A DNA stretch of 64,000 nucleotides. It comes from Candidatus Methanoperedens sp. (lineage in GTDB: Archaea > Halobacteriota > Methanosarcinia > Methanosarcinales > Methanoperedenaceae). A program made the translations under genes and the position numbers. Positions 1-64,000 of the stretch are shown one piece after another. The stretch lies in NCBI GenBank assembly GCA_023249105.1, contig JAHFDG010000018.1, positions 1 through 64,000 on the forward strand, in the 5' to 3' direction. The first letter of the stretch is position 1. Every line of letters begins with the position of its first letter. The notes beneath the pieces are model-generated. The model was not told the DNA's origin and searched no databases. It worked only from the letters and a program-made list of their open reading frames with translations.

Positions 1-136
1 GAAATAATATGGCAAAAAGTTAAGATCTAATGTTAATTTTTTGTTACTGTCAAATTGATTTTCCTGCCAAAAAAGTAGACATACTCGATAAATAGGATTT
101 TTTAACTGTCAAAGTAGGGTAATAATATTTTAGACT

Positions 137-481
137 TCAGCTTACAACCTTGATTTCCAATCTATCTTTATCCACCGGGAAAAGCTGAACTATTGATTTA
201 TAATGAATACCAAGGAACTCTGCAATCTCAGGAGGAATCCTGATAACTAATGAATTTCCGGATTTCGTAACAGACAATTTCCGCTCCAATCCAAAAATAT
301 TCTTTTCCTTTACTTCAGCTTCAATTTCTTTCATTGTATCCTGATCAAGATATTCTGAGCCGCATAAAGTACAAATTTCCGCATCCCTCAATCCAAAATC
401 AATCCCAAAAAATTCCACTTCGACTTTTGATCTTTTCAAATCTCCTCCGCAGGTACATTTATATGGAATTTCATCATTCAT
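137..481 (-). CDS. Zinc-finger plus AbrB/MazE-like DNA-binding protein
   Basis: A 114-aa protein. Residues 9-43 hold CxC (9-11) and CxxC (37-40) pairs, as in YgiT-type zinc fingers. The second half (about 66-114) is a SpoVT/AbrB-like swapped-hairpin domain, with the core KSGNSLVIRIPPEIAEFLGI, the family's usual signature. AbrB proteins bind DNA as dimers and often serve as antitoxins or transition-state regulators. No adjacent toxin gene is visible: the next gene downstream in the window is the edge and the upstream neighbour is a glycosyltransferase. It could therefore be a solitary transcriptional regulator. The zinc finger fused to AbrB is seen in other archaeal orphan antitoxins. The role is inferred from the domains only. 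Confidence 0.75.
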   Translation of the reverse strand: MNDEIPYKCTCGGDLKRSKVEVEFFGIDFGLRDAEICTLCGSEYLDQDTMKEIEAEVKEKNIFGLERKLSVTKSGNSLVIRIPPEIAEFLGIHYKSIVQLFPVDKDRLEIKVVS

Positions 482-545
482 GTTTTCACCACAATTTTAC
501 AATAACCGGATATATCTTTCTCATTTCTTTATTTTTAAGTTAAAA

Positions 546-2315
546 TCAGTATTTCGGCTGGTAAAACAGCACGACCCTGTACTCTCCCGGCGGACTGTCC
601 ATCTTCCTGTAAAGCAGGTAATTCAGCGTAATATCCGATGGCTTAAAAAAGTACCATGACATCTTTGCGCTGTCAAGCCTCTCGTAATCGGTACGCAGGC
701 GGCTCTTTACGATAGCCGGTTCATTTTTATCATCAGAATCATGCACTACAATTAAAGGAGCCGTAAGCTCGGAATCAATGCTCACCCTCCACCTGACATT
801 GCCATAATGGCGCAGTATCCACAGGAGCTGCGTTTCCATTTCATTATCAGTAACCTGGATTTCTGTTGACTGGTTCCGGTATTGCCTGGAAATCTCACTT
901 ATTTTATCAATGAAAAGTGAAAACTTCTGCGGTGGCTGCGCCGCCTGTATTATGGGTTCGGCAGGATTGGTATAATCATAGAAGTTCAGGAAAATGCTTG
1001 AATAAACAAGATATGAAGAACTCAGGACAAGGAAAATGATAGTGGCTGCGCCGGCTGCGGTTTTAAGATTCAATCGCGGCAGGATTTCCCCAAGATACGC
1101 TGCGGCGATCAATACAAGCGGCAGCAGGAAATTCAGCACAAGCCATGGGACTTTTTCCTGGATATACGAATATACAAAAAAGTTAGCCAGTGTCCAGTAG
1201 GTTAAAAAGGAAATAAAAATGCTGCGGGATTTTAAGACACAGGCAATCCCGTAAATCAACAGTGGGAAAAAGATAACAATGGACGACGGGATATATGAAG
1301 TCGGGAAAAACCTGCTTGAGCCGGGATATACGGCTGAGATATAATACATTATATCCACAATAACCCAATATGCCAGCAACAAGGTCAGCATTTTCTCCTT
1401 TTTCCTGTCACAGCAGCCGTAATATGCCATCCCGAGGACACCAAAGACAAGAACTGGAAGTTCATAGAGAGCCAGTATCGGCAAATAGAAAAAGTAAGGC
1501 CCTCCGATACGCTCTATACGGTGCATCTCGTACCAGTGGGTTACAGCTTTTTCAAACGCTGCATACATTCCGTGTAATTCAAGAGGTTTCCCCGTATAAT
1601 AAAGCGAAAAGGCAATAAGAAAAACAAATATGAAAAATACCGATTCCAGAACAATGGCCACCAATTTTTTATCGAACATTTTCATTCTTGCGCTCAAACC
1701 CTGGTAGCCCTTTTCCCTTATGAAAAGAAGGAACAGGAAAAAAACAATTAATGCCATTGCAATATACGCATTTTCTTTAAGCGCAGCCATTGATGCCATC
1801 GATATTGCAGCCAAAAAGAGGTAAAAAATCCTTAAAACCGAATATTTTTCTTCAACATATTTTTCAGCATATTTGACAGCGCATACAAGTGTTAGCAATG
1901 AAAAAAACGCAATGAAAATATCTTCCCTGTAAAAACGTGAATAATAGAGAAACGAGGGCGAGAGTGCAAGAAAGAAAGCGGACAGAACCAATCCCATGTT
2001 CCCGATATATTTTCTTAACGGGATTAAAAGGAAAATCATGGCTGCTCCGAAAAGTGCAGGAAGAAGACGCGACGAATATATGCTATCCCCCATGCGCCTG
2101 AACACCTCGGCCGTCGCATAATACATGAAAGGACCGTGGAACGAAGGGTCGTATGAATAAATGCCGTCATTGAACAGTTTATACGTGAAATAACCTACTG
2201 CGGCTTCATCATGATGGAATACCCTCTCATCGAGATGGTAGAGCCGCAGGAAGTAGGCAATAATGACTATGAGAATAAAACCAAGATATAAAGCAAAGTT
2301 TCTTTTATTCATCAC
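546..2315 (-). CDS. Agl23-like membrane glycosyltransferase (GT39 superfamily, TIGR03663-like)
   Basis: A 589-aa polytopic membrane protein with about 10-12 hydrophobic segments over residues 1-450 and a soluble C-terminal region. The N-terminal signature (LDERVFHHDEAAVGYFTYK, then SFHGPFMYY) matches the archaeal/bacterial family annotated as flippase activity-associated protein Agl23, part of the PMT/GT39 fold. The acidic pair in the first external loop (HDEA) is the expected catalytic position for a lipid-linked sugar donor enzyme. Such proteins act in S-layer or membrane protein glycosylation. It diverges from moaD across a 59-bp gap. The sugar and acceptor cannot be told from sequence. 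Confidence 0.8.
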   Translation of the reverse strand: MMNKRNFALYLGFILIVIIAYFLRLYHLDERVFHHDEAAVGYFTYKLFNDGIYSYDPSFHGPFMYYATAEVFRRMGDSIYSSRLLPALFGAAMIFLLIPLRKYIGNMGLVLSAFFLALSPSFLYYSRFYREDIFIAFFSLLTLVCAVKYAEKYVEEKYSVLRIFYLFLAAISMASMAALKENAYIAMALIVFFLFLLFIREKGYQGLSARMKMFDKKLVAIVLESVFFIFVFLIAFSLYYTGKPLELHGMYAAFEKAVTHWYEMHRIERIGGPYFFYLPILALYELPVLVFGVLGMAYYGCCDRKKEKMLTLLLAYWVIVDIMYYISAVYPGSSRFFPTSYIPSSIVIFFPLLIYGIACVLKSRSIFISFLTYWTLANFFVYSYIQEKVPWLVLNFLLPLVLIAAAYLGEILPRLNLKTAAGAATIIFLVLSSSYLVYSSIFLNFYDYTNPAEPIIQAAQPPQKFSLFIDKISEISRQYRNQSTEIQVTDNEMETQLLWILRHYGNVRWRVSIDSELTAPLIVVHDSDDKNEPAIVKSRLRTDYERLDSAKMSWYFFKPSDITLNYLLYRKMDSPPGEYRVVLFYQPKY

Positions 2316-2374
2316 TTCATCATAGTTTAAACATGTTCATAGCATTTATGGTTTTAAAAGAATAAAGAGAGGCC

Positions 2375-2647
2375 ATGCCAAAAATAAAAGTAAAGCTCTT
2401 TGCCAATTTCAGGGAATTCACCGGTACAAAAGAGCTTGAAATAGACGGCATTACAGCCAGAGAGATTCTCAGTATGCTCTGTAAAAAGTTCCCGGGATTT
2501 GAAAAAATGCTTTTAAAAGGAAAGAGCCTGCAGCCTTACGTCAATGTCTTCTTAAACGGAAGAAATGTTCTTGAATCCGGCGGACTGGATGCAATTATCA
2601 ATGCGGGCGATGAAATCGCGATTTTCCCTCCTGTGTCGGGTGGCTGA
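2375..2647 (+). CDS. MoaD/ThiS-family small sulfur carrier (SAMP-like)
   Basis: A 90-aa beta-grasp protein ending in the diagnostic C-terminal Gly-Gly (FPPVSGG), which is adenylated and thiocarboxylated by an E1-like enzyme. Family members act as the small subunit of molybdopterin synthase and, in archaea, also as ubiquitin-like modifiers (SAMP). The start is supported by GAGAGG a few bases upstream. The stop codon overlaps the start of moeA by one base (TGATG), so the two genes are translationally coupled. This favours a molybdenum or tungsten cofactor role, without excluding protein modification. Confidence 0.88.
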   Translation: MPKIKVKLFANFREFTGTKELEIDGITAREILSMLCKKFPGFEKMLLKGKSLQPYVNVFLNGRNVLESGGLDAIINAGDEIAIFPPVSGG

Positions 2648-3906
2648 TGTTCAGGCAAAGAATGAACGCCGATGAGGCAAAGGAACTATTTTTAAAGGCA
2701 TTTGTACCTCTTTCCGACACCGAAAAACTGCCAATCGCGGATTGCGACTGCAGGATTATTGCAGAAAATATCACTGCTGCTATCAATGTGCCTAATTACA
2801 GCCGCGCGGCGATGGATGGTTTTGCTGTCAGGGCATGCGATACGCTGGGGGCGGGAAGCAATTCCCCAGTCGTTCTCAAACTGGCAAAGGCTGTTGAAAG
2901 CCGAAACTTCGGCTTGCGTCGTGTTGGGGTATGCGAAGCATACCCCTTGTTTGATAAACCTTTCTTAAAGGTTTTTGAAAACGGTACATGCGTAAGGGTA
3001 CATACAGGTTCGCCAATACCTGATGGTGCGGACGCTGTGGTGATGCTGGAAGATGCGGTTTTGAGGGAAGATAAAGTTGAGATATTCATGCAGCTCCATC
3101 CCGGGAAGAACGTAGGGGAAACCGGTGAGGATATCAAAAAAGGGGAGGTCATTCTTAAGGAAGGACACAGGCTCCGTCCCTGCGATATAGCTGTTCTTGC
3201 GGCGCTGGGCATCAGGGATATTCCGGTCTTCAGGAAGCCTCTTGTAGCCGTAATTCCCACAGGCGAGGAACTCGTTTCAAGGGAAAACAAAACACTCAGG
3301 GAAGGAGAAGTCTATGAAACCAACGGGTTGATGGCAACGCTGTATATAAGGAAATGGAGCGGCGCATCGAGGCTGCTTGATATAGTGGAAGACGACCCTG
3401 AAAAGATAAAAGATGCGATTTCATCCAATCTCGATGCCGATATGATTATCACAAGTGGCGGAACGTCTGTGGGAAAACGTGATTTCGTTCCGGGCGTAGT
3501 CGGCTCCATGGGAACGTTGCTTGTCCACGGAGTAGGTATAAGCCCGGGCAAGCCCACGGCGCTTGGCATCATAAAAGGCAAACCTGTGGTATGCATGCCC
3601 GGCTACCCGGTCGCAGGTATCGTGGCGCTTTTCTTTTTTGCAAGGGAAGCGCTCCGGAAGCTGGGGCATATACCGGATGAGCAGGACAGGAAAGTTCATG
3701 CGGTATTGTCTGGAAAAATACCCGGAAGAACCGGATATAAAACATTTGCCCGTGTCAAATTAGAGAAAGGAAAAGCTATCCCTCTTGCAACATCGGGCGC
3801 AGGGATAATGAGTTCAGTTTCGAAAGCCGACGGGTTTGTAATTATACCTGAGAATGTAGAGGGTTACGATAAAGGGGAAGAGGTTGAGGTGGTGCTTATC
3901 GAATAA
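2647..3906 (+). CDS. moeA: Molybdopterin molybdotransferase MoeA with a palindromic in-frame insertion
   Basis: A 419-aa MoeA-family enzyme, which inserts molybdate or tungstate into adenylylated molybdopterin. Family motifs are visible: NYSRAAMDGFAV near residue 50, VRVHTGSPIPDGADAVVMLEDA near 117-138, IPTGEEL near 200, TSGGTSVGKRDF near 273, and GISPGKPTALG followed by CMPGYPVA. A domain IV follows at the C-terminus. Between about residues 84 and 110 there is an extra segment, from SRNFGLRR to FLKVFE, coded by three consecutive perfect hairpins in the DNA. Normal MoeA proteins run directly into the VR-TGSPIP motif here. The frame is open across the insertion, so the protein is probably still made. 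It is coupled to the upstream MoaD-like gene. Confidence 0.92.
   Translation: MFRQRMNADEAKELFLKAFVPLSDTEKLPIADCDCRIIAENITAAINVPNYSRAAMDGFAVRACDTLGAGSNSPVVLKLAKAVESRNFGLRRVGVCEAYPLFDKPFLKVFENGTCVRVHTGSPIPDGADAVVMLEDAVLREDKVEIFMQLHPGKNVGETGEDIKKGEVILKEGHRLRPCDIAVLAALGIRDIPVFRKPLVAVIPTGEELVSRENKTLREGEVYETNGLMATLYIRKWSGASRLLDIVEDDPEKIKDAISSNLDADMIITSGGTSVGKRDFVPGVVGSMGTLLVHGVGISPGKPTALGIIKGKPVVCMPGYPVAGIVALFFFAREALRKLGHIPDEQDRKVHAVLSGKIPGRTGYKTFARVKLEKGKAIPLATSGAGIMSSVSKADGFVIIPENVEGYDKGEEVEVVLIE
2898..2974. repeat. Triple-hairpin palindromic element inside moeA
   Basis: Three perfect inverted repeats lie in a row. The first is AAGCCGAA/TTCGGCTT at 2898-2915 with a 2-nt loop. The second is GGGGTATGC/GCATACCCC at 2926-2946 with loop GAA. 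The third is AAACCTTT/AAAGGTTT at 2956-2974 with loop CTT. The stretch is translated as about 26 extra residues in MoeA, between two motifs that are normally adjacent. It resembles in concept the protein-coding palindromic elements known from Rickettsia. Its identity as a mobile repeat family is inference. Confidence 0.7.
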
Positions 3907-3909
3907 GCA

Positions 3910-5208
3910 TCATTTTTTCAACTGGTAAATTATAACGTCCTTATTTTCGAAGATCTTATCGAAATACTTGAATTCTGCGCCGCTGTTGAACCCATATCCC
4001 ATCGTTGGTTTAATTATTTTGTTTAAATTATCCTCAGGGCTATTTATTAAATTAATAACATCTTTGCTCTGGAAATAATAATTGGGGTCGGCAGCCATTA
4101 GCATAACCGGTATTAAATCATTCATTCTCTGTCTTGATATGTATGCTATATTGGCTCCGTATTTCCCAGCGATGCTTTTTGCCACTTCCTCGGAATCTGT
4201 TGCGAAAAATCTTGAAACATCAGCTACCTTCTCATTCGAATCGAATTCATCGTATAGTAATGATGGTCTTCCTACAGTTTTACTTATCTCTTTTGAAGCA
4301 TAGGTTATTACAGGCTCTTTACCTGCCGCTTTGATCTCAAGTTCATAGTCCCACCATGCAATAACTTTACCAGTTTCTTTATTCCGTAGGAATTGAATAG
4401 CTTCATAAGTCTCTTTTGAAATTGGATGTCCTGTAGTGCCGCTGGTCGAATCAAGAAAATATGGGTATAAGTTCGAAGTTCCAAAAATACCTGCAAAAGT
4501 ATCGGGATTGATCCTGTATAACTCATATTCGCCGTTTTTCCCCGATTCTTCCAATAAGCTTTCTTTTTGCTTATTCATGTAAAGATAATAAGCGCCAAGC
4601 GATGCAGACACAATAATGAGTATAAGTAAAGCTGCTGAAATGAATCTTGTTTTCCTTATCCCTTCAGGTTTACTGAAAAGAGTAAGAATGCTTGGTATTC
4701 CTAAGATAAGCGTAAAAAGTATCAGGGATACTGTGCCGAAAGTATAATTATAATAGGGTCTGTCAAACATGGAATATAAAAATTCACTTATAGCAGGCAT
4801 AAACTCAACTGAAATCAGAGACATGCTCAGATACAGGGAAAATACGACCAGCAGGGCAATGTTTACCAGCGCCAGTATTCTGTGAACATTGGCAGATTTT
4901 ACAAAGTTAAAGAAAATCATCAGCGAAGAGATGCCTATTGCCAATAGTATGCCGGACGATATGAAATTTAAATCCATTACATACCAGGGAAAAATCTGCG
5001 TCTTTGCTAAAACCCTGAGCGCAGTTATTATCAACCATGCCCCGAACACAAGATGCAGAGCGCCAAGAAATCCCCTGAATCCCATGCCTTTTATTTTGTC
5101 TATATATTTTCCTTCATACGATACCATAAATATTTCCTCCTTTTTGTTTACAAATGCAGCATTCGGGCACCAGCCCAGCCATAACCTTAATTTCGCAAAG
5201 GCATTCAT
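3910..5208 (-). CDS. DUF1673-like membrane protein with AglB/STT3-like WWDY motif
   Basis: A 432-aa protein. The N-terminus (KLRLWLGWCPNA) carries the L/M-GWCP signature shared with the next gene upstream and resembling DUF1673 proteins of Methanosarcina. About six or seven hydrophobic segments follow (residues 45-215). The remaining 215 residues are soluble and contain VIAWWDYELEIKAAGKEPV, which resembles the WWDYG motif of oligosaccharyltransferase STT3/AglB. The large catalytic membrane domain of AglB is absent, so this is not a complete oligosaccharyltransferase. The gene overlaps the preceding gene by 4 bp and is the last in a three-gene operon. A role in glycan transfer or quality control is only an inference. 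Confidence 0.6.
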   Translation of the reverse strand: MNAFAKLRLWLGWCPNAAFVNKKEEIFMVSYEGKYIDKIKGMGFRGFLGALHLVFGAWLIITALRVLAKTQIFPWYVMDLNFISSGILLAIGISSLMIFFNFVKSANVHRILALVNIALLVVFSLYLSMSLISVEFMPAISEFLYSMFDRPYYNYTFGTVSLILFTLILGIPSILTLFSKPEGIRKTRFISAALLILIIVSASLGAYYLYMNKQKESLLEESGKNGEYELYRINPDTFAGIFGTSNLYPYFLDSTSGTTGHPISKETYEAIQFLRNKETGKVIAWWDYELEIKAAGKEPVITYASKEISKTVGRPSLLYDEFDSNEKVADVSRFFATDSEEVAKSIAGKYGANIAYISRQRMNDLIPVMLMAADPNYYFQSKDVINLINSPEDNLNKIIKPTMGYGFNSGAEFKYFDKIFENKDVIIYQLKK

Positions 5209-5822
5209 CCCATTTCCCCTTTTAATTTTTTAATGAATTCTGGAGGATTTTGAGTGGTCAGAATTAGTTTCCTGAAAAACCCTTTCTTCTTTTCAATCAA
5301 TACCGCGCTTTTACGCATGCTGATGAAGGCAAGCCTCCTTCCCCACATGCGCAGACCCCAGCCCGCGTACCAGGGAATGTCTTCTATTGTTTTTATCTCT
5401 TTGATTTCAGAAAAAGGGATGCTGTATTTAAAAGGAGGCATTACAGCCTCAACACCAACGTTTGTAATTCTGAACTTGATGCTAAAAAAGCTCCACGTAA
5501 CCAGGGCGGTGATTGATACTGCCAGAAGTAAAACGAATTCAGCCTGTTCTGGTGCTTTTTGCAGCCCGAAGTAATGACCGAAGACCGCTAAAGAATACAA
5601 AATAGCCAGTGAGAATAAGCCTGACACCATTACCAGCTTTATCGTATAGCTGTAAGGCGCTTTTTCCTCATAGACGGTTGTTTTGTTTGCAAGCATCCCG
5701 CCTCCTTTCATTCCTGATGCATAAGCATATTCAATGCCGCTATCAACAACGGTGTTTTTCACGCTCAACATAGGACACCAGCCCATCATTTTTCTTATTT
5801 TTCCAGTTACATTTATTGTCAT
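5205..5822 (-). CDS. PH-like domain membrane protein with GWCP N-terminal signature
   Basis: A 205-aa protein. It begins with TGKIRKMMGWCPML, the same GWCP signature as the following gene. Two membrane segments lie at about residues 60-80 and 93-113. The remainder (about 115-200) looks like a bacterial PH-type beta sandwich: residues FRITNVGVEAVMPPF, then IPFSEIKEIKTIEDIPW, then the LILTTQNPPEFIKKL ending typical of such domains. Both ends overlap neighbours by 4 bp, indicating translational coupling between the HTH regulator and the AglB-like protein. The substrate and role are unknown. Confidence 0.6.
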   Translation of the reverse strand: MTINVTGKIRKMMGWCPMLSVKNTVVDSGIEYAYASGMKGGGMLANKTTVYEEKAPYSYTIKLVMVSGLFSLAILYSLAVFGHYFGLQKAPEQAEFVLLLAVSITALVTWSFFSIKFRITNVGVEAVMPPFKYSIPFSEIKEIKTIEDIPWYAGWGLRMWGRRLAFISMRKSAVLIEKKKGFFRKLILTTQNPPEFIKKLKGEMG

Positions 5823-6265
5823 GCCAAACTCCTCAACTTCTCGAATAACTCATCCGCCAGCTTGGTTGGGTCATCCGTTTTCTCAAGCTTGAGTTTCATC
5901 TCGTCCGCAAAATCCCACAGCAGTTCAATGCACTGCGTATATCTATTGCATGCACCACAGTTTCCCTCATGCTCATACCATACTTGCATTCCATGCCTGG
6001 CAGATACGAAAATAATGGCGCTGGCATTAAACGGCACTGAATGACCGAACAGGATACCGCGCTCAGAGTTCACCCTTTCCACTTCTATCTGGTTTGAGCC
6101 CGCCATCTCAAGCAGCGTTTTTTCTATCCTATCATCCATGGTGATAAGCGCTTTTGAGACTGCCTGCTTGGATATATCGAATAAGCGCGCTATGTTCATA
6201 TTGGGAAGACCGCCGCGCCGCAGCTTCCAGAACTCGAACTGCTTGTCGTTCAAAGGCAGGAACAT
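5819..6265 (-). CDS. Helix-turn-helix transcriptional regulator, first gene of operon
   Basis: A 148-aa protein. Residues 5-50 form a sigma-70-region-4/Tfx-like helix-turn-helix (LNDKQFEFWKLRRGGLPNMN, then IARLFDISKQAVSKAL). The C-terminal half has a CxxC (GNCGACNRY, about residue 112) with a further Cys after the Tyr, which may bind metal. No ribosome-binding site precedes the ATG, which suggests a leaderless transcript. Directly upstream, starting 3 bp from the start codon, is a perfect 20-bp palindrome, a likely operator for this protein. It heads an operon with two GWCP membrane proteins. Confidence 0.7.
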   Translation of the reverse strand: MFLPLNDKQFEFWKLRRGGLPNMNIARLFDISKQAVSKALITMDDRIEKTLLEMAGSNQIEVERVNSERGILFGHSVPFNASAIIFVSARHGMQVWYEHEGNCGACNRYTQCIELLWDFADEMKLKLEKTDDPTKLADELFEKLRSLA

Positions 6266-6267
6266 AC

Positions 6268-6287
6268 GTCAACATACGTATGTTGAC
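6268..6287. promoter_or_regulatory. Perfect 20-bp palindrome, candidate operator
   Basis: GTCAACATACGTATGTTGAC is identical to its reverse complement. It abuts the start codon of the reverse-strand HTH gene (ATG at 6265) and lies in the 193-bp region divergent to the forward gene at 6459. A bound dimer here would block a leaderless transcript, which suggests autoregulation. That it is bound by the adjacent HTH protein is inference. Confidence 0.6.
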
Positions 6288-6458
6288 TATTAATAGATTA
6301 CTACTGATATTGCTCATTGATAGATTCGAATTGCAGCGGCGCTGGTTTCATTTTTCTACAACCATTTCACACGTCGTCTTGCATAAAATGTATCTATCGT
6401 TTCACCTGTAGGAAAACTCAGGCGCAAAATATGCGCTGTAAATATTAGAGATGATAAA

Positions 6459-7862
6459 ATGAAGAAATCAATACTAATCGGAGTATCTATCGTGACGGTA
6501 CTGGGGATACTCCTTGCAGCAGTTGCATTGGGCTTTGCTGATACAAGTACAAAATTTAATGCATTCACTGGGGCTAAAGATGATGGGCATGTTACGGAAA
6601 AGGCTATCGCTGAGGCACAGGCAAACGTTTCATTCACGATTCTTGAGCCAAATTATCTTCCTTCGGGCTATAAATTCGAGAGTGCAGGAGGGTCAAGGTT
6701 CAGTGGAAGAGAGACGGATGTTGACCTGGCATCGCTCTCCTATAGAAAGGGAGACGAGCAGTTAACTCTTAAAGAGATTGCAGTGGTAAAAACAAAAGAG
6801 AAAACAGAGTCGTCCAGTAAACCCCAGGAAACGGGAGAAATTGTTGACATAAACGGAATTGAAGGGCGGTTTTCTGAGGAGAACGGCATAAAGCTCCTGG
6901 GCTGGAAGATTGGAGAGATGAGCCTGAGTATTATGAGTCGGAAGAACGAAGGTCAGACCCAGGCCACCAGTTCTCTTGGTAAAGAAGAGATGATAAAGGT
7001 GGCTGAGTCTATCAAGAGCACGCAGAAGTACGCGGCGCCAGCATCCTCACAGGATGTCAAATTTTACGCAGATATCAGCCTGGCAGTCGGTTCTACAGGC
7101 GAGAATCTTCAGAAAATATACTGGAAAATAAACCTTACAAATACCGGCAGTAAAAGAGCAGAGAATGTCAGTGCTAATGTAATTCTGCATCCTGAAGTTG
7201 TTACAAGGTTGACAGGTTCTTCTTCAAATTCAGCCACATGGGATAATTTACAGCCGGGTTTCAGGGCAGGGTTAAGCGGTACAGCAACAATCAATGCCAC
7301 AGGTTTGAGTAAGCAGGACATTTCTTCATGGGATCCGCTTGCGAGCGTTAATGTCGCATGGACTGAAGACGGAACGAAGAAAGAGCAGGCAATTCCGGTA
7401 GAAAAGATAGGCGAAATAGCCATTGCAACAGCGGAAACGGCTATCGCTGATGCGCAGGCAAAAGTTTCCTTTAAAATAATCAAGCCATCGTATATTCCTG
7501 ATGGGTACTCGCTTAATATTGCACAGACCTCAGGAACGAGGTTCAGAGGTGTTTCTTTGGAGGCTGAACAGGTTGTGCTTTCGTATCTGAAGGGAAATGA
7601 ATACCTGAACTTAAAGGAATTCCTAACAATAAAGGACGATACGGATGTCTCTGGAAGTGTATCTAAAACGCCATACGAATTCGTGGATATAAACGGAGTT
7701 CAGGGACGCTTCTTAGAGGAAGCGAGCGGTACAAAGTCATTGGACTGGAAAATAGGCAATCTCAGCCTGACCATTAGCAGTTATGCCTACAAAGAGAACA
7801 ATTTCACACGAGCCACACTCAGCACGGAAGAAATGGTAAAGATGGCAAGGTCTGTCAAGTGA
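6459..7862 (+). CDS. Secreted protein with two DUF4367-like domains
   Basis: A 467-aa protein with an N-terminal signal or anchor segment (residues 4-27, ending in ALGFA). Two similar domains follow. The first covers about 48-188 (AIAEAQANVSFTILEPNYLP, then SGYKF, then IVDINGIEGRFSEENG). The second covers about 330-467 (AIADAQAKVSFKIIKPSYIP, then DGYSL, then FVDINGVQGRFLEEASG). Both resemble the DUF4367 fold seen in sporulation and sigma-associated envelope proteins. Between them (about 195-320) is an Ig-like domain with N-glycosylation sequons. The gene starts a forward run of envelope genes. The function is unknown; the duplicated domain is plainly visible. Confidence 0.7.
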   Translation: MKKSILIGVSIVTVLGILLAAVALGFADTSTKFNAFTGAKDDGHVTEKAIAEAQANVSFTILEPNYLPSGYKFESAGGSRFSGRETDVDLASLSYRKGDEQLTLKEIAVVKTKEKTESSSKPQETGEIVDINGIEGRFSEENGIKLLGWKIGEMSLSIMSRKNEGQTQATSSLGKEEMIKVAESIKSTQKYAAPASSQDVKFYADISLAVGSTGENLQKIYWKINLTNTGSKRAENVSANVILHPEVVTRLTGSSSNSATWDNLQPGFRAGLSGTATINATGLSKQDISSWDPLASVNVAWTEDGTKKEQAIPVEKIGEIAIATAETAIADAQAKVSFKIIKPSYIPDGYSLNIAQTSGTRFRGVSLEAEQVVLSYLKGNEYLNLKEFLTIKDDTDVSGSVSKTPYEFVDINGVQGRFLEEASGTKSLDWKIGNLSLTISSYAYKENNFTRATLSTEEMVKMARSVK

Positions 7863-7893
7863 CTCTGCCATTAGATTTTTTAGAGGTATGGCT

Positions 7894-8124
7894 ATGAGAT
7901 GGCTTCTTGACGGTAATGTTTTAGATAATGAGTCCCGCGCCGCTATCTACAGATATATAAAAGAAAACCCAAATACGTATCCTCTGGAAATTATGCGTGA
8001 AACTAATATCGGTCGCGGTACAGTGCTATACCATCTTGACATACTGCTTTATGCAGGCATGGTAGCATGCTTAAGAGACGGCAGGCTAAAAAAGTACCGC
8101 GCAGCGCAGAAGGCGGTTGTATGA
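7894..8124 (+). CDS. Small winged-helix DNA-binding protein
   Basis: About 76 aa. The body (RAAIYRYIKENPNTYPLEIM, then RETNIGRGTVLYHLDILLYAGMV) is a winged helix-turn-helix of the ArsR/MarR type, common in Methanosarcinales. The start at 7894 is preferred over the in-frame ATG at 7888 because AGAGGT lies 6 bp before it but touches the other. The TGA stop overlaps the start of the next gene (ATGA), coupling a cytosolic regulator to an exported beta-propeller protein. It is short for a full regulator and lacks any sensor domain. Confidence 0.7.
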   Translation: MRWLLDGNVLDNESRAAIYRYIKENPNTYPLEIMRETNIGRGTVLYHLDILLYAGMVACLRDGRLKKYRAAQKAVV

Positions 8125-9770
8125 GCATTTTAAAACTTTGTTTCCTGTTTGCCGCGCTGGTTCTGGTATTGGCGCCAGCTTACGCTTCGGAGGAAAATAC
8201 TCTGCGGATTGAGAATATCACTTCGATTTCTGCTATTGTTAACCCGGTTACTTCCAGTCTTGCAAAATCTGTTAACGCAGCACCTGAGTGGAGGAATTTC
8301 ATTCCGCCTCAGGCTTTCTGGAGCCCTGACGGAAGCAAGTTGGTTATAAGAAGCTCGATAGGATGGTATAAAGATGATATTAATTTTCGCCCCAGCAACA
8401 GAAATGGTATAGGCGCTATATACACAATGGATGCTGATGGAACAAATCTTACAAAAATTGTATCGAATGAAATCAACAACCGCAGCACGCCAATAGAATT
8501 TCCCACTCCGCTTAGTTGGAGTCCATCAGGAGATAAAATTGCTATTAATGTATATAAGCGAGTTGGAAACTTTTATACGCTCGCAAACTCGGACGGAAAT
8601 GGATTGATTGCTCTTGGTACAAATTTTTCAGATATAACCTCAATTATTACAAACCTCTCTAAAATCTCACGGCAAAGGGATTTCATCTGGAGTCCTGACG
8701 GAACTAAAGCAGTTTTTGTAGTTAATGATCCAGATAAAATCTACATAACAGATTCCGATGGGTCTAACATAAAACAGCTTGCCAGTGATGCAAATGAGTC
8801 TTTTCTTGGTGCTGTGGTGTGGAGCCACGATGGACAGCGAATAGCATTCAGTGGAAGGAATCTCTGGATTATGGACAAAGATGGCACCAATTTCAGGCTG
8901 CTTGGTGATTGCTGGGGCGGGGTATGGAGTCCTGATGACCGCAAACTACTTTGCATGTCATCAGAAGAAGTTAATGATCAGTTTATTAGGCATCTCTACC
9001 TGATAAATGTGGACAGCGGCGATAAAATAGAGCTGATTAAAAGTATCGAGATAGAGAATCCTATCTGGAGTCCTGACGGCAATAACATACTTTTCAAATC
9101 TATTACTGAGAGAAGGAATCATGGAATATATGTAGCTGACTCGTCGGGAAGAAACGTAAAATTGATTTATGAGGAAAGCAGCCCTGTTGAAAAAACCACA
9201 ATAGAAGCGGTTAGCTGGAATCCTGATGGAAGTAAAATTGCTTTTGTATCTGACGAATATGGTGCAAAGCTTTATACCATCAATCCCGATGGAACAGGAA
9301 AAATACTATTAACCTCAAATCTATCATGGAGTTGGACAAATCCCTATAGCTGGAGTCCCTCCGGTGATAAAATTGCTTTTTCTTCAAGCACAGCTAATGG
9401 GGAACACATTTTCATTGCCAATCCAGATGGCACAGAGCGCGTGCAGATTACAACCGGCGAAAATAAGCGTTACGTCTTGAGCGGCATGGGTGGAAGCTGG
9501 AGCCCCGACGGTAGCAGGCTATTGATAGAATCGTCTAAGGAGGTTTTCATAGCAAAGTTTTCAGGATACGAAAGTATCATGTCTATTCGAGCGCCTGAGC
9601 TTATAAAACAGGGAGAAAAGGAACGCTCACTTGAACCAACCCTGACCGCAACAACAGAGATAGCAAAACCCGCAACAACAGTAGCAACTCCCAAAACGCC
9701 TGGCTTCGAAGCGTCGCTTGCAATAGCAACTCTATCTACAATCCATTTATTTAAAAGGAGGTACAATTGA
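8121..9770 (+). CDS. Exported TolB/PD40-like beta-propeller with PGF-CTERM-like tail
   Basis: About 549 aa from the ATG that overlaps the upstream stop. A signal peptide (residues 1-23, ending APAYA) precedes repeated blades with the PD40/TolB signature WSPDGSKL..., seen at least eight times (FWSPDGSKLVI, LSWSPSGDKIAI, FIWSPDGTKAVF, VWSHDGQRIAF, IWSPDGNNILF, SWNPDGSKIAF, SWSPSGDKIAF, SWSPDGSRLLI). The C-terminus has a Thr/Ala-rich linker, then TPGFEASLAIATLSTIHLFK and a basic tail. This matches the PGF-CTERM layout, which archaeosortase ArtA processes to anchor proteins to lipid. A surface-exposed binding or sensory role is inferred. Confidence 0.82.
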   Translation: MSILKLCFLFAALVLVLAPAYASEENTLRIENITSISAIVNPVTSSLAKSVNAAPEWRNFIPPQAFWSPDGSKLVIRSSIGWYKDDINFRPSNRNGIGAIYTMDADGTNLTKIVSNEINNRSTPIEFPTPLSWSPSGDKIAINVYKRVGNFYTLANSDGNGLIALGTNFSDITSIITNLSKISRQRDFIWSPDGTKAVFVVNDPDKIYITDSDGSNIKQLASDANESFLGAVVWSHDGQRIAFSGRNLWIMDKDGTNFRLLGDCWGGVWSPDDRKLLCMSSEEVNDQFIRHLYLINVDSGDKIELIKSIEIENPIWSPDGNNILFKSITERRNHGIYVADSSGRNVKLIYEESSPVEKTTIEAVSWNPDGSKIAFVSDEYGAKLYTINPDGTGKILLTSNLSWSWTNPYSWSPSGDKIAFSSSTANGEHIFIANPDGTERVQITTGENKRYVLSGMGGSWSPDGSRLLIESSKEVFIAKFSGYESIMSIRAPELIKQGEKERSLEPTLTATTEIAKPATTVATPKTPGFEASLAIATLSTIHLFKRRYN

Positions 9771-9795
9771 GAGCTTAGGTTAAGGTGGAAGATTG

Positions 9796-10377
9796 ATGAT
9801 TTCAAGGAAAACGGGGACAATGGTACTGGCAGGCGCTTTGCTGATGGTAGCAGGTGTTATCGTCACGAGCATGCTGCTTGCTACCAAGCCATCGATTATC
9901 CAGATAAATGATGGGTCTTTCAAAATCCTTGAACTTCCCTACACCTATACCAAGAACGATGCGTATGTTCTGGTCATCGGCTCAACAATTGGCGGCGTGA
10001 TGCTTTCGTATATTCTCACAACGCTATTCGCAGCAGGAAAAAGCGAGGTTAAAGACATGACAATAATAGAAAAACCAGCAGAAATCCGAGTTGCTGAAAC
10101 TGCTGCGACAGTGCAGGTTAAAGAAGGGGCGCAATTAATCGATGCAGTCTTAACAGCGCTGGAAGGCGATGAGAAAAAACTGATTAAAGAAATCGCTGAC
10201 CATGACGGTGAAATGCTGCAGAATGAACTTGTGCTTTCGCTGAATTTCTCAAAAGCAAAGGTCTCAAGGATGCTGACAGATCTTGAAAAGAGAGGCTTGC
10301 TGGTTAAAAAGCAGTATGGATTGACCAATAAGGTTGCGCTTGCTGACAAATTGCGGGGTGAGAAGAATGAAAAATAA
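9796..10377 (+). CDS. Membrane-anchored winged-helix regulator
   Basis: About 193 aa. Two membrane segments (about residues 8-30 and 54-76) bracket a short external loop. After a linker, residues 110-185 form a MarR-type winged helix (ELVLSLNFSKAKVSRMLTDL, then EKRGLLVKKQYGLTNKVAL). One-component regulators of this layout sense at the membrane and bind DNA directly. The start at 9796 is chosen for AGGTGG 8-13 bp upstream. The end overlaps the next gene by 11 bp. It is likely to regulate neighbouring envelope genes, but this is inference. Confidence 0.75.
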   Translation: MISRKTGTMVLAGALLMVAGVIVTSMLLATKPSIIQINDGSFKILELPYTYTKNDAYVLVIGSTIGGVMLSYILTTLFAAGKSEVKDMTIIEKPAEIRVAETAATVQVKEGAQLIDAVLTALEGDEKKLIKEIADHDGEMLQNELVLSLNFSKAKVSRMLTDLEKRGLLVKKQYGLTNKVALADKLRGEKNEK

Positions 10378-11302
10378 GATGATAGCAGGAGCAATAATGG
10401 CAATAGTATTGCTATCTGCGGCGGTGCTGTTCTGGTATTTTACCCCATCAGATGTAAGCATTGTAAGCCTAGAAGCGCCTAAGGAAATCGGAATATACGA
10501 TTTGAAGAACCTTAAAATCAATCTGCAAAACAATGCTCCTACGGACGTTAATGTAACTATAAATGTGAAAAATGCATTCGTTGATGAAAAAGGGGTAAGT
10601 TTAAAAGGATTCGTAATTTTGGCTTATGAAAATTCAAGTTATGTACCATCAAATGCATCCAACGTCACCGACGCATCTCAGAAAGAAGTTCTATTAAAAC
10701 CAGGAAGTAATAGCATAACTGTCTCGCTAGGATACGAAGTACCGGGTACACAAAAAGTCGAAGTCGAAATATATCAGCGCGGGAAGCTTGCGGATTCCAG
10801 GACAATAGAAATCAATGTTCTACCTCCAAAAATTTCAGTGGTTCTTCAGACCCATAATGGCGTTAATGGAACTAATGAAATACATACCGTTTTTGGTCGT
10901 TTAGAAACCTTAGCAAAAGGTGGTTCTGCCGGGTATGTTGTGATTAATATTTCAGTAATGAATGAATTAACAAATACCACAGTTTCAACAGCTACAAGAA
11001 CGATAAGAACACACTCTACTAGCGAATCCCTTGTGGTTTGGTCAAGTCGCAAAAGCATCTATGACCCTGTAACTGGTATTATGACCAGCATCGATACCGA
11101 AACATTTGCGCCTGTAGTAGTTATTGAGCTTTCAAAGGGCGAACCCTCGGCTGAGAAATATATAATGTCGCCTGTTGTGGTGAAAGGCAAGGTAGGAGAC
11201 AGTTATAAAGTGGTTGTAACTGCGACGTGGAGGGATAAGGTAGTAAGTTCAGAAGTGAGGATACCTTCACCTGAGCAGGTAGTGAGCAGCGATCTGAACT
11301 GA
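10367..11302 (+). CDS. Membrane-anchored Ig-like protein
   Basis: About 311 aa. It has one N-terminal membrane segment (about residues 5-23), then beta-rich extracellular domains with many N-x-S/T sequons (residues 25-170 and 175-300). The start at 10367 has GGGGTGAGAAG upstream, inside the end of the preceding membrane HTH gene. No family could be named. The last residues (VVSSEVRIPSPEQVVSSDLN) are echoed by a 12-codon remnant 70 bp downstream. Confidence 0.65.
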   Translation: MKNKMIAGAIMAIVLLSAAVLFWYFTPSDVSIVSLEAPKEIGIYDLKNLKINLQNNAPTDVNVTINVKNAFVDEKGVSLKGFVILAYENSSYVPSNASNVTDASQKEVLLKPGSNSITVSLGYEVPGTQKVEVEIYQRGKLADSRTIEINVLPPKISVVLQTHNGVNGTNEIHTVFGRLETLAKGGSAGYVVINISVMNELTNTTVSTATRTIRTHSTSESLVVWSSRKSIYDPVTGIMTSIDTETFAPVVVIELSKGEPSAEKYIMSPVVVKGKVGDSYKVVVTATWRDKVVSSEVRIPSPEQVVSSDLN

Positions 11303-11309
11303 ATATCTG

Positions 11310-11345
11310 GTGGTAAGTTCAGAAGTGAGGGTACCGCCTCAGTAA
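11310..11345 (+). pseudogene. Twelve-codon remnant of a paralogous gene end
   Basis: Read in frame this gives VVSSEVRVPPQ and a stop, matching VVSSEVRIPSP near the C-terminus of the intact gene upstream (DNA 11240-11272). The two copies share about 25 nt with two mismatches, 70 bp apart. The simplest reading is that a tandem paralog was lost by recombination and only its last codons remain. Confidence 0.5.
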
Positions 11346-11381
11346 AATGGAGGATTCAAATGTTGACATGGATATTAAAAG

Positions 11382-11476
11382 AGACTGCTATAACTACGAA
11401 CCCATTCGTAGTTTAAGAAAATCTTTTACGAGTTAGATGTGTAGATGATTGTCACAGAAAATATATATAGCAGTCT
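11382..11476. repeat. 95-bp element bounded by 11-bp inverted repeats
   Basis: AGACTGCTATA at 11382-11392 is matched by TATAGCAGTCT at 11466-11476. Inside lies a second perfect hairpin, AACTACGAA/TTCGTAGTT, at 11392-11413 with a CCCA loop, followed by AT-rich sequence. There is no ORF. It may be a miniature inverted-repeat element or a structured leader of the gene at 11548. Confidence 0.5.
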
Positions 11477-11547
11477 AAAAAATAGACGTTAGGAGGAAAC
11501 AACGCTGAACCAATCGATATCGAGGGGCTTCAAAAGGAAATAAAAAT

Positions 11548-12312
11548 ATGACGGACAATACAAAAAAGATATTAACTGTAGTTTGCATTCTGATTTTATT
11601 GGCTATAGCGTCGCTATATTTGGTTATAAGAAGTGAAAGTGCCAAAATCACTACTTTTGAGGAGTGTGAGAAAGCTGGCTGGCTTGTTCGTAGTATAACG
11701 GTATATGACGGTGATGGTCCTATCGAGAAAGAATGCATGTTATGGGGTGGCAAAAGCTTCGTTAAAGAAAAATCTCACGAACAACAAAGGGCAGTTGAAA
11801 TAGCTACCGCCCATCTAAGTTATCCAGTAACAATCATTGAAGTAAAAAAATTTGAGTGTCAGGGTTGCTTTTCTGTAAAGCTTCAAAGAGATGACAACCA
11901 ACGCCAATTTACTATCGTGCTTGATAATTGGGAAATAAAAAGTGTAGTTCAATCAGACAATGTTAATGTATTACCTGCTCTTTTCTTTCCAACGCAGAAG
12001 GAGCCTGCTACGAGTTATATGCAAGCGTTATTATCGGATAAAGAACTAATAATAAAAGACGGCTGCCTGCGTGCTGGTGGCTTTTTGCTTGTGTGGCCAT
12101 ATAATTTTTCACTAAGCACTGATAAAGAAGGAGTACTCCAGATTATTAACAGCACAGGCCAGCCTGTGGCGCGTGTGGGTGATAAAGTCAGAATTGGCGG
12201 CGGTGCTGATGAAACACCGGATGGACGTGTAGTTAAAGGTTATTCTGCGCAATTGCCAAACGAACGCTGTTCGGGACCTTACTGGATTGTCGGAGAGGTA
12301 ATAACAAAATGA
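11548..12312 (+). CDS. Membrane-anchored exported protein, unknown function
   Basis: A 254-aa protein with a single N-terminal membrane anchor (about residues 8-26). It is followed by FEECEKAGWLVRSITVYDGD, a Cys-containing stretch that recurs in small secreted archaeal proteins. A CQGC pair sits near residue 107. The C-terminal 90 residues (DGCLRAGG, then LLVWPYNFSL, then RVGDKVRIGGG) resemble a small beta-barrel found in lipoproteins. No catalytic motif is seen. It lies in a forward run of envelope genes. Confidence 0.6.
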   Translation: MTDNTKKILTVVCILILLAIASLYLVIRSESAKITTFEECEKAGWLVRSITVYDGDGPIEKECMLWGGKSFVKEKSHEQQRAVEIATAHLSYPVTIIEVKKFECQGCFSVKLQRDDNQRQFTIVLDNWEIKSVVQSDNVNVLPALFFPTQKEPATSYMQALLSDKELIIKDGCLRAGGFLLVWPYNFSLSTDKEGVLQIINSTGQPVARVGDKVRIGGGADETPDGRVVKGYSAQLPNERCSGPYWIVGEVITK

Positions 12313-12365
12313 TTAGAGCCATGAAGAGGCAGTGTCTACTATTTCCATTAAAGGGAGGAGTTTGA

Positions 12366-13811
12366 ATGTCTAATATGATTAAAAAAATTACTCTGTCTTT
12401 AGTAGTGTTGGGACTATTCATATTACTTGCAATGCCCTTATTAGCAAGCGCATCTCAGGAAGATAAATCAAAAACATCTATAAACAGTTCCAAAGCCTTG
12501 AATGGGGAAGACCTCAGGCTTTTCCGAATGGCGTTTAACGATTCGAATATCGAGCAATTGCTGGAGCATGTCTCGAAAAAGAATAATGTCCCACAAGAGC
12601 GCCTGCTCATATCAACCGCATCGATGTTCGTTTACCGGTATGGGGGTCAGAAGACGACACAATATTCAGATAGTATGATAGAGTCTCCTTTCTGGGTAGT
12701 GAAGGTTCAAGATATCGAATCCAATCGTGCTTATGAGGTGTATGTCCAGGACGGCACATCTATCTATAAAGGAAGGATCATGACAGATGAACAATCGCAG
12801 CAGTTTGCTTTGCATTTTAAGAAATATGGCAAGATGGAATCCGACCTTTACAATGCTCTGGCGAGTATGAAAGGGGAGGAAAAAATTAATGTAATAATAT
12901 GGCCGGTCATAGTTTATCCACCAGGTTTCAATCCCGACGACTATCTACCTGAAAACACGGTTGAATATTTCATAAAAACAAAGGGTCCCTATGATTTCGT
13001 GATTCTGGAGCCTTTAGTTTATAGTGTAGATTTACCTGATGATATTATCCGCGAACTGGGCAAAAGAAAGGATGTAGAGAACATTACCATTGGTCAAAAG
13101 GTTGGAAATAACACTAGGATTGTCATGCGAATTAAGCCAACAATCGTTGACGAGGAGATCATGCCGCTGGAAGAATTTATACTGAATGAGACTTCAGACA
13201 TCACATTTATGAAGCCTGTTTTTTTCGCAAGGGGGTTGAGTAAAAATACAGTTCTTGAATTGAACAACAGAACTGATGTTATAAACATTGCAATGGAGCA
13301 TACCTTCCGTTCCGAGGCTGCTCGGGAAGAAAGCGTCAAAAAGGAAGAAAAAATGCTGGTGGTCGGCGGCACATGGGAAAAAGACGGCTGGAATCTTTCT
13401 GTTAAGGCTGTAGATAAAACGGCAACACCTGGGTTCATCCTGATTTCACTTTCATATCAGGGAAAAACGCTTGGGGATGTCAGGATTGAAACTGGTAAAT
13501 CCTATACCTACATAGGTAAAAATCCTGATGGCAGTGAAGTGGCTCTCTTTACTGTCAAAGCCACCATATTTGTTGGGGCGAGTGCTGATGCAGTCAGGCT
13601 GGCGCTCAACTGGTCTGTACCAGAGAATGATGTTCAGATAATTGATGTGCCTGTGGAATCTGACCAGGTGAAAAACGAGACGCCTGTTCCTACCGTTACC
13701 ACACCAGTAGCGCTGGCAAGTCCAAGGACGCCCGGATTTGAGATGGTTTTCGGGATTGTGGGAATTCTGGCTGTGTGGTGGAGATTAGGCGGAAGGAGGA
13801 ATGAAAAGTGA
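12366..13811 (+). CDS. Secreted protein with PGF-CTERM-like tail
   Basis: A 481-aa protein with a signal peptide (residues 1-29, ending LLASASQ), a long beta-rich body and a C-terminal TPGFEMVFGIVGILAVWW followed by a basic tail (RLGGRRNEK). This is the layout of the archaeal PGF-CTERM sorting signal. A strong GGGAGGAG lies just before the start. Residues 140-250 include a region that looks like a subtilase-type pro-domain or inhibitor-like repeat (VNVIIWPVIVYPPGF, LPDDIIRELGKRKDVENITI). The stop overlaps the GTG start of the next gene. Confidence 0.72.
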   Translation: MSNMIKKITLSLVVLGLFILLAMPLLASASQEDKSKTSINSSKALNGEDLRLFRMAFNDSNIEQLLEHVSKKNNVPQERLLISTASMFVYRYGGQKTTQYSDSMIESPFWVVKVQDIESNRAYEVYVQDGTSIYKGRIMTDEQSQQFALHFKKYGKMESDLYNALASMKGEEKINVIIWPVIVYPPGFNPDDYLPENTVEYFIKTKGPYDFVILEPLVYSVDLPDDIIRELGKRKDVENITIGQKVGNNTRIVMRIKPTIVDEEIMPLEEFILNETSDITFMKPVFFARGLSKNTVLELNNRTDVINIAMEHTFRSEAAREESVKKEEKMLVVGGTWEKDGWNLSVKAVDKTATPGFILISLSYQGKTLGDVRIETGKSYTYIGKNPDGSEVALFTVKATIFVGASADAVRLALNWSVPENDVQIIDVPVESDQVKNETPVPTVTTPVALASPRTPGFEMVFGIVGILAVWWRLGGRRNEK

Positions 13812-14617
13812 TAGGCTTTGTTGGGATTGGAATCGGGGCAGTTTTAATCATTGCTGCCGCAGTATTGTTTGTTTTCTGGCTTTGGATGCTGATAGATTGT
13901 CTAAAGAGACCAGATGATAAGTTCGCAGTCGGTGGAAGTAATGCCAAGCTCATCTGGATTCTGGTTATAATTTTTACAGGGCTTATCGGGGCACTGATTT
14001 ATTATTTCCTCATTAAAAGAACGGATTCGCATCAAGATAGGCTTATTGGCATTGCTCTGCTTGCCTCAGTAGTTATTATCATAATTTTGATAGCCAGTCT
14101 TTTTACGGTAAATACTAAAACTACTGTTTCTATCGAGCCATACCCTTCAAGCAAATTACCACAATCCACTCCAACTCCTGAAGTAACACCTATATCGCCG
14201 CCGGTTAATCAAACACCGCCATCGAATGCAATTACACCTCCAGCCATCATGACAATTCAGCCTGATGCCGGAACCATCGGAACAAAGGTAGTTATCACCG
14301 GCACAGGTTTTACAGCCAAAGACAATAACGTTGCTTTCAGGCTGGAACCTGAGGACAGCCCTGAGACCTTTAAAGTTGGCTACATTAACAACATTATATC
14401 GCGTGATGGCAAAACTATTGAATTTATAGTACCCAAATTGTTAGGTGCATGCGCATATGTGGGTGGTCCACCAATAGTATGTGATGCAATAGGTCTTACA
14501 TTTAAACCCGGAACTCAAACATATCCTGTCTTTGTTGTCAATCAAAATGGCACGAGCAACAGCGTTAATTTTATTGTGTTACGGTTAAAATTACAGCAAT
14601 ATGGAGTAATTTTATGA
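13808..14617 (+). CDS. Membrane protein with PLDc_N-like and IPT/TIG domains
   Basis: A 269-aa protein starting with GTG, overlapping the previous stop (GTGA). Residues 1-68 match the PLDc_N module: two membrane helices with FWLWMLIDCLKRP and FTGLIGALIYYFLIKR. A third helix spans about 78-98. A Pro/Thr linker leads to an IPT/TIG Ig-like domain (about 148-262: ITIQPDAGTIGTKVVITGTG pattern). The TIG domain should face outside. The 3' end overlaps the next gene by 4 bp. Confidence 0.75.
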   Translation: MIGFVGIGIGAVLIIAAAVLFVFWLWMLIDCLKRPDDKFAVGGSNAKLIWILVIIFTGLIGALIYYFLIKRTDSHQDRLIGIALLASVVIIIILIASLFTVNTKTTVSIEPYPSSKLPQSTPTPEVTPISPPVNQTPPSNAITPPAIMTIQPDAGTIGTKVVITGTGFTAKDNNVAFRLEPEDSPETFKVGYINNIISRDGKTIEFIVPKLLGACAYVGGPPIVCDAIGLTFKPGTQTYPVFVVNQNGTSNSVNFIVLRLKLQQYGVIL

Positions 14618-14994
14618 CAACACCGCTCTGGCGCAACCCTGAACTCTACGGTTTACTCGGTTTCATCCTCGTAGCAGCCCCTTCTCTTTTCTTCTTTTTT
14701 GCAGGAATGCCCGGAACACAAGTTACTGAAACAGAACATGCCGGAGGCAACAGGACTGTTGTTACGGAAACAGTATGGATAGGAGCATTTAACCCCTTTT
14801 TCCTCGTATTTGTCATTGGAGCTAGCGCAGCTTTATGGGGATGCTATCGAAGCACGCTCCTGGCATGGGCTGGAAGTCTTATCGTCCTCGCTTTCTCGAT
14901 ACTTACAATGTTCAGCATAGGATTACTCACTCTGCCGGGAGCTATTCTACTTTTAACAGGCGCCGCATTCAAGACTGTCAACAAGAACATATAG
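14614..14994 (+). CDS. Small polytopic membrane protein
   Basis: A 126-aa protein with about four hydrophobic helices (residues 12-32, 59-76, 84-100, 102-120) and an external loop rich in Thr and Gly between the first two. It is translationally coupled to the TIG-domain protein by an ATGA overlap, which suggests they work as a unit. No family recognised. Confidence 0.6.
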   Translation: MTTPLWRNPELYGLLGFILVAAPSLFFFFAGMPGTQVTETEHAGGNRTVVTETVWIGAFNPFFLVFVIGASAALWGCYRSTLLAWAGSLIVLAFSILTMFSIGLLTLPGAILLLTGAAFKTVNKNI

Positions 14995-15109
14995 ATAAAT
15001 GTGGGTTTTGATATCGCCTGGCAAAGTCATCTAAGGACAGTGTCATTAGAGGATTAAACCAATATCTTTTTTATGCCAAACCCACTATGAGCACTCCACG
15101 AGAGATTCC

Positions 15110-15955
15110 ATGCCATTTAAAATCTTAAAAAAACAGGAACTTGTCCCCACAATCCACCTGATGGATATAAGCGCTCCGCGGATTGCGAAAAAGGCGCAGC
15201 CGGGACAGTTCGTCATACTCAGGATAGATGAAAAAGGGGAAAGAATACCGCTTACTATCGCGGATTTTGACAGGGGAAAAGGAACCATCACTATGATTTT
15301 CCAGGCAGTCGGGAAAACAACAACGCAATTGTCTTCCCTGAAAGCCGGAGATGAACTTCTGGATTTCATAGGGCCGCTCGGGAATCCTGCGCATATCCTG
15401 AATGAAGGAACAGTCATATTGGTCGGGGGCGGTGTGGGCGTAGCTCCTGTTTTCCCGCAAGCCCGGGCTTTTAAGGAAGCGGGGAACAAAGTTATCTCAA
15501 TTATCGGGGCTCGCAGTGCGAATCTTCTTTTATGGGAAGACAGGATGAGGGAGGTTAGCGATGAGCTATATATCACTACAGATGACGGGACAAAAGGTCA
15601 TCACGGTTTTGTGACTGATATAGTCAAAAAAATTATAGAAGGCGGCACGAAAGTGGATAAAGTTGTAGCTATCGGGCCTCCGGTAATGATGAGAGCAGTT
15701 GCAGGCGTCACGCGACCTTTCAATGTCAAAACAATCGTCAGCCTGAATTCAATCATGGTTGATGGCACAGGCATGTGCGGCGCATGCAGGGTGCTTGTGG
15801 GCAACGAAACAAAGTTTGCCTGCGTTGACGGACCTGAATTCGATGCGCATCTTGTGGATTTTACGCTGCTCATGAACCGCCTTGCCATGTACCAGCCTGA
15901 AGAAAAGCTGGCGTTTGAGAAGTATAAATGCGAGAGGGAGGGATGCAAATGTTAG
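15110..15955 (+). CDS. FAD/NAD(P)-binding 2Fe-2S subunit (NfnA/SudB-like)
   Basis: A 281-aa ferredoxin-NADP reductase-type protein. It has a beta-barrel flavin domain (residues 1-95), a GGGVGVAPVFPQARAF nucleotide-binding motif (about 107-122) and a C-terminal cysteine cluster (MCGACRVLVGNETKFACVDG) for a 2Fe-2S cluster. This is the small subunit of the NADH-dependent ferredoxin:NADP oxidoreductase, also called sulfide dehydrogenase. Its partner overlaps the 3' end by 7 bp. In energy-limited archaea the pair may bifurcate electrons between NADPH, NADH and ferredoxin; that role is inferred from the family. Confidence 0.88.
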   Translation: MPFKILKKQELVPTIHLMDISAPRIAKKAQPGQFVILRIDEKGERIPLTIADFDRGKGTITMIFQAVGKTTTQLSSLKAGDELLDFIGPLGNPAHILNEGTVILVGGGVGVAPVFPQARAFKEAGNKVISIIGARSANLLLWEDRMREVSDELYITTDDGTKGHHGFVTDIVKKIIEGGTKVDKVVAIGPPVMMRAVAGVTRPFNVKTIVSLNSIMVDGTGMCGACRVLVGNETKFACVDGPEFDAHLVDFTLLMNRLAMYQPEEKLAFEKYKCEREGCKC

Positions 15956-17322
15956 AGCGCCAGAAGATGCCTGAACAGGACCCTAAGGTTCGAGCCGCCA
16001 ATTTCAATGAAGTGGCTCTGGGTTTTACGAAAGAGCAGGCAATCGAAGAAGCAAAGCGGTGTCTCCAGTGCAAGAAACCAAAATGCATGGAAGGCTGCCC
16101 AGTTGAAGTGAAAATACCTGGGTTTTTAAAGTACATTACTGAAGGCGATTTTGACAGTGCAATAAAAGAAATAAAGGTTGACAATGCGCTCCCGGCAGTC
16201 TGCGGGCGCGTTTGCCCTCAGGAGACGCAGTGCGAGCAGGTATGTATATTGAGCAAAAAGGGCGCTTCAGTTTCGATAGGCAGGCTTGAGCGCTTTGTGT
16301 CAGATTACGAGCGCACAAAAGGAGTCAAAGTCCCGCATGTACGTGAATCCACAGGAAAGAAAGTAGCTGTAGTAGGTTCAGGACCGGCAGGACTGACCGC
16401 AGCCGCAGACCTTGCAAAAATGGGTCATTCTGTCACGATTTTCGAGGCGCTTCACGAAGCAGGTGGCGTTCTCACCTACGGCATCCCGGAATTTCGGCTT
16501 CCCAAAGAGATAGTGCGCGCTGAAGTGGAGTATGTAAAGAAACTCGGCGTTACAATTCTTCTTGATTCTGTCATTGGCAAAATTGACACTGTTGACGACC
16601 TGCTTTCTGAATTCGATGCCGTGTTCCTTGGAACAGGCGCGGGGCTTCCAATGTTCCTGAATATCGATGGCGAGAACCTAAACGGCGTGTATTCTGCGAA
16701 CGAGTTCCTGACGCGCGTTAACCTCATGAAATCCTACATGTTCCCTGAGTACGACACGCCAATCAAAAAAGCAAAGCATGTGGTAGTGGTTGGCGGTGGG
16801 AATGTGGCAATGGACTCAGCCAGATGCGCTCTTCGCTTGGGAGCAGAGGAGGTTACAATCGTTTACCGGCGCGGGGAAGAAGAGATGCCTGCGCGTGCTG
16901 AGGAAATCGAACATGCGAAGGAGGAGGGCATAAAGTTCCGGCTACTCACAAACCCTGTCAGGATAATTGGCGATGCGAAGAATTGGGTCACTCATATCGA
17001 ATGTATCAATATGTACCTGTGCGAGCCTGACGAGTCGGGCAGGTGCAAGCCCATGCCGTTAGCTGGAACTGAGCATAAGATAGATGCGGATGTTGTTGTT
17101 ATCGCTGTAGGAACTTCACCGAATCCACTCGTGCCCCGCACAACAAAAGGACTTGAGATAACAAAACACGGTACAGTAATCGCAAAAGAAAACGGCGCAA
17201 CTTCCAGGAAAGGAGTGTATGCAGGCGGCGATGCGGTGACAGGCTCCGCAACCGTGATAAGCGCGATGGGCGCTGGTAAGAAGGCGGCGCGGGCGATAGA
17301 TGAGTTTTTGAGGGCGAAATAA
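15949..17322 (+). CDS. NfnB/GltA-like NADPH-dependent flavoprotein subunit
   Basis: About 457 aa. It has an N-terminal Cys-rich ferredoxin-like domain (CLQCKKPKCMEGCPVEVKIP and CGRVCPQETQCEQVC) for two 4Fe-4S clusters. A first dinucleotide-binding site (KVAVVGSGPAGLTAAADLAK) and a second one (HVVVVGGGNVAMDSARCALR) follow. The end (YAGGDAVTGSATVISAMGAG) is typical of the glutamate-synthase small-subunit family. The ATG at 15949 is preferred, being preceded by GAGGGAGGGA. Next to the 2Fe-2S subunit it forms an Nfn/Sud complex rather than a glutamate synthase. Confidence 0.88.
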   Translation: MLERQKMPEQDPKVRAANFNEVALGFTKEQAIEEAKRCLQCKKPKCMEGCPVEVKIPGFLKYITEGDFDSAIKEIKVDNALPAVCGRVCPQETQCEQVCILSKKGASVSIGRLERFVSDYERTKGVKVPHVRESTGKKVAVVGSGPAGLTAAADLAKMGHSVTIFEALHEAGGVLTYGIPEFRLPKEIVRAEVEYVKKLGVTILLDSVIGKIDTVDDLLSEFDAVFLGTGAGLPMFLNIDGENLNGVYSANEFLTRVNLMKSYMFPEYDTPIKKAKHVVVVGGGNVAMDSARCALRLGAEEVTIVYRRGEEEMPARAEEIEHAKEEGIKFRLLTNPVRIIGDAKNWVTHIECINMYLCEPDESGRCKPMPLAGTEHKIDADVVVIAVGTSPNPLVPRTTKGLEITKHGTVIAKENGATSRKGVYAGGDAVTGSATVISAMGAGKKAARAIDEFLRAK

Positions 17323-17365
17323 TCCCATCATAAGCCTAATATCTCATCCTCGTGTATAGATACTC

Positions 17366-18055
17366 ATGAAATACCCACCAACCAACCTCATACAGGCTGC
17401 CGGTCTTGCGGATGCATGGGCGCAGGCTGTGAATTTTGTCGTAAAACACGGTATGGAGATAAAGACAGAATACGGTCCTATGTCAAAGGATATATGTTCT
17501 GTCATCGAAATCCGCGAACCGTATGCGGAGCCGATGCTGCATCCCCAGTTCCCTACAAAGGAGCTGCATGTAAAGGAGTATTTGAAGCAGTGGGAGCGGG
17601 GTTATGACTGGAAAAAACAGGGATTTGAGTATAATTACATGGACAGGTTGATAAATTATCCCTCGCGCAACAAAGACGTCGACCAGCTAAAAGCAATAAA
17701 AGAATTGCTGCCGCAGGGCGTCTCGCGCAGGCGGCAGGCAATCACATGGATACCTGAGCGCGACCTTTTCGTGAAGGAAGACCAGCCCTGCTTGCAGAGG
17801 CTATGGGTTCGGGATATTGGCGAGGGCAATGCAGAGATGCATTGCATGTGGCGCTCGCGCGACCTTTTCGCGGCGTGGAACAGCAACATGGTGGGGCTGC
17901 TCACGATGATTAAAAGGGAAGTGCTTGAACCCAATAACCTGAAACTTGTAAAAGTGGTGGATTTCTGTAACTCGATGCATATCTATGAAGCTGACTGGGA
18001 AGCAGCCTCGAAGGTGAAGCCGCTGTCGAAGAGCCCGCAGATGATGAGGTATTAA
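17366..18055 (+). CDS. Archaeal thymidylate synthase-like protein
   Basis: A 229-aa protein of the small archaeal ThyA family. The active-site region reads DQPCLQRLWVR (catalytic Cys near residue 142), followed by MHCMWRSRDLFAAWNSNMVG, which matches the conserved R-S-x-D-x-x-x-x-x-x-x-N dUMP-binding segment. Further C-terminal residues (DFCNSMHIYEADW) fit the N-S-x-H-x-Y motif. It is shorter than bacterial ThyA (about 264) as expected for this branch. The reductant and folate cofactor in archaea may be a modified pterin. It stands alone, convergent with the operon at 18 kb. Confidence 0.85.
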   Translation: MKYPPTNLIQAAGLADAWAQAVNFVVKHGMEIKTEYGPMSKDICSVIEIREPYAEPMLHPQFPTKELHVKEYLKQWERGYDWKKQGFEYNYMDRLINYPSRNKDVDQLKAIKELLPQGVSRRRQAITWIPERDLFVKEDQPCLQRLWVRDIGEGNAEMHCMWRSRDLFAAWNSNMVGLLTMIKREVLEPNNLKLVKVVDFCNSMHIYEADWEAASKVKPLSKSPQMMRY

Positions 18056-18078
18056 TAACTGCGTTCATCTGCGGTTTA

Positions 18079-18708
18079 CTAAGTTTTCATGCTCTCATAG
18101 GTCGCATGTTCTTTCCTGACCACTGGCACGAACTCCCAGCCGCTTTCTTCAATAGTTTTTACAATCGGGTCGCGCACCCTGTTCACATCGAACTTGTATT
18201 CATAGACCTTGCCGAGCGTCCCGTCTTCCTTTATCCCGTACTGCACTTCCCATGATTTCTGGAAAAGAATCCTTCCCCTGAAAAAAGCTTTCTGGAATGC
18301 TGCAACCGGATTGAGGGAGCCGTCTGTCCCGACAAGCCAGCGCACGCTTCCCGTTTCCTCGCAGTAACGCGCAGCTTTTCGGGACTCATCCAGCACGAGA
18401 TAAGCGCGGTAAGTTTTACTCAGCCGCTCTTTGGAAAATACTGCATACCACGTCGCATCCACGATTTTCCATTCCACAAACAAATCGGTTTCTTTGTCAG
18501 TTCTTATCTGGTAAGGCAGCTCAGGCGAGTTCAGCGCAAGGAGTTTTTGTTTAAGCTTCTCTTTGCTCATCGGTAAGGTGGTAAACTTTTTCTTACCTCC
18601 AAGATACTCGAAATAACCGAAAGCATAAATCATTGCTCCAATTCCGGCAAGGGCGCCAAGTATTCCAAACGCCATGCCTATTGCAGCAATTAAAGTTTCA
18701 CTTACCAT
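18079..18708 (-). CDS. Membrane-anchored protein, last gene of the seven-gene operon
   Basis: A 209-aa protein with one N-terminal membrane helix (about residues 6-32) and a cytosolic or external alpha/beta domain of about 170 residues. No motif was recognised. Features include a Trp/Tyr-rich core (LFVEWKIVDATWYAVFSKER) and a region near 145-175 (FFRGRILFQKSWEVQYGIKE). It follows the zinc-ribbon gene by 15 bp in the same direction. The function is unknown. Confidence 0.6.
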   Translation of the reverse strand: MVSETLIAAIGMAFGILGALAGIGAMIYAFGYFEYLGGKKKFTTLPMSKEKLKQKLLALNSPELPYQIRTDKETDLFVEWKIVDATWYAVFSKERLSKTYRAYLVLDESRKAARYCEETGSVRWLVGTDGSLNPVAAFQKAFFRGRILFQKSWEVQYGIKEDGTLGKVYEYKFDVNRVRDPIVKTIEESGWEFVPVVRKEHATYESMKT

Positions 18709-18723
18709 TCCACACCACTTTTT

Positions 18724-18993
18724 TTATTTCAACCTGGCGCCGCAATTGGAACAAAAATCGGAATTTGTCCCGGCGGGAGTGCCGCATTCGGGGCAAAATC
18801 CCTTTCCTGCCGGCGCAGATGGAACGGAAGGTGCAGACCTTTTCCCCAGTGCATATCTTATACCCATTCCGATAGCGAATACGACTACGAAACCTACGAG
18901 TAAATCCGTTAAAGACGAGTCGCCATTCTCCGCACTGGCCGCTCCCACCAGTAAAGTAGTGAAAACCAGCGCCAACAAAAACTTGTTCATCAT
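18724..18993 (-). CDS. Signal/anchor plus zinc-ribbon small protein
   Basis: About 89 aa from the ATG at 18993, which has GAGGAGG just upstream, formed by the last Arg-Arg codons of the preceding gene. A signal peptide or helix (residues 1-20), a second helix (about 29-46) and a C-terminal zinc ribbon (FCPECGTPAGTNSDFCSNCG) follow. Such minimal zinc ribbons occur at the ends of many archaeal membrane proteins and probably mediate contacts. It is part of the 18-25 kb operon. Confidence 0.68.
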   Translation of the reverse strand: MMNKFLLALVFTTLLVGAASAENGDSSLTDLLVGFVVVFAIGMGIRYALGKRSAPSVPSAPAGKGFCPECGTPAGTNSDFCSNCGARLK

Positions 18994-18995
18994 AT

Positions 18996-19604
18996 TTACC
19001 TCCTCAGCGCACTTATCGCATTGTTCACAGTCTCTGCCCACTTTTTCGTATCACGCATGCCCCCGAACTTGTACTTTTGCCCGCCAGCTTGTATTGTCAG
19101 GCTTGCCCATCCGTTTTCCACATTTGTAATCTCGGAAAGGTTAATAGTGAAAAATTCCTTACACTTTTCCACATCCTTCGGGTTCGGGATAAATATTCCG
19201 CCTGGCAATGCTGTCCCGCCCACGCCCTGTAAGGCGCTTGCTTTGAAAATCAGCCTCTGGTTTGTAAGAGTGAGCTTACCGTTAGTGGATGACATGAAAT
19301 TTTTCACGTAAGCTATCGGGAAAAATCCGGTATCTTTGAGCACTGTCTCCCCTGAAGAATCCTGAGCCATTCCCTGCGCTTGCGAAGGAGGCGCGGCATA
19401 CATCGCAGAAGGCTGTGACTGTGAAGGTTGAACAGGCGCCGGTTTGCCAAAATTATATCCGCATGTCGTGCAGAAATTAGCGTCCTGCGCTACTGGATTT
19501 CCACACTCAGGACAGAACTGCGGTGAAATTACAACAAGCGTGCCGCAGCGTGAGCAGAATTTGTCGCTATCCCGAACAGCGGCGCCGCAACTTGAACAGT
19601 TCAT
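18996..19604 (-). CDS. Double zinc-ribbon and GRAM/PH-like domain protein
   Basis: About 202 aa from MNCSSCGA (ATG overlaps the upstream stop by 4 bp). Three CxxC pairs or ribbons (CSSCGAAVRDSDKFCSRCG; FCPECGNPVAQDANFCTTCG) occupy residues 1-55. A Pro/Gln linker follows, and then a GRAM/PH-type beta domain (about 100-195) with the tell-tale GKLTLTNQRLIFKAS, common to membrane-phospholipid-binding or protein-binding GRAM domains. A helix (DTKKWAETVNNAISAL) caps it. This would be a cytosolic adaptor at the membrane. Confidence 0.72.
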   Translation of the reverse strand: MNCSSCGAAVRDSDKFCSRCGTLVVISPQFCPECGNPVAQDANFCTTCGYNFGKPAPVQPSQSQPSAMYAAPPSQAQGMAQDSSGETVLKDTGFFPIAYVKNFMSSTNGKLTLTNQRLIFKASALQGVGGTALPGGIFIPNPKDVEKCKEFFTINLSEITNVENGWASLTIQAGGQKYKFGGMRDTKKWAETVNNAISALRR

Positions 19605-20065
19605 GCGCTCACCTCTATCTCTGGATATTTCTGGCAATTATAGCAGTAATTAGCCTGGTACTCCGGGATATACGTCATTGGCTTGCCGCAGGATGGACAG
19701 AACCTTGTATTAGCTGCTGGCTGCATCTGCGGGGATGCCCGCTGCACAGCGCCTGCCCGTGTGCCTGCTTCCTGCCATCTTTCGCCAATGTAACCGCCTG
19801 CAACTCCCATGAGGAATGATATCACAATCCCAAGACCGCTGATTCCAGGAAAGAGTGACGCTATTGCACTTGCTATTCCCGGCTCTATTATTGTTTTTCC
19901 GGGTGATTTTTTCCCGATTATTACACCGCCGGCGAAGTAGGAGAGAAATATTAGCAGGTATGAAACTGCAAGGGATCCTGTAATAGCACCTATAATCGCA
20001 CCGATATATGCAAGCACTATTATAACAACAGTGCCTATTCCTAACCATCTGAAATCTATCTTCAT
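19601..20065 (-). CDS. Glycine-rich membrane protein with C-terminal zinc ribbon
   Basis: About 154 aa. Three hydrophobic segments rich in Gly and Ala (residues 5-30, 33-52, 70-95; AYIGAIIGAITGSLAVSY) look like close-packed helices. The C-terminus carries a zinc ribbon (FCPSCGKPMTYIPEYQANYC, then YNC). The start ATG overlaps the upstream stop (TAATG form), giving tight coupling with the propeller gene. It could be a small oligomeric membrane component; that is inference. Confidence 0.65.
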   Translation of the reverse strand: MKIDFRWLGIGTVVIIVLAYIGAIIGAITGSLAVSYLLIFLSYFAGGVIIGKKSPGKTIIEPGIASAIASLFPGISGLGIVISFLMGVAGGYIGERWQEAGTRAGAVQRASPQMQPAANTRFCPSCGKPMTYIPEYQANYCYNCQKYPEIEVSA

Positions 20066-21429
20066 TATAACCACTCGCATTTCTTCTTCAGGGACAATAT
20101 TACAACAGAAAGTACAGCTATCGCTACCTCAAATCCTGGCATGTTTTTCTTATCAGGTGTTTGAGAAACAGGTTTTTGGGATTCTGTTTTTTTAGGAAAT
20201 ATTGTAACCGCGGGTTGAACATAACCTGTGCCTCCAGCCTTTATCAGCCAGCCATCAGCTCCGCCCGCTCCATAAGACTCCGTGAATCCGGCCAGGACAT
20301 ATTCACCATTTCCAATCTCCTGTACAGAATAAATTCCGTTGTTTTCAATTCCACCGAACGTCCTGTTCCACTGCTCACTTCCGTTAGCATCGGTACTGAT
20401 AAGCCATGCGTTGCTTTCTCCTGCCCCATATGACCTAGTTGAGCCACCAATTATATATCCGCCATCCTGAGCCTGCTGAACCGAAAATGCAAAGTCGTAA
20501 CCAGCCCCGCCGAATTTCTTTTTCCACTGCAAAGAGCCGTTAGCATCGGTCTTGATAAGCCAGGCATCGTCTCCCGCTGTCCAGCCTGCAACTATATAAC
20601 CGCCATCCCTCGTCTGCTGAACTGATTGTGACTCATCGAATTTATTTTCATTTAATGTCCTGTTCCATTGCTCGCTGCCGTTGGCATCCACTTTTACAAG
20701 CCATGCAATGTCATGATCGGATTGTGTGTAGCCAGCCATGATATATCCGCCATCGCTGGTCTGCCGGACTGATTTAGCTTCACCAAATAGTGTATTACCG
20801 AAAGTCATATTCCACTCCATGGTGCCATTTGCATCAGTCTTGACGAGCCATGCGTTAGCGCTTCCATCTTCCCCGAAAGGTGCGGCAATACCGGACATTA
20901 TGTAACCCCCGTCCCTGGTTTGCCGGACAGAGTTGGCGCCGCGGATACCTATTTCCCCGAACGTCCTGTTCCACTGCTCGCTTCCGCTGGCATCGATCTT
21001 GATTAACCACGCCTTAATAATCGCGCTGTCCATGTTCCCAAAAACCGAGTTTTCAATGTTTCTCTTCTCATGCGTGGTTGTGGCGCCTGCGATTATGAAG
21101 CCACCGTCCGCAGTCTGCTGCGCGCAAAGAGCCTCATCACTGCTATTTCCCCCGAACGTCCTGTTCCATTGCTCGCTGCCGTTGGCATCTGTTTTAATAA
21201 CCCAGGCATCTTTCTTTCCCGCCCCATACGACCAGGTTAAGCCTGCCAATATGAATCCACCATCCTGCGCCTGTGATACAGAGTATATATAATCATGTCC
21301 CTCACCGCCGAATGTCCTGTTCCATCGCTCTACCGGGACAGCAATCGCACTGCTTGCCAGCAATAATGTTGCCAGGGTTATTATTCCAGCCAATTTGGGG
21401 GTATTTCTTAAGCGTTTATTCGATGCCAT
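20065..21429 (-). CDS. Secreted repeat beta-propeller with PGF-CTERM-like tail
   Basis: A 454-aa protein with a signal peptide (residues 12-31) and about eight near-identical repeats of about 50 residues. Each reads roughly EQWNRTFGG...SVQQT.DGGYI.AG.T...DAWLIKTDANGS. Each repeat carries N-glycosylation sites (NRT, NGS). The end (MPGFEVAIAVLSVVILSLKK and a basic tail) is PGF-CTERM-like. Similar repeats occur in many archaeal and bacterial surface proteins. Within the operon it is the anchored outer-surface component. Confidence 0.8.
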   Translation of the reverse strand: MASNKRLRNTPKLAGIITLATLLLASSAIAVPVERWNRTFGGEGHDYIYSVSQAQDGGFILAGLTWSYGAGKKDAWVIKTDANGSEQWNRTFGGNSSDEALCAQQTADGGFIIAGATTTHEKRNIENSVFGNMDSAIIKAWLIKIDASGSEQWNRTFGEIGIRGANSVRQTRDGGYIMSGIAAPFGEDGSANAWLVKTDANGTMEWNMTFGNTLFGEAKSVRQTSDGGYIMAGYTQSDHDIAWLVKVDANGSEQWNRTLNENKFDESQSVQQTRDGGYIVAGWTAGDDAWLIKTDANGSLQWKKKFGGAGYDFAFSVQQAQDGGYIIGGSTRSYGAGESNAWLISTDANGSEQWNRTFGGIENNGIYSVQEIGNGEYVLAGFTESYGAGGADGWLIKAGGTGYVQPAVTIFPKKTESQKPVSQTPDKKNMPGFEVAIAVLSVVILSLKKKCEWL

Positions 21430-21430
21430 T

Positions 21431-22636
21431 TTATATCATCAGTTTAACTCCACACTTCTTGCAGAACTTCTCATTAACAGATGCCGCATTTCCGCATTTG
21501 GGACAGAACCCCGCCTTTGAAGCAAGGCCTGTGCCGCATTTTGCGCAGAATTTTGCCCCGGCAAGATTAGGAGTTCCGCATTTACTGCAGGTAATTCCCT
21601 CAGGCTTAGCAGAAGTTGGTGGTGGGGCGGGCTTTGCGGCAGGTGCAGTTTGCTCAAACGGCTGCGTGGAAATATTGAATAATATTTCATGAACATCTGA
21701 TGTGCCAATGGAATTTATTAAAATCCTGTCGCCATTATCTGAAGACTGCTGAATAAGCAGCAGCGTCCCCAATCCTCTTATTAATCCAAGATAGGTCTTC
21801 TCTATTATATTCCCGCGGTTCACGCTTATATTCAATCCGCAGTAACCGATTACCGGGAACGCCAGATGGGAAAAAGTATTAAGGCTGGAAGATAACGCAT
21901 TTACGCCTTTACCAGATACTATGATGCCATCTTTATTGAGGGCATTTAACCCTTGCGAAACTCCTGATTCATTAAGCTCGACTGGCATTATCATATAGCC
22001 TAACGGCGCATACCATGCCAGGCTAGATTCAGTCCTGGCCTCAAGCAGTATCCTCATGATTTCTTTCTGCGAAAAATCAATCGCAAATTCCTGTCTCCTG
22101 TCAAGCAAAGCCCGAAGCTCTCCTTCACGGCACAAATCAAGGACGGCAAGAAATACCGGCAAGGCAGAAACACCTGCTTCCAGTGACAGGCCCGGAGCTT
22201 CCTTAATTTCAGGAATTGATATTTTACCCCCTATCACGTCTGTTATTTCCTCAGGTGAAACAAAGTATGAAAAATGATTTTCCCCGGTTTTGCTTCTGGT
22301 GAATGAGACCAGGGAATCCGGGCCTGAATCAAATGTCGAGAAAACCGAACTGAAATTCACCTTGTCAGAATCACCCCACAACAACCTGATTTCTATATCA
22401 GGGTTTGCAAGTATGCTAATGGCTTTCTGGCATTCAGGCGTTAAACTATTTGCAGAATCCAGAAGACCAAGATTTAAAAGCCTGCTGGTATTGGATGCAG
22501 GTGGCTGTATGCCTTTAACCTCAAGAAGGGGCGAGGGTTTTTCAATACTGGCGTTTGAAAGATTAATCAGCGCCGATATCTCTCCATCCGATAGAATCAC
22601 TGTCATTGGTTTGGATTTGTTTTGAGTCTCCATCAT
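21431..22636 (-). CDS. Unknown cytosolic protein with tandem zinc ribbons
   Basis: A 401-aa protein. The first 310 residues have no clear family: alpha/beta, Leu-rich, starting LSDGEISALINLSNASIEKP, with a layout (short N-terminal helix, LLNLGLL repeat-like strands) that loosely recalls secretion-chaperone folds. The C-terminus carries two zinc ribbons (CSKCGTPNLAGAKFCAKCG and FCPKCGNAASVNEKFCKKCG). A Pro/Ala linker separates the parts. It overlaps the PEGA gene by 4 bp (ATGA), so it is probably a direct partner. Any chaperone or immunity role is speculation. Confidence 0.6.
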   Translation of the reverse strand: MMETQNKSKPMTVILSDGEISALINLSNASIEKPSPLLEVKGIQPPASNTSRLLNLGLLDSANSLTPECQKAISILANPDIEIRLLWGDSDKVNFSSVFSTFDSGPDSLVSFTRSKTGENHFSYFVSPEEITDVIGGKISIPEIKEAPGLSLEAGVSALPVFLAVLDLCREGELRALLDRRQEFAIDFSQKEIMRILLEARTESSLAWYAPLGYMIMPVELNESGVSQGLNALNKDGIIVSGKGVNALSSSLNTFSHLAFPVIGYCGLNISVNRGNIIEKTYLGLIRGLGTLLLIQQSSDNGDRILINSIGTSDVHEILFNISTQPFEQTAPAAKPAPPPTSAKPEGITCSKCGTPNLAGAKFCAKCGTGLASKAGFCPKCGNAASVNEKFCKKCGVKLMI

Positions 22637-25365
22637 TTTCCTCCCATAATTCTCTTAAAATCATTTAACAATTGCTCTTTACTGCCGCCATAGCCGGCTT
22701 GTTTCATTGCCTCATCCACCGGAATTCCTTTTTTCTTGATGAGGTCAGCTACTCTGGCAGCATCCGGTAATTTATAACTCACGCCCCCGGTCTCATGGAA
22801 GTTCTTGACATAATCCATGCTGTACTGGCCGGCTTTCCTTGATACTTCCTTTGACGTCTCTTTAATCAGTTCTTCAGTGGAACTGCCACTTGCAATCTTA
22901 TCATTGAAGAATTTCTGGAAATTCTTTGTGCCGCTTGCAACCTCGTCCTTTGTCATATTCAGTATGGAATCGCTCGTCTGGGAAATTTCCCTGCTTACCA
23001 CAATTTCTCCATCCTTCATTGTTCTTATCATGAGATCGCTTCCAGTGTTCTGGTTGTAGTTCTCCAGCCATTTCAGGGCGCCCCCTTCATACGCTCCTTT
23101 GCCGCTTGTACCCACGTAAACATTGGCGTCTAACGCTTCGGCTGATGTGCCTGATTTTTTCAGGCTTTCCTCGAAAGATTGTTTATACATCTGGTCGTAT
23201 TTCGGGTCACCGAACTTCGGCGTAATGTCGTAATCGCTCTTTAGGGGATTATAGCCCGGATTTCCCGGTTGGGCATGCGTTCCTGTCTGCTTTATGAAGA
23301 AAGTTTTATCTTCGACAGGAATACCGTCATTTTTCATCTGGTCAATAACTTTCTTTATTGCGTCGTCCCTTGCGCCCTGGTATACCTTTTGTTTTGTCAG
23401 GGCGATAGCATCCTTTGTTTTGGCAGGAACGAGTTCGGAATTTTGTTTAAGGGTTTTACTCAATCCCTTGTCATTGATTATTTTGAGGGTGTCTTTTTCG
23501 GCTGGCCCTAATTGTGTAGTGGGAGTTGGCGTTTTCCCTCCAAGCTTGACGACCTCTGTTTGTTTCATGAATATATCGCGGGACATGACGTCCTTAACAG
23601 AATTTGTCATGCTGGACAGCTTGGAAGTCAGCGAGGGGAATGTGTCGGAGAACAACGATGCGGCTTTACTGATGTAGGGTGCTGTGAATTTAGAAATTGC
23701 AGGAAACGCTATCCTCCCGATAAATTCACCCGTTGCGAGCTGAAATATCCCATTTTTAAATCCATCCACAACTGCTTGTTTTGTGGAAGCTCCAGCCATT
23801 ATGCTGTCTCCCATGGATGTTACGGACGATACTGGAAGCAGGGCCATTTCAGAATAACCGAGGCTCAGATAAGCTGAACCCAATCTGATAAACAGGTTAT
23901 TGGATGCCTCTTTAACCGTATCGTAAGCGGCGTTTGTATAAGTATAATCCGGAATTTCAGCAGTCATTTTTTCCCTTATGATTCTTTGCTTCAAAATGGA
24001 GTCCAGCATCTTGAGCTTCTGTTCGTTCACCGTTCCCTTGTCGTCCACCACTTTGTTCCATACCCTGTCAACAAATTCCTTGTTACTGGGGTCGCCTGAA
24101 ACCGCTGATCTGATCTTGTTGGCATGGTCCACAAGAATCTCGTTCTTTTCCGCTGGCGTCATTTGTATCCGCTGAGGTTCCTTTATTCTTTGCGGCTTCT
24201 TCGGAGGTGGCTGGGGATTATCCTGGATGCGCGTGGATTTGGGGGGCGGCGGTTTAGGAGTAAGGGGTGAGCTTCTTGATGGTGATGGTGGTCTTGGCAA
24301 CGTGTTTCCAGGCGGCGCGGGCGGTCGCGGCAGCGTTCCGCCTGCACCAGCGCCGGCACCCGTCACTCCTCCGATGCCTTTCAGGGCGCTGATAATCTTG
24401 GTAATTACAGTTACCACCACTCCGGCTCCTGTAACGCCTATAACGACATTAGCAATGTCATCGCCTGCTGAACTTGGCTTGAGGTTAGCGGATACCTTTT
24501 TCGTAGCGCCAGCTACGACCGTAGCGGTCTCGGAATAATCCTCGTAGCCGTCTGCCTTGATCGTAACATCATAAGTTCCCGGGGGAACGTCGGGTATTTT
24601 TAACGGGGTCACTCCCATGTAGTTACCATCAATGTACAGGTCAGCCCCATCCGGGGCAGAGTTTACAGAGATTACTCCGAAAGTTTGCTGGCCTGAGGGA
24701 TTGTATGTTATGGTTATAGTATCGGTTTTTTGCGCTTTGCCAGAAACGATTCCGGCTTTTAATGTAAATGTGCCTGCTGTTTGCTTTGAAAGGTTAACAC
24801 TAAATGAAACGCTGCCGCTCGCAGCGGATGGGTTTTTCGACTCTGTGTAAACATTCTGTGAACCCTTGTCCACGTTGAGATAAACCTGCGGGTTTGCAGC
24901 AGGTGAAGAATAGCTGACCGTTACCGTAAATTTCGATGTTGTAATGGTTTGGCCTTTGGCAGGCGATGTGATTTTGACAGAAAGCTGGGTAGCAGGTGGA
25001 ACGGGCGTGGTAATGCCGGGCGCTGGAGGTTCAGGGGTGGTAATGCCTGGGGTTATTGGCGCAGGAGTTGTTGTGCCGGGGGATTCACATGATGAGACAA
25101 CACCATTTGACAACAGGTTTTGACAATATGCATCTTTATAATATTTATAGTCCTGAAGGGCTTTTGTCACCTCTGCATTATTGCCATTCTGGACTGCGAG
25201 GATGTACCGTTTGTAACTGGCATCCATAAAATCCTTTAATCCAAGTGTACAGTCACTGCTCTTGGGGTCCTGCTCGCATGCGCGAGGTAAGGACTGTGCA
25301 TATACATTCTGTGCGGTATAAAACAAAAACAATAGAAGAAGTAGTAATAGGATTCTATTTCTCAT
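22633..25365 (-). CDS. Large secreted PEGA protein with uncharacterised C-terminal domain
   Basis: A 910-aa protein, first gene of a seven-gene operon. It has a signal peptide (1-24), a short helical domain (25-92), a Thr/Pro linker (95-125), an Ig-like domain (128-222) and a PEGA domain (about 228-298: NSAPDGADLYIDGNYMGVTP, then GTYDVTIKADGYED). A hydrophobic Gly-rich stretch (303-345), a Pro-rich region and a long helical region follow. The C-terminal part (about 690-910) contains SDYDITPKFGDPKYDQMYKQ and LDANVYVGTSGKGAYEGG. The S-D-x-D and later D-x-N pattern is reminiscent of nucleotidyltransferase-like toxin domains. The layout resembles secreted polymorphic toxins, but no homology search was possible. 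Confidence 0.6.
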   Translation of the reverse strand: MRNRILLLLLLLFLFYTAQNVYAQSLPRACEQDPKSSDCTLGLKDFMDASYKRYILAVQNGNNAEVTKALQDYKYYKDAYCQNLLSNGVVSSCESPGTTTPAPITPGITTPEPPAPGITTPVPPATQLSVKITSPAKGQTITTSKFTVTVSYSSPAANPQVYLNVDKGSQNVYTESKNPSAASGSVSFSVNLSKQTAGTFTLKAGIVSGKAQKTDTITITYNPSGQQTFGVISVNSAPDGADLYIDGNYMGVTPLKIPDVPPGTYDVTIKADGYEDYSETATVVAGATKKVSANLKPSSAGDDIANVVIGVTGAGVVVTVITKIISALKGIGGVTGAGAGAGGTLPRPPAPPGNTLPRPPSPSRSSPLTPKPPPPKSTRIQDNPQPPPKKPQRIKEPQRIQMTPAEKNEILVDHANKIRSAVSGDPSNKEFVDRVWNKVVDDKGTVNEQKLKMLDSILKQRIIREKMTAEIPDYTYTNAAYDTVKEASNNLFIRLGSAYLSLGYSEMALLPVSSVTSMGDSIMAGASTKQAVVDGFKNGIFQLATGEFIGRIAFPAISKFTAPYISKAASLFSDTFPSLTSKLSSMTNSVKDVMSRDIFMKQTEVVKLGGKTPTPTTQLGPAEKDTLKIINDKGLSKTLKQNSELVPAKTKDAIALTKQKVYQGARDDAIKKVIDQMKNDGIPVEDKTFFIKQTGTHAQPGNPGYNPLKSDYDITPKFGDPKYDQMYKQSFEESLKKSGTSAEALDANVYVGTSGKGAYEGGALKWLENYNQNTGSDLMIRTMKDGEIVVSREISQTSDSILNMTKDEVASGTKNFQKFFNDKIASGSSTEELIKETSKEVSRKAGQYSMDYVKNFHETGGVSYKLPDAARVADLIKKKGIPVDEAMKQAGYGGSKEQLLNDFKRIMGGK

Positions 25366-25507
25366 GATTCAAGTCCTTCTGAAAGAAAATGGAAACGATT
25401 AGTAACATCATAAAAGAAAGCATCGAAAAGGGCAACGGTTTTTTTCATTATTTCCATATCCATCTTTAATCATGATAATACTTACTTGAATATAAATGTT
25501 CTTTATA

Positions 25508-26167
25508 TTAAGTCCGCCCATATTCTTCCTTGAATTTCGAAATCTGGTCGCCGTTCCCAATAACAGCCAATGTCATTCCCTCCTTTATCACAATAGAAGG
25601 GTCAATATCGGTAGTAGTCTTGCCATCCTCTTCAATCCCGATAATGGTGCACCCTATCCTTGAACGGATGCAGGCGTCAGAGATTTTCTCACCTGCAAGA
25701 GGCGAATCGCGTGTCACATGATATCTTTCTATTTCCAGCCCTTCGAACATCATTATGGTCTCTTCTATCTCATGCCCCAGGATAATGCGTGCAAGCATCT
25801 GCGCAGCCACGATTGAAAGAGAAGCTACATAATCAGCCCCGGCCCGGTATATCTTGTCAATGGACTTTGTTGCATTTGCTCTTGCAATGATTATACAGTG
25901 CGGATTCAAAGTCCTTGCTATGAGAGAAGTGAAAATGATATCAGTATCGTTATTCAGGACAATGATAACCGTAGTTGCATTCTTGAGGTCAGCGCGCTTC
26001 AGGACTTCCTCGTCGGTTGCATCACCGACCACGTATTTAAAGTTTTTATCTTTGAATTTTGCCTCGTTTTTATCAACTACGACAAAACTCACAAATGCGT
26101 TTTCCAAAACCCTGGCTATGCTAATGCCCACATCGCCGTACCCGATAAGAATAAAATGTTTTTTCAT
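25508..26167 (-). CDS. TrkA-like potassium transport regulator (RCK domain)
   Basis: A 219-aa protein. An N-terminal Rossmann RCK_N domain with IGYGDVGISIARVLENAF (GxGxxG) binds NAD(H) or a nucleotide. The C-terminal RCK_C domain (about 145-215) ends ILAVIGNGDQISKFKEE. It has no membrane segment. It lies 7 bp downstream of a K+ channel with its own RCK domains, so it probably regulates that channel or a Trk/Ktr transporter elsewhere. Conductance control in methanogens typically follows Ca2+ or nucleotides; the ligand here is unknown. Confidence 0.85.
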   Translation of the reverse strand: MKKHFILIGYGDVGISIARVLENAFVSFVVVDKNEAKFKDKNFKYVVGDATDEEVLKRADLKNATTVIIVLNNDTDIIFTSLIARTLNPHCIIIARANATKSIDKIYRAGADYVASLSIVAAQMLARIILGHEIEETIMMFEGLEIERYHVTRDSPLAGEKISDACIRSRIGCTIIGIEEDGKTTTDIDPSIVIKEGMTLAVIGNGDQISKFKEEYGRT

Positions 26168-26174
26168 AGCATCA

Positions 26175-27173
26175 TCACCGCGCCATCTTTTTTAGCGCTT
26201 CAAGCTGCTTCTCGGCGCCCACTGCAAGAAGTATTGAATTTTCTTTTATCAGGTCATCAGGCTTCGGATTCAGAGATAATCTACCCCCAGTCCAGAGCCC
26301 CACTATATTTGCGCCGGTCTGTGCGCGTATCCGCGCATCCTTCAGTTTTTTCCCGATGAGAACGCTTCTGGGATAAATGGGAAGTTCCACAATACTAAGG
26401 TTTTCAAAGAACTTCGTAGCCCCGGCAAGATGGTCTGTGAGAGGGTCGATGGCTTTTCTTCCGATGTATGTCCCGAATAATGTTTTTGGTGAGATCACCT
26501 GGTCTGCTCCTGCGTATTTCAGGTACCCGGACCTTGCTATATTTTCAACAAGAGCTATTACCTTGATATTGTTTAACTCCCTTGCCGTGAGAATGATACT
26601 GGCATTCTTTTCATCATTCTGGTTGGCTATCAGCATCTTCGCTGACAGGATATTGGAATTTGACAACACATTTTCGTCAGCCGCATCGCCATGAACGCAT
26701 ATTATTTTCCTTGAGATTAATTGCGCAACGTTCTTTTCATTTTCATCAATAACAACAAAAGGAATCCCGTATTCATCAAGTTCAGTGATGAGGGTTTCAA
26801 CAAGCTGGTTATAGCCGCATATAATTATGTGGTCTTTAAAAGCAGCAGGAACTTTCGCTGGCGGCTCTTTCTTGATAGTTTGTTCAAGCCAGGGGGTGAC
26901 CACGAGAGGGAAAAGCATGGCGAATATCATTATTACACCTGAGAGCGCAACAACGATACTGAATAAGTGCCCAATAGCGGAACTAAAATATATATCACCA
27001 TACCCTACCGTGGTCATGGTCATGATTACCCAGTAAATAGCAGTTATGAAATCGTAATTCCTGTTCTCGTATGTGCGCATCAGGTACTGGAAAACCAGGC
27101 CGTATGATAAAACAAGAAATGTAAAAATAGAAACATAGATAATAACAGATTTACTTATTCGAAGCTTAAACAT
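26175..27173 (-). CDS. MthK-like Ca2+/ligand-gated potassium channel
   Basis: A 332-aa protein, close in length to MthK (336). It has two membrane helices (about residues 8-29 and 66-92) flanking a pore loop with the selectivity filter TVGYGD (IYWVIMTMTTVGYGDIYF). A tethered RCK domain follows (IICGYNQLVETLITELDEYG and a second half ending LLAVGAEKQLEALKK). The gating ligand cannot be read from sequence. It forms a two-gene operon with the TrkA-like gene. Confidence 0.88.
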   Translation of the reverse strand: MFKLRISKSVIIYVSIFTFLVLSYGLVFQYLMRTYENRNYDFITAIYWVIMTMTTVGYGDIYFSSAIGHLFSIVVALSGVIMIFAMLFPLVVTPWLEQTIKKEPPAKVPAAFKDHIIICGYNQLVETLITELDEYGIPFVVIDENEKNVAQLISRKIICVHGDAADENVLSNSNILSAKMLIANQNDEKNASIILTARELNNIKVIALVENIARSGYLKYAGADQVISPKTLFGTYIGRKAIDPLTDHLAGATKFFENLSIVELPIYPRSVLIGKKLKDARIRAQTGANIVGLWTGGRLSLNPKPDDLIKENSILLAVGAEKQLEALKKMAR

Positions 27174-27313
27174 TCAATTACTATTATTGTATTGATGAGT
27201 TAATAATATTAACTGGGTGGGTGTTTAATCCTGGCGGCGCGGTTTCAACAACGAACTCGATGAAATCTGGCCGATTCTTTTGATTTCGAGCTGTCGCTAG
27301 GGGCTCAGTGCGG

Positions 27314-27349
27314 ATTAACAACGAACTAATACGAACTCGTACGAACTCA
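27314..27349 (+). repeat. Array of ACGAACT words, left edge of island
   Basis: ACGAACT occurs at 27321, 27331 and 27341, exactly 10 bp apart, preceded by ATTAACA. Another fragment (ACAACGAACTCGATG) lies at 27249. The array sits just downstream of hsdM in the otherwise gene-free 27174-27373 region. The same word in opposite orientation closes the other side of the island. Confidence 0.85.
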
Positions 27350-27373
27350 ATGTTAAAACATTTACTATCAGTT

Positions 27374-28921
27374 TTAAGTGATTTCTTTTAACTTCCTTAA
27401 TCCTTCATTTATCTTGATCTGCGAATCCTCGATTATTTTAATAAGCTCTTCAGGTTTGGGTATGACTTTTTCTTTGACATTCGGATTAACTGCTTTTATG
27501 TCGTAATTCTTACGTTTTATAGTTTCTATATCAATAAACCAGCTTTTTTCACTGGTTTTATCTTCTTCTTTTGTCGAGTTATGCCTTTGCAGGAAGTCAT
27601 CGAATTTATTAAGCGTCAGAGGGTCTTTTTTTAGAATCTTGATATCGGACATATCATAGTACCAGACTTTTTGCGTTGGCTTCTCTTTTGTGAAAAACAA
27701 CAGGTTTGTCTTGACTCCGGCGCCGGCATTTGCGAAGGCGTTCTGTGGCAGGCTGAGGATGCACCATAAATTGCATTCTTCCAGCAGCTTTTTCTTTGTC
27801 TGCACGAAAGCGAGTTCATTTGTCCTGAAGAGTACGCCTTCATCGATTACCATGGCGCATGTTCCGCCTTCTTTAAGATGGTCTATGATATGCTGGATGA
27901 ATAGAATCTGGGTGTTGCCGGTCTTGAAAACAAAGTTCGTCTTGGCGTCTTCCCCTTCTTTCCCGCCAAAAGGAGGATTTGTAAATATATAGTCAAATTT
28001 ACTCTGGGCGCCTTCGAATAGCTCCATATAGGTATCCCTGCCGCTCAATGTGTTTTTCAATCCGACATGAGGATAATCTATCCCGTGCAGGACTAAATTT
28101 GCGAGAGCAATCGGGAATGCGGTGTCGCTGTTGTCCAGTCCCCAGAACGCGTCATGCTTTAAATGTTCTATTTCGGTTGCGTTCAGTTCCTTGCCTGACA
28201 GTTCAGGATTAGTAAAATAAGTGTAACACTCAGCCAGGAAGCCGCCTGTTCCGCAGCAGGGGTCGTAGATAGTTACGAGCGCGCCGTCTTTTAAAATTTG
28301 TGGCTTTATTGCCCTTATCATCGCCCTGATAACTTCCCTTGGAGTAAAGAACTGCCCACCGTCATTGTTTTTCTCGCCCATCTTTAACAGCAAGCCTTCG
28401 TATATTTGCGAGAGCGGGAACTGGTGTGTTTCGTCGATGTTTTCTGATGTGAGGTGGTCGATTTTATCCAGCACGTCAAGCAGGTTCCTCTCGCTTGCGA
28501 GCTTTGTCTGGGTGATGTTCCTGAAGATTTGCGAGATAATTTTTTGTTTTATGTTTGCTGATGGTTTGTCCTGGAATGATTTCAGGTAGGGAATTAACTC
28601 GTTATTTACAAAATCCAGGAAATCTCCCATTTTGCCGTTTTGCAGTTCTACCCTTTTCTTGCCGTAGGTATTGCCCCAGTCTCTCCATCTGTATGGTTCT
28701 TTTAAAGAGGCGGTGAAAGACTTCCCAACAGCCTGGCACTTTAGCTCCTCTTCTTGCTCTTTTTCGTCAAGTATTCGCAGGAACATCATCCATGTAAGTT
28801 CGGGGATGTACTCCAGGGCGCCTTTTGTCCTGTCGCGGCGCATGATGTCGCAGACTGATTTGATGTATGCGTTCATGCTGGATTGGTCTGTTACTGTTCT
28901 TCCGTTATTGTTTTTTGCCAT
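27374..28921 (-). CDS. hsdM: Type I restriction-modification methyltransferase subunit HsdM
   Basis: About 515 aa. An N-terminal helical HsdM_N domain (MNAYIKSVCDIMRRDR...) is followed by an N6-adenine methyltransferase domain. This has the SAM motif IYDPCCGTGGFLAECY (about residue 240) and catalytic FTNPPFGGKEG. The start at 28921 is preferred (AAGGCGG lies upstream on the coding strand); longer upstream ATGs lie inside or next to a repeat. It is separated from hsdS by about 390 bp containing tandem repeats. With HsdS it methylates the host recognition site. Confidence 0.92.
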   Translation of the reverse strand: MAKNNNGRTVTDQSSMNAYIKSVCDIMRRDRTKGALEYIPELTWMMFLRILDEKEQEEELKCQAVGKSFTASLKEPYRWRDWGNTYGKKRVELQNGKMGDFLDFVNNELIPYLKSFQDKPSANIKQKIISQIFRNITQTKLASERNLLDVLDKIDHLTSENIDETHQFPLSQIYEGLLLKMGEKNNDGGQFFTPREVIRAMIRAIKPQILKDGALVTIYDPCCGTGGFLAECYTYFTNPELSGKELNATEIEHLKHDAFWGLDNSDTAFPIALANLVLHGIDYPHVGLKNTLSGRDTYMELFEGAQSKFDYIFTNPPFGGKEGEDAKTNFVFKTGNTQILFIQHIIDHLKEGGTCAMVIDEGVLFRTNELAFVQTKKKLLEECNLWCILSLPQNAFANAGAGVKTNLLFFTKEKPTQKVWYYDMSDIKILKKDPLTLNKFDDFLQRHNSTKEEDKTSEKSWFIDIETIKRKNYDIKAVNPNVKEKVIPKPEELIKIIEDSQIKINEGLRKLKEIT

Positions 28922-28951
28922 GATTTTGTACTTTTCCGCCTGTTGCATTTT

Positions 28952-29250
28952 ATTAACAACGAACTGATACGAACTTGTACGAACTCGATACAAATTTAAC
29001 GGTGAGTTCGTATTGAGTTCATTGGGAGTTCGTCGTTAGATATTTTCACTTCTCATTTTGGTTGCTTTGGGTGAGTATTAGGATTAACAACGAACTAATA
29101 CGAACTCGTACGAACTCGATACAAATTTAACGGTGAGTTCGTATTGAGTTCGTTGGGAGTTCGTTGTTAAATATTTTCATTTCTCATTTTGGGTTGCTTT
29201 GGGTGAGTATTAGAATTAACAACGAACTAATACGAACTCGTACAAACTCT
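28952..29250 (-). repeat. Tandem 131-132-bp repeat with long inverted repeats (2.3 copies)
   Basis: Copies start at 28952, 29083 and 29215 (third partial). Each full copy has ACGAACT words, then a central ACAAATTTAACGG, then AGTTCGT words on the other strand, so each forms an imperfect inverted repeat of about 85 bp. A roughly 45-bp spacer (ATATTTTCA..TTTGGGTGAGTATTAG) follows. In the left arm the words are 10 bp apart, in the right arm 11 bp. The block lies exactly between hsdS and hsdM. Confidence 0.88.
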
Positions 29251-29313
29251 GAGGGTTCGTGTGGGTTGGTTATGAGCCCGCTGTTTTGTATTCTGTATTG
29301 CATAAGTGTTGCA

Positions 29314-30543
29314 TTAGGTTAATTGGATTTGATATTGTCCGAAGACTTCGTTGAGGATTGAGTTGGGGAGCTGGTTGATTGCTGATATCTGTGAGTTCAC
29401 TTGATGTAGTATTTCATCGTGCCTAATTTTAATGTTGTCAATAATATTGGATAGACGATTAATTTCTTTCTCACTTGTTGGGAGATATATTTCAAAATTC
29501 GATAATGTAATTCCAGTTAGGTTTGGAAATGCAGAACCTGGACTTCGTCTTAATAGCTCCTCGGTTATAAATTCAACAATATGCGTTATAATTGATGTCT
29601 GGATTATACTATTTTTTGGGCGTATTGCCGCAATTCCTCTACCAATGCAATACTCTTGATCTGCCTTATTAGTTTTTCCTGTTGTATTTCCTCTGACACA
29701 CAATAGGACATCGCCTACATTACATATTTTTTTGGGCAAAGTTGTCCACTGTATCGGTATTGGATGAACTCTACCAAACTCAGTGGGTCCATTGAGCAAA
29801 GGTATCCCTTCATTATTTTTATTATAAGATGTTCCAGGAGGAGATTGCCCCATCTCAATTTCAAATAAATTCACAAATCTATATTTTTTAAATTTTTCTT
29901 TGTTATTATGGAAATACTCATTTAACTGTGAATGATAAAATTGTTTAGCAGCTTCATTTTGTTTCTCCACTTCTCTTTTAATAATCTCGATTTGAGCCAT
30001 TTGCTTATCGAGTTTTTCCACTATTTTTTGTTGTTCTATTATCGGTGGAACTATTATCGGATAATTTCCAAGAAAAGATGCTGGAACTCTTTGTTGTCCA
30101 ACTGCGCCTGTGAAGTTATTCTCTGCTTCATCTATAAATCTTTGATTTCTTATGAAATAATAAATCCATTTTGGAATAACTCTTTCATTGCACCTTAGAA
30201 CGTGAAATTCGGTTGTTCCAAACCCATAGCCACCAATCAGACCCTTAGCGATAGCACTTTTCTTGTTCTGCATACAAGGAGTAATCTTAGCGAAAAGTAC
30301 GTCGTTTTCTTCAAAATATGTATATCCTTTTTTAACTTTTGAAAAGGGAACTATTCTTATTTCACTGATTATACCCCTATCGCCATCAACTACTTCCATT
30401 GGAACAAAAGAAGTCTCTGTATCGTCATTTGCCTCCAAATCTTTGCTTCTTCTTGGATTTATTTCACATTCTTCCCCTAAAGTGCTACATCTCCATCCCT
30501 CTGGCAACTTCCTCATCTCAATCGCAACAACCTCCCCTCTCAT
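29314..30543 (-). CDS. hsdS: Type I restriction-modification specificity subunit HsdS
   Basis: A 409-aa protein with the expected two target-recognition domains. The first TRD is about 5-180 (RKLPEGWRCSTLGEECEINP). The first conserved helix carries IVEKLDKQMAQIEIIKREVE. The second TRD is about 220-360, followed by a second conserved helix (EINRLSNIIDNIKIRHDEIL). Each TRD reads half of a bipartite site. The start ATG overlaps the hsdR stop (ATGA). The 3' end is followed by the tandem repeat block. Confidence 0.9.
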   Translation of the reverse strand: MRGEVVAIEMRKLPEGWRCSTLGEECEINPRRSKDLEANDDTETSFVPMEVVDGDRGIISEIRIVPFSKVKKGYTYFEENDVLFAKITPCMQNKKSAIAKGLIGGYGFGTTEFHVLRCNERVIPKWIYYFIRNQRFIDEAENNFTGAVGQQRVPASFLGNYPIIVPPIIEQQKIVEKLDKQMAQIEIIKREVEKQNEAAKQFYHSQLNEYFHNNKEKFKKYRFVNLFEIEMGQSPPGTSYNKNNEGIPLLNGPTEFGRVHPIPIQWTTLPKKICNVGDVLLCVRGNTTGKTNKADQEYCIGRGIAAIRPKNSIIQTSIITHIVEFITEELLRRSPGSAFPNLTGITLSNFEIYLPTSEKEINRLSNIIDNIKIRHDEILHQVNSQISAINQLPNSILNEVFGQYQIQLT

Positions 30544-32894
30544 GCCGCCAGCAGCCCCATCTTTACCTCAGATACCACATCACCAAGATTCAGACCGCTC
30601 TTAGCCAGAGCCTTAATCCCTCCAGCCTTCTTTATCTCAACCACATCAAAAACTTCTGGACTTTCAAGCTCCTCGATACCATTCTCTTCAAATTGCTTCG
30701 CAAGAGCCTTGATAACATTCGCAGAATCCCCGGGCAGCGACATCAGCCATTCCCTGTTCTTATAATCAAATGCCAGAACCCTCGCTCCCCTTGTCTTTGC
30801 TGGCACGCCGAAGCCTATCTCGGCGAACAGGTCAAATAAATCGCAGTCCTTTAGCTTCAATAAATCCCGCAGCAGCAAGGCGCCCTTCTCGCCGCCGGGC
30901 AGCGCCGAAATCAGGTGCTTCCTCTCCTCCGGATTGACCCACATTTCGCGCAACAGGTCAATGTTATCAGCCCGCTCGACCAGCGAGGCAGCCAGCTTTT
31001 CCCTGTATTCCTCGACTGTGTATGGTCTTTCTTTTCCCGTTATTTCATCCTTCATCAAAATGAACGTCCCTTCGTCCCTGATTTCAACATTATATCCCCG
31101 AACTTTTGCAATCTTCCTTTTTTCTCCATCTTTGGGAGGTCTTGAAGGCTCAGTCCTTGGCGTTGAGATGAATTCCTTTCCAAATAACCTTGTCGCATTG
31201 GTATAATCATATATCCTGAACATGAACTTACCGAAGGCTTCATCGATTCTCATCCCGCGCCCGACCATCTGGTAAAAGAGAATCGGAGATTTTACATAAG
31301 TAAAGAACACAATGTTCTGGACGCATGGGATATCAACACCCGTTGTCAGCAAATCAACAGTTGTAGCTATGAAATGGGAATTCTTGCTCCCGCGCATGTT
31401 TGCAATCAATACCTCCTGGCTTTCTCCCAGCGAGCCGCTTGCTATCCCTTTTTGCGTGCATTTGAAAGCAAACTTCTCACAATCTGGCAGTCCTTTATCC
31501 TTGTACATATTATTCAGTTCGATTTCCACATCCTCAGCATGTTTGTCATTCGCGCAAAAAATAATCGTCTTCTGCTTTAAGCCCCCTGTTTTTTCGAACT
31601 GCTCCAGCAAATCCTTACACATTGCTTTTCTTCTATCTGGAAGTATAAGTTGCCTGTCAAAGTCTTCTTTGCTATACGTGTCTTTAACATCGCCTGTACC
31701 CATTGGCTTCCCTGTTTTTGAATCATAAACCCCTTTATCCAGCAGTTCTTCCTTCGTTAGCAGGCGCTCATCTATACTGGCGCTCCTTCTAACAATCTCA
31801 CATGCTGCAAGATAGCCATCTTCCCATCCTTTAGCATACGGATATTCATACACGGGCTCGCCAAAATACTTGAGATTATTCCTGCTTATTTTCTCATCCT
31901 TATCCTTTTCAGGAGATTTCTCGCCAGTTATCTTCCTTGGCGTCGCAGTCAGTCCAATCTGCACAGCATCGGGATTATTTGTGAGGACGACACTCCACTT
32001 ATCCCATGCGCTCCTGTGACATTCATCTATAATGATATGGCTGAAATAATTCTCAGGATAATTCTGCAAAAAGAACGATTGGTCGCCATCTTCATCAATC
32101 CCAAGCGCCTGGTATGTTGACACAATAATCCTGGCATTCTTTTTAGGGTCTTTATTCTCGACAAACGCCGCATTATCGCCGAAAACCGAGAACATTTGTC
32201 CAAATCCCTGTTTCCTGAGTTCGTTCCTGTCGCACACAAATAAAGCCCTTCTCAAATGTCCTGCCTCAGCCAGTTTATGCAAAAGCTGGACTGCTATTCG
32301 CGTCTTTCCTGAACCTGTCGCCAGAGAAAGCAAAACCCTGTTCCAGCCCTCCTTCTTTTCTGCAATTTTCTCAAGCGCCGCCCTGATTGCAGCGTCCTGA
32401 TAATACCTTCTTTCAGATTGCCCTCCTCTATATGGGACACAAAGAGGTTTGGCATCTTCATCTTCCAGGGAAAAACCTCTGCCAGTTTCATATAACTTTT
32501 TCAGCAATTCCGGTTTCGGGAAGCTTTCAAGGTGCAGTTCCTCACTCACTTTTTGATTAAAAGAATCATATTCAATGAAAAGATGACCGTTGGTTGAAAA
32601 TACAAAAGGAACATTGAGGCTCTTTGCATATTCCTTAGCCTGTCCCAATCCAAGGGTTGCATGCTCATCTTCTTTTTTGGCCTCTAATACCGCAATAGCA
32701 AATGGGTTTTCTCCGGATTTTACAGGCAGGCATAACAGATAGTCAGTTCTCCCCTTCTTTCGTTTGGGAGTTCCATTAATGATTTCAATAGTTCCCGCTG
32801 TGGTTTCTCTTCTGATTAAGTCCTCAGTCCAACCTAAACCATGAAGCGCAGGATCTATGAGTTTTGCCCTTGTATCTGCTTCATTCAATCCCAT
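30540..32894 (-). CDS. hsdR: Type I restriction enzyme endonuclease/helicase subunit HsdR
   Basis: About 784 aa from MGLNEADTRAKLIDPA, the usual HsdR start; an alternative ATG lies 7 codons upstream. An N-terminal PD-(D/E)xK nuclease domain (RTDYLLCLPVKSGENPFAIA, then VLEAKKE) precedes the DEAD-like helicase. This has SLATGSGKTRIAVQLL (Walker A), IIIDECHRSAWDKW (Walker B) and VQIGLTATPRK (motif III). Later motifs include FATTVDLLTTGVDIP-like and MVGRGMRIDEA. HsdR needs HsdM and HsdS for cutting. First gene of the operon. Confidence 0.92.
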   Translation of the reverse strand: MGLNEADTRAKLIDPALHGLGWTEDLIRRETTAGTIEIINGTPKRKKGRTDYLLCLPVKSGENPFAIAVLEAKKEDEHATLGLGQAKEYAKSLNVPFVFSTNGHLFIEYDSFNQKVSEELHLESFPKPELLKKLYETGRGFSLEDEDAKPLCVPYRGGQSERRYYQDAAIRAALEKIAEKKEGWNRVLLSLATGSGKTRIAVQLLHKLAEAGHLRRALFVCDRNELRKQGFGQMFSVFGDNAAFVENKDPKKNARIIVSTYQALGIDEDGDQSFFLQNYPENYFSHIIIDECHRSAWDKWSVVLTNNPDAVQIGLTATPRKITGEKSPEKDKDEKISRNNLKYFGEPVYEYPYAKGWEDGYLAACEIVRRSASIDERLLTKEELLDKGVYDSKTGKPMGTGDVKDTYSKEDFDRQLILPDRRKAMCKDLLEQFEKTGGLKQKTIIFCANDKHAEDVEIELNNMYKDKGLPDCEKFAFKCTQKGIASGSLGESQEVLIANMRGSKNSHFIATTVDLLTTGVDIPCVQNIVFFTYVKSPILFYQMVGRGMRIDEAFGKFMFRIYDYTNATRLFGKEFISTPRTEPSRPPKDGEKRKIAKVRGYNVEIRDEGTFILMKDEITGKERPYTVEEYREKLAASLVERADNIDLLREMWVNPEERKHLISALPGGEKGALLLRDLLKLKDCDLFDLFAEIGFGVPAKTRGARVLAFDYKNREWLMSLPGDSANVIKALAKQFEENGIEELESPEVFDVVEIKKAGGIKALAKSGLNLGDVVSEVKMGLLAA

Positions 32895-32994
32895 TTTATA
32901 AGTAAATATCAGCACATGCGTATAAATGTTACTTTATTAATTATTTATTACTTAAGAAAAAGTAACCACTCGGGGAGGAATAATGAACTTTAAA

Positions 32995-33038
32995 GAGTTC
33001 GTACGAGTTCGTACGAGTTCATGTTAGTTCGTTGTTAA
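32995..33038 (-). repeat. Array of AGTTCGT words upstream of hsdR
   Basis: AGTTCGT (reverse complement of ACGAACT) at 32996, 33006, 33016 (one mismatch) and 33026: four words at exactly 10-bp spacing, then TTGTTAA. It lies between hsdR and the GxxExxY gene, in the hsdR upstream region, so it might act as an operator as well as a boundary. Confidence 0.85.
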
Positions 33039-33067
33039 CTATTCATACTGGCCGGCTAGCTCATTGT

Positions 33068-33448
33068 CTAAATCATATTTGGTACTCGCTCAATATCCAC
33101 AGTATTTCTTTCCCTGCTAAAATTAACAAGAACTCCCAGTTTAACCCCAGTAGCTTTCAGGTAATTCAAAAGTTGTGCTTTGTGTATATTTGCTATTTCA
33201 TTAACGGTTTTAATCTCAATCATTATCTTATCAACAACATACAAATCAGCAAAATAGTCGCCAACGACTTTGTTCTTATACATAACCTGAATCGGATGTT
33301 GCTGCTCGACCACAAAACCTCTTTCTTCTAGTTCAATTTTTAGAGCATTTTCATAAACCTTTTCAAGAAACCCAAGGCCAAGTTCATTTTTTAGCTCTAT
33401 ACAGGCTGATTTTATATCATAAAATTCTTGTTTATATAATAATTCCAT
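33068..33448 (-). CDS. GxxExxY family protein (PD-(D/E)xK nuclease fold)
   Basis: A 126-aa protein. The N-terminal helix and signature (ELGLGFLEKVYENALKIELE) contain the defining G-x-x-E-x-x-Y. Later YFADLYVVDKIMIEIKTVNE gives the D-x-(n)-E-x-K acid-acid-Lys core of the PD-(D/E)xK nuclease fold. Members are often in archaeal and bacterial accessory regions and their substrate is unclear. The gene is boxed by ACGAACT arrays on both sides (32995 and 33503) and lies beside the hsdR promoter. Confidence 0.82.
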   Translation of the reverse strand: MELLYKQEFYDIKSACIELKNELGLGFLEKVYENALKIELEERGFVVEQQHPIQVMYKNKVVGDYFADLYVVDKIMIEIKTVNEIANIHKAQLLNYLKATGVKLGVLVNFSRERNTVDIERVPNMI

Positions 33449-33503
33449 AGAATCCTCCAGCAGAAAAAAAAAACAACCATCAGACCAACTTGAACAAACA
33501 ATA

Positions 33504-33537
33504 AGAGTTCGTACGAGTTCGTATCAGTTCGTTGTTG
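33504..33537 (-). repeat. AGTTCGT array
   Basis: AGTTCGT at 33506, 33516 and 33526, exact 10-bp steps, ending TTGTTGATG. It flanks the 5' side of the GxxExxY gene. Confidence 0.85.
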
Positions 33538-33667
33538 ATGAATCTGTTGAAAATGTAAATAGCCAATTGCTCTAACCCTTTATATCCTAATGCCAAACAG
33601 TGTGAAAGTATTCGTAACACCAAATGTAAAACATTTTGTTTCAAACCAAACTTAAATGAATATACAA

Positions 33668-33702
33668 GAGTTCGTACGAGTTCGTATTAGTTCGTTGTTA
33701 AT
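33668..33702 (-). repeat. AGTTCGT array, right edge of island
   Basis: AGTTCGT at 33669, 33679 and 33689, exact 10-bp steps, ending TTGTTAATAATAG. It is just before the stop of the convergent-edge PFL gene at 33709 and closes the island opposite the array at 27314. Confidence 0.85.
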
Positions 33703-33708
33703 AATAGA

Positions 33709-35067
33709 CTAATTCCTCATGCTCGTAATCGGGCTTGGCATCCTTCCGCCGCGCAATATGAAATCGCGGGAACCGAATGCGCTCACGTCCATCACGTATG
33801 TTTCGCCCAGAAGCCCCCCGAAATTCACGTAATCCCCGGCTTTTTTTCCCGGGACAGGAATGAGGCGCACGCCTGTTGTCTTCCCGTTTACCACACCTAT
33901 TGAAAGCTCATCCGCAATTATAGCTGATATGGTCTCGGCAGGCGTATCGCCAGGAATGGCTACCATGTCAAGCCCCACAGAGCATACTGCGGTCAGGGCT
34001 TCAAGTTTCTCTATCGAAAGCGCGCCTGCCTTCACCGCGGCGTTCATACCCGAATCCTCGCTCACCGGGATGAATGTGCCGCTTAATCCTCCAACATTCC
34101 CCGATGCCATGGCGCCGCCCTTCTTTACAGCATCGATAAGCAGCGCAAGCGCGGCTGTACTCCCCGGCGCGCCCATTTTCTCAACACCCATCATTTCAAC
34201 AATGCCAGCTACCGAATCCCCGACTTTCGTGGTCGATGCAAGCGAGATATCCACTATCCCGAAAGGCACGTTCATGTTCGAGGCAAGTTCCCTGCCTATC
34301 AGTTCGCCTGCTCTTGTTATCTTGAAAGCCGTGCGCTTGATGACTTCGGAAAGCGCAGTCAGGTCGCAGTCTTTATTCTTCTCAACCACGCTTCTCACCA
34401 CGCCCGGCCCGCTTATGCCTATATTCAATGAAAAATCAGGCTCTCCGATGCCGTGAAACGCTCCTGCCATGAACGGATTGTCCTCGGGAGCGTTTGAAAA
34501 TACTGCAAATTTTGTGCATCCTATCCCGTTCTCTGTCCTGTTTGAAATTTCCCTGAGGGTTTTTCCAAGTTTGATCACTGCGTCCATGTTCATCCCGGAA
34601 ACTGTTGAAGCGACATTCAGGAAAGCGCATACCCTTTCGGTGCTTGAGAGCACTTCCGGAAGCGAGTCTATGAGAAGCGCATCCGCCTTTGTTATGCCTT
34701 TCTGGACAAGCGCACCGTACCCGCCAATGAAATCAATACCTGCATCCTTAGCAGCCCTGTCAAGCGTTTTTGCAATCTGGACCGGTGCATCCCTCTCCGC
34801 GCATGCCTCGACAATCAATGAAACCGGGGTTACTGAAATCCTCTTATTGATAATCGGGATGCCGTATTTAGCTTCAAGTTTCCCGGCTTCCGAAACAAGC
34901 GTTCGCCCATAATCCGTGACGCGGTCGTAAACGTTTGATTTGAAAACCTCGATGTCTGAATGGATGCAGTCCTTCAAATTAATTCCAAGCGTTACCGTCC
35001 TGATATCAAAATTATGATAAAGGGTCATTTTGACGGTTTCCATGACCTCTTCGATAGAATATTCCAT
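33709..35067 (-). CDS. PFL family protein (UPF0210/DUF711)
   Basis: A 452-aa member of the UPF0210 family, related in fold to pyruvate formate-lyase-like barrels but without the glycyl radical motif needed for PFL activity. Signatures include DIRTVTLGINLKDCIHSD (18-35), MDAVIKLGKTLREISNRTEN and GCTKFAVFSNAPEDNPFMAG. The end (FNFGGLLGETYVMDVS-like, GRMPSPITSMRN) is full length. It lies 3 bp downstream of an ACT-domain gene, the invariant partner in many genomes. The biochemical role remains unknown. Confidence 0.88.
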   Translation of the reverse strand: MEYSIEEVMETVKMTLYHNFDIRTVTLGINLKDCIHSDIEVFKSNVYDRVTDYGRTLVSEAGKLEAKYGIPIINKRISVTPVSLIVEACAERDAPVQIAKTLDRAAKDAGIDFIGGYGALVQKGITKADALLIDSLPEVLSSTERVCAFLNVASTVSGMNMDAVIKLGKTLREISNRTENGIGCTKFAVFSNAPEDNPFMAGAFHGIGEPDFSLNIGISGPGVVRSVVEKNKDCDLTALSEVIKRTAFKITRAGELIGRELASNMNVPFGIVDISLASTTKVGDSVAGIVEMMGVEKMGAPGSTAALALLIDAVKKGGAMASGNVGGLSGTFIPVSEDSGMNAAVKAGALSIEKLEALTAVCSVGLDMVAIPGDTPAETISAIIADELSIGVVNGKTTGVRLIPVPGKKAGDYVNFGGLLGETYVMDVSAFGSRDFILRGGRMPSPITSMRN

Positions 35068-35070
35068 GAC

Positions 35071-35349
35071 TCACACCCGGTGCATCGCTTTGAAGATATC
35101 CTCATGCTGGACCTGGATTGAAAGGCCCATTTCCTTCTCTATTACGGAAAGCTCTTTTTTTAATTCAGGTATTGTCATCGAAGAATCTGACATATCGGCA
35201 AGCATGGTCATCACAAAATAGCCCTCCATGACTTTCTGGTTAAGGTCTTCGATATTGATATTATGCTTGTAAACCGCGTTTGAGATTCGGGCGATTATTC
35301 CTTTCTGGTCTTTACCGATAACTGTTATGAATACAAGGTATTTGGACAT
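35071..35349 (-). CDS. ACT domain protein (UPF0237)
   Basis: A 92-aa protein, almost entirely one ACT domain (about residues 4-80: YLVFITVIGKDQKGIIARIS, then SNAVYKHNINIEDLNQKVME). ACT domains bind amino acids or related small ligands and usually dimerise. It is co-transcribed with the PFL-family gene (3-bp gap), which makes it likely to act as its ligand-sensing partner. It has no catalytic domain of its own. Confidence 0.88.
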   Translation of the reverse strand: MSKYLVFITVIGKDQKGIIARISNAVYKHNINIEDLNQKVMEGYFVMTMLADMSDSSMTIPELKKELSVIEKEMGLSIQVQHEDIFKAMHRV

Positions 35350-35364
35350 TGTGAGCCTCCGATG

Positions 35365-35483
35365 TTATAGTTGAGAACCTGGTTTTTCAAACATATTCTT
35401 GTGAATACATTGCGTACCTGGCGCCTTTGTGGTGTGCGATTTTATTCACTGCAAATCCGCGAAGGTCGCAAAGATAGTTTAAA
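35365..35483 (+). repeat. Dispersed 119-bp repeat, copy 1
   Basis: Similar over its length to 46716-46835: both start TTATAGTTGAGAACCT and end AAAGAT..GTTTAAA. A potential stem (CTTTGTGGTG with CACTGCAAA) is kept by G-T pairs relative to copy 2. It lies in the 297-bp gap upstream of speA; the rest of that gap is AT-rich with no gene seen. Confidence 0.8.
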
Positions 35484-35646
35484 TTGTTTAGTTTTTAACT
35501 ATAATCCAATATCTTGGCAGGATGGTTTAAATTTTGTCATACATTTCACCTGTCTTGACAAAAAAATCTCTTGATGGAAAAGTTTAAACCTCAGCAAGTA
35601 TTGATAACATCGAATTATTGGTACTAAGGACGTGAAAATTACTTAA

Positions 35647-37533
35647 ATGTGGAAAGTCGAAGACGCAATAGAACTTTATGGCATTGAGCGGTGGGGTAAC
35701 GGATTTTTTTCTTTTAATAAAAACGGTAATTTGATTGTCAAGCCAACAAAGAACGATGCCCAGGTTATAGATCTGAAAAGTGTCGTGGATAACCTGACAG
35801 CCAAAAAAATTGAATTTCCAATATTATTCAGGTTCCCGCAGATACTTGAAGCCCAGATAAAAGCCCTGAATGGCGCTTTCTCCAATTCAATTTCAGAATA
35901 TAAATACAATAGCACGTACCAGGGAATATTCCCGATGAAGGTGAACCAGCGAAAAGAGGTAATAGAGGAAATCGTAAAATCCGGGAAAAAATATAACATG
36001 GGACTGGAAGCGGGGACAAAAGCGGAATTGCTGGCTGCCCTGTCATTTGATTTAAGCCCGGATGCGCTCCTTATCTGCAATGGTTTCAAGGACGATGAAT
36101 ACCTGAGGCTTGCATTGAACACAATAAAACTGGGTAACAAAGTCGTAATCGTAATCGATGAATTCAGCGAGACAAAACGGTTGCTTGAGACTTCAAAACA
36201 GATGGGAGTAAAACCGCTGATAGGCATAAGGGTGAAATTGTATTCAAAAGGAAGCGGGAAATGGGTCGAATCCGGGGGGGAATCCGCAAAGTTCGGTCTT
36301 ACCACTACTGAAATAATCGAATGCATAAAAATTATCGGCGAATATAATATGCTTGACCAGCTTCAGATGCTTCATTTCCATATCGGCTCACAGATAACCG
36401 AGATACGAAGAATCCAGAAAGCCGTCAAAGAGGCAGCAAGGGTGTATGCGAAGATTAAAATCAAGCACATCAACATCAAATATTTCAATATTGGCGGGGG
36501 TCTTGGTCTTGATTATGACGGCAGCAAAACATCATCGGACGCCAGCGCCAATTACTCTATCCAGGAATATGCCAACAACGTTGTCTATTCTTTAAAGGAA
36601 GTATGCGACGAGGAGAATGTCTCTCACCCGATAATTTTATCTGAAAGCGGAAGGGCGATTTCAGCATACCATTCCGTGCTGGTTATCAACATCAAGGGCA
36701 GCAAGAACGGCAACCTCAACAGGCAGGTGGAGCTGCGCGGCAATGAACCTCATATAATAAAAGAACTATACGACGGCTCAAAAGAAATAAACATTAAAAA
36801 TTATGAGGAGTATTACCACGATGCGCTGCTTCATCGAGAAGAGCTTCTTTCTCTCTTCAATCTCGGCGAGCTTGAGCTTGAGGACAAGTCCGAAGGTGAG
36901 ATTCTTTTCTGGCAGATATGCGAAAAAGCTGCCGCATTTGCCAAGGAAACCCAGAATAAATCAGATGATTTCGAAGACCTGAATAAGCTATTGTCAAAAA
37001 AATACATTGGCAATTTCTCGGTTTTCCAGTCTGTTCCTGATTTCTGGGCAATAAAGCAATTGTTCCCCGTGGTCCCGGTAAGCCGCGCCAATGAGAAACC
37101 AACCCAATACGGCACTATCGTGGACATCACATGCGATTCGGACGGGGAGATTGACAAGTTCGTGGATTTAAAGGATGTAAAAGAAGTCCTTGAATTGCAT
37201 GAGCTTAACAACGGCTCTTACTACCTCGCAGTCCTGATGATTGGCGCTTACCAGGATACCATCGGGGATTATCACAATTTGTTCGGCGCTGCGAACGAGG
37301 CGCATATAATAATAGATGACAGTGGGGAATGGCATATTAAACAAATCGTTAAAGGCGACAGGATTTGTGATGTCCTTGGATATGTAAAATATAATAACAG
37401 TTATCTTCTTGAAGCGTTTGAATCCGAAGTGAACCAGGCAGTGCGGGAGAATGGGCTGCCAAAGGCTGATGCTGACGATATAATGAATAATTATAAACAG
37501 GTCATGAACAGGTACACGTACCTGGATTTATAA
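35647..37533 (+). CDS. speA: Biosynthetic arginine decarboxylase SpeA (bacterial type)
   Basis: A 628-aa protein, close to the E. coli enzyme (658). The PLP lysine lies in YQGIFPMKVNQRK (K98). Other markers: LHFHIGSQI (about 244), NIGGGLGLDYDGS (about 279), and the C-terminal GAYQDTIGDYHNLFGAANEA typical of this fold-III family. It converts arginine to agmatine for polyamines. Most Euryarchaeota use a pyruvoyl-dependent enzyme instead, so this gene may have been acquired from bacteria. It has a weak RBS and stands alone in the forward direction. Confidence 0.92.
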   Translation: MWKVEDAIELYGIERWGNGFFSFNKNGNLIVKPTKNDAQVIDLKSVVDNLTAKKIEFPILFRFPQILEAQIKALNGAFSNSISEYKYNSTYQGIFPMKVNQRKEVIEEIVKSGKKYNMGLEAGTKAELLAALSFDLSPDALLICNGFKDDEYLRLALNTIKLGNKVVIVIDEFSETKRLLETSKQMGVKPLIGIRVKLYSKGSGKWVESGGESAKFGLTTTEIIECIKIIGEYNMLDQLQMLHFHIGSQITEIRRIQKAVKEAARVYAKIKIKHINIKYFNIGGGLGLDYDGSKTSSDASANYSIQEYANNVVYSLKEVCDEENVSHPIILSESGRAISAYHSVLVINIKGSKNGNLNRQVELRGNEPHIIKELYDGSKEINIKNYEEYYHDALLHREELLSLFNLGELELEDKSEGEILFWQICEKAAAFAKETQNKSDDFEDLNKLLSKKYIGNFSVFQSVPDFWAIKQLFPVVPVSRANEKPTQYGTIVDITCDSDGEIDKFVDLKDVKEVLELHELNNGSYYLAVLMIGAYQDTIGDYHNLFGAANEAHIIIDDSGEWHIKQIVKGDRICDVLGYVKYNNSYLLEAFESEVNQAVRENGLPKADADDIMNNYKQVMNRYTYLDL

Positions 37534-37544
37534 TCGTTGGATTT

Positions 37545-37700
37545 TTAAACTTTTTTCACATTTGCTGACATGCATGCGGGGCAGCGAATTTTCTTTCCCA
37601 GGGCTTTGAATTTATTCTTGCATTCGATGCAGTAATATTCAGCAGTGCTTATTTCCCCGGATTCGATGTCAACGGAAGTAGAAGAATCTATAAAACACAT
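37545..37700 (-). CDS. Small zinc-ribbon protein (51 aa)
   Basis: A 51-aa ORF shorter than the usual cut-off. It begins MCFIDSSTSVDIESGEISTA and contains YYCIECKNKFKALGKKIRCP, then AC, giving two CxxC pairs (residues 24-27 and 40-43). This is a rubredoxin/FmdB-like zinc ribbon. AAGGTGA lies 4 bp upstream of the ATG. It is convergent with speA. Function unknown. Confidence 0.6.
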   Translation of the reverse strand: MCFIDSSTSVDIESGEISTAEYYCIECKNKFKALGKKIRCPACMSANVKKV

Positions 37701-37818
37701 TATTTCACCTTGGTTTTAAGAATAGTTTTTGCATTAATAAGGCTTGTGTGAGGTAATATTATATTAGTAAACTATTTTATCCTCTTGAACATTATGAGAT
37801 TCTGTGCGGTGGCACAAA

Positions 37819-39426
37819 ATGGTAGATATCGAAATAAAACGCGGCTACGAAGTTCTCCCGGATAACAACGTCAGGTTCGGGGTCAGGGTGATTAATAACA
37901 GTGACTCAGCTATTTCTGATGTCGAAGTGTTACTCGATTATAGCGAGTCGCTTTTTGAACTGAACGGTAATAAAGTTCAGAAACTGGGTAATATCCCACC
38001 AACAGTACCAAGAACAGTAAAATTCATACTGAAACCTCTTGGCTGTATTCACAAAGAAGAAATAGGCGCAACAATTCTTTACAAAGATCATCAGTGGAAA
38101 AAGCATACAGTGGAGATGCGCCCAAAGGAAGTGCACTGTGTCTGTCCTTTCCTGAAAGAGAAATCGATTACAAGGGCTGATTTTCTCAGGCTATCAAATT
38201 CTGGATATTTAGAAGAACGTGGGGTCAATTTTGATGGAATAACTGTCGATAAGCTTGTGGATTTTATTGGTCATACCTGTAAAAACAGGCTTTATAAAGT
38301 GGATGAATTTCCTATTGAAAATGGAAAAATACTCTATCTTGCAGGCGATGCGCTTGGAGAGAAGGCATATTACCTGCTCACGGCTGTTGCTAAAGAATAT
38401 GAAGGGCTGACGCAGGTTCTTCTGCGCGCAAGCTCGGATAAAAGCTACGGGTTGAATGGTTTTTTGAATGAAATTCTTGACAACTTGCGCCACCTTGTTG
38501 TAAGTGCCAATGCTAAGGAGATTGGAGTTATCAAGAAGGAGCAGGTTATCAATATAATTGATTCAGTGGTGCAGAGGTCAACTATTTCTATGGAGGAAGG
38601 CGCGCCATCGATTAAAATCAAGGATAGTATGGTGCAGCGCACTGAGATAAAAGGGGATGAGATGAGAAAAACAGATGCAAGAGAAGAGTTGGAAAGAAAG
38701 TCGCGAGAGGAAGCAGAAAGAACGGAGAGAAAGACAGCAACTTCTGAGAACTCCACAAGAAAATCGGGGGGCATTGCAGGAAACGGAGAATTAATAGCAT
38801 CCAAAGAACCGGAAAGGGCATCTTGGAAAGGTTTCTTTGTCGTAGCGCTGTTGCTGGGTGTGGTGCTGATTGGATACTGGACGATGGCGCCGTATTCGAA
38901 GAATGCGCCTGAAACAGTAAAATCAACGCTTTCAGCGACACCTATACCCATTTTAACACCTACTGTGGTAGCTACTACTGTACAGATATCCACTAACATA
39001 ATTGTTGACCAGGTGCTGGGAAACAGAAGCAATTCCTCCAGTACTACGCTTGATAATGGATTGCAAATCCGGATAAAGCCTGACGTGGGAAGAACTTCTA
39101 TAGACTTAAGACAGTTGATAATAACAGTATGGGATCAGGATTACCACTATGATCTTAACTATTCCAGTACAGGTATAGCAAATTTGACATTTACTGCTTC
39201 TGCTGTGCGAGATGAAGATCGTTCGTTCTCCGCGGCTACACCCGTGCTCAACAGCGGAGACCTGGTAACACTTTATGTCACCCAGGCAAATATGCCGGGC
39301 ATCTCTCTCACCACGCGAAAAACCTTCTGGCTGTCATTGAATCAGGAACTGGGCTCGCAGGTAAACCTTGAATTAACCACCCCGAATTCCTTTGGAATTT
39401 ACAAATTCGTGCAGCTCTATCCATAA
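37819..39426 (+). CDS. Membrane protein with N-terminal beta domain and archaellin-like C-terminal domain
   Basis: About 535 aa from the ATG at 37819 (GGTGG six bases before). N-terminal domain (1-95): a beta sandwich (VDIEIKRGYEVLPDNNVRFG, then VRVINNSDSAISDVEVLLDY). Residues 110-225: helical. Two copies of a DS(V/M)VQR(S/T) motif (about 255 and 275) follow, then a charged helix. The membrane helix is WKGFFVVALLLGVVLIGYW (about 338-356). The final 150 residues look like an archaellin/pilin-type beta domain (LDNGLQIRIKPDVG, DLRQLIITVWDQD, SFGIYKFVQLYP). It is followed 15 bp later by a FlaF-like gene fragment. Confidence 0.65.
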   Translation: MVDIEIKRGYEVLPDNNVRFGVRVINNSDSAISDVEVLLDYSESLFELNGNKVQKLGNIPPTVPRTVKFILKPLGCIHKEEIGATILYKDHQWKKHTVEMRPKEVHCVCPFLKEKSITRADFLRLSNSGYLEERGVNFDGITVDKLVDFIGHTCKNRLYKVDEFPIENGKILYLAGDALGEKAYYLLTAVAKEYEGLTQVLLRASSDKSYGLNGFLNEILDNLRHLVVSANAKEIGVIKKEQVINIIDSVVQRSTISMEEGAPSIKIKDSMVQRTEIKGDEMRKTDAREELERKSREEAERTERKTATSENSTRKSGGIAGNGELIASKEPERASWKGFFVVALLLGVVLIGYWTMAPYSKNAPETVKSTLSATPIPILTPTVVATTVQISTNIIVDQVLGNRSNSSSTTLDNGLQIRIKPDVGRTSIDLRQLIITVWDQDYHYDLNYSSTGIANLTFTASAVRDEDRSFSAATPVLNSGDLVTLYVTQANMPGISLTTRKTFWLSLNQELGSQVNLELTTPNSFGIYKFVQLYP

Positions 39427-39441
39427 ATAGAGGAGAATCAA

Positions 39442-39944
39442 ATGGGTTTCTCCACTTCTGCGGTTGTGATGATACTTACCGCCTCTCTTATGTATATGGC
39501 TGCAATATTTTACCCTCAGGCAGATATGTCATATCACAGGATTTTGAAGGCAGAAAAAAATTTCAACGAAAGGCAGAATGCATCTCATGCAGGCACAACT
39601 TCAAAATATTTCTTCGGTGATAATGAATCTATGCTTGGTGATTATGCATGGTATGATTATAACTCAGGGAACAAAACTCATGAGATAGGCAAAAAGAAGC
39701 CCAATCCATGGGTTTATACGACGTGTACGGCAATGTCTGTGAATGGGTGCAGGATATATATCACAGTAGCTATAACGGCGCGCCAACTGATGGAAGTGCA
39801 TGGGAAGGAGTTGGCTCGGACCGCGTCTTTCGGGGCTGTAGCTGGGTCAACGACGCCAAAAGCTGCCGGTCGGCAATTCACGGCAACAGCGATCCCGACC
39901 CCCGCTACGATCTCATCGGCTTTCGCCTTCTGAGGGTTTTGTAG
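39442..39944 (+). pseudogene. Chimeric FlaF-like/formylglycine-generating-enzyme fragment, frameshifted
   Basis: The first 47 codons (MGFSTSAVVMILTASLMYMA, then AIFYPQADMSYH...) look like an archaellum-type FlaF/FlaG-like N-terminus. At about codon 48 the sequence turns in frame into a FGE-sulfatase (SUMF1/CLec fold) C-terminus: SKYFFGDNESMLGDYAWYDY. At about 39705 one base is missing (TGGGTTT where TGGGGTTT would keep frame); GLYDVYGNVCEWVQD then continues in another frame. The N-terminal two-thirds of FGE is missing. The chimera is probably non-functional. Confidence 0.75.
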
Positions 39945-40180
39945 CCACTTCCCACTTCACCCCCTTTACTACTTACCGCACATCATTTGCCACAAAATAA
40001 ATGTCGTAGCGAAGCCCCGATGCTTGCGTGCGTCAGCCGCACAGCCGAAGTGCGAAGCGGGCGCAAAAAAAACTAATCTCAGAAGTATTAAATATGAATC
40101 CAACAATATAAGATAATGTCAAATGATTCTCAAGAAAAGAACTTGGAAAATACACCAAAGGACTTAGAAAAGGTTACTCA

Positions 40181-40585
40181 ATGAAAGTGGATTTAAAAAA
40201 ACCTCTGGAACATGACATATCCAGCGTCATTAATAAGATAAAATATATCGGGGGAGCGAAGATCAGATTCATAGTGCTATATGGATCAGCGGCAAAAGGA
40301 GTGAGCACAACTTTATCCGATATCGACATTGCAGTTTATTACCATGGTGATAAAAAAGAGAGATTTGATTTCAGGATAAAAATTCTCGGCAGGGTCGGCA
40401 GTAAATTTGATATTCAAACCTTCCAGGATTTGCCGCTGTATATCCAGAATGACATACTGTCAACCGGGAAAGTGATCTATTATAGGGACTTTAAAGATAT
40501 TTTTAATATTTTCATGAAAACCATCCGGGAATTTGAGGATTTTAAGCCGCGCCTGGAATTATATTATTCAAGCATGGGGGTGTAA
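40181..40585 (+). CDS. MntA-like nucleotidyltransferase antitoxin
   Basis: A 134-aa minimal nucleotidyltransferase. The catalytic motif is LYGSAAKGVSTTLSDIDIAV (G-S-x(10)-D-x-D). In the MntA-HepT system such a protein AMPylates the HepT toxin and so neutralises it. The partner gene follows after 3 bp. The length is normal for the family. Confidence 0.85.
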   Translation: MKVDLKKPLEHDISSVINKIKYIGGAKIRFIVLYGSAAKGVSTTLSDIDIAVYYHGDKKERFDFRIKILGRVGSKFDIQTFQDLPLYIQNDILSTGKVIYYRDFKDIFNIFMKTIREFEDFKPRLELYYSSMGV

Positions 40586-40588
40586 TAT

Positions 40589-41017
40589 TTGGAACGATCA
40601 GACCGGGAGCGCATATTCACAAAGCTCAGTGAGATGATAAGGTATGTCCGGGAACTGCATGAAATGCTGCCAGAAGAAGAAGAATATCTGCATGACCTTA
40701 TTAAGAGGAGAGCCTGCGAAAAAACGGTTGAAGTGGCGATAGAATCATTGATCGATGTGTCGGCAATGATCGTTTCTGCGCAAAAGTTGGGTTTACCTTC
40801 GAACGAAGAAAATATTTTCGATATTCTTATTGAAAATGGAATATTAACTCAAGAATTGGGCGAGAAGCTAAAAGACCTGAAAGGATTTAGAAATGTCTTG
40901 ATTCACCGTTACGGGCATGTTGATGATAAAATGGTCTATCATAACCTGAGTAATTATTTAGACGATTTCTATAAATTTGAAACTGCAATTGGATCATATT
41001 TAGAAAGGAAAAATTGA
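40589..41017 (+). CDS. HepT-like (DUF86) RNase toxin
   Basis: A 142-aa helical protein of the DUF86 family. The RNase motif R-x(4)-H-x-Y is visible in FRNVLIHRYGHVD (about 111-118). The start codon is TTG, with GGGGGTG 5-11 bp upstream. HepT cleaves RNA as a dimer and is silenced by the upstream MntA. Toxin-antitoxin status is inferred from the pair; it is the typical arrangement. Confidence 0.85.
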   Translation: MERSDRERIFTKLSEMIRYVRELHEMLPEEEEYLHDLIKRRACEKTVEVAIESLIDVSAMIVSAQKLGLPSNEENIFDILIENGILTQELGEKLKDLKGFRNVLIHRYGHVDDKMVYHNLSNYLDDFYKFETAIGSYLERKN

Positions 41018-41070
41018 GAATGTTAATTTTTTTATTCAGGGATGCTTTTACACGTGCTACACATTGATAA

Positions 41071-41190
41071 CGCTCCGACCGCCTTCCTGCTCCTACACCC
41101 CGCCCCTGCTCGGCAATTAGATAAGCGTCCGTCACCTCTGGTAGAGGATTCGAAGGCGGCGCTGGGTTTTTCTGCGTGATGGATTTGTAG
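41071..41190 (+). pseudogene. Decayed FGE/CLec 3' end remnant
   Basis: In the 316-bp gene-free stretch 41018-41333, a GC-rich piece resembles the end of the FGE fragment at 39850-39944: CTCCGACCGC, then TCGGCAATT, then GGT/CTTT near the end and TTTGTAGCCAC. The frame is broken and about 18 nt are missing. The rest of the stretch is AT-rich promoter region for the gene at 41334. The match is short, so this is tentative. Confidence 0.4.
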
Positions 41191-41333
41191 CCACATCCAA
41201 CTTTACCTTTTTACCACTTCTTAACTTTCCTTAATTTTATCCTAATTCCATTCTATATTCAACAGCATGAATATATACTCGTATGGACAATGAAATTGTT
41301 TAATTCAAGTGGTATGAAATTGGAGATAAAAAC

Positions 41334-42734
41334 ATGACCGAAATACGTTCAGTCAAAAACGCACTATTTACCAGTGCGCATTTGGGTGGTAATCTGAACA
41401 GAATACTGAAAGCTGTTCTAACTGTTTCTTTTATGTTCATAATTTTAGTTAATACAGCTTCAGCCGCAGTGAACGCAAGCGTCGAGCTTCATGGAGAGAA
41501 GACAGACGTAATTCTCGGGGAAGATATTATATTAAAACTCTCAGCGGTCAATATTATTACAAAACCGGTGATGACGGTGCAGGTAATTTTAATCCCGTCT
41601 TCAGGGATGTCCGTGAGTTCATCGGAATTCGTTACTTCAGGCGCGGGGCAATTCACTTCGACTTTTAATATCAGTACCGGCGCAGGCAGGGATATTGAGG
41701 TAAGGATAAGGGCAAACCAGATAGGCGATTTTGATGTTAAAGGAAGGGTAATTTATTACTTCGGGGGTGATATATCAACAGCAGAAGACAGTACACTGAA
41801 TCTTCCTATAACCGTAAGGGCTCCTCCTGCGCCGCCACAAACGCGAGTCGAACGTATAACAGGATTGAGCACAAATGAACTGATAATTATCGGAATTGCA
41901 GTTTTGATACTGATATTTGTTCTTTATAAATTAATAAAAAAATCCCGCGATGACGCTGCCTCACCACCCGCGAACGTCCACCTCTACGGAGAGAAAACCG
42001 ATGTGGTTCTCGGGGAGGACATAATATTAAAACTGTCAGCAGTGAATGTTATTACAAAACCGGCGATGACGGTGCAGGTAATTTTGAGTACTCCTTCCGG
42101 GATGTCCGTGAGTTCATCGGAATTCGTTACTTCTGGCGCAGGGCAATATACCACCACATACACTATCGACCCGGGCGCCGGGAAGGATTTTGAAGTGAGG
42201 ATTAAGGCAAATCAAACAGGCGATTTTGAAGTGAAGGGAAGGCTCGTGTATTATTATGGGAAAGATAAACAAAATGCAGAAGACCAGACACTGGTTCTTC
42301 CCATAAAAGTAAGACCTGGTGAAAGCGAATACGAGCGCGCTGGAAGACTGGGCGTGGCGGATGTGCGCTCCCAGCATGCTGTTAAAAGCGAGGTTCTTGA
42401 GTTCGGAAGGCAGCAGAAGGTGAAGGATGCTGAGACGGATTTACTGATTGAGCAGAAGGAAAGCGAGGCTGATTTTGAGGAGGCAAAGCGCGGGATTGAG
42501 GCATTAAGGCTCTTGAAGCAGACGAAAGCAGAAGCGAAGAAGGCTGGATATGATGAAGAGGGAGATGATAAGGGACGCGCCATTAAGTTCGGGCGTTCCG
42601 GCTCAATTACTGAAAATGGCAGCATTATCCAACGCTCAAATATCGGCGCAGGCGCGAGGAAGTGCCCGAACTGCGGGGCAACGCTTCCGAAGTATGCGAG
42701 TTTTTGCGGGGAGTGTGGGAGTAAGATGGGATAG
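41334..42734 (+). CDS. Membrane protein with duplicated Ig-like domain on both sides of the membrane and a zinc ribbon
   Basis: A 466-aa protein. A signal peptide (about 22-46) leads to domain A (about 49-165), then a membrane helix (ELIIIGIAVLILIFVLYKL, about 182-200) followed by KKSR. Domain B (about 213-328) is close to domain A (both LGEDIILKLSAVN, then ITKP.MTVQVIL, then SGMSVSSSEFVTSGAGQ). A helical region (335-420), then GSIIQRSNIG and a zinc ribbon (KCPNCGATLPKYASFCGECG) follow. By the positive-inside rule, domain A is outside and domain B inside. Function unknown. Confidence 0.7.
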   Translation: MTEIRSVKNALFTSAHLGGNLNRILKAVLTVSFMFIILVNTASAAVNASVELHGEKTDVILGEDIILKLSAVNIITKPVMTVQVILIPSSGMSVSSSEFVTSGAGQFTSTFNISTGAGRDIEVRIRANQIGDFDVKGRVIYYFGGDISTAEDSTLNLPITVRAPPAPPQTRVERITGLSTNELIIIGIAVLILIFVLYKLIKKSRDDAASPPANVHLYGEKTDVVLGEDIILKLSAVNVITKPAMTVQVILSTPSGMSVSSSEFVTSGAGQYTTTYTIDPGAGKDFEVRIKANQTGDFEVKGRLVYYYGKDKQNAEDQTLVLPIKVRPGESEYERAGRLGVADVRSQHAVKSEVLEFGRQQKVKDAETDLLIEQKESEADFEEAKRGIEALRLLKQTKAEAKKAGYDEEGDDKGRAIKFGRSGSITENGSIIQRSNIGAGARKCPNCGATLPKYASFCGECGSKMG

Positions 42735-42743
42735 GGTGTAGAT

Positions 42744-43370
42744 ATGGTAAATGATTTTGAATTTGAAAAACGAATGGCTGAAGTGAGAGAAGAGGTTAAA
42801 CAACTTTGTATAGAAATGGATTTACCAATAAGTCCCATAGGGATTGAAACTGCTTCTAGAGCTATAATGAATCTAATCTCTTCGGAAAAAGAAAATAGCA
42901 AAAATAGTGGTCTTGACGATTTTGAATTTGAGAAACGAATGATTGTGGCGAGAGAAGGCCTTAAACAATGGTTTATAGAAGGGGATTTACCACCAACTCG
43001 GACTGGTCTTGAGGCCGCTGCGAGAGTTCAGGTACTTGACGAAGACCCTTTAACGGCCGTTAGAAACGCGAAATTGTATCTTAAAAATCGTAAGGGTGAA
43101 ATCAATAATGAAATTGCGCCGCAGGGAGATTATTGGGAAGAGGAAGCGATAGAAACCATAAAAAGTAAAGAAAGAGGATGGAATCAATCCAAAAAAATTA
43201 TCGTGCAACAGCACATCCACATCGGCGATAAAATAGGCACGCTGGTCAAAGATTCCGTAGTCCAGCGCTCCACCGTCGGCGCCAGTGTCCGAAAGTGCCC
43301 CAACTGCGGCAGGGAAGTTGAGGCTAACGAGAAGTTCTGCCTTGAGTGTGGGGCGAAGTTGTTAGAGTAA
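42744..43370 (+). CDS. Cytosolic protein with duplicated motif, DSVVQRS linker and zinc ribbon
   Basis: A 208-aa protein. A motif of about 40 residues occurs twice (DFEFEKRMAEVREEVKQLCI, then EMDLPISPIGIETASR; and DFEFEKRMIVAREGLKQWFI, then EGDLPPTRTGLEAAAR). After a linker, IIVQQHIHIGDKIG and TLVKDSVVQRSTVGASVRKC lead to a zinc ribbon (CPNCGREVEANEKFCLECG). The gene starts 9 bp after the previous stop, so both zinc-ribbon proteins are co-transcribed. Function unknown. Confidence 0.68.
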   Translation: MVNDFEFEKRMAEVREEVKQLCIEMDLPISPIGIETASRAIMNLISSEKENSKNSGLDDFEFEKRMIVAREGLKQWFIEGDLPPTRTGLEAAARVQVLDEDPLTAVRNAKLYLKNRKGEINNEIAPQGDYWEEEAIETIKSKERGWNQSKKIIVQQHIHIGDKIGTLVKDSVVQRSTVGASVRKCPNCGREVEANEKFCLECGAKLLE

Positions 43371-43483
43371 ACGTGAAAAACAGGTTAGATTTGGATTTAA
43401 ATCGTGAAGTGTTGAATCCCGATTCTGGGGCAAAATCACACAGTCACCCAACTTATTTATCCCGCCGCTCCGTAACAATATAT

Positions 43484-44014
43484 ATGCTCACACTCGGCCT
43501 CGTAAACACCTACGATAAAATAAAGCTCCACGAGGCGCACTACCGCAGTATTGCCAGGGCGGCGCCGGTTGCATATGCTTTCGGGTTCAATCTTGCCCTT
43601 TTTGATTATCCCTTCAAGATGAATGCGGAAGAACTTGTGGATTTCGTGAAAGATAAAACCACTATTGGAGAGTCAGGAAAATATCTTAAAGAATTATTCG
43701 GCTCTGGAAAGTTTTTCGTTTTTGACCTTCCTGAAAAAGGATTCCAGCCGCAGTTCGGTTCGGTGGTAGTAACCACATCCCACCCTGCCAGCGAAAAACA
43801 GCTGCAACTGCCTGCTCTAGCAGAATTGATTAACAGGAAAAAATCATTTCTTTTTCTCATCGGGCTCGGGCATAAAGGCCTCCCCGATAAATTATTCGAG
43901 CTGGCGCAGTATCATCTGGATATAACATCAAAAGGCGTTTCGCTTGAGACCTGCACGGCAATAGGGGCAGTGCCTGCTGTTATTTCAGGATGCGTGGAAA
44001 GGATGAAGGGATAA
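43484..44014 (+). CDS. DUF531 archaeal protein
   Basis: About 176 aa. The start at MLTLGLVNTYDKIKLHEAHY matches the usual DUF531 start; longer upstream ORF sequence overlaps the previous gene and is not family-like. Later IGLGHKGLPDKLFELAQYHL and TSKGVSLETCTAIGAVPAVI are the strongest conserved segments. It is a conserved archaeal family of unknown function with a SPOUT-like size. Convergent with trmY. Confidence 0.8.
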   Translation: MLTLGLVNTYDKIKLHEAHYRSIARAAPVAYAFGFNLALFDYPFKMNAEELVDFVKDKTTIGESGKYLKELFGSGKFFVFDLPEKGFQPQFGSVVVTTSHPASEKQLQLPALAELINRKKSFLFLIGLGHKGLPDKLFELAQYHLDITSKGVSLETCTAIGAVPAVISGCVERMKG

Positions 44015-44020
44015 AAAAAG

Positions 44021-44596
44021 TCATTGCGTATCCTCATTTTCCCCTGAAAAGCATTCCCGCAGGTCAAGAATATAATTAATTATACAAATGCATGCAGAAG
44101 CCAGATATGCCTTTTCACCTATCGAAACTTTCTTGCCATACCTCAAAACGAATTCTTCATCTTTCTTTGGAAGGCCCACCTGGTCTCCCAGTACAAATAC
44201 AGGGTTTTCACCAAGGTCAATCGTCCTTATGCTTTCACCTGATTCCTCAAGAACAAAGATGTTCTTTTTCTCCTTCACAAGCTGCTGCAGGCTGTTTTTC
44301 TTAATTGTTATACCCGGATGTTCCCTGCCTGACAGGACTTTCCTGAGAATGTCTTCCCATGTGCGTTCATCCGTCCGCGCATCTCTTAATTTTTCCCCAT
44401 CGATCACAAGCTCAAGGGGCGGGGCAGGAGGACCGCTTAAGATTGCATGGAATACGACATCCCTGCGCATGGCATGAGAACGGAACAGCGCCATCAGGAT
44501 GGACTGGTACACGACATCCAGCCGTCCCGCTTCCCTTAAATTTTGGAATCGTGAATCTGTTCTTCCGGTTCGTGAATAGAGGATGAATTCGCGCAT
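44021..44596 (-). CDS. trmY: tRNA (pseudouridine54-N1)-methyltransferase TrmY
   Basis: A 191-aa SPOUT-class methyltransferase. It has N-terminal FILYSRTGRTDSRFQNLREAG, GRLDVVYQSIL and the C-terminal knot segment FVLGDQVGLPKKDEEFVLRY and KVSIGEKAYLASACICIINY. It makes m1-pseudouridine-54 in archaeal tRNA, replacing the bacterial T54. It follows nikR by 22 bp. Confidence 0.9.
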   Translation of the reverse strand: MREFILYSRTGRTDSRFQNLREAGRLDVVYQSILMALFRSHAMRRDVVFHAILSGPPAPPLELVIDGEKLRDARTDERTWEDILRKVLSGREHPGITIKKNSLQQLVKEKKNIFVLEESGESIRTIDLGENPVFVLGDQVGLPKKDEEFVLRYGKKVSIGEKAYLASACICIINYILDLRECFSGENEDTQ

Positions 44597-44618
44597 ATTT
44601 GTAGAGTTAGATTTCTTC

Positions 44619-45041
44619 TTAAATTTCTTCTTCCGGGATAATCGTGGTCAATTTGACGTGCTTTACGCCTCTTATGGTCATTATCCTCTCGGTAACATCT
44701 TTGACATCCCGCGCGTCGCCTCTTACCAGCAATACTTCCAGGCACATATCATGATTTATATGCATATGGATTGAAGAACGTATGATTTCAGAGAACTCAT
44801 GCTCGATATCAAGCAATGAATTCACAAGACCTCTCTGGCTGTGGTCATATACAAGTGAGATCGTCCCAACGCGCTCTCCTTCTACCTCGCTCATCCATGC
44901 ATAATAGCGGATGTATCCCCGGATTGCGTCCCTGATTCCTTCAGACCTTGAAGAATATCCCCGCTTTGTGATTATTTCATCAAATTTCCCAAGTAGATTT
45001 TCAGGCAGGGATACCCCTATACGAGTTAAATCCTGTTCCAT
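44619..45041 (-). CDS. nikR: Nickel-responsive regulator NikR
   Basis: A 140-aa protein. N-terminal ribbon-helix-helix domain (TRIGVSLPENLLGKFDEIIT and YSSRSEGIRDAIRGYI). The C-terminal ACT-like nickel site includes H-x-H plus Cys in SSIHMHINHDMCLEVLL, with a further His near 68 (YDHSQRG). With Ni it represses nickel uptake genes. Nickel is a cofactor of methyl-CoM reductase and hydrogenases, so this fits a methane-metabolising archaeon. The target operator was not located. Confidence 0.92.
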   Translation of the reverse strand: MEQDLTRIGVSLPENLLGKFDEIITKRGYSSRSEGIRDAIRGYIRYYAWMSEVEGERVGTISLVYDHSQRGLVNSLLDIEHEFSEIIRSSIHMHINHDMCLEVLLVRGDARDVKDVTERIMTIRGVKHVKLTTIIPEEEI

Positions 45042-45086
45042 ATGCTTCTCCTTAAAATATAATTTAAGTGTTGATATATCTTTTCA

Positions 45087-45599
45087 TTACTTTTTTTCCT
45101 TCAATGGCAAGCCGCAACTGTTGCAAAATTTAGCTGATTCCGGGTTTTCCATACCGCACGAGCACCTGGTTTTTTCTTCAAAGGAAAAGCTTTCGATGAG
45201 GGATGATATTTTGTCTGCGTTCTTGTACAGGATTTTCCATAGAAAATATACCGGGACAAGCGCGAGGATGAAAAATATTATGAAATATATGCCATAAGGT
45301 AAATCACCTGAGAAAGGATTGAACGCCCCGTAAAGGGTCAGGACAATAAACAGAAATATTAACCACGAGACTACCTGGCGAAGCTGCGGGAACTCAGGTG
45401 ATGATGTCTCAAGTTGTTTATTGAACTCCTGCATGAAGGTTAATAACACGATGACAACAGCAAGGGAGAGAGCGATGTCGATAAGAGTATTAACATCGCT
45501 GACTTTTTTGAGCATGACCATTGCGACAATTTTAACCAGGATTATCAAAAACAATGCAAAAATCGCATTTATCATGGGTTTTAGCAATTCCTTTTTCAT
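45087..45599 (-). CDS. Four-helix membrane protein with C-terminal zinc ribbon
   Basis: A 170-aa protein with hydrophobic helices at about 9-30, 38-56, 78-95 and 103-122. The C-terminal ribbon CSCGMENPESAKFCNSCGLP sits on the cytosolic side if the positive-inside rule holds. The start overlaps the upstream gene end by 4 bp (ATGA). Function unknown. Confidence 0.65.
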   Translation of the reverse strand: MKKELLKPMINAIFALFLIILVKIVAMVMLKKVSDVNTLIDIALSLAVVIVLLTFMQEFNKQLETSSPEFPQLRQVVSWLIFLFIVLTLYGAFNPFSGDLPYGIYFIIFFILALVPVYFLWKILYKNADKISSLIESFSFEEKTRCSCGMENPESAKFCNSCGLPLKEKK

Positions 45600-46654
45600 G
45601 TCCCATCGTTATGATTTTCAAGATAATTAAGGTAAGCGTCCATAAGACCGAAGCAGCCTGTAAGCATCATATCCCCATAGGGCGCGGCAAATCTTACATC
45701 CAGACGAGAGACGCGCATGATGCTTCGGTTGGGGCCTGTTACGAGTATTGAACCGATGTTATCAAACCCGACTGTTTCCCTGATATAGCACCCATGCCCA
45801 CCGTCATCGAATACTTCTTTGAATTCAAGCGTTCCATCGCATAATCGCTTGAGGTAGTCATCGAGCTTGGCTATTGTCATCTGGCCTGCCATCTGATACG
45901 TGTGATGCTCGAACAGCGAAAGAACAACTCCATTATCCACAACACCTGCGAGCGTATGGCCATTACCGATATTTACAACAAGGGCTGGCATTTTTACATC
46001 CGCGCCAAGAAGGGCGCCCCTTATCGCTGCAAATCCCGTATCCATAAGAAGAGCTCCGGGGAGTGTTCTTTCCACAGCTTTCATCCTTGTGAAGCGCTCC
46101 GGGATATTGCCTTTATAAACGAACGAGTTAAGACCCCCGCCCTTTTTAATGATATCCCTGAAATAATCAAAACGGAATACGCGGTTGCTGGTATCAGGAG
46201 AATATCCATGGTCCTGCACCGCAACGGCAAACCTGTTCGGGAGTGAAATGCCAAAAAGCCCAAATGCTTTTTTAAGGGCGGGTTTATCAACGTCGCACAT
46301 TTCAATCATTGTTACATTTAACTCAGCCGCTTCCTCTTCGCTGACTATGACCACTCCCATGCCCCTGACTCTGTCCAGGTTATCATTAACCGTGAGGGCA
46401 GCCCTTTCAGTCGCATACACGGCAAGGCCGGCTTCGATATGCCTCCTGACAGCCCCGACACACGGTCCGCCGCCCATGGTTTCCCCGGCAAGGACAATAT
46501 CATGCCCGGCGCGGGTCTCCATGGAAATCCTTTGCGCGATTATCTGCGTCTGCGACGGGAGTACCATCTTGAAACAGTTCTCGATATTTTTATTGCTATC
46601 ATAGAGAAGAATATCCTGCGTTCCCATTCCAACATCGATTGCGAGAAGTTTCAT
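45596..46654 (-). CDS. DUF1786 ASKHA-fold protein
   Basis: A 352-aa protein. The phosphate-1 motif is LLAIDVGMGTQDILLYD (residues 3-19), and VVNIGNGHTLAGVVDNGVVL (about 226-245) is the second ATPase loop. The family DUF1786 is found mainly in methanogens and is sometimes called pyruvate-formate-lyase-activating-like by transfer, but no radical-SAM motif is seen. Best regarded as an uncharacterised ASKHA-type ATP-binding protein. Coupled to the zinc-ribbon membrane protein downstream. Confidence 0.75.
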   Translation of the reverse strand: MKLLAIDVGMGTQDILLYDSNKNIENCFKMVLPSQTQIIAQRISMETRAGHDIVLAGETMGGGPCVGAVRRHIEAGLAVYATERAALTVNDNLDRVRGMGVVIVSEEEAAELNVTMIEMCDVDKPALKKAFGLFGISLPNRFAVAVQDHGYSPDTSNRVFRFDYFRDIIKKGGGLNSFVYKGNIPERFTRMKAVERTLPGALLMDTGFAAIRGALLGADVKMPALVVNIGNGHTLAGVVDNGVVLSLFEHHTYQMAGQMTIAKLDDYLKRLCDGTLEFKEVFDDGGHGCYIRETVGFDNIGSILVTGPNRSIMRVSRLDVRFAAPYGDMMLTGCFGLMDAYLNYLENHNDGT

Positions 46655-46715
46655 GGCATGTTATCCAGAAGATTTTACTTTAAATAGCTATCCTTAAGAT
46701 GCCTCTGTGGGAGAA

Positions 46716-46835
46716 TTATAGTTGAGAACCTAATTTTCCAAAAAATTCATGTGAATACTTTACGTACTTGGTGCCTTTGCGGTGTGAAATTTTTATTCAC
46801 CGCAAAGCCGCAAAGGTCGCAAAGATAAGTTTAAA
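46716..46835 (+). repeat. Dispersed 120-bp repeat, copy 2
   Basis: Similar to 35365-35483 in the same orientation relative to the following gene. A perfect stem (CTTTGCGGTG, loop, CACCGCAAAG) lies at 46775-46807, followed by CCGCAAAGGTCGCAAAG. It sits 80 bp before ahcY in the 261-bp gap; the rest of the gap has no gene. Confidence 0.8.
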
Positions 46836-46915
46836 ACGTCCCCAAAAACCAACAGATTTAATAAGTATATCGGGCATTTTACATCTATTTTAAGGATTAA
46901 AATAAAGGGATTTAG

Positions 46916-48172
46916 ATGAAAGATTACATAATAAAAGACATAAAACTCGCAGACGAAGGAAAGCAGAGAATCGAATGGGCAAGAAGGCACATGCCCGTTC
47001 TTGAAAAAATAAAAGAGCAGTTCGAGAAAGAAAAACCGCTAAAAGGTGTAAATGTCGTTGCATGTCTTCATGTGACTGTTGAAACTGCCAATCTCATTTA
47101 TACGATGAAAGCAGGTGGCGCAAATATCGCGCTTGCCGCTTCAAACCCGTTGAGCACGCAGGATGATGTGGCTGCGGCGCTTGCATCAGAGGGGATAAAA
47201 ACCTATGCAATAAAAGGGGAAAATGAGAAGCAGTATTACGAATGCCTTGAAGAGGCGCTCAAGATAAAACCCCATGTCACCCTTGATGACGGCGCGGATA
47301 CCATAGCTCTTGTGCATTCAAAACACAAGGAACTTATTAAAAACATAAAAGGCGGATGCGAGGAGACAACTACAGGGGTAATCAGGCTGCGTGCGATGGC
47401 TGCAGAGGGCGCGCTGAAATACCCGGTCATTGCAGTAAACGACGCCGAAACCAAGATGATGTTTGATAATCGCTACGGCACAGGACAGAGCACCATACAC
47501 GGGATAATGAACGCCACCAATATCCTGTTCGCAGGGAAAACAATCGTGGTTGCAGGGTACGGATGGTGCGGCAGGGGTGTGGCTTCGCGGGCGCGGGGAC
47601 TCGGCGGCAATGTTGTCGTTGTAGAAGTTGAGCCAAGGAAGGCGCTTGAAGCAGTTATGGACGGTTTCAGGGTGATGAACATGAAGGAAGCTGCAAAAGT
47701 AGGGGATTTATTCATTACTGTTACGGGTGACATCTCAGCTATCAGGAAAGAGCATTTCCAGGTCATGAAAGACCAGGCTATAGTGTGCAATTCAGGTCAC
47801 TTCAACGTTGAAATAGATATACCTGCACTTACAAAACTGTCAAAGAAAGTCAACCAGATAAAGAATGATGTGCAGGAGTATCTGTTAAAAGACGGCAGAA
47901 GAATATACCTGCTTGCAGAAGGGAGACTTGTGAATCTTGCAAGCGCATTCGGTCATCCGCCCGAGGTCATGGACATGAGCTTTGCAAACCAGGCGCTTGC
48001 TGTAAAATATATTGCTGAAAAAGGCAAAACGCTTGATGACCAGGTTTACAGGGTTCCTGCCGAAATCGATAGCAGAGTCGCCAGACTCAAGCTTGAAGCC
48101 ATGGGCATCGAGATAGAAACCCTGACCAAAGAGCAGGATAAATACCTCCATTCATGGACTATGGGTACATAA
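46916..48172 (+). CDS. ahcY: Adenosylhomocysteinase (S-adenosyl/inosylhomocysteine hydrolase)
   Basis: A 418-aa enzyme of full length. Markers: [20 protein letters not shown] (about 58-77), [28 protein letters not shown], and the NAD site [20 protein letters not shown] (about 213-232). It hydrolyses SAH to adenosine and homocysteine, and removes the product of methyl transfer. In methanogens related enzymes may prefer S-inosylhomocysteine; which substrate is used here cannot be read. It heads a four-gene forward operon. Confidence 0.92.
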
Positions 48173-48173
48173 G

Positions 48174-49259
48174 ATGCAGTTGCAAGTAAAAGCGGTTGAA
48201 AATTATCTTAAAGGATTATTTGGCAGCGCCAGCGTTACAGCCATCAGCGAGCTTGGCGGGATTCCGGTAGAGGTTGAGGAAGGAATAAAAGGATTCGGGT
48301 ACGGGAAGCCGTATCTTATCGAGTTTGAGTCGAACGGGAAAATGCAATCCGTCGTCCTTTCCTCAATGCGGGTGCAGAAGGGTTTCGGGCATGACCATTT
48401 TTCTGACAGGGCGGCGATTCTCATCTGGCAGAATTCGGTTTTTAATAACCTGCCAAAGCACGTAAAATCCCTGGACGTTGGCTTTTTCACTCATGAAGGG
48501 GAGCTTTCCTCGGCAGGGAAAGCGGAAGAATATTTCATTTTGATGGAAAAAATTGAAGGAAAAGAATATTTTCTTGACCTTGAGAGGATAAAAAAGGAAG
48601 GGAAACTCACACCGCTTGATAAGGAAAGAACAGAAGCCTTATCCACATATCTTTCGGAAATCCATGCAAGCAAATACGATGACCGTGAACTTTACATCCG
48701 CAAAATCAGGGATAATGTAGGGCATGGTGAATGCATCATGGGATTATTGGACAGCTATCCTGATAACCTGGATTTTGTGAGCCAGAACGACCTTTGCGAC
48801 ATCGAAAAGAAATGCGTGGAATGGCGATATAAAATAAAAGGAAAGACGCAGCGCCTTTGCATGACGCATGGCGACTTCCATCCCTGGAACATAATGTTTC
48901 GCGAAGGTAGCGATTTCACGGTACTTGACCGAAGCCGCGGCGAATGGGGCGAAGCTGCAGACGATGTCTCATCTATAACGATGAACTATCTATTCTATTC
49001 CCTCCAGAAATACGGGAAACTTGAAGGACCGTTCCGTGAATTATACGAACTTTTTTTCAGTAATTACCTTGAAAAAACAAATGATATTGAATTATTGCGT
49101 GTTATCCAGCCATTCTACGTATTCCGAAGCGTTGTAGTGGCAAGCCCGATATGGTATCCCAACCTTGACCCGGAAGTCCGGACAAAGATTTTCAACTTCA
49201 TCCATAATATACTTGAAATCGAAGAGTTTGATTACAAAAATGTAAATTCGTATTTATAG
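48174..49259 (+). CDS. APH/ChoK-family small-molecule phosphotransferase
   Basis: A 361-aa protein. The catalytic loop MTHGDFHPWNIMF (H-G-D-x-x-x-x-N) and VLDRSRGEWGEAADDVS (the D-R in place of the canonical D-F/D-W, metal site) define the aminoglycoside-phosphotransferase fold. The N-terminal 100 residues are beta-rich with no typical P-loop. The substrate may be a sugar, aminoglycoside-like or nucleoside group. It starts one base after the ahcY stop. Confidence 0.7.
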   Translation: MQLQVKAVENYLKGLFGSASVTAISELGGIPVEVEEGIKGFGYGKPYLIEFESNGKMQSVVLSSMRVQKGFGHDHFSDRAAILIWQNSVFNNLPKHVKSLDVGFFTHEGELSSAGKAEEYFILMEKIEGKEYFLDLERIKKEGKLTPLDKERTEALSTYLSEIHASKYDDRELYIRKIRDNVGHGECIMGLLDSYPDNLDFVSQNDLCDIEKKCVEWRYKIKGKTQRLCMTHGDFHPWNIMFREGSDFTVLDRSRGEWGEAADDVSSITMNYLFYSLQKYGKLEGPFRELYELFFSNYLEKTNDIELLRVIQPFYVFRSVVVASPIWYPNLDPEVRTKIFNFIHNILEIEEFDYKNVNSYL

Positions 49260-49269
49260 GAATAATAAA

Positions 49270-49821
49270 ATGGCTTTTGCTGTATGGTTCACAGGCCTTC
49301 CTGGAAGCGGGAAAACCGCGATTGCGTCCCGTACTGCTGAAATCCTCAAAACAAAAGGCATTGAAGTCAAAATACTTCAGCTTGATGAAATTCGCCGGGT
49401 TCTTACCCCTCATCCGAAATACACGGATGAAGAGCGGGAATTAGTATATGCATCGCTTGCATATATGGCAAAACTCCTGACCGAATGTGGAATCAACGTT
49501 TTTATAGATGCAACAGCCAACTGGAGGAAATACCGGGATGCAGCCCGTAATATAATCCCCCAATTTGAAGAGGTTTTTATCCGGTGCCCGCTTTCGGTTT
49601 GTATGGAACGTGAGGCGCACAGGAAAGCGGTTTACTCACCAAAGGGCATTTATGAAAAATCAGCACAAACAGGCGCAACTGTTCCGGGTGTGAATATCCC
49701 TTATGAAGAACCAGTTGCCCCTCTTGTTATAATAGACAGCGACAAAATGAAACCTGATGAAAGCGCAAGAAAAGTGGCGGATGCCATTATCAATCTTTAT
49801 GGGGCATTGGATGGAAATTGA
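49270..49821 (+). CDS. Adenylyl-sulfate kinase-like protein
   Basis: A 183-aa P-loop kinase. Walker A is FTGLPGSGKTAIASR (residues 8-22); LQLDEIRRVLTPHPKYTDEE holds the D-x-x-R substrate motif; INVFIDATANWRKYRDAARN and EVFIRCPLSVCMERE follow. This matches CysC (APS to PAPS). The canonical lid motif (GLYKKA) is diverged (GIYEKSAQTGATVPG), so another small acceptor is possible. It lies next to an inositol-phosphatase-family gene (overlap 11 bp), which in some organisms removes PAP. Confidence 0.75.
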   Translation: MAFAVWFTGLPGSGKTAIASRTAEILKTKGIEVKILQLDEIRRVLTPHPKYTDEERELVYASLAYMAKLLTECGINVFIDATANWRKYRDAARNIIPQFEEVFIRCPLSVCMEREAHRKAVYSPKGIYEKSAQTGATVPGVNIPYEEPVAPLVIIDSDKMKPDESARKVADAIINLYGALDGN

Positions 49822-50611
49822 AACCTTAATTAAAATCGGAATTGAAATCCGGGATATAATCGGCTCATTCATCAGGGATAACGCGGATTACGGGGAAATG
49901 ATTGCCCGGCGTCCGAAGGATATCACGCGTAAAATGGATATGGCTGCTGAAACGGCGCTTGATAAAGCACTTTTAACGCGCGGCCTCTCGGCAAGGATAA
50001 TATCAGAGGAGCTGGGAGACCGGATTGTGGGTGAACATCCCGATTTCATGCTGGTTTTTGATCCCATTGACGGTTCTACCAATGCAACGTGCGGTATTCC
50101 ATTTTTCTGCACTTCGCTTGCTTATTCTGAAAAAATTGATATGGCCACGTTTGGCGACATCAGTATGGCGGTCATCTGTGATATGACGGGAAATACATAC
50201 TGTGCCGAAAAGGAAAAGGGCGCTTTTTTAAATGGTAAACTAATTGGCGCAAAATTGCGCGGCGCCATGCCCAAACCTGTAATATCCGTGTATTCATATG
50301 GTGTTCCCGACGTCCCGAAGGGATTGATAGAACTTGAAAAATCAATAATTGTCAGGGCGCTTGGCAGTATTGCGCTTGATATGTGTTTTGTGGCTGACGG
50401 GACACTTGACGGGATTATTGATACGCGGGGACTTGTGAGCGGCTATGATATCATGGCATCTGCTTTGATATTGAAAGAGGCAGGGGGAAGCCTTACCGAT
50501 ATTGAAGGTAAAAAGATATCAAGTGATGTGCAGGCTTCAGGTTTGTCTATAATCGGGACGAAGGACAAAGTTCTTCATGACAGAATAGTGAAGGTATTGA
50601 ATCAGGATTAG
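49811..50611 (+). CDS. Inositol monophosphatase/FBPase-family phosphatase
   Basis: About 266 aa from MEIETLIKIGIEIRDIIGSF. The metal motif DPIDGSTNA (about residue 82) and a second acid site (GYDIMASALILKEAGGSL) are present. It overlaps the upstream gene by 11 bp. In archaea this family has dual inositol-phosphate and fructose-1,6-bisphosphate activity; PAP phosphatase is another option given the APS-kinase-like neighbour. No N-terminal signal. Confidence 0.85.
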   Translation: MEIETLIKIGIEIRDIIGSFIRDNADYGEMIARRPKDITRKMDMAAETALDKALLTRGLSARIISEELGDRIVGEHPDFMLVFDPIDGSTNATCGIPFFCTSLAYSEKIDMATFGDISMAVICDMTGNTYCAEKEKGAFLNGKLIGAKLRGAMPKPVISVYSYGVPDVPKGLIELEKSIIVRALGSIALDMCFVADGTLDGIIDTRGLVSGYDIMASALILKEAGGSLTDIEGKKISSDVQASGLSIIGTKDKVLHDRIVKVLNQD

Positions 50612-50625
50612 TATGAGTATTGAAT

Positions 50626-52485
50626 TCACAATATCACACGATACATCCATTCTATAATGTTTTGCATTAGAGGCAGTATGGTAAAGTTTTGCGAAGGTGA
50701 CATGTAAGTCATGTTCATAACCCAATAATAAAAAAGCAGGAATGAAGATGCCAGAGAAAGGGATAAACCTATAAAAAATACAAGAATTTTGTCCAATATG
50801 GCTGCTGGTATTTTATCCGGGGCTAAATGATTCGTTGATACCAATGCTATTAATGAGATAGAAGTAATCAATGCTGCATAATAATAAATATCAATAAAGG
50901 GGACCGGAAATTTTTCAATGAAATAAATTATGCCCAGTACTGATATAATGCTAAACCATATGAATATTGTTTGTAAATTGTTTTCAACTAAATCTTTTAT
51001 TTTATCTATCCTGAGTGCAAAATAAAGCAGAAGAATATACAGTATCAGTAAATATCTGTATTCAAGCATGTCAGGAGTATCTATTATTATTGAAATCAAA
51101 TAGTTTTTATGGAGTGGAACAAATAATAGAATATACAGCCCGAAAAATTTGTCCATTGGATTTAACTTGATTTTTCGCTTTATCCAGGCTATCATGAATC
51201 CGAGCGCAATTATTAAAAATGGACTAATTAAGAAAATACCGAATGTGTTTTGTATTTTTAGAAATGTAGAACCCAGCAGGATATTGAGCCAATTGCTTTT
51301 TATTTCTACTCCCCCTTTAAACCCAAATTCCTTCATGAGTTTTACTTGTTCTGAATTTGTTGGTTCCTGGGTAAGGATGATGACATCCTTTCCTGGCTGC
51401 ATATTAGCCATTTTACCGCTTTGAGGGGTATTTTCCATGACCGAGAGGGGATTATCCAGAGTTAAATAATTAAAAGTAAAAAATGGGATTAAGGATACAA
51501 TAATTATTATTGAAACCGGAAGGACATACTTAATACCGCGTTTAAAAATGACTATGTCTGTTACCAGAAGCGCTATCAATAACACCATACCATCTAAAAT
51601 GCGCGTCCAGACGCAAAGCCCCGCTGCAAGATACGCTAAATAAATATATTTGTCATTGTTTTTCTCTAATTTTTTATTTTATCGGAATACCCCGCAGCTC
51701 TGCTGCGGTTGGGTACAGCCTCCCAGAAATGCAACAACAAAACGAGGAACCAGGAGATGCCCCACAGCTCTGCTGTGGGGAGCTTCACTAAAAAAATAGA
51801 ATGCAAGCAAGGTCAAGAAAAGTGAAAGAGTATGGTGTTTCAAAGTGATGGCATAAAAAGAAATCGGTGTTGCAAATATCAGAAATAGAGAAGCAAAGAA
51901 CGCAATCTTATCGCTAAAAAATTTCCTGAATAACAGGTATACGAAAACAACCAACAAGGATGTTATGAGAATATTAGTAAATTCAATAGATAGCCATTCA
52001 CCCCACTTTGGAAAATTGATGGGTTTAAAGTAATACATATTGATAGCTATCAATACGAAATAAGAAATCACCCCAAAAAGTTCCGGATATTTTATTTTAC
52101 GTGTTCCGGCAATAAGATATGCAATAAAGCCTCCGCTCAATGCCCATAACTGCAACAGGAAAAGATGACCGCCGTATAACAAATCCATTGCTCTTAAAAA
52201 ATAATATACAGGTAAGGATAAAATAAGCAGCGAGTAGCTGAATTTTCCATAGATATGATCATTTAATACAAGATAAATCCCGTTTGAGTTTATTTTAAAT
52301 GTTTCCAGGGAAATAGAACCATGTATCAGGTTATAGAATTGGTCCAGGATTACTGCCTCATCGTCAATATACATTCGTGTGCCTGCGAAACTTGTCAGGA
52401 TAAAAAAGGAAATTAAAAATATAAGTACACTATTTTTGTTTGTTATAATTAACTCCCAAATCCTCTCGCATGTTTTTTTAATCAT
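50626..52485 (-). pseudogene. Third GT39-like membrane glycosyltransferase, split by a palindromic element
   Basis: Two ORFs, 268 aa (51679-52485) and 320 aa (50626-51588), together match the length and sequence order of the two intact paralogs next door. The first piece ends at LTLLAFYFF, then runs through the element to a TAA stop. Beyond it the family sequence resumes (KKLEKNNDKYIYLAYLAAGL, then CVWTRILDG). The insertion appears to be 111 nt, so the frame is kept and one stop codon ends the product. The gene is probably inactive unless the halves work apart. Its ATG overlaps the stop of the upstream paralog. Confidence 0.85.
51682..51789. mobile_element. Non-autonomous palindrome-ended element (IS200/IS605-like)
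   Basis: About 108 nt with no ORF of its own. Near the left end is the hairpin CCGCAGC-TCT-GCTGCGG (51692-51708), near the right end CCCCACAGC-TCT-GCTGTGGGG (51760-51780); both share the TCT loop. No target duplication is visible, as expected for IS200/IS605 peel-and-paste transposition. The limits come from comparing the interrupted gene with its paralogs. Transposase family is inference. Confidence 0.7.
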
Positions 52486-54269
52486 ATAGATAAACTACTC
52501 ATAATACTACCATACATCCAACCCAATATGTTCTGCAAAACCGGCAAAATAGTGAAATTTTGTGAAGGTGAAGTGTATGTCATGCTCACAACCCAGTAAT
52601 AAAAAAGGAGGAACATAGAAGCGAGGGCAAGGGATAATGCGATAAGAATGATGGTCATTGAATTCAATAAAGCAGGCGCTGGTTTTTTATTCATTAAAAT
52701 GTTTGTTGATACTATCACTATTAATGAGAGTGAAGTGAACAGTGCTGCATAGTAATAGATATTCATGAACGGCAAAGGAAATTCTTCAACAAAATAAACT
52801 ATGCTTAGCAATAATATTATGCCATATAATATGACGATTGTTCTTAGTTTGCTTTCGATTAAATCCTTTACTTTATCAATCCTGAGCGCAAAATAAAGCA
52901 GGATTATGTACATAATAAGCAGATACCTGTATTCGATAACGTCAGGTGTGTCTGTTATGGTCATAGATATATAGTTCAAATTAGAATATATAAATAATAT
53001 AGTATATAGTCCTAAAAATTTGTCCATCGGGCTTAACTTAATTCTCTTTTTTATCCTGTCTATAATAAAAGCAATCGCAATTATTAAAAAAGGACTAACT
53101 AAAAAAATACCAAATGCGTTTTGTATTTTTAAAAATGTTATATTCAATAAAATATTCCACCAATCAGATTTAATCCCTGAATACTGGTTATATGAATATC
53201 CAAGTTTTCCCAATAGAATATCGGGTTTTAAATCTGTTGGATCGTAATTTAGTATTATCGCATCCTTTCCTGGATTCATTGTAAGTGGTTCATCACTTGA
53301 TGGGAAGGTCGATTGTGCAGTTTCCATAATAGAAACCGGATTACCCAGAATTAAATAATTAAAACTAAAGAAAGGAATAAGCGATATTGATATTATTATA
53401 AAGATATATATTATATGTTTAATAGAGCGCCTGTGTAATAGAATATCTGCAATAAGAAGTGATGTTAGAAGTACTGCCCCTTCCAAAACGCGCGTCCATA
53501 CACAGAGACCTGCTAATAAGAACGCAAAGTACATGAATTTATTTTCCTTTTTTTCCTCGTATCTATAAAAAAAGTAAAAAGCGAGTACGGTTAATAACAA
53601 GGTAAGGACATGATGTTTTAAGGACACTGCATAAAAAGAAATCGGGGTTGCGAAGATAACAAAAAAAGAGGCGAACATGGCGATTTTATTGCCAAAGAAA
53701 TTATTGAATAACAGGTAAACGAATAAAACCAGGAAAGAAGATATCAGGATATTGGTAAATTCAATAGATAGCAGTTCTCCCCACATTGGAAAATAAATGG
53801 GTTTAAAATAATACATATTGACTGCTATCAATATGAAATAAGAAAACACCCCAAAAAGTTCAGCTTGCTTTGATTTTCGGTTCCTGGCAATAAGATATGC
53901 AGCAATCCCGCCGCTCATAGCCCACAATTGCACTAAAAATAGATGCGCGCCGTATAATAAATCTATTGTTTTTAGGAAATAATAAACGGGCACGGAAAAT
54001 ATTGGCAACGAAAAGCTGAATTTACTGTAGATATGGTCATCTGATATAAAATAAACTCCCCCCTCCATAACTTTAAATTTCCCCAATTCCAATGATAGAG
54101 AGCCGTGAATCAGGTTATAGAACTGGTTCAATATTACAGCTTCATCGGATATGAATAACCGCGTTCCTGCAAAACTGAGGAATATGAACATCGAGGAGAA
54201 AAATAAAAATATAGGAATCTTATTTGATTCAAGCATTCCAGTGGCCTTTTTATAGAGTATTCCCATCAT
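52482..54269 (-). CDS. GT39-like membrane glycosyltransferase, paralog 2
   Basis: A 595-aa protein with about 12-13 hydrophobic helices. The first external loop carries LFISDEAVILNQFYNLIHGS; the acidic residues (D-E) are the expected catalytic position in PMT/GT39-type enzymes. A soluble loop (about 320-355) separates two bundles. It overlaps the split third paralog by 4 bp. Substrate unknown; surface glycoprotein assembly is likely. Confidence 0.78.
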   Translation of the reverse strand: MMGILYKKATGMLESNKIPIFLFFSSMFIFLSFAGTRLFISDEAVILNQFYNLIHGSLSLELGKFKVMEGGVYFISDDHIYSKFSFSLPIFSVPVYYFLKTIDLLYGAHLFLVQLWAMSGGIAAYLIARNRKSKQAELFGVFSYFILIAVNMYYFKPIYFPMWGELLSIEFTNILISSFLVLFVYLLFNNFFGNKIAMFASFFVIFATPISFYAVSLKHHVLTLLLTVLAFYFFYRYEEKKENKFMYFAFLLAGLCVWTRVLEGAVLLTSLLIADILLHRRSIKHIIYIFIIISISLIPFFSFNYLILGNPVSIMETAQSTFPSSDEPLTMNPGKDAIILNYDPTDLKPDILLGKLGYSYNQYSGIKSDWWNILLNITFLKIQNAFGIFLVSPFLIIAIAFIIDRIKKRIKLSPMDKFLGLYTILFIYSNLNYISMTITDTPDVIEYRYLLIMYIILLYFALRIDKVKDLIESKLRTIVILYGIILLLSIVYFVEEFPLPFMNIYYYAALFTSLSLIVIVSTNILMNKKPAPALLNSMTIILIALSLALASMFLLFYYWVVSMTYTSPSQNFTILPVLQNILGWMYGSIMSSLSI

Positions 54270-54326
54270 ATTATTAACTAATTGTTATAAGTCAATCCTA
54301 TGGCAATAAAAGTTACTATATAATAC

Positions 54327-56084
54327 TCATACTACCATGTACATCCAATCCAATATGTTCTGTAAAACTGGCAGAATGGTGAAATTCTGGGATGGTGAAA
54401 TGAATGTCATGCTGACAATCCAGTAATAAAAAAGAAGGAATATCGAAGCTTCTGCTATAGCAAGTGCGATTGTGAAGATTAATATTTTATCTATGATATC
54501 AATAACTCTTTTATTTTTTACCAAAAGATTTGTTGATATTAAAATAAAAAGGGATATGGAAGTAGCAAGTGCTGTATAATAGTAAATGTTCATAAAAGGT
54601 AAAGGAAATTCCTTAATTAAAAGAATTAATATTATTATTAATATTATTATATATAATTTGCTTAAGGCTTTTAGATTACTTTCCAATAACGTCCTCACTG
54701 TGTCTATCCTGAGAACAAAATAGAGCAGTACAATATAAACGATTAACAGATATCTATATTCGAGCACTTTAGGGGTATCTGTTACTATTGTTAGAATATA
54801 ATTCTTATACGAAAAAATAAATAATAAGATATATAGCCCAAAAAACTTGTCCATGACATTTAACTTAATTTTTCCTTTTATCCTATCAATAATAAACACG
54901 ATTGCGATTATTAGAAAAGGACTGATTATAAAAATACCGGATGTATTATTCAATTTTGAAAATGTTATATCTAATAAAATATCCTGCCAATAATATTTTA
55001 TTTCATCATTCTCACCATATCCAAGTTCTCTCATCAAAGCTACAGACTTATAATTTTCATCGGTATATATAATTGCATTTTGCCCAGGTTGCATCGTTCC
55101 CGATTCAGTGGCAATATCCGTGTTTTCCATAATCGAGACCGGATTTCCAAGAATTAAATAGTTTAAACTAAAGAAGGGCAGCAGGGATCCGGTAATTATC
55201 ATTGAAATAAAGATGATATATTTGATATCACGCTTGAAAATAATAATGTCCATTATCAAAAGTGTTGATAAAAGCACCACGCCATCCAGGACGCGTGTCC
55301 ATACGCAAAGTCCTGCAAGCATATAAGCGAAGTACATGAATTTATTTTCTTTTTTCTCTATATACTTATAAAAAAAGTAAAAAGCGAGTACGGTTAATAA
55401 TAAGGTAAGAACATGGTGTTTTAAGGACACTGCATAAAAAGAAATAGGGGTTGCGAAGATAACAAAAAAAGAGGCGAACATGGCAATCTTATCGCCAAAG
55501 AAATTCCTGAATAACAGGTAAACGATCAGAACCAGGAAAGAAGATATCAGGATATTGGTAAATTCGATAGATAGCAGTTCTCCCCACATTGGAAAATTGA
55601 TGGGTTTAAATAATAGTATATTCGCTCCTATCATAATAAAATATGATATTGCCCCAAAAAGTTCAGCGTGTTTTAAGCTGCTGTTTTTTGCAATTAGATA
55701 AACAACAATCCCCCCGCACAAAGCCCATAATTGCAATAAAAAAAGATGCGCGCCATATAAAAATTCTATGGATCCAAGGATATAATAGAATGGCAAAGAT
55801 AATATAAGCAGTGAATAGCTGAATTTTCCATAGATATGACCCTCAAGAAATAAATAAACCCCTTCTAAAACCTTTATTTTCCCTGTCTCTATTGATAGCG
55901 AACCGTGAATCAGGTTATAGAACTGGTTCAATATTACAGCTTCATCGGATAGGAATAACCGGGTTCCCGCAAAACTGAGGAATATGAACATCGAGGAGAT
56001 AAATACAAATAAGGGAATCTTATTTGATTCGAATAATTTAATGGTTTTTCTATATGATTTCATGAGAACTATTGTTTGAATCAA
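54327..56084 (-). CDS. GT39-like membrane glycosyltransferase, paralog 1
   Basis: A 585-aa protein (an alternative start lies 7 codons in, at MKSYRKTIKLFE). It shows the same architecture as the two downstream paralogs: LFLSDEAVILNQFYNLIHGS in loop one, SFFVIFATPISFYAVSLKHH mid-protein and SFISPSQNFTILPVLQNILD-like near the end. It is the first of three tandem copies on the reverse strand and gives a reference for the missing residues of the split copy. Confidence 0.78.
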   Translation of the reverse strand: MIQTIVLMKSYRKTIKLFESNKIPLFVFISSMFIFLSFAGTRLFLSDEAVILNQFYNLIHGSLSIETGKIKVLEGVYLFLEGHIYGKFSYSLLILSLPFYYILGSIEFLYGAHLFLLQLWALCGGIVVYLIAKNSSLKHAELFGAISYFIMIGANILLFKPINFPMWGELLSIEFTNILISSFLVLIVYLLFRNFFGDKIAMFASFFVIFATPISFYAVSLKHHVLTLLLTVLAFYFFYKYIEKKENKFMYFAYMLAGLCVWTRVLDGVVLLSTLLIMDIIIFKRDIKYIIFISMIITGSLLPFFSLNYLILGNPVSIMENTDIATESGTMQPGQNAIIYTDENYKSVALMRELGYGENDEIKYYWQDILLDITFSKLNNTSGIFIISPFLIIAIVFIIDRIKGKIKLNVMDKFFGLYILLFIFSYKNYILTIVTDTPKVLEYRYLLIVYIVLLYFVLRIDTVRTLLESNLKALSKLYIIILIIILILLIKEFPLPFMNIYYYTALATSISLFILISTNLLVKNKRVIDIIDKILIFTIALAIAEASIFLLFYYWIVSMTFISPSQNFTILPVLQNILDWMYMVV

Positions 56085-56170
56085 TTCTATTCTATAATGA
56101 TAAAAGTTGCTATTTTTTAAACAATATTAAAAAAAAAGCTGGACAGCAGATGCCGTCCAATAATATTTAC

Positions 56171-56926
56171 TTATTCGCTGCTAGTAAGGGTCGTCGTAGT
56201 TGTCTGGTTAACACTCCAAGAAGTTACGTTCATAAATCCTTGTGTAGAATCTACATTCATACCATATCCTACGCTCCGCTTCCACGTTATGTTAACTACT
56301 GCATGGGTATGGCAGCCGATACATGCCGTATTGCTACCTTTCAGTTGGATAACTGTCTGGTTCGGCTTACTTGTGTCGTACCACTCTGGCGCTCCCGTTA
56401 TGATGCCGGCATTCTTCAGGCTTGAGTAGTTGACATCGCCAACTGCCTTGTTGGATACCGCCGCATAGTAGAAGTTCCTATGTGCTTCTGTGTTACTCAT
56501 CAAATTTAACGGTGAGTTATTGCCTGCGGATGGAGTTGATGTACCGTGGCATGCGAGACACTCAACTGTAATTGCCGCATGTGCCGTGAAACCCACTGAG
56601 CCGGTTATTGTAGTGCTGCTTCTCTTATAAGCTATCCACTGCTGGGTAGTGAGGTTAGCACCGGTTTTGCCCTTGTTCAACGTTGTATTTGTTAGTCCTG
56701 TAGTGTGGCATCCCGCACAAGCGTTACTATAAGTAGCTTCCCATTTACCGTGGTAGGCGCTTCTAGTTGTTAGCTCGTCGTAGATATCCTGATGACACTT
56801 CTGGCACTTAATATCATCTACTTTATACCATGTATGCTGTCCTGAGAAGAGCGACAGAGTGCTTGGCAAAGCAAAGAGACCTACTGCAATTACTGCAACC
56901 GATAATATAAGTATTTTGCTGTTCAT
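56171..56926 (-). CDS. Secreted tetrahaem cytochrome c-like protein
   Basis: A 251-aa protein with a signal/anchor segment (residues 5-25). Four CxxCH haem sites: CQKCH (41-45), CAGCH, CLACH and CIGCH. Between haem sites 3 and 4 lies a 90-residue region without haem and the protein ends in a Thr-rich tail, perhaps a linker. AGGAGGTGA precedes the start. Such cytochromes may pass electrons at the cell surface. Its promoter has palindromic TTGGGT motifs. Confidence 0.82.
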   Translation of the reverse strand: MNSKILILSVAVIAVGLFALPSTLSLFSGQHTWYKVDDIKCQKCHQDIYDELTTRSAYHGKWEATYSNACAGCHTTGLTNTTLNKGKTGANLTTQQWIAYKRSSTTITGSVGFTAHAAITVECLACHGTSTPSAGNNSPLNLMSNTEAHRNFYYAAVSNKAVGDVNYSSLKNAGIITGAPEWYDTSKPNQTVIQLKGSNTACIGCHTHAVVNITWKRSVGYGMNVDSTQGFMNVTSWSVNQTTTTTLTSSE

Positions 56927-56950
56927 TTTTTTTCACCTCCTTTTCCTATC

Positions 56951-56987
56951 CATTTTATATTCTACCCAATTTGGGTTTAATTTGGGT
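56951..56987 (-). promoter_or_regulatory. TATA element and TTGGGT palindrome upstream of the tetrahaem cytochrome
   Basis: On the coding strand, AATATAAAA (56953-56961) is a TATA box about 30 bp before the start. Just upstream lies ACCCAA-A-TTGGGT (56964-56976), a palindrome, and another AACCCAAA-like half site (TTGGGT at 56982-56987). A further CCAATCTTGG lies at 57003. A regulator bound there would overlap the BRE position. Confidence 0.5.
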
Positions 56988-57049
56988 ATAGTTAATGTTA
57001 TGCCAATCTTGGTATAAATAGCTTACGTTTTGGCACCGATATCGAAATC

Positions 57050-57484
57050 CTATCCAAGTTGGGTATTATATGTCACGGAAGTAAATTCCGTACCCTCGGC
57101 GTCTATGAGCCTGACATTGATCAATACAAATTCTCCTGGCTTTGGGTATTTATAGAGCCCGACCGCCATATTATAAGTGCCATTCCCGTTATATGGAACA
57201 GATACCCAGTCACTTATATCCGTTGTTATACCCTCTTGATTTTGGAATATCTTGATTATTATTCCCGGAGTGAAAGCCTGTGTTCCTTTAGGCTCGCTTA
57301 TTTTCGATACCGGGACCAGAAATGCGGTCATGTTATCAATCCTCGGCGCACTGTTATTATCAAACTGCGTCAGGTTCATCCGGACATTGATATATTCTGC
57401 ATCATTCCGTGCGGTATAGAAAATTCCGCCAGCGATTATTCCCACTACCATCACTAACAGCAGTAGGTTCTTGACAAATGACAT
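57050..57484 (-). CDS. Exported membrane-anchored protein, cytochrome neighbour
   Basis: A 144-aa protein with one N-terminal helix (about 5-22). The rest is beta-rich with N-glycosylation sites (NLT, NMT, NNS), resembling a small FixH-like or Ig-like exported domain. Its start diverges from the 12-haem cytochrome gene across a short shared promoter. No family recognised; a role in cytochrome assembly or anchoring is only suggested by position. Confidence 0.6.
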   Translation of the reverse strand: MSFVKNLLLLVMVVGIIAGGIFYTARNDAEYINVRMNLTQFDNNSAPRIDNMTAFLVPVSKISEPKGTQAFTPGIIIKIFQNQEGITTDISDWVSVPYNGNGTYNMAVGLYKYPKPGEFVLINVRLIDAEGTEFTSVTYNTQLG

Positions 57485-57507
57485 GGTGCGTTATCTTTGC
57501 GCCAATC

Positions 57508-57515
57508 CTTATAAG
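57508..57515. promoter_or_regulatory. Symmetric TATA element CTTATAAG shared by divergent genes
   Basis: CTTATAAG is its own reverse complement. Its centre is about 27 bp from the reverse-strand ATG (57484) and 29 bp from the forward ATG (57541), fitting a TATA-to-start distance for leaderless transcripts on both sides. No RBS is obvious before either gene. Confidence 0.5.
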
Positions 57516-57540
57516 CTTTGCTTTACTAATATAAAGAAAA

Positions 57541-58560
57541 ATGAAGAAATTCTTACTTCTGGTTATAATCTTAACAGGACTGGCTGTTTACAGTTCTATC
57601 CAGGCAATAAGTTATATATCCCAGCCGGCAGCCTGCATAGACTGCCACGGGAGTAAATACAACGCAACAGCCAGAGGCTCCATACTGCCGTCCCATACAA
57701 GCAGCAGCATAACCTGCATCGACTGCCATTCCGGGAAAGGCATGCAGGCACGAATTGAAGCTTTGAATGTTGTTGCAGGCGCAAAAATACTCAACGAATC
57801 AAAACCCCTGATAAACCATTTGTTCCAGGCAAATTTCTCATTTATCAATAGCTCCAATGCTACAAGGTTTTCTTTACTCAAAGAAAACTGTGTAAAATGT
57901 CATCCTGCTAGCGACCTGAAAGGTCAGATGCACACCAATAATAATTGTAATCTTTGTCATTTTGCCCACGCCAAGCAGAATATAAACTTTGAAGCTATCG
58001 GAATACAGACACATAAAAATGTAAAATGCACTGCATGTCATGGAACAGGCACTGAATTACAAATACCCGCATGCACACAATGTCACGAACCGCATGTGAA
58101 GGATGCGGCATGGGGAAACGAGGTTTGCCTCGGCTGCCACAAAGATGCCCACGTCCCGACCAGAAGCGTGACTTTTAGCGGAAATGAACCGAAAGAATTA
58201 TGCAGGGGTTGCCATCCCGGTGAATACCAGAACCTCACCACAAATGGCGGGAAGCATAACCTCTTGCCTTCATGCGCAAGCTGTCATCCCGGCCACGGGG
58301 TCAAGATGTCATGTCTTGACTGCCACGGATACGCTAGAGATGAATTTTCAGTAAAGCATTATCCACACCAACAAAACGCCTGCAGCCTCTGCCATAGGTA
58401 TGTAGCAGGTTGCACAACATGCCACAAGCCCCACAACCCGTTCAGCGGCCTCCCCAGGCCAGCCACCGACCAGCAGATAGGTGAAATTGCAAAGCAGCAC
58501 GCGCAAAATTTAAAACCCCCGGTGAGACCCCCAAGGACGCCAAATCCAGATTACGAATAA
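57541..58560 (+). CDS. Twelve-haem cytochrome c
   Basis: A 339-aa protein with a signal or anchor (residues 3-20) and twelve CxxCH motifs (e.g. CIDCH twice, CVKCH, CNLCH, CTACH, CTQCH, CLGCH, CRGCH, CASCH, CLDCH, CSLCH, CTTCH). The early region looks like a NapC/NrfH-type start (QAISYISQPAACIDCHGSKY). It ends in a Pro-rich tail. It probably conducts electrons at the membrane, facing outside. Followed 25 bp later by a paralog. Confidence 0.88.
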   Translation: MKKFLLLVIILTGLAVYSSIQAISYISQPAACIDCHGSKYNATARGSILPSHTSSSITCIDCHSGKGMQARIEALNVVAGAKILNESKPLINHLFQANFSFINSSNATRFSLLKENCVKCHPASDLKGQMHTNNNCNLCHFAHAKQNINFEAIGIQTHKNVKCTACHGTGTELQIPACTQCHEPHVKDAAWGNEVCLGCHKDAHVPTRSVTFSGNEPKELCRGCHPGEYQNLTTNGGKHNLLPSCASCHPGHGVKMSCLDCHGYARDEFSVKHYPHQQNACSLCHRYVAGCTTCHKPHNPFSGLPRPATDQQIGEIAKQHAQNLKPPVRPPRTPNPDYE

Positions 58561-58585
58561 TATATTTAAACCAATAATTAGTATC

Positions 58586-59602
58586 ATGGATATGAAGAAA
58601 TGGCTGATTCCCGTACTCGTAATCATAACGATGTTGGCATATATTTCATCAACAGCATTCGATGATCTTGAAAAGCCAGTCTCATGCGCAGGTTGCCATA
58701 CTGCTGAGTATGGAAGTTACCTATCGCCCATCAATAATTCAGAACTGCCCGTACATAAAAATAATAAAATCACATGCATAGAATGCCATTCATCCCCCGG
58801 CTTCCAATCAGATTTTGAAATTAAAAAACTCCTTTTGAAGAAACATCTTATAAATTATTCACTTCCCGCTATCAATACGATATTCCAGGCAAATTCAACG
58901 CTCAATGAAACACTTGATGCATCTGAACTCACATTCCTCAAACCCGACTGCATTAAATGCCATGATGTAATAAAAATTGAAACCCGCAATCCTGACCATA
59001 CCACGGTTCCAAATTGCAGGAACTGCCATATTTTCCATAAAGAACCCGCAAAAAATACCAGTATAGGTTTCTGGAAACTCATGGGAGAGGGCGGGCACAG
59101 GAATTTAACATGCAGTGCCTGCCACGGCACCGATGTCATGCAGCTTGGCGCCCTCCCCCAGTGCACAAAATGCCACTCACCCCATCTAAAGGGCGCACAA
59201 TGGGATAGAAGCGTGTGTCTTGGGTGCCACAGCGACCCGCACATTCCGGTTAAAAATGCGGTATTTAATAATACACCTGCAAAAGAAGCTTGCGGTGCCT
59301 GCCATAATAATGTTTACCAGACATTAACAGTATATGCCAGCAAACATAACTGGCTCTCCTCCTGTGCAAGTTGCCATCCAAAACACAGGGAGAAAATGGA
59401 ATGTATGACCTGCCATACTACCAACAGGCACATTAAATTTCATCCCGGGGCAAAATGCGATAGCTGCCACGGTAAAGTGACAAGATGCACGGACTGCCAT
59501 ACAAACCCGCACGCACCCCTGAAAGGTCTTCCTATTATTTTAGGACAACAACAATGGGAAGAATATGCAACTTCGGCAGGAAAGAATAAAACGGTAAGTT
59601 AG
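58586..59602 (+). CDS. Twelve-haem cytochrome c, tandem paralog
   Basis: A 338-aa protein with twelve CxxCH motifs in the same order and spacing as its upstream neighbour (CAGCH, CIECH, CIKCH, CRNCH, CSACH, CTKCH, CLGCH, CGACH, CASCH, CMTCH, CDSCH, CTDCH). The N-terminal anchor is residues 5-24. A TATA-like TATATTTAAA lies about 24 bp before the ATG, so it may also have its own promoter. The pair arose by duplication. Confidence 0.88.
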   Translation: MDMKKWLIPVLVIITMLAYISSTAFDDLEKPVSCAGCHTAEYGSYLSPINNSELPVHKNNKITCIECHSSPGFQSDFEIKKLLLKKHLINYSLPAINTIFQANSTLNETLDASELTFLKPDCIKCHDVIKIETRNPDHTTVPNCRNCHIFHKEPAKNTSIGFWKLMGEGGHRNLTCSACHGTDVMQLGALPQCTKCHSPHLKGAQWDRSVCLGCHSDPHIPVKNAVFNNTPAKEACGACHNNVYQTLTVYASKHNWLSSCASCHPKHREKMECMTCHTTNRHIKFHPGAKCDSCHGKVTRCTDCHTNPHAPLKGLPIILGQQQWEEYATSAGKNKTVS

Positions 59603-59656
59603 ATATTTATCATGTTGATATCACCTATAGAAGATAATAATTTCAGGGAAGGAAAA

Positions 59657-60058
59657 ATGACCAAACTCAAAGCACATATCGTCTCACGCGGACGTGCTGA
59701 AGGCGATGCCCTTGTGACCTCGCAGCCTATTTCATTTCTCGGGAGCATAGATATGAAAACCGGTATTGTTATAGAAAGCGGTCATGAACTTGCGGGGAAA
59801 AGCATAAAAGGGAAGATTCTTGTCTTCCCCGGCGGCAAAGGTTCGACTGTGGGCTCTTATGCGATATACCAGCTCAAGAAGAACGGAGCTGCGCCTTTAG
59901 CCATGATTAACATCAAAGCCGAGCCAATAGTCGCAGTCGGCGCCATCATTTCAGATATCCCGCTTGTGGATTGTGTTGAAAAGAACCCGGTCACTGCTAT
60001 AAGAACAGGGGATAAGGTTTTAGTGGATGCGATTGTAGGGAGCGTGGAGATTCTATGA
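59657..60058 (+). CDS. Phosphomevalonate dehydratase small subunit (DUF126/aconitase X swivel)
   Basis: About 133 aa from MTKLKAHIVSRGRAEGDALV (GGGAAGG upstream). The swivel signature VFPGGKGSTVGSYAIYQLKK carries the conserved serine. With the large subunit (not in the window) it dehydrates phosphomevalonate in the archaeal mevalonate route to isoprenoid lipids. Its stop overlaps the next gene by 4 bp. Confidence 0.88.
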   Translation: MTKLKAHIVSRGRAEGDALVTSQPISFLGSIDMKTGIVIESGHELAGKSIKGKILVFPGGKGSTVGSYAIYQLKKNGAAPLAMINIKAEPIVAVGAIISDIPLVDCVEKNPVTAIRTGDKVLVDAIVGSVEIL

Positions 60059-60273
60059 ACGATGAAAAAGGTTTTATGGAAATAAAGATGAGCTCTGGCT
60101 GGTTTATGACCATTTCGCTTCAAAAAAGTGACAGGTTTGAAGAGGAAAAAGAGTACGTGGAGATAGCCAAGGAAAGAAGCGGGCAAAAGCGGGGAAGGTT
60201 CAATCTCAACCCGAAATATGTAAAGACGCTCGGTGAAGCGCTTATTAAATTTGCGGAAGAGAATAAGCTTTAG
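60055..60273 (+). CDS. Small unknown protein coupled to phosphomevalonate dehydratase
   Basis: A 72-aa protein with an N-terminal beta segment (FMEIKMSSGWFMTISLQKSD) and a basic C-terminal helix (KYVKTLGEALIKFAEENKL). ATGA overlap with the upstream stop implies coupled translation. No family recognised. After it 60274-60503 holds no gene, only an AT-rich promoter for the roadblock gene. Confidence 0.6.
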   Translation: MNDEKGFMEIKMSSGWFMTISLQKSDRFEEEKEYVEIAKERSGQKRGRFNLNPKYVKTLGEALIKFAEENKL

Positions 60274-60503
60274 GTTTTCATTTTTTTGATTAAAATCAGT
60301 TATTTGTTTGATAGAAGTCTCAATTTTAGCGCGAACTGCATCAAATTATTTTAAAATTTTAAAGTCTTTTCAATATTCAATACCGTTTAAAATATGTAGG
60401 GACTTATGATTAATACCCCATAAAAAGGCAAGCAGGCGGAGCTTTAATTTTATAGGAAGGCTTATCATATAGATATTGTATAGTTTATGATGGAGTGAAA
60501 TGG

Positions 60504-60851
60504 ATGAACGGGTTAGCAAAAGTATTAAGTGAAATAGACTGCGACAGGTTTATAGAATCGGCTGCTATCATCAGCAGGGATGGGGTATTGATTAATGCAA
60601 TTCCTGAAAACAAAAACATGAATACCTTCGCAGCTATGACTGCCACGATAATAGGCGCTGCTGAAGCAGCATTATCTGAAATTGGGAAAAAAGAGCCTGA
60701 ATGGATTATCATTGATACCGGGAAGTGCAGGATTGTAGTGATGGGGTCAGGACCTAAAACACTTCTAACCGCAGTAATAAAACCAGATGTTGCGATTGAA
60801 TTTGCACTGGCTGAAATAGGAAAAACCGCCAATAAAATAAAGTTAATATAA
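60504..60851 (+). CDS. Roadblock/LC7-domain protein
   Basis: About 115 aa from the ATG at 60504, which has GGAGTGA 5-9 bp upstream; a GTG lies 3 codons earlier. It is a single roadblock domain (SAAIISRDGVLINAIPEN, then MTATIIGAAEAALSEIGKKE). In prokaryotes these small proteins act as dimeric partners of Ras-like GTPases (MglA type) or histidine kinases. No GTPase is adjacent. Confidence 0.75.
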   Translation: MNGLAKVLSEIDCDRFIESAAIISRDGVLINAIPENKNMNTFAAMTATIIGAAEAALSEIGKKEPEWIIIDTGKCRIVVMGSGPKTLLTAVIKPDVAIEFALAEIGKTANKIKLI

Positions 60852-60908
60852 CAAATATAATTATAATAATTGGTTTACTATGATATTTTTTTTAGAGTTA
60901 TCAGTAAA

Positions 60909-60980
60909 TGCGCCGGTCGGGAATCGAACCCGAGTTTAAGCGTTGGCAACGCCTAGTGATAACCGCTACACTACCGGCGC
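60909..60980 (-). tRNA. tRNA-Gly (GCC)
   Basis: The reverse strand folds as a cloverleaf. Acceptor stem GCGCCGG pairs with CCGGCGC. The D arm is GTG/CAC around TAGCGGTTAT. The anticodon stem AGGCG/CGCTT closes loop TTGCCAA, anticodon GCC. T stem is TCGGG/CCCGA with loop TTCGAAT. The discriminator is A and CCA is not encoded. No intron. Confidence 0.95.
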
Positions 60981-61103
60981 AAACCGATGTGTAAATCCCC
61001 GTAGGGCATTCTCTTAATACTTTAATCCCTATTAATAGTTTTCATTATTCAATAAGGACGGACATAACAATCTTTATCTAATTCCAATTTGAAATGTGCA
61101 CTA

Positions 61104-62366
61104 ATGTTAATCAAGCCCATTTCTGAACTTACTATAAATGAAACCGCACTGCTGTTGAACCGCGGCACAGAGTTGCAGGATGTCATGGCGCCTGTAACCT
61201 CCATACTGAAAGATGTAAAGGAACACGGGGATGCTGCACTTCGCAAATACACGCAGCAATTTGACAAAGCTGCCATAGATGAAATAGAAGTTTCCCATAA
61301 GGAAATTCACGATGCCGTATTCTCACTTGATAAAAACCTTATATCCTGTTTAAAAAAAGCGGCCTCAAACATCCGCGCATTCCACGAGGCGCAGGTCGCA
61401 AAAAGCTGGATAAAGGAATTCGCTCCGGGCATCAGGCTCGGGCAGCGTATCACCCCTCTTGGAACTGTGGGTGCTTATGTACCGGGTGGCAGGGCATCGT
61501 ACCCCAGCACAGCCCTCATGACCGTAATACCGGCAAAAGTGGCAGGCGTGGATGAGGTTATCATATGTACCCCGCCAAAACCCGATGGAACCGTGAACCC
61601 GCTTACGCTTGCTGCGGCGCATATTGCCGGCGCTGACAGGGTATTCCGTGTCGGAGGCGTACAGGCGATAGCAGCCATGGCCTACGGGACAGAGACCATT
61701 CCGAAGGTGGATAAGATAGTGGGGCCGGGCAATGTTTACGTCACCGCCGCCAAGATGGCATGCGGCACAGCTATTGATTTTCCTGCTGGCCCAAGCGAAG
61801 TCCTTATAATCGGGGATGAATCGGCAAGGGCTGATTTTATTGCGTCAGATATGATTGCACAGGCAGAGCATGACCCTAATGCCGTTTCGATCCTTGTTAC
61901 ACCGTCTGAAGAACTTGGAGAGAAGGTAAAACAGGAGATAGAAAACCGGTTAAAAAATGAGGCAAGGGCAGAAATCATCAGCAGCTCGCTGGAAAATGCA
62001 GCCATACTCACAGGAACACTGGATGAGTGTATTGAATTCTCAAATAAGTTCGCGCCCGAGCATCTTGAAATAATGACCGTGCAGGATATTCTCGGAAGAA
62101 TCAGGCACGCAGGCTCGATATTCATAGGCTCCCATGCGCCCGTATCAGCGGGAGATTACGCTTCGGGCACAAACCATGTGCTTCCCACAGCGGGATATGC
62201 GCGTATGTTCTCAGGTTTGAACACAGACCATTTCGTAACAAAGTCAAGTATCCAGATAATTGATAAGAAAGGGCTGGATGGAATCAGTGAAACGATTATC
62301 GGTCTTGCGGAGGCTGAAGGGCTTTCCGCGCATGCCAATGCGGTAAGGGTAAGGAGAGGAGCCTGA
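61104..62366 (+). CDS. hisD: Histidinol dehydrogenase
   Basis: About 420 aa from [15 protein letters not shown]; an upstream TTG at 61089 is less likely. Key segments: [36 protein letters not shown], the zinc ligands in [10 protein letters not shown] (Gln and His), and [20 protein letters not shown]. It oxidises histidinol to histidine in two NAD-dependent steps. The last codon lies 3 bp before the PolD gene. Confidence 0.93.
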
Positions 62367-62369
62367 TAA

Positions 62370-64000
62370 ATGAAATTCGCCGCCAGTGACTCCATGCTCG
62401 CCTATTTCGGCACCCTTGAATCCGAGTTAAACCGCGCTATCGACCTCGCCAACCGCGCGCGCGCAAACGGCGCCGACCCGACGCCCACGATAGAGATACC
62501 CATAGCAAAAGACCTTGCGGACAGGGTTGAGAAACTTCTCGCCATCGAAGGCGTGGCGAAAAGGTTGCGGGAGCTTGAAACCACGATGTCGCGCGAAGAG
62601 GCTGCACTCCAGCTAGCTCTTGCAGTAGCTAAAGGGGAAATTAAAAGTTTTGAATCGCAAAGGGATGCCATTGAGGCTGCCGTAAGGGTTGCGATGGCAG
62701 TTCTCACCGAAGGGGTCGTTGCAGCGCCAATAGAGGGCATTGCAAAAATAGACCTTGCGAAAAACGACGACGGTTCTGATTACATCAGGATTTATTATGC
62801 CGGCCCGATACGGAGCGCGGGCGGCACTGCACAGGCGCTGTCCGTGCTGGCTGCTGATTATATCCGTGGAAGTCTGGGAATTAACCGTTTCATCCCGCGG
62901 GCTGAAGAGGTGGAGAGGTATGTGGAGGAGATAACCGCATATCACAGGGCAGTCCACCTCCAGTACCTGCCATCTGATGAAGAAATCAGGCTGATTGTAA
63001 GGAACTGCCCGATATGCATAGACGGAGAACCCACGGAAGAGGCGGAGGTGGAAGGACGGCGCGACCTTGCCCGCGTCGAGACAAACAGGATACGCGGCGG
63101 CATGGCGCTTGTCATTGCAGAAGGTATTGCGCTTAAAGCCCCGAAAGTGAAAAAGCATGTGGATAAATTGAAACTGCCGGGCTGGGATTTTCTTGAGAAA
63201 TTCGTGGTCACGGTGAAAACGGATGATGCCTCGGCGCAGCTAAAACCAAAAGATAAATATCTGCAGGATTTGATTGCTGGGAGACCTGTTTTTTCATACC
63301 CTTCAAGACCGGGAGGGTTCAGGCTCAGGTACGGCAGGGGGAGGAATACGAGTTTTGCAGCGGCCGGGATAAGTCCTGCAACGATGGTAATGATGGACGA
63401 TTTCATAGCCGCAGGAACGCAGATAAAAGTGGAGCGCCCGGGTAAAGCAGCAGGCATCGCGCCTGTGGATACGATTGAAGGCCCGACCGTACGTTTATTC
63501 AACGGGGATGTTTTAAGGGTAGACACCCAGGAAGAAGCTTTAAAAATAAGACCATCAGTACAGAGGATTCTCGATATCGGGGAGATTCTTATAAACTTCG
63601 GGGATTTTCTTGAGAATAACCATCCTCTCGTCCCTTCATCATACTGCTATGAATGGTGGCTCCAGGAACTTGCTGCAAAAACATCCATAAAGGAAATGAT
63701 GAATGAAATGGGAGATTTGAAAAACCCTGACCAGAAAACAGCGCTTTCCTTATCTGACAAATATAAAGTGCCGCTTCATCCGAAATACACCTATCTCTGG
63801 CATGATATTAGCCTTGATGAACATACAGCCCTTGTTGATTATATCCGGGAGAATGGTAAATATTCTGAAAAACTCTCGTTTCCGGTTGATGACAAAATAA
63901 AAAACATACTGGAGACTCTTCTCGTTCCCCATATCGTGCGTGAGAAACAAGTTTTTGTAGAAGAGCCGCTTCCCCTTATGAGATGCCTCGGGCTTGATGC
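62370..64000 (+). CDS. polC: DNA polymerase D large subunit DP2 (5' part, cut by window end)
   Basis: The open frame continues to the end of the window (about 543 codons). Early segments [20 protein letters not shown] and [20 protein letters not shown] match archaeal DP2; [20 protein letters not shown] and [20 protein letters not shown] are its further conserved blocks. A CxxC zinc pair (NCPICIDG) is visible near residue 212. The catalytic core lies beyond the window. This family is restricted to archaea, mainly Euryarchaeota, and is a strong domain marker. Confidence 0.93.

Follow-up and report, generated by a model that had tools for sequence, protein, structure and literature searches.

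The analyzed window comprises 64,000 nucleotides of a Candidatus Methanoperedens contig (genome G000) and contains a moeA-like gene on the plus strand (positions 2647 to 3906; 419 amino acids [aa]), which was assigned by ortholog alignment, by matches to all three Pfam domains MoeA_N, MoCF_biosynth, and MoeA_C, and by matches to the MoeA structures 1xi8 and 1wu2 of the PDB. The upstream open reading frame (ORF) on the same strand (2375 to 2647), which ends on the first base of moeA, is ubiquitin-like and MoaD-like by sequence, an identity given by inspection only. Within moeA, positions 2898 to 2974 (plus strand) are occupied by a 77-bp palindromic element with three perfect hairpins, each supported by folding and covariation, i.e., hairpin 1 (2898 to 2915) with 8-bp arms and a 2-nt loop (AAGCCGAA ac TTCGGCTT), hairpin 2 (2926 to 2946) with 9-bp arms and a GAA loop (GGGGTATGC gaa GCATACCCC), and hairpin 3 (2956 to 2974) with 8-bp arms and a 3-nt loop (AAACCTTT ctt AAAGGTTT), which is preceded by TTTGAT. 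Comparison with empty sites identifies the flanking TTGA tetranucleotides on the same strand as the left (2894 to 2897) and right (2975 to 2978) copies of a 4-bp target duplication. Three perfect palindromes had been described at this place in an earlier note on the bare sequence, and their coordinates proved to be exact, since the hairpins and the match of the family covariance model in the window fall precisely on 2898 to 2974.

As single-stranded DNA, the 77 nt fold with -21.5 kcal/mol (z = -7.1; none of 200 shuffled sequences folded as well), and as RNA they fold with -32.2 kcal/mol (z = -5.4). The arms vary between copies of the element: hairpin 1 occurs as AAGCCGAA/TTCGGCTT, AAACCGAA/TTCGGTTT, AAAGCGA/TCGCTTT, AAAGGG/CCCTTT, and others, hairpin 2 as GGGGTATGC/GCATACCCC, CAGGTATGC/GCATACCTG, GGGGTATC/GATACCCC, and more, and hairpin 3 as AAACCTTT/AAAGGTTT and AAAACTTT/AAAGTTTT. 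In an alignment of 26 copies, 94.6% of the cells were paired, and the covariation score amounted to 0.250 versus 0.097 +/- 0.010 after shuffling (0 of 500 shuffles were as high) and 0.03 to 0.08 with the partners shifted by one to three columns. These copies were chosen with the requirement that hairpins 1 and 3 pair, which biases the test towards structure there, but hairpin 2, for which no criterion was applied, exhibits the same covariation. The hairpin structure is thus maintained between copies by compensatory changes.

The search of the genome for further copies of the 77-bp unit, by sequence and by covariance model, brought dozens to light. BLAST with the segment located about 35 places in G000 and more in its relatives. 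The covariance model was built from 26 copies and applied to the best 150 candidates per genome, so that high counts may be too low; it yielded at least 60 matches in G000, 63 in G041, 56 in G015, 49 in G022, 44 in G009, 42 in G001, and 40 in G044, and between 0 and 14 in each of the 24 remaining genomes of the genus. The best seven matches of the Cgi121 protein come from the same seven high-copy genomes, which suggests one clade-specific expansion. Among about 120 searched genomes of other genera of the order, there was one marginal match only (E = 8e-4), and the named genome records with full-length copies belong mostly to Candidatus Methanoperedens, with a few other archaeal bins; the host is accordingly very likely a methane oxidizer of the Methanoperedens type. 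No copies were found in plasmid records, phage records, or IMG/VR contigs.

MoeA orthologs within the genus have a length of about 392 aa, compared with 419 aa in G000, and all those compared in the alignment lack the segment. The two closest ones (89 to 90% identity; 392 aa) exhibit the empty sites ATTGAAAACGG (G015) and ATTGAAAAAGG (G009), while the filled site of G000 reads GTTGA-[77 bp]-TTGAAAACGG. The segment is accordingly neither ancient and conserved nor single-copy, the circumstances that would have told against the earlier note. The in-frame gain that it described is real, but its number of 26 extra residues has to be corrected to 27 (S85 to E111; 81 bp) because the TTGA is duplicated: as the 77 bp and the 4 bp add up to 81 and one sense frame is free of stops, MoeA gains 27 residues and stays open. 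The gained residues are SRNFGLRRVGVCEAYPLFDKPFLKVF plus one duplicated E in translation. The flanking motifs MDG-A and VHTGSP are both intact, as the note had likewise held for the frame and the motifs; two substitutions, H50N and R52S (protein numbering), lie close to MDGFA. The AlphaFold prediction of MoeA with the insert has pLDDT values below 50 at residues 50 to 161, and the insert-less control ortholog is also low at residues 53 to 132. The assemblies are drafts and probably metagenomic, but a misassembly at moeA is unlikely because the flanks match on either side and the 4-bp duplication is exact.

The very stable RNA fold and the compensatory conservation of the hairpins would fit a structure that evolved in place within moeA as a functional RNA or for regulation, e.g., an attenuator or a processing site. 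Such an origin of the segment is, however, refuted by the genome-wide matches and the empty orthologs, and Rfam contains no family that is matched by the element, which makes this explanation highly improbable; the copy in moeA might nevertheless have acquired a regulatory role after its insertion.

In-frame insertions were observed in three genes, i.e., in moeA and Cgi121 of G000 and in a cyclase-like gene of G009 (named by inspection; a Pfam search gave no match), and all three share the gain of 81 bp, the duplicated TTGA, and an identical orientation and frame. The KEOPS gene Cgi121 (Pfam CGI-121) is filled after codon 5 (MIHIL-ESRNFGLRSVGVCEAYPSFDKTFIKFFE-GTIFIDN) and empty in G015, G044, and G009, with ATCC-TTGA-GGGCACG in G015 versus ATCC-TTGA-[77]-TTGA-GGGCACG at the filled site. 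The cyclase-like gene is empty in G044 (CTTC-TTGA-AAAGCAG), G000, and G015. In the consensus reading of the element, only one of the three forward frames is free of stops, and it is the one used within genes; in the reverse direction two frames of three are open, and a search with one of them yielded start-codon neighbors and composites only, with no clear in-gene insertion. Long open frames through the copies L207, L208, L221, L226, and L236 to L252 were dismissed, since they are open by chance within composite repeats between genes or represent the antisense of start codons. In-frame copies are few, i.e., three among several hundred family matches. Since filled and empty sites are available in genes whose proteins have diverged by only about 10%, the insertion can be reconstructed at single-base resolution, so that the entry of such elements into genes, and its effect on the protein, become directly testable.

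The dN/dS ratio of moeA is about 0.14 in comparison with both G015 and G009 and equals that of the G015-G009 pair, and the changes unique to the G000 branch comprise 21 nonsynonymous and 31 synonymous ones versus 31:45 and 22:46. The gene with its insert remains under purifying selection, although a very young insertion could give equal values. Two further MoeA-like paralogs of G000 (33 to 35% identity) might supply the function, so that moeA could be a pseudogene in decay that has kept an open frame by chance, but the low dN/dS, the lack of an excess of amino acid changes on the G000 branch, and the same open frame in three separate genes with the insertion render this quite unlikely.

A sister subfamily of the element (75 to 84 bp, mostly 75 to 76 bp), whose hairpin 1 is AAAGGG or AAAGCG, inserts at ATGA. 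Both flanks of these variants are often TCAT, and the left TCAT represents the start codon of a gene that is read in the opposite direction; the genes concerned, named by inspection, are PheS-like, RtcA-like, HemL-like, endonuclease III-like, and others. The start codon of pheS is filled in G009, with a duplication of ATGA, and empty in G044 and G015. An ORF of at least 150 aa begins at 7 of 10 distinct TCAT/ATGA sites, compared with 12% of random ATGA sites (P ~3e-5), in a test in which phylogeny was handled by merging obvious orthologs only and the survivors of selection alone are visible. An upstream ORF also ends at four of the 10 distinct ATGA sites. The duplicated ATGA thus restores the start codon of the gene and, within operons, the stop codon that overlaps it. 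Copies placed in this manner point to a simple rule by which mobile DNA may survive in compact operons. The same gene junction keeps an element in two species in the case of L051/L055 and also of L040/L043, which hints at old or useful operon insertions.

The 4-bp target duplication is seen at four sites with empty relatives (moeA, Cgi121, the cyclase-like gene, and pheS). Taken as a whole, the moeA segment very probably arose when a short palindromic element, non-autonomous and MITE-like, recently inserted into the gene. The hairpins may be recognized by a trans-acting enzyme that cuts a 4-bp target (TTGA in moeA) in a staggered manner, and the repair would duplicate the target on both sides. 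The family reaches further tolerated sites in the same way: a duplicated ATGA rebuilds a start codon or the overlap of a stop with a start codon, and a duplicated TTGA can rebuild a stop codon. Copies in a lethal frame are presumably removed by selection and not avoided by the enzyme, and the element would survive where the duplication is harmless. It is conceivable, with a clearly lower probability, that the machinery of a selfish element itself prefers ATGA and TTGA, with the duplication rebuilding the translation signal, and that an alternative form with a net length of 3n enters coding sequences. If true, this preference would be a built-in safe-harbor strategy for entering dense archaeal operons.

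Neither a mobilizing enzyme nor a parent transposon was identified in a transposase search directed at Y1. Mobilization of a REP- or PATE-like element by an IS200/IS605 (Y1) or RAYT transposase, with the apparent duplication being the cleavage tetranucleotide at each end, would agree with the hairpins at both ends of the element, each of which is adjoined by a tetranucleotide, and with the presence of Y1 transposases in the lineage. However, the flanking tetranucleotide varies (TTGA and TCAT) and yet matches the empty site in each case checked, and the copy number does not follow the Y1 count. Since no Y1 gene was detected in G015 despite its large number of copies and none of the five Y1 loci of G000 has a copy nearby, mobilization by Y1 is judged unlikely. 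The terminal inverted repeats of the MITE-like element are very short (about 5 bp; AARCC...GGYTT) and thus shorter than those of a typical MITE. Some copies lie within other repeats, where the duplications look longer or unclear.

With respect to related repeats, the element is found within an arm of the hairpin repeat CCCGAGTCACGCCT / CGGGAGGGCGTG in nested or mosaic arrangements (L008, L009, L010, L012, L106, L139, and L144), whose modules join at TTTGA(T). The element has also inserted frequently into another dispersed repeat, of the type CGCAGAT...ACGCGGATAAACGCAGAT (L024, L026, L030, L003, and L007). A CbiD-like protein (L376; G042:C379) has a C-terminal tail that is encoded by a composite of element hairpins directly before the start of the next gene. 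A hairpin resembling hairpin 3, often TGCGAAGCRTTTTGATCAAACTTTCYTAAAGTTTGAT, is present in contigs of ANME-1 (Methanophagales), other Methanosarcinales, and Syntrophoarchaeum, and looser versions were observed in Altiarchaeota, Nanohalarchaeota, Diapherotrites, and Methanocaldococcus, some of them apparently beside tRNA genes (L097, L099 to L102, L108, L114, L134, L145, L154, L161, and L175, including the looser versions). These recurrences possibly reflect a wider archaeal hairpin family.

Protein-coding palindromic elements have been described in Rickettsiales; in the literature searched, which covered few subscription papers, neither a report of such elements from archaea nor a description of the present element was found. 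REP/REPIN sequences with RAYT and PATEs resemble it in their hairpin units and clade-specific amplification, whereas it is not tracked by Y1, enters genes, and carries a 4-bp target duplication. The BOX elements of the pneumococcus likewise consist of hairpin-forming units in a modular arrangement, but the element resides in a different host and its modules also occur one inside the other. The tandem repeats of Borgs, which are extrachromosomal elements of Methanoperedens, are direct repeats that add in-frame amino acids and are reported to be virtually absent from host genomes (PMC9879509). The element has in common with them the host genus Methanoperedens and the addition of in-frame amino acids, but it consists of dispersed inverted repeats in genome bins of the host genus. 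For MITEs of bacteria and archaea, in-frame fusions have been reported (PMC10969869). Like MITEs, the element is short, non-autonomous, multicopy, structured, and target duplicating; unlike them, it has terminal inverted repeats of about 5 bp only and three separate hairpins with interchangeable variants. The palindromic elements of Rickettsia (RPE) and Wolbachia (WPE) are dispersed repeats, also found in intergenic regions, that lie within unrelated preexisting genes and are translated there in frame (PMC10969869, PMC3767692). The likeness to Rickettsia palindromic elements noticed earlier holds for behavior, i.e., for a palindromic repeat with many dispersed copies that is translated in frame as part of unrelated proteins. 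In contrast to RPE/WPE, the present element has about half the length (75 to 84 bp versus 100 to 150 bp), is built differently from three hairpins, shows an exact 4-bp target duplication at empty sites, has a start-codon subfamily and few in-frame copies, and lives in an archaeal host, with no Rickettsiales record among the matches listed. It is set apart from RPE by length, build, and host domain, so that the likeness is one of behavior and not of membership. The best reading by analogy is that the element may be regarded as a functionally archaeal counterpart of the Rickettsia palindromic elements that is organized like a MITE.

What the first reader, a model, noticed from the sequence alone, without database searches (positions are those of the whole stretch)
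18079..25365. Seven-gene operon of secreted PEGA protein, propeller and four zinc-ribbon proteins
Seen: all seven genes run on the reverse strand with overlaps (ATGA or TAATG) or gaps of 1-15 bp. Order: 910-aa secreted PEGA protein, 401-aa double-ribbon protein, PGF-CTERM-like propeller, Gly-rich membrane protein with ribbon, GRAM-domain protein with ribbons, small signal-plus-ribbon protein, membrane-anchored protein. The layout (large exported effector, cytosolic partner overlapping its gene, surface-anchored propeller, small membrane proteins with matching ribbons) suggests a dedicated export or surface assembly machine. Zinc ribbons on four components could be the docking code. This reading is inference; no known secretion ATPase is in the operon.
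Basis: partly seen in the sequence, partly recalled or inferred. Interest (0 to 1): 0.72.

Follow-up and report, generated by a model that had tools for sequence, protein, structure and literature searches.

The report
Archaeal membrane protein with EspG-like partner
The first two genes of this archaeal operon are a previously undescribed matched pair, a membrane protein with an exchangeable inner half and a cytosolic partner that distantly resembles the mycobacterial chaperone EspG, while the rest of the operon is looser cargo and there is no sign of an export machine.

Summary
The seven genes are real, co-directional and tightly packed. They sit as one 7.4-kb insertion between convergent thymidylate synthase and TrkA genes that abut in eight relatives of the same genus. 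They are not one conserved seven-gene machine. The conserved unit is the first two genes, p1 (910 aa) and p2 (401 aa). With iterated profiles I found the same pair, always p1 then p2 on one strand, in eight further archaeal genomes of five other families, two of them with tandem pairs. p1 is not simply 'secreted': signal peptide, PEGA ectodomain, one TM segment, then about 580 residues predicted cytosolic. p1 N- and C-halves are shuffled between loci, and p2 divergence follows the C-half (rho 0.75, p 0.0002). p2 shows remote similarity to EspG: its profile's best PDB hit is EspG1, and its score against an EspG alignment is nearly twice the best of 100 shuffles. Most likely p2 is the dedicated cytosolic chaperone or partner of p1's C-half. 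Ribbon proteins follow p2 in 5 of 10 other loci, but ribbons are missing from some p2s, and the propeller and last gene are independent. Function is unproven.

The parts
22633..25365 (-). p1, 910 aa: signal peptide 5-23, Cys/charged region, Ig/CopC-like 129-209, PEGA 230-298, TM 307-325, Pro-rich basic linker, about 520-aa C-part predicted cytosolic
   Evidence: ORF; Pfam; hydropathy and charge; C-part without relatives in 394 phylum genomes, plasmids, phages, viral contigs
21431..22636 (-). p2, 401 aa: EspG-like domain (about 1-335) plus C-terminal double zinc ribbon
   Evidence: Family found in nine genomes by profile; EspG similarity; ribbons
20065..21429 (-). p3, 454 aa: signal peptide, propeller repeats, C-terminal PGF motif plus TM; independent family, not part of the conserved core
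19601..20080 (-). p4, 159 aa: Gly-rich TM protein with C-terminal ribbon; positional counterpart of the TM+ribbon gene behind p2 in G347
   Evidence: homology of the TM part not shown
18996..19604 (-). p5, 202 aa from ATG (213 aa from TTG at 19637): two zinc ribbons plus GRAM-like domain
   Evidence: only in own genome within genus
18724..18993 (-). p6, 89 aa from ATG (105 aa from GTG at 19041): signal/TM segments plus zinc ribbon
18079..18708 (-). p7, 209 aa membrane-anchored protein; passenger, its 80% relative stands alone in G040
25488..25497 (-). possible archaeal TATA element (ATTTATATTC) about 122 bp upstream of the p1 ATG
   Evidence: read by eye; no test made
18056..25507 (.). inserted block between convergent thymidylate synthase (17366-18055) and TrkA (25508-26167) genes
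   Evidence: the two flank genes abut in G064, G022, G044, G094, G032, G088, G007, G040; no boundary repeats

Best explanation
The functional core is a two-gene module. p1 is a membrane-anchored protein with an exchangeable extracytoplasmic or multi-TM N-half and an exchangeable, largely helical cytosolic C-half. p2 is a cytosolic protein distantly related to the EspG chaperones of actinobacterial type VII secretion, translated right after p1 from the same message, that binds the cognate C-half of p1, as EspG binds its PPE client, and keeps it soluble, held back or correctly placed. Zinc ribbons on p2 and on small downstream membrane proteins (p4-p6) probably bring accessory partners. The whole block was gained in this lineage as an insertion between two housekeeping genes. 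Shown: gene order and linkage, mosaic p1, co-divergence of p2 with the p1 C-half, EspG-like profile similarity, insertion. Inferred: topology, physical binding, chaperone role, role of ribbons.
For: p1-p2 adjacency on one strand at every p2 locus: 12 loci counting the window, gaps -4 to 46 bp apart from G058, where an assembly gap intervenes. Mosaic p1: G549a, G549b and G571b share the N-half at 76-82% identity but not the C-half, while G571b and G248 share the C-half (40%) with weakly related N-halves. p2 bit scores follow C-half bit scores: Mantel rho 0.75, p 0.0002, 11 loci; among 9 loci with both halves rho 0.61, p 0.0034, against 0.32, p 0.066 for the N-half. EspG: p2 and G347 p2 hit PF14011 in the same region (0.018-0.025 and 0.003-0.005); the best of 177,635 PDB sequences for the p2 profile is EspG1 (E 0.35); hhalign score 40.4 (probability 60) with four plasmid EspGs, against a maximum of 22.1 in 100 column shuffles; single EspGs rank 1, 2, 3 and 5 of 63. 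EspG recognises a domain of its cognate client and sets specificity (PMC5311947).
Against: EspG similarity is below every curated threshold, covers about 70 residues, and only 2 of 9 members hit PF14011. The difference between the C-half and N-half correlations is not significant by itself (p 0.11), and the loci are not all independent (several from one genus). Window p1's C-half has no detectable relative, so the client domain of this locus is not shown to be homologous to the others. AlphaFold without an alignment was uninformative (pLDDT 32 and 41). TM orientation is hydropathy and charge only.
Confidence: 0.47

Rival explanations
1. Archaeal polymorphic-toxin-like system: p1 is a surface protein with an exchangeable C-terminal toxin and p2 is the cognate immunity protein made by the next gene.
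For: Same N-part with different C-parts, tandem pairs in G549 and G571, co-varying downstream partner, patchy presence; the general layout of such systems is described in PMC3482391 (abstract).
Against: No C-part matches any toxin domain in Pfam, NCBIfam, PADLOC or PHROGs. The partner is always one protein family with an EspG-like signal, not a set of unrelated families. The C-half is predicted to stay in the producing cell's cytosol behind TM segments.
Confidence: 0.2
2. Transmembrane signalling receptor: PEGA/Ig ectodomain senses or binds the surface, cytosolic C-half is the output domain and p2 with its ribbons is the adaptor that passes the signal on.
For: Predicted N-out/C-in topology in window p1 and the signal-plus-ectodomain relative G571c, with changing ectodomains (PEGA, SprB-like); cytosolic partner co-diverges with the C-half; p5 has GRAM-like domain plus ribbons.
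Against: No known output or kinase domain; Pro/Gly-rich linkers and helical C-parts look structural; several p1 have almost no ectodomain.
Confidence: 0.18
3. One reading: all seven genes build a dedicated export or surface assembly machine, with ribbons as docking code.
For: Tight operon with exported, membrane and cytosolic parts; ribbon proteins recur behind p2.
Against: Only p1-p2 and ribbon-bearing small proteins recur; p3 and p7 are found apart; no ATPase or channel in any locus; some p2 lack ribbons.
Confidence: 0.08
4. p2 is unrelated to EspG and the pair is an envelope structural complex of unknown kind; the EspG signal is chance.
For: Sub-threshold Pfam and PDB E-values; in a 394-genome PF14011 scan the window hit (14.7 bits) lay among noise hits up to 20.8 bits.
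Against: Column-shuffle and ranking controls, and two members hitting the same profile segment independently.
Confidence: 0.25

Closest known systems
EspG (PF14011), cytosolic chaperone of PE/PPE proteins in mycobacterial type VII secretion
   Same: About 300-aa cytosolic domain with a matching segment (L..LGI.D..G.L.P....A...LA.P); gene lies next to that of a large client with helical domains; partner specificity follows the client's domain.
   Different: Archaeal; below the Pfam cut-off; client is a TM-anchored protein, not PE/PPE; C-terminal zinc ribbons; no ESX genes linked.
Polymorphic toxin systems (PMC3482391)
   Same: Constant N-part with exchangeable C-part, downstream cognate gene, tandem copies.
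   Different: No toxin domain found, one partner family throughout, C-part predicted cytosolic.
VARTIG modules of Thermococcales (PMC8416519)
   Same: Archaeal island; large Ig-domain protein at the 5' end with recombining C-terminus, followed by small membrane proteins.
   Different: VARTIG's variable part is a C-terminal Ig domain of arCOG07710; no zinc ribbons are mentioned there and no EspG-like partner is described.

Membership tests
EspG family (PF14011) | Score over the curated gathering threshold | tested here: not met
   p2 14.6-15.1 bits, G347 p2 16.9 bits, cut-off 27
EspG family (PF14011) | Profile similarity above controls | tested here: met
   hhalign score 40.4 against at most 22.1 for 100 shuffles; EspGs rank 1, 2, 3, 5 of 63; best PDB hit EspG1
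EspG family (PF14011) | Encoded with PE/PPE, WXG100 and ESX genes | tested here: not met
   The four EspGs fetched have PPE/WXG100 neighbours; p2 loci have p1 and ribbon genes and no such match by Pfam in the proteins scanned
EspG family (PF14011) | EspG three-dimensional fold | tested here: inconclusive
Type VII secretion system | EccC-type ATPase and WXG100 proteins in the genome | not tested
Polymorphic toxin system | Constant N-part with variable C-part | tested here: met
   for loci other than the window
Polymorphic toxin system | Recognisable C-terminal toxin domain | tested here: not met
   Pfam, NCBIfam, PADLOC and PHROG scans of p1; Pfam/PADLOC/PHROG scans of relatives
Polymorphic toxin system | Partner neutralises the C-part | not testable with these tools
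   needs expression assay
VARTIG | large Ig protein (arCOG07710) with hypervariable C-terminal Ig domain | tested here: not met
   Ig-like and PEGA domains lie in the N-half of p1, C-half has no Ig match

The most novel reading that the evidence does not exclude
EspG belongs to an older and wider family of cytosolic partners that also exists in archaea without type VII secretion, where each member escorts or holds the exchangeable inner half of a mosaic membrane protein, forming a new kind of modular surface, recognition or conflict system.
Probability: 0.3. Interest if true: 0.8.

Novelty: new variant of a known kind. Interest (0 to 1): 0.58.

Why it matters
It gives a defined pair (p1-p2) in archaea of the methanogen lineages, matched by no Pfam family over its cut-off apart from PEGA and the zinc ribbons, with a concrete testable partnership. 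If p2 is a true EspG relative, it would show that the EspG-type chaperone exists outside type VII secretion, and would offer a simple system for how such chaperones read their clients. The mosaic p1 with co-diverging partner is a pattern known from conflict and recognition systems, which are poorly known in archaea.

Tried and rejected
Single-sequence searches with p1 C-part and p2 gave nothing in 150 order genomes, plasmids, viral contigs or PDB; p1 C-part also gave only a chance nitrogenase-like hit in 394 phylum genomes. The p2 family was reached only through weak PF14011 hits followed by phmmer and profiles. A nucleotidyltransferase reading of p1 (GTHA...KSDYD) was considered: its only support is a marginal alignment with G347 p1 (7 of 500 shuffles reach it), so it is not claimed. 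Internal two-fold repeat of p2: not supported (704 of 1000 shuffles). AlphaFold of p2 and p1 C-part alone: useless, so no fold search was run. C-half domain of relatives (A5): no significant PDB, Pfam, PHROG or viral match; weak hits to a stretch of large clostridial toxins (E about 0.3-0.7) and to enterobacterial adhesins (E 0.8) treated as chance. Shared C-domain HMM does not find window p1. Boundary repeats of the insertion: none. Terminator and promoter scans: at chance.

Full report
OBSERVATION. All seven ORFs are present on the minus strand with overlaps or short gaps. The starts of p5 and p6 are probably internal ATGs. p1 carries a second hydrophobic segment (307-325, mean hydropathy 2.21) after PEGA with an acidic N-side and a basic Pro-rich C-side, so by the positive-inside rule (general knowledge) its roughly 580-residue C-part should be in the cytosol.

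THE BLOCK IS AN INSERTION. The flanking thymidylate synthase and TrkA genes are convergent neighbours at most about 40 bp apart in eight congeners (G064, G022, G044, G094, G032, G088, G007, G040). Here 7.4 kb lie between them. There are no boundary repeats and no integrase in the block. p4-p6 occur in none of the other 30 genomes of the genus, and p2 in no other genus genome among those searched. p3 has relatives in 23 of 31 congeners, and p7 has one 80% relative standing alone beside serA and guaA.

FINDING THE CORE. Direct searches with p2 or the p1 C-part found nothing. p2 showed a sub-threshold EspG match, so the phylum was scanned with PF14011 at a loose cut-off. Most hits were noise, but one ORF in G347 is a clear p2 relative (phmmer 1e-12; tblastn 7e-26 over 390 residues), with two C-terminal ribbons and a 1034-aa p1-like gene directly upstream. 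Profiles built from these found G397, then G549 (two), G571 (two, and a third, more diverged p2 seen by profile beside the first), G558 and G248, then G058, G626 and a remnant in G001. With the window these make six families. At all the intact loci the gene directly upstream of p2, on the same strand, is a p1-like membrane protein. The family is sparse: 3 of 394 phylum genomes, 5 of 199 in the order of G397, 4 of 186 in the window's order.

p1 IS A MOSAIC. p1-like proteins have either a signal peptide, ectodomain and one TM (window, G347, G571c) or a multi-TM N-part (others), then a Pro/Gly-rich linker and a C-part without TM. N-parts of G549a, G549b and G571b are 76-82% identical while their C-parts are of different types. 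The C-parts of G571b and G248 are 40% identical although their N-parts are only weakly related. G571c has an unrelated ectodomain N-part but a C-part like G549b and G626. The C-part of the window p1 is of its own type.

p2 FOLLOWS THE C-PART. Pairwise p2 scores correlate with C-part scores (11 loci rho 0.75, permutation p 0.0002; 9 loci with both parts rho 0.61, p 0.0034) and less with N-part scores (rho 0.32, p 0.066). The difference between the two is not significant by itself (p 0.11). The clearest single case is G549a against G571b: N-parts 77% identical, C-parts with no match, p2s 18% identical with no BLAST match. This is what direct contact between p2 and the C-part would give.

EspG SIMILARITY. 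p2 and G347 p2 independently match the same part of PF14011, under the cut-off. The nine-member p2 profile finds EspG1 as best of 177,635 PDB sequences, E 0.35. Against four EspGs from environmental actinobacterial plasmids, annotated and lying among PPE and WXG100 genes, hhalign gives probability 60 and score 40.4, while 100 column shuffles reach at most 22.1 and the reversed alignment 13.1; single EspGs rank 1, 2, 3 and 5 among 63 proteins, all aligning at the same place. I take remote homology as likely (about 0.65) but unproven; it covers about 70 residues. EspG binds the hydrophobic tip of its PPE client, keeps it soluble and sets its route (PMC5311947).

RIBBONS. p2 carries 0 to 3 ribbons (none in G248 and G058), so the ribbon is accessory. 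A ribbon-bearing gene directly follows p2 in 5 of 10 other loci, against 7 of 82 other genes (P about 8e-4). In G347 it is a TM+ribbon protein (like p4 in layout), in G626 a ribbon protein with an unnamed C-terminal domain, in G549 and G571 a double ribbon + TM protein, in G558 ribbon + TM + TPR. So the ribbon-bearing company of p2 is a real feature, while the propeller and p7 are not.

MECHANISM. The reading that fits best is a membrane-anchored modular protein whose cytosolic half is met, right after synthesis, by a dedicated chaperone-like partner from the next gene. What the C-half does is unknown. Toxin-immunity and receptor-adaptor readings remain open.

LIMITS. No confident structure could be made, because both prediction jobs ran before relatives were known. 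Topology is by hydropathy and charge. Several relatives come from one genus, so the correlation test overstates independence.

Noticed in passing
L086 7889-15003 and L087 1-6054: Two genomes of one genus carry tandem p1-p2 pairs, both beside a site-2 protease/Thg1-like/ileS neighbourhood also found in G397; N-halves very similar, C-halves and p2s different.
   Followed up: yes
L098 9811-10104: In G001 a C-terminal p2 remnant very similar to G058 p2 stands next to an ABC-type transporter permease: a decayed copy.
   Followed up: partly
L010 9236-9895: Stand-alone p7 relative (80%) between serA and a guaA-type amidotransferase gene in G040.
   Followed up: partly
window 27374-28993: Type I restriction-modification methylase (hsdM-like) close to the insertion, after two TrkA/potassium channel genes.
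   Followed up: no
window 50001-56000: GC falls to 0.32-0.38 against 0.39-0.50 in the rest of the window; possible foreign DNA.
   Followed up: no
L074 6975-8675: Two ribbon-bearing genes (143 and 176 aa) on the opposite strand behind the G347 p1-p2 locus, and two copies of a 70-aa ORF.
   Followed up: no

Follow-up and report, generated by a model that had tools for sequence, protein, structure and literature searches.

Arrays of the seven-base word ACGAACT, set at 10-bp steps, lay on both sides of a gene for a GxxExxY-family protein in a 64,000-nucleotide stretch of Candidatus Methanoperedens DNA (hereafter the window), and phased arrays of other words bracketed GxxExxY genes elsewhere in archaea and in bacteria. 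That the arrays track the neighbouring GxxExxY gene is well supported. We give a probability of about 0.5 to the reading that the GxxExxY nuclease encoded within the island has the ACGAACT arrays as its cognate DNA sites, and that these arrays are also the arms of a dispersed REP-like palindromic family partnered with it.

ACGAACT arrays and the inserted island

The word ACGAACT was counted 32 times in the window, against 4.66 ± 2.43 expected from dinucleotide shuffles (largest shuffled count, 12), and 28 of these exact words fell within 27245-33702 (Table 1). The first-pass annotation had listed arrays of three or four words at exact 10-bp steps. The steps are real and all of its word positions were confirmed except 33016, which reads AGTTCAT (one mismatch); the array at 32996 does consist of four words in series, three of them exact. 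The phasing on one helix face was borne out in loci fetched from the genus, where the start-to-start distance between words was 10 bp in 191 cases, 11 bp in 37 and 9 bp in 17. Overlooked in the first reading were a single unit at 27251 and further arrays inside the island at 28953-29249, which form a 131-bp tandem repeat of 2.3 copies with words on both strands in each copy.

The same annotation had described a type I restriction-modification (R-M) island bounded by opposed arrays, and this description held. The two outermost arrays, at 27314-27348 and 33668-33702, match each other perfectly over 35 bp in inverted orientation and lie at either end of an insertion that was missing in six relatives, where the TrkA and DUF711 genes are adjacent (L078, L079, L080 and the more distant L086, L094 and L095). 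Orthologues of the neighbouring DUF711 gene were 83-97% identical in Candidatus Methanoperedens (ANME-2d) genomes. The right junction of the island coincided with the outer end of the right array, and the left junction lay approximately 94 bp outside the left array, close to the degenerate unit. No target duplication was visible at the junctions in comparison with the relatives without the island. The hsdM coordinates are those of the listed ORF, for which an in-frame ATG at 28921 is the likelier start.

Table 1. Coordinates of the island, its genes and its ACGAACT arrays in the window
Feature	Position	Strand	Basis
Inserted island, missing in six relatives	27221..33702	.	blastn and junction reading vs L078, L079, L080, L086, L094, L095
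Degenerate single unit TCAACAACGAACTCGATG, near left junction	27245..27262	+	sequence
Left outer array, three words, 35 bp, reverse complement of 33668-33702	27314..27348	+	
hsdM, type I methyltransferase	27374..28993	-	PF02384, PF12161
Two-armed palindromic ACGAACT element, copy 1	28953..29038	.	
Two-armed palindromic ACGAACT element, copy 2 of 131-bp tandem repeat	29084..29169	.	
Left arm alone, partial third copy of 131-bp tandem repeat	29216..29249	+	
hsdS, type I specificity subunit	29314..30543	-	PF01420
hsdR, type I restriction subunit	30540..32915	-	PF04851, PF08463
Array, four words (one imperfect), between hsdR and GxxExxY gene	32996..33038	-	
GxxExxY nuclease gene, 126 aa	33068..33448	-	PF13366 E=6e-38; TIGR04256; invariant E29 D68 E78 K80 Q92 Y96
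Array, three words, upstream of GxxExxY gene	33506..33538	-	
Right outer array, three words, ending at island's right junction	33668..33702	-	

A related hsd locus was found in genome G008, with HsdM and HsdR 91-93% identical, HsdS 54% identical, and ACGAACT arrays upstream of hsdM and hsdR. In an ANME-2d locus (L128 2532-9379), a distantly related hsdR-hsdS-hsdM locus adjoins an ACGAACT-type GxxExxY unit, as it does in the window.

The GxxExxY protein and its predicted fold

The GxxExxY protein of the window scored well above the curated cut-offs of both family models (PF13366, 130.2 bits, cut-off 22; TIGR04256, 130.9 bits, cut-off 35). Ten columns were invariant in 69 GxxExxY sequences, including Q92, Y96 and the PD-(D/E)XK residues E29, D68, E78 and K80; as read from these sequences, the predicted catalytic PD-(D/E)XK core is intact in the family. 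The AlphaFold2 model was confident (pLDDT 92.9, pTM 0.87), and its best PDB matches were the Cas4 protein SSO0001 (Foldseek E 9e-6), LHK-Exo (4e-4), MGME1 and lambda exonuclease; an archaeal Holliday-junction resolvase ranked lower. Among the sequence-level relatives there was no solved structure. The predicted fold and the order of the D, ExK and QxxxY motifs suggest that GxxExxY is a RecB/Cas4/lambda-exonuclease-like nuclease, although it differs from these enzymes in being small and stand-alone, with approximately 20% identity.

GxxExxY genes were present in 25 of the 31 Methanoperedens genomes and, in one bacterial class reached via a Desulfobacteraceae genome, in 60 of the 117 genomes sampled. 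A search limited to open-access full text returned no published function or repeat association for GxxExxY (PF13366, TIGR04256). Judged by title or abstract, none of the three open-access papers naming GxxExxY or PF13366 was on the family, and the repeat strings gave one open-access text match, CTCTGTGTTCTCTGTG, in a Bacteroides fragilis paper. The novelty of the link between GxxExxY and the repeats is provisional.

Phased arrays bracket GxxExxY genes and the word follows the protein clade

The first-pass annotation had advised a search for a co-occurring DNA-binding gene, and the GxxExxY gene within the island is the candidate. Two ACGAACT arrays immediately flank the GxxExxY gene in ANME-2d, one on each side. 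GxxExxY genes of other clades, first seen in a genus-wide search for the family, were bracketed by phased words of their own, namely CGCAAAG, CGCAGAT, CACAGAG, CACGGAA, CACGGAT, ACAGGAT, CACGAAG and others. A detector of exact 7-mers was too strict for this bracketing (11/40), and loci were scored instead by the best inverted repeat linking the 300 bp before the gene with the 300 bp after it, with a score of at least 14 as a pass and with control ORFs for comparison. By this score, 28 of 39 GxxExxY genes of the archaeal phylum were bracketed, compared with 5 of the 522 control ORFs (p=5e-17, Mann-Whitney). The corresponding figures for bacteria were 24 of 28 loci and 2 of 33 controls (p=2e-8), the control ORFs being called mechanically and few in number for the bacterial set.

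The window copy was exceptional in that the arrays on the two sides of the GxxExxY gene share one orientation. Array orientation at ACGAACT-type genes varied: the arrays face away from the gene in ANME-2d (L194, L243 and L247) and run in the same direction in the window (32996-33538). The other GxxExxY clades usually had an inward-facing pair, unlike the ACGAACT-type genes.

Within the genus, ACGAACT arrays were found in the fetched locus for all nine GxxExxY genes or fragments of the ACGAACT clade and for none of the 44 from other clades; the nine come from five genomes, one of which supplies several as copies. A tree of 51 proteins carrying 13 word types required 16 changes of word (minimum, 12), compared with a mean of 36.6 after shuffling and no count as low in 200 shuffles; the word labels came from a simple count that left 19 of 70 loci unlabelled. 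One clade of this tree, that of CACGGAA, mixed bacteria with an archaeon. Because the arrays are clade-specific and the word type follows the protein tree, word and protein stay together, through recognition or through inheritance as one unit. At the level of whole genomes, those with the cognate gene had a modest, weak excess of ACGAACT arrays (p=0.027), and G008, G015 and G026 held 77, 59 and 57 arrays, respectively, despite having no recognisable cognate gene.

Dispersed palindromic elements

The pattern ACGAACT-N3-ACGAACT occurred 36 times in the window's own genome (3.28 Mb in 134 contigs), whereas the reversed control pattern did not occur; 24 of the 36 copies sat on 15 other contigs. 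It was detected in every one of the 31 Methanoperedens genomes, at 1 to 119 copies each. Beyond the genus, the three genomes sampled from elsewhere in the family all had it, as did 4 of 26 from the rest of the order; many of the genomes are MAGs with repeats at contig ends. The arrays proved to be the arms of palindromic elements of approximately 75-85 bp with the ends TTAACA..TGTTGA. Complete elements were near-palindromic, with three words per arm in 45 of 51 distinct copies and an 11-bp centre in 40 of 51; some arms were found alone. The spacers between words paired across the arms in 1 of 97 cases, compared with 9.0 in shuffles; because the copies share descent, the comparison does not formally test for selection. 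The unpaired spacers argue against a continuous stem and fit better with words that are read by a protein. Four of 112 arrays fell inside ORFs of at least 110 aa. The gene pairs around 89 placed arrays were divergent in 17 cases, tandem in 51 and convergent in 21, against 116, 534 and 129 for all adjacent ORF pairs.

Several further arrangements were observed around these elements. ACGAACT palindromes were nested in CGCAAAG-type arrays (L118 9630-9706 on C112; L114 2745-2821 on C85; L392 at the folD end of G014), so that array elements with one word insert into elements with a different word or grow inside them. A short element starting AAAGCGACACCTCGCTTTATGCGG, with two small hairpins and an IS200/IS605-like appearance, was inserted beside an ACGAACT word at L162 (~4470), L163 (~18354), L170 (~12909) and L117 (1453-1582, C51 of the own genome), always at the AGTTCGT/AAAGCG boundary, as if the arrays were a preferred target. 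At L109 9743-10300 (C31:17742-18299), approximately 470 bp split an ACGAACT element; this insert is bordered by a duplicated GAACTCGTACGAACT-like stretch and holds a 119-aa ORF without a Pfam match. An ACGAACT element at L121 6303-6380 (C122) lay a few bases downstream of the 3' end of an apparent tRNA gene (GAGTTCGAATCTCAGCGGGCCCA).

Presence and absence between relatives, and larger transposons

Solo elements and GxxExxY units were polymorphic between species. The ACGAACT element on C112 was missing in G208, where the site is a CGCAAAG-type array, and no target duplication was seen for this solo element. At the 3' end of thiC, a GxxExxY unit was present in G018, G023 and G027 and not in 11 other genomes read, one of which (G024) retained an array relic. 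The 3' end of folD was empty in G015, and carried a solo array in G008, a nested ACGAACT element in G014 and a GxxExxY unit in G005.

Some ANME-2d GxxExxY units of the ACGAACT type lay inside a larger element with the terminal inverted repeat (TIR) CCATAGCGTCAAG and 8-bp target duplications (CTATTTAT and ATAAACTG, in two units). Elements elsewhere with ends related to CCATAGCGTCAAG encode a Mutator/MULE-type transposase, and GxxExxY was rejected on this ground as the mover of the ANME-2d TIR units. Their moves are probably the work of the Mutator-type transposase; since these gene-bearing units have Mutator-type ends, GxxExxY need not be involved in them. Most non-ACGAACT GxxExxY units were without such larger ends. 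A transposon family with the TIR CCATAGCGTCA(A/T)GATT and a Mutator/MULE-type transposase was also noted at L243 and L246 (ANME-2d) and at L421 and L425; its non-autonomous copies show 8-bp duplications and carry GxxExxY units of two types, ACGAACT and CACGGAT.

Array elements resemble MITEs and TIR insertion sequences in having inverted ends around a short body or a single gene and in being present or absent between relatives. They differ in that their ends are phased word arrays, they encode no transposase and, as solo elements, they show no constant target duplication; a true TIR element encloses only some of the ANME-2d units. In keeping with the first-pass remark, the arrays are not known to match any transposon end pattern. 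A virus origin was rejected: neither a phage collection nor a scan of viral contigs yielded a GxxExxY relative. Seven viral contigs had three-word ACGAACT arrays, which were one-armed tandem arrays without GxxExxY. These contigs (L445-L451) are unrelated, and their arrays, with constant spacers (e.g., ACGAACTGGT and AGTTCGTCCA), 10-bp steps and no palindromes, are perhaps protein-binding arrays of another kind. A plasmid origin was likewise set aside, no plasmid DNA matching the array; eight plasmids carried distant GxxExxY genes.

A proposed nuclease-repeat partnership

The phased repeats that bracket GxxExxY genes in archaea and bacteria suggest, by analogy, an undescribed partnership of nuclease and repeat resembling REP/RAYT. 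RAYT genes are described as always having two inverted REPs at their flanks (PMC2817692). The likeness to REP/RAYT systems (REPtron, BIME, REPIN) lies in short intergenic palindromes with many dispersed copies, in a repeat type that follows the enzyme, and in a nuclease-type gene that lies between inverted copies of the repeat, a feature that holds class-wide, the flanking arrays of the window sharing one orientation. The enzymes differ: the bracketed gene matched PF13366 only and not the Y1 family (IS200/IS605-type, PF01797), and its model has a PD-(D/E)XK fold rather than that of a Y1 HUH transposase. The repeats differ as well, since a REP is a 20-40 bp stem-loop with a GTAG (or CGTC) tag, whereas the elements described here comprise approximately 75-85 bp of 7-bp words at ~10-bp steps with unpaired spacers, and the array system occurs in archaea and bacteria alike.

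In the proposed mechanism, an oligomeric GxxExxY protein would bind one word after another along the same helix face and cut or nick at inverted arrays, and host repair would then copy or move the bracketed DNA. Usually the palindrome alone would be bracketed; in many cases the nuclease gene would be, and now and then cargo such as the window's hsd genes. Such a system would work like a REPtron, in which a bracketed RAYT gene accompanies dispersed REPs, except that an unrelated nuclease would take the part of the Y1 transposase.

Several observations weigh against this partnership. Word and protein may co-occur merely by inheritance as one unit; the arrays flanking the GxxExxY gene do not form an inward pair in the window or in ANME-2d; several genomes lacking a recognisable cognate gene are rich in arrays, and the excess linked to the gene is weak; the ANME-2d units with 8-bp duplications have Mutator-type ends; and neither the island nor the solo elements showed a target duplication. 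Some of the same facts favour a rather unlikely alternative, in which the arrays are passive passengers, that is, REP- or MITE-like palindromes spread by another enzyme or by errors of replication and repair, and GxxExxY is the cargo of a larger transposon or an insertion at a hot spot. Arrays that are numerous where the cognate gene is lacking, ACGAACT units enclosed in the CCATAGCGTCAAG element, and ACGAACT elements nested in CGCAAAG arrays would all be expected of passengers. However, each protein clade is bracketed by its own word, and such bracketing turns up again in distant archaea and bacteria; random capture predicts neither. The larger ends are also missing from most non-ACGAACT units.

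The arrays might instead be operators, sites of a regulator (possibly GxxExxY itself) that controls transcription of GxxExxY, hsd and other genes. At many loci no more than ~10-20 bp separate the end of the 5' array from the start of the GxxExxY domain, and hsdM, hsdR and GxxExxY all have arrays upstream in the window; but the downstream inverted array is equally regular, the 89 placed arrays lack the promoter bias that an operator needs, and up to 119 copies with presence and absence between relatives look like repeats, which makes this explanation improbable. We regard as very improbable that the palindromes act as structural hairpins (RNA terminators or DNA cruciforms) in which word repetition is incidental. 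Complete elements are indeed palindromic at the word level, but the hairpin or terminator reading was rejected on the unpaired arm spacers, the occurrence of single arms and the lack of a convergent-gene bias or of any clear bias in gene orientation. Very little weight is likewise given to the initial view that the arrays mark a site for recombination, silencing or replication control peculiar to islands of type I R-M genes. The island ends do coincide with arrays, and hsd genes adjoin ACGAACT arrays also in G008 and ANME-2d; however, arrays within 1.5 kb were not significantly enriched at hsdS loci of the genus (3/30 vs 5/129 control windows, 4/107 plus 1/22; a small sample). As regards R-M, the arrays were scattered widely without significant association with such islands, on the 15 other contigs and across the genus, which is the outcome that the first-pass annotation had named as refuting its view, and no result here favoured a silencing or replication-control role.

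Significance for the GxxExxY family

Phased intergenic repeats of these words recur, unexplained, in many genomes. The link described here gives the GxxExxY family a testable function and gives the repeats a candidate partner, and the clade-by-clade word specificities are predictions directly open to a binding assay. We raise, as a tentative possibility, that the units form a new class of mobile DNA common to archaea and bacteria: compact units with phased word arrays as ends, whose sole protein would be a Cas4/RecB-like GxxExxY that reads its own word, and which would explain several abundant intergenic repeats (the CGCAAAG, CGCAGAT, CACAGAG, CACGGAT and ACGAACT types). If the nuclease does recognise seven-base words lined up along a single helix face, GxxExxY would also be a compact natural system of DNA recognition.
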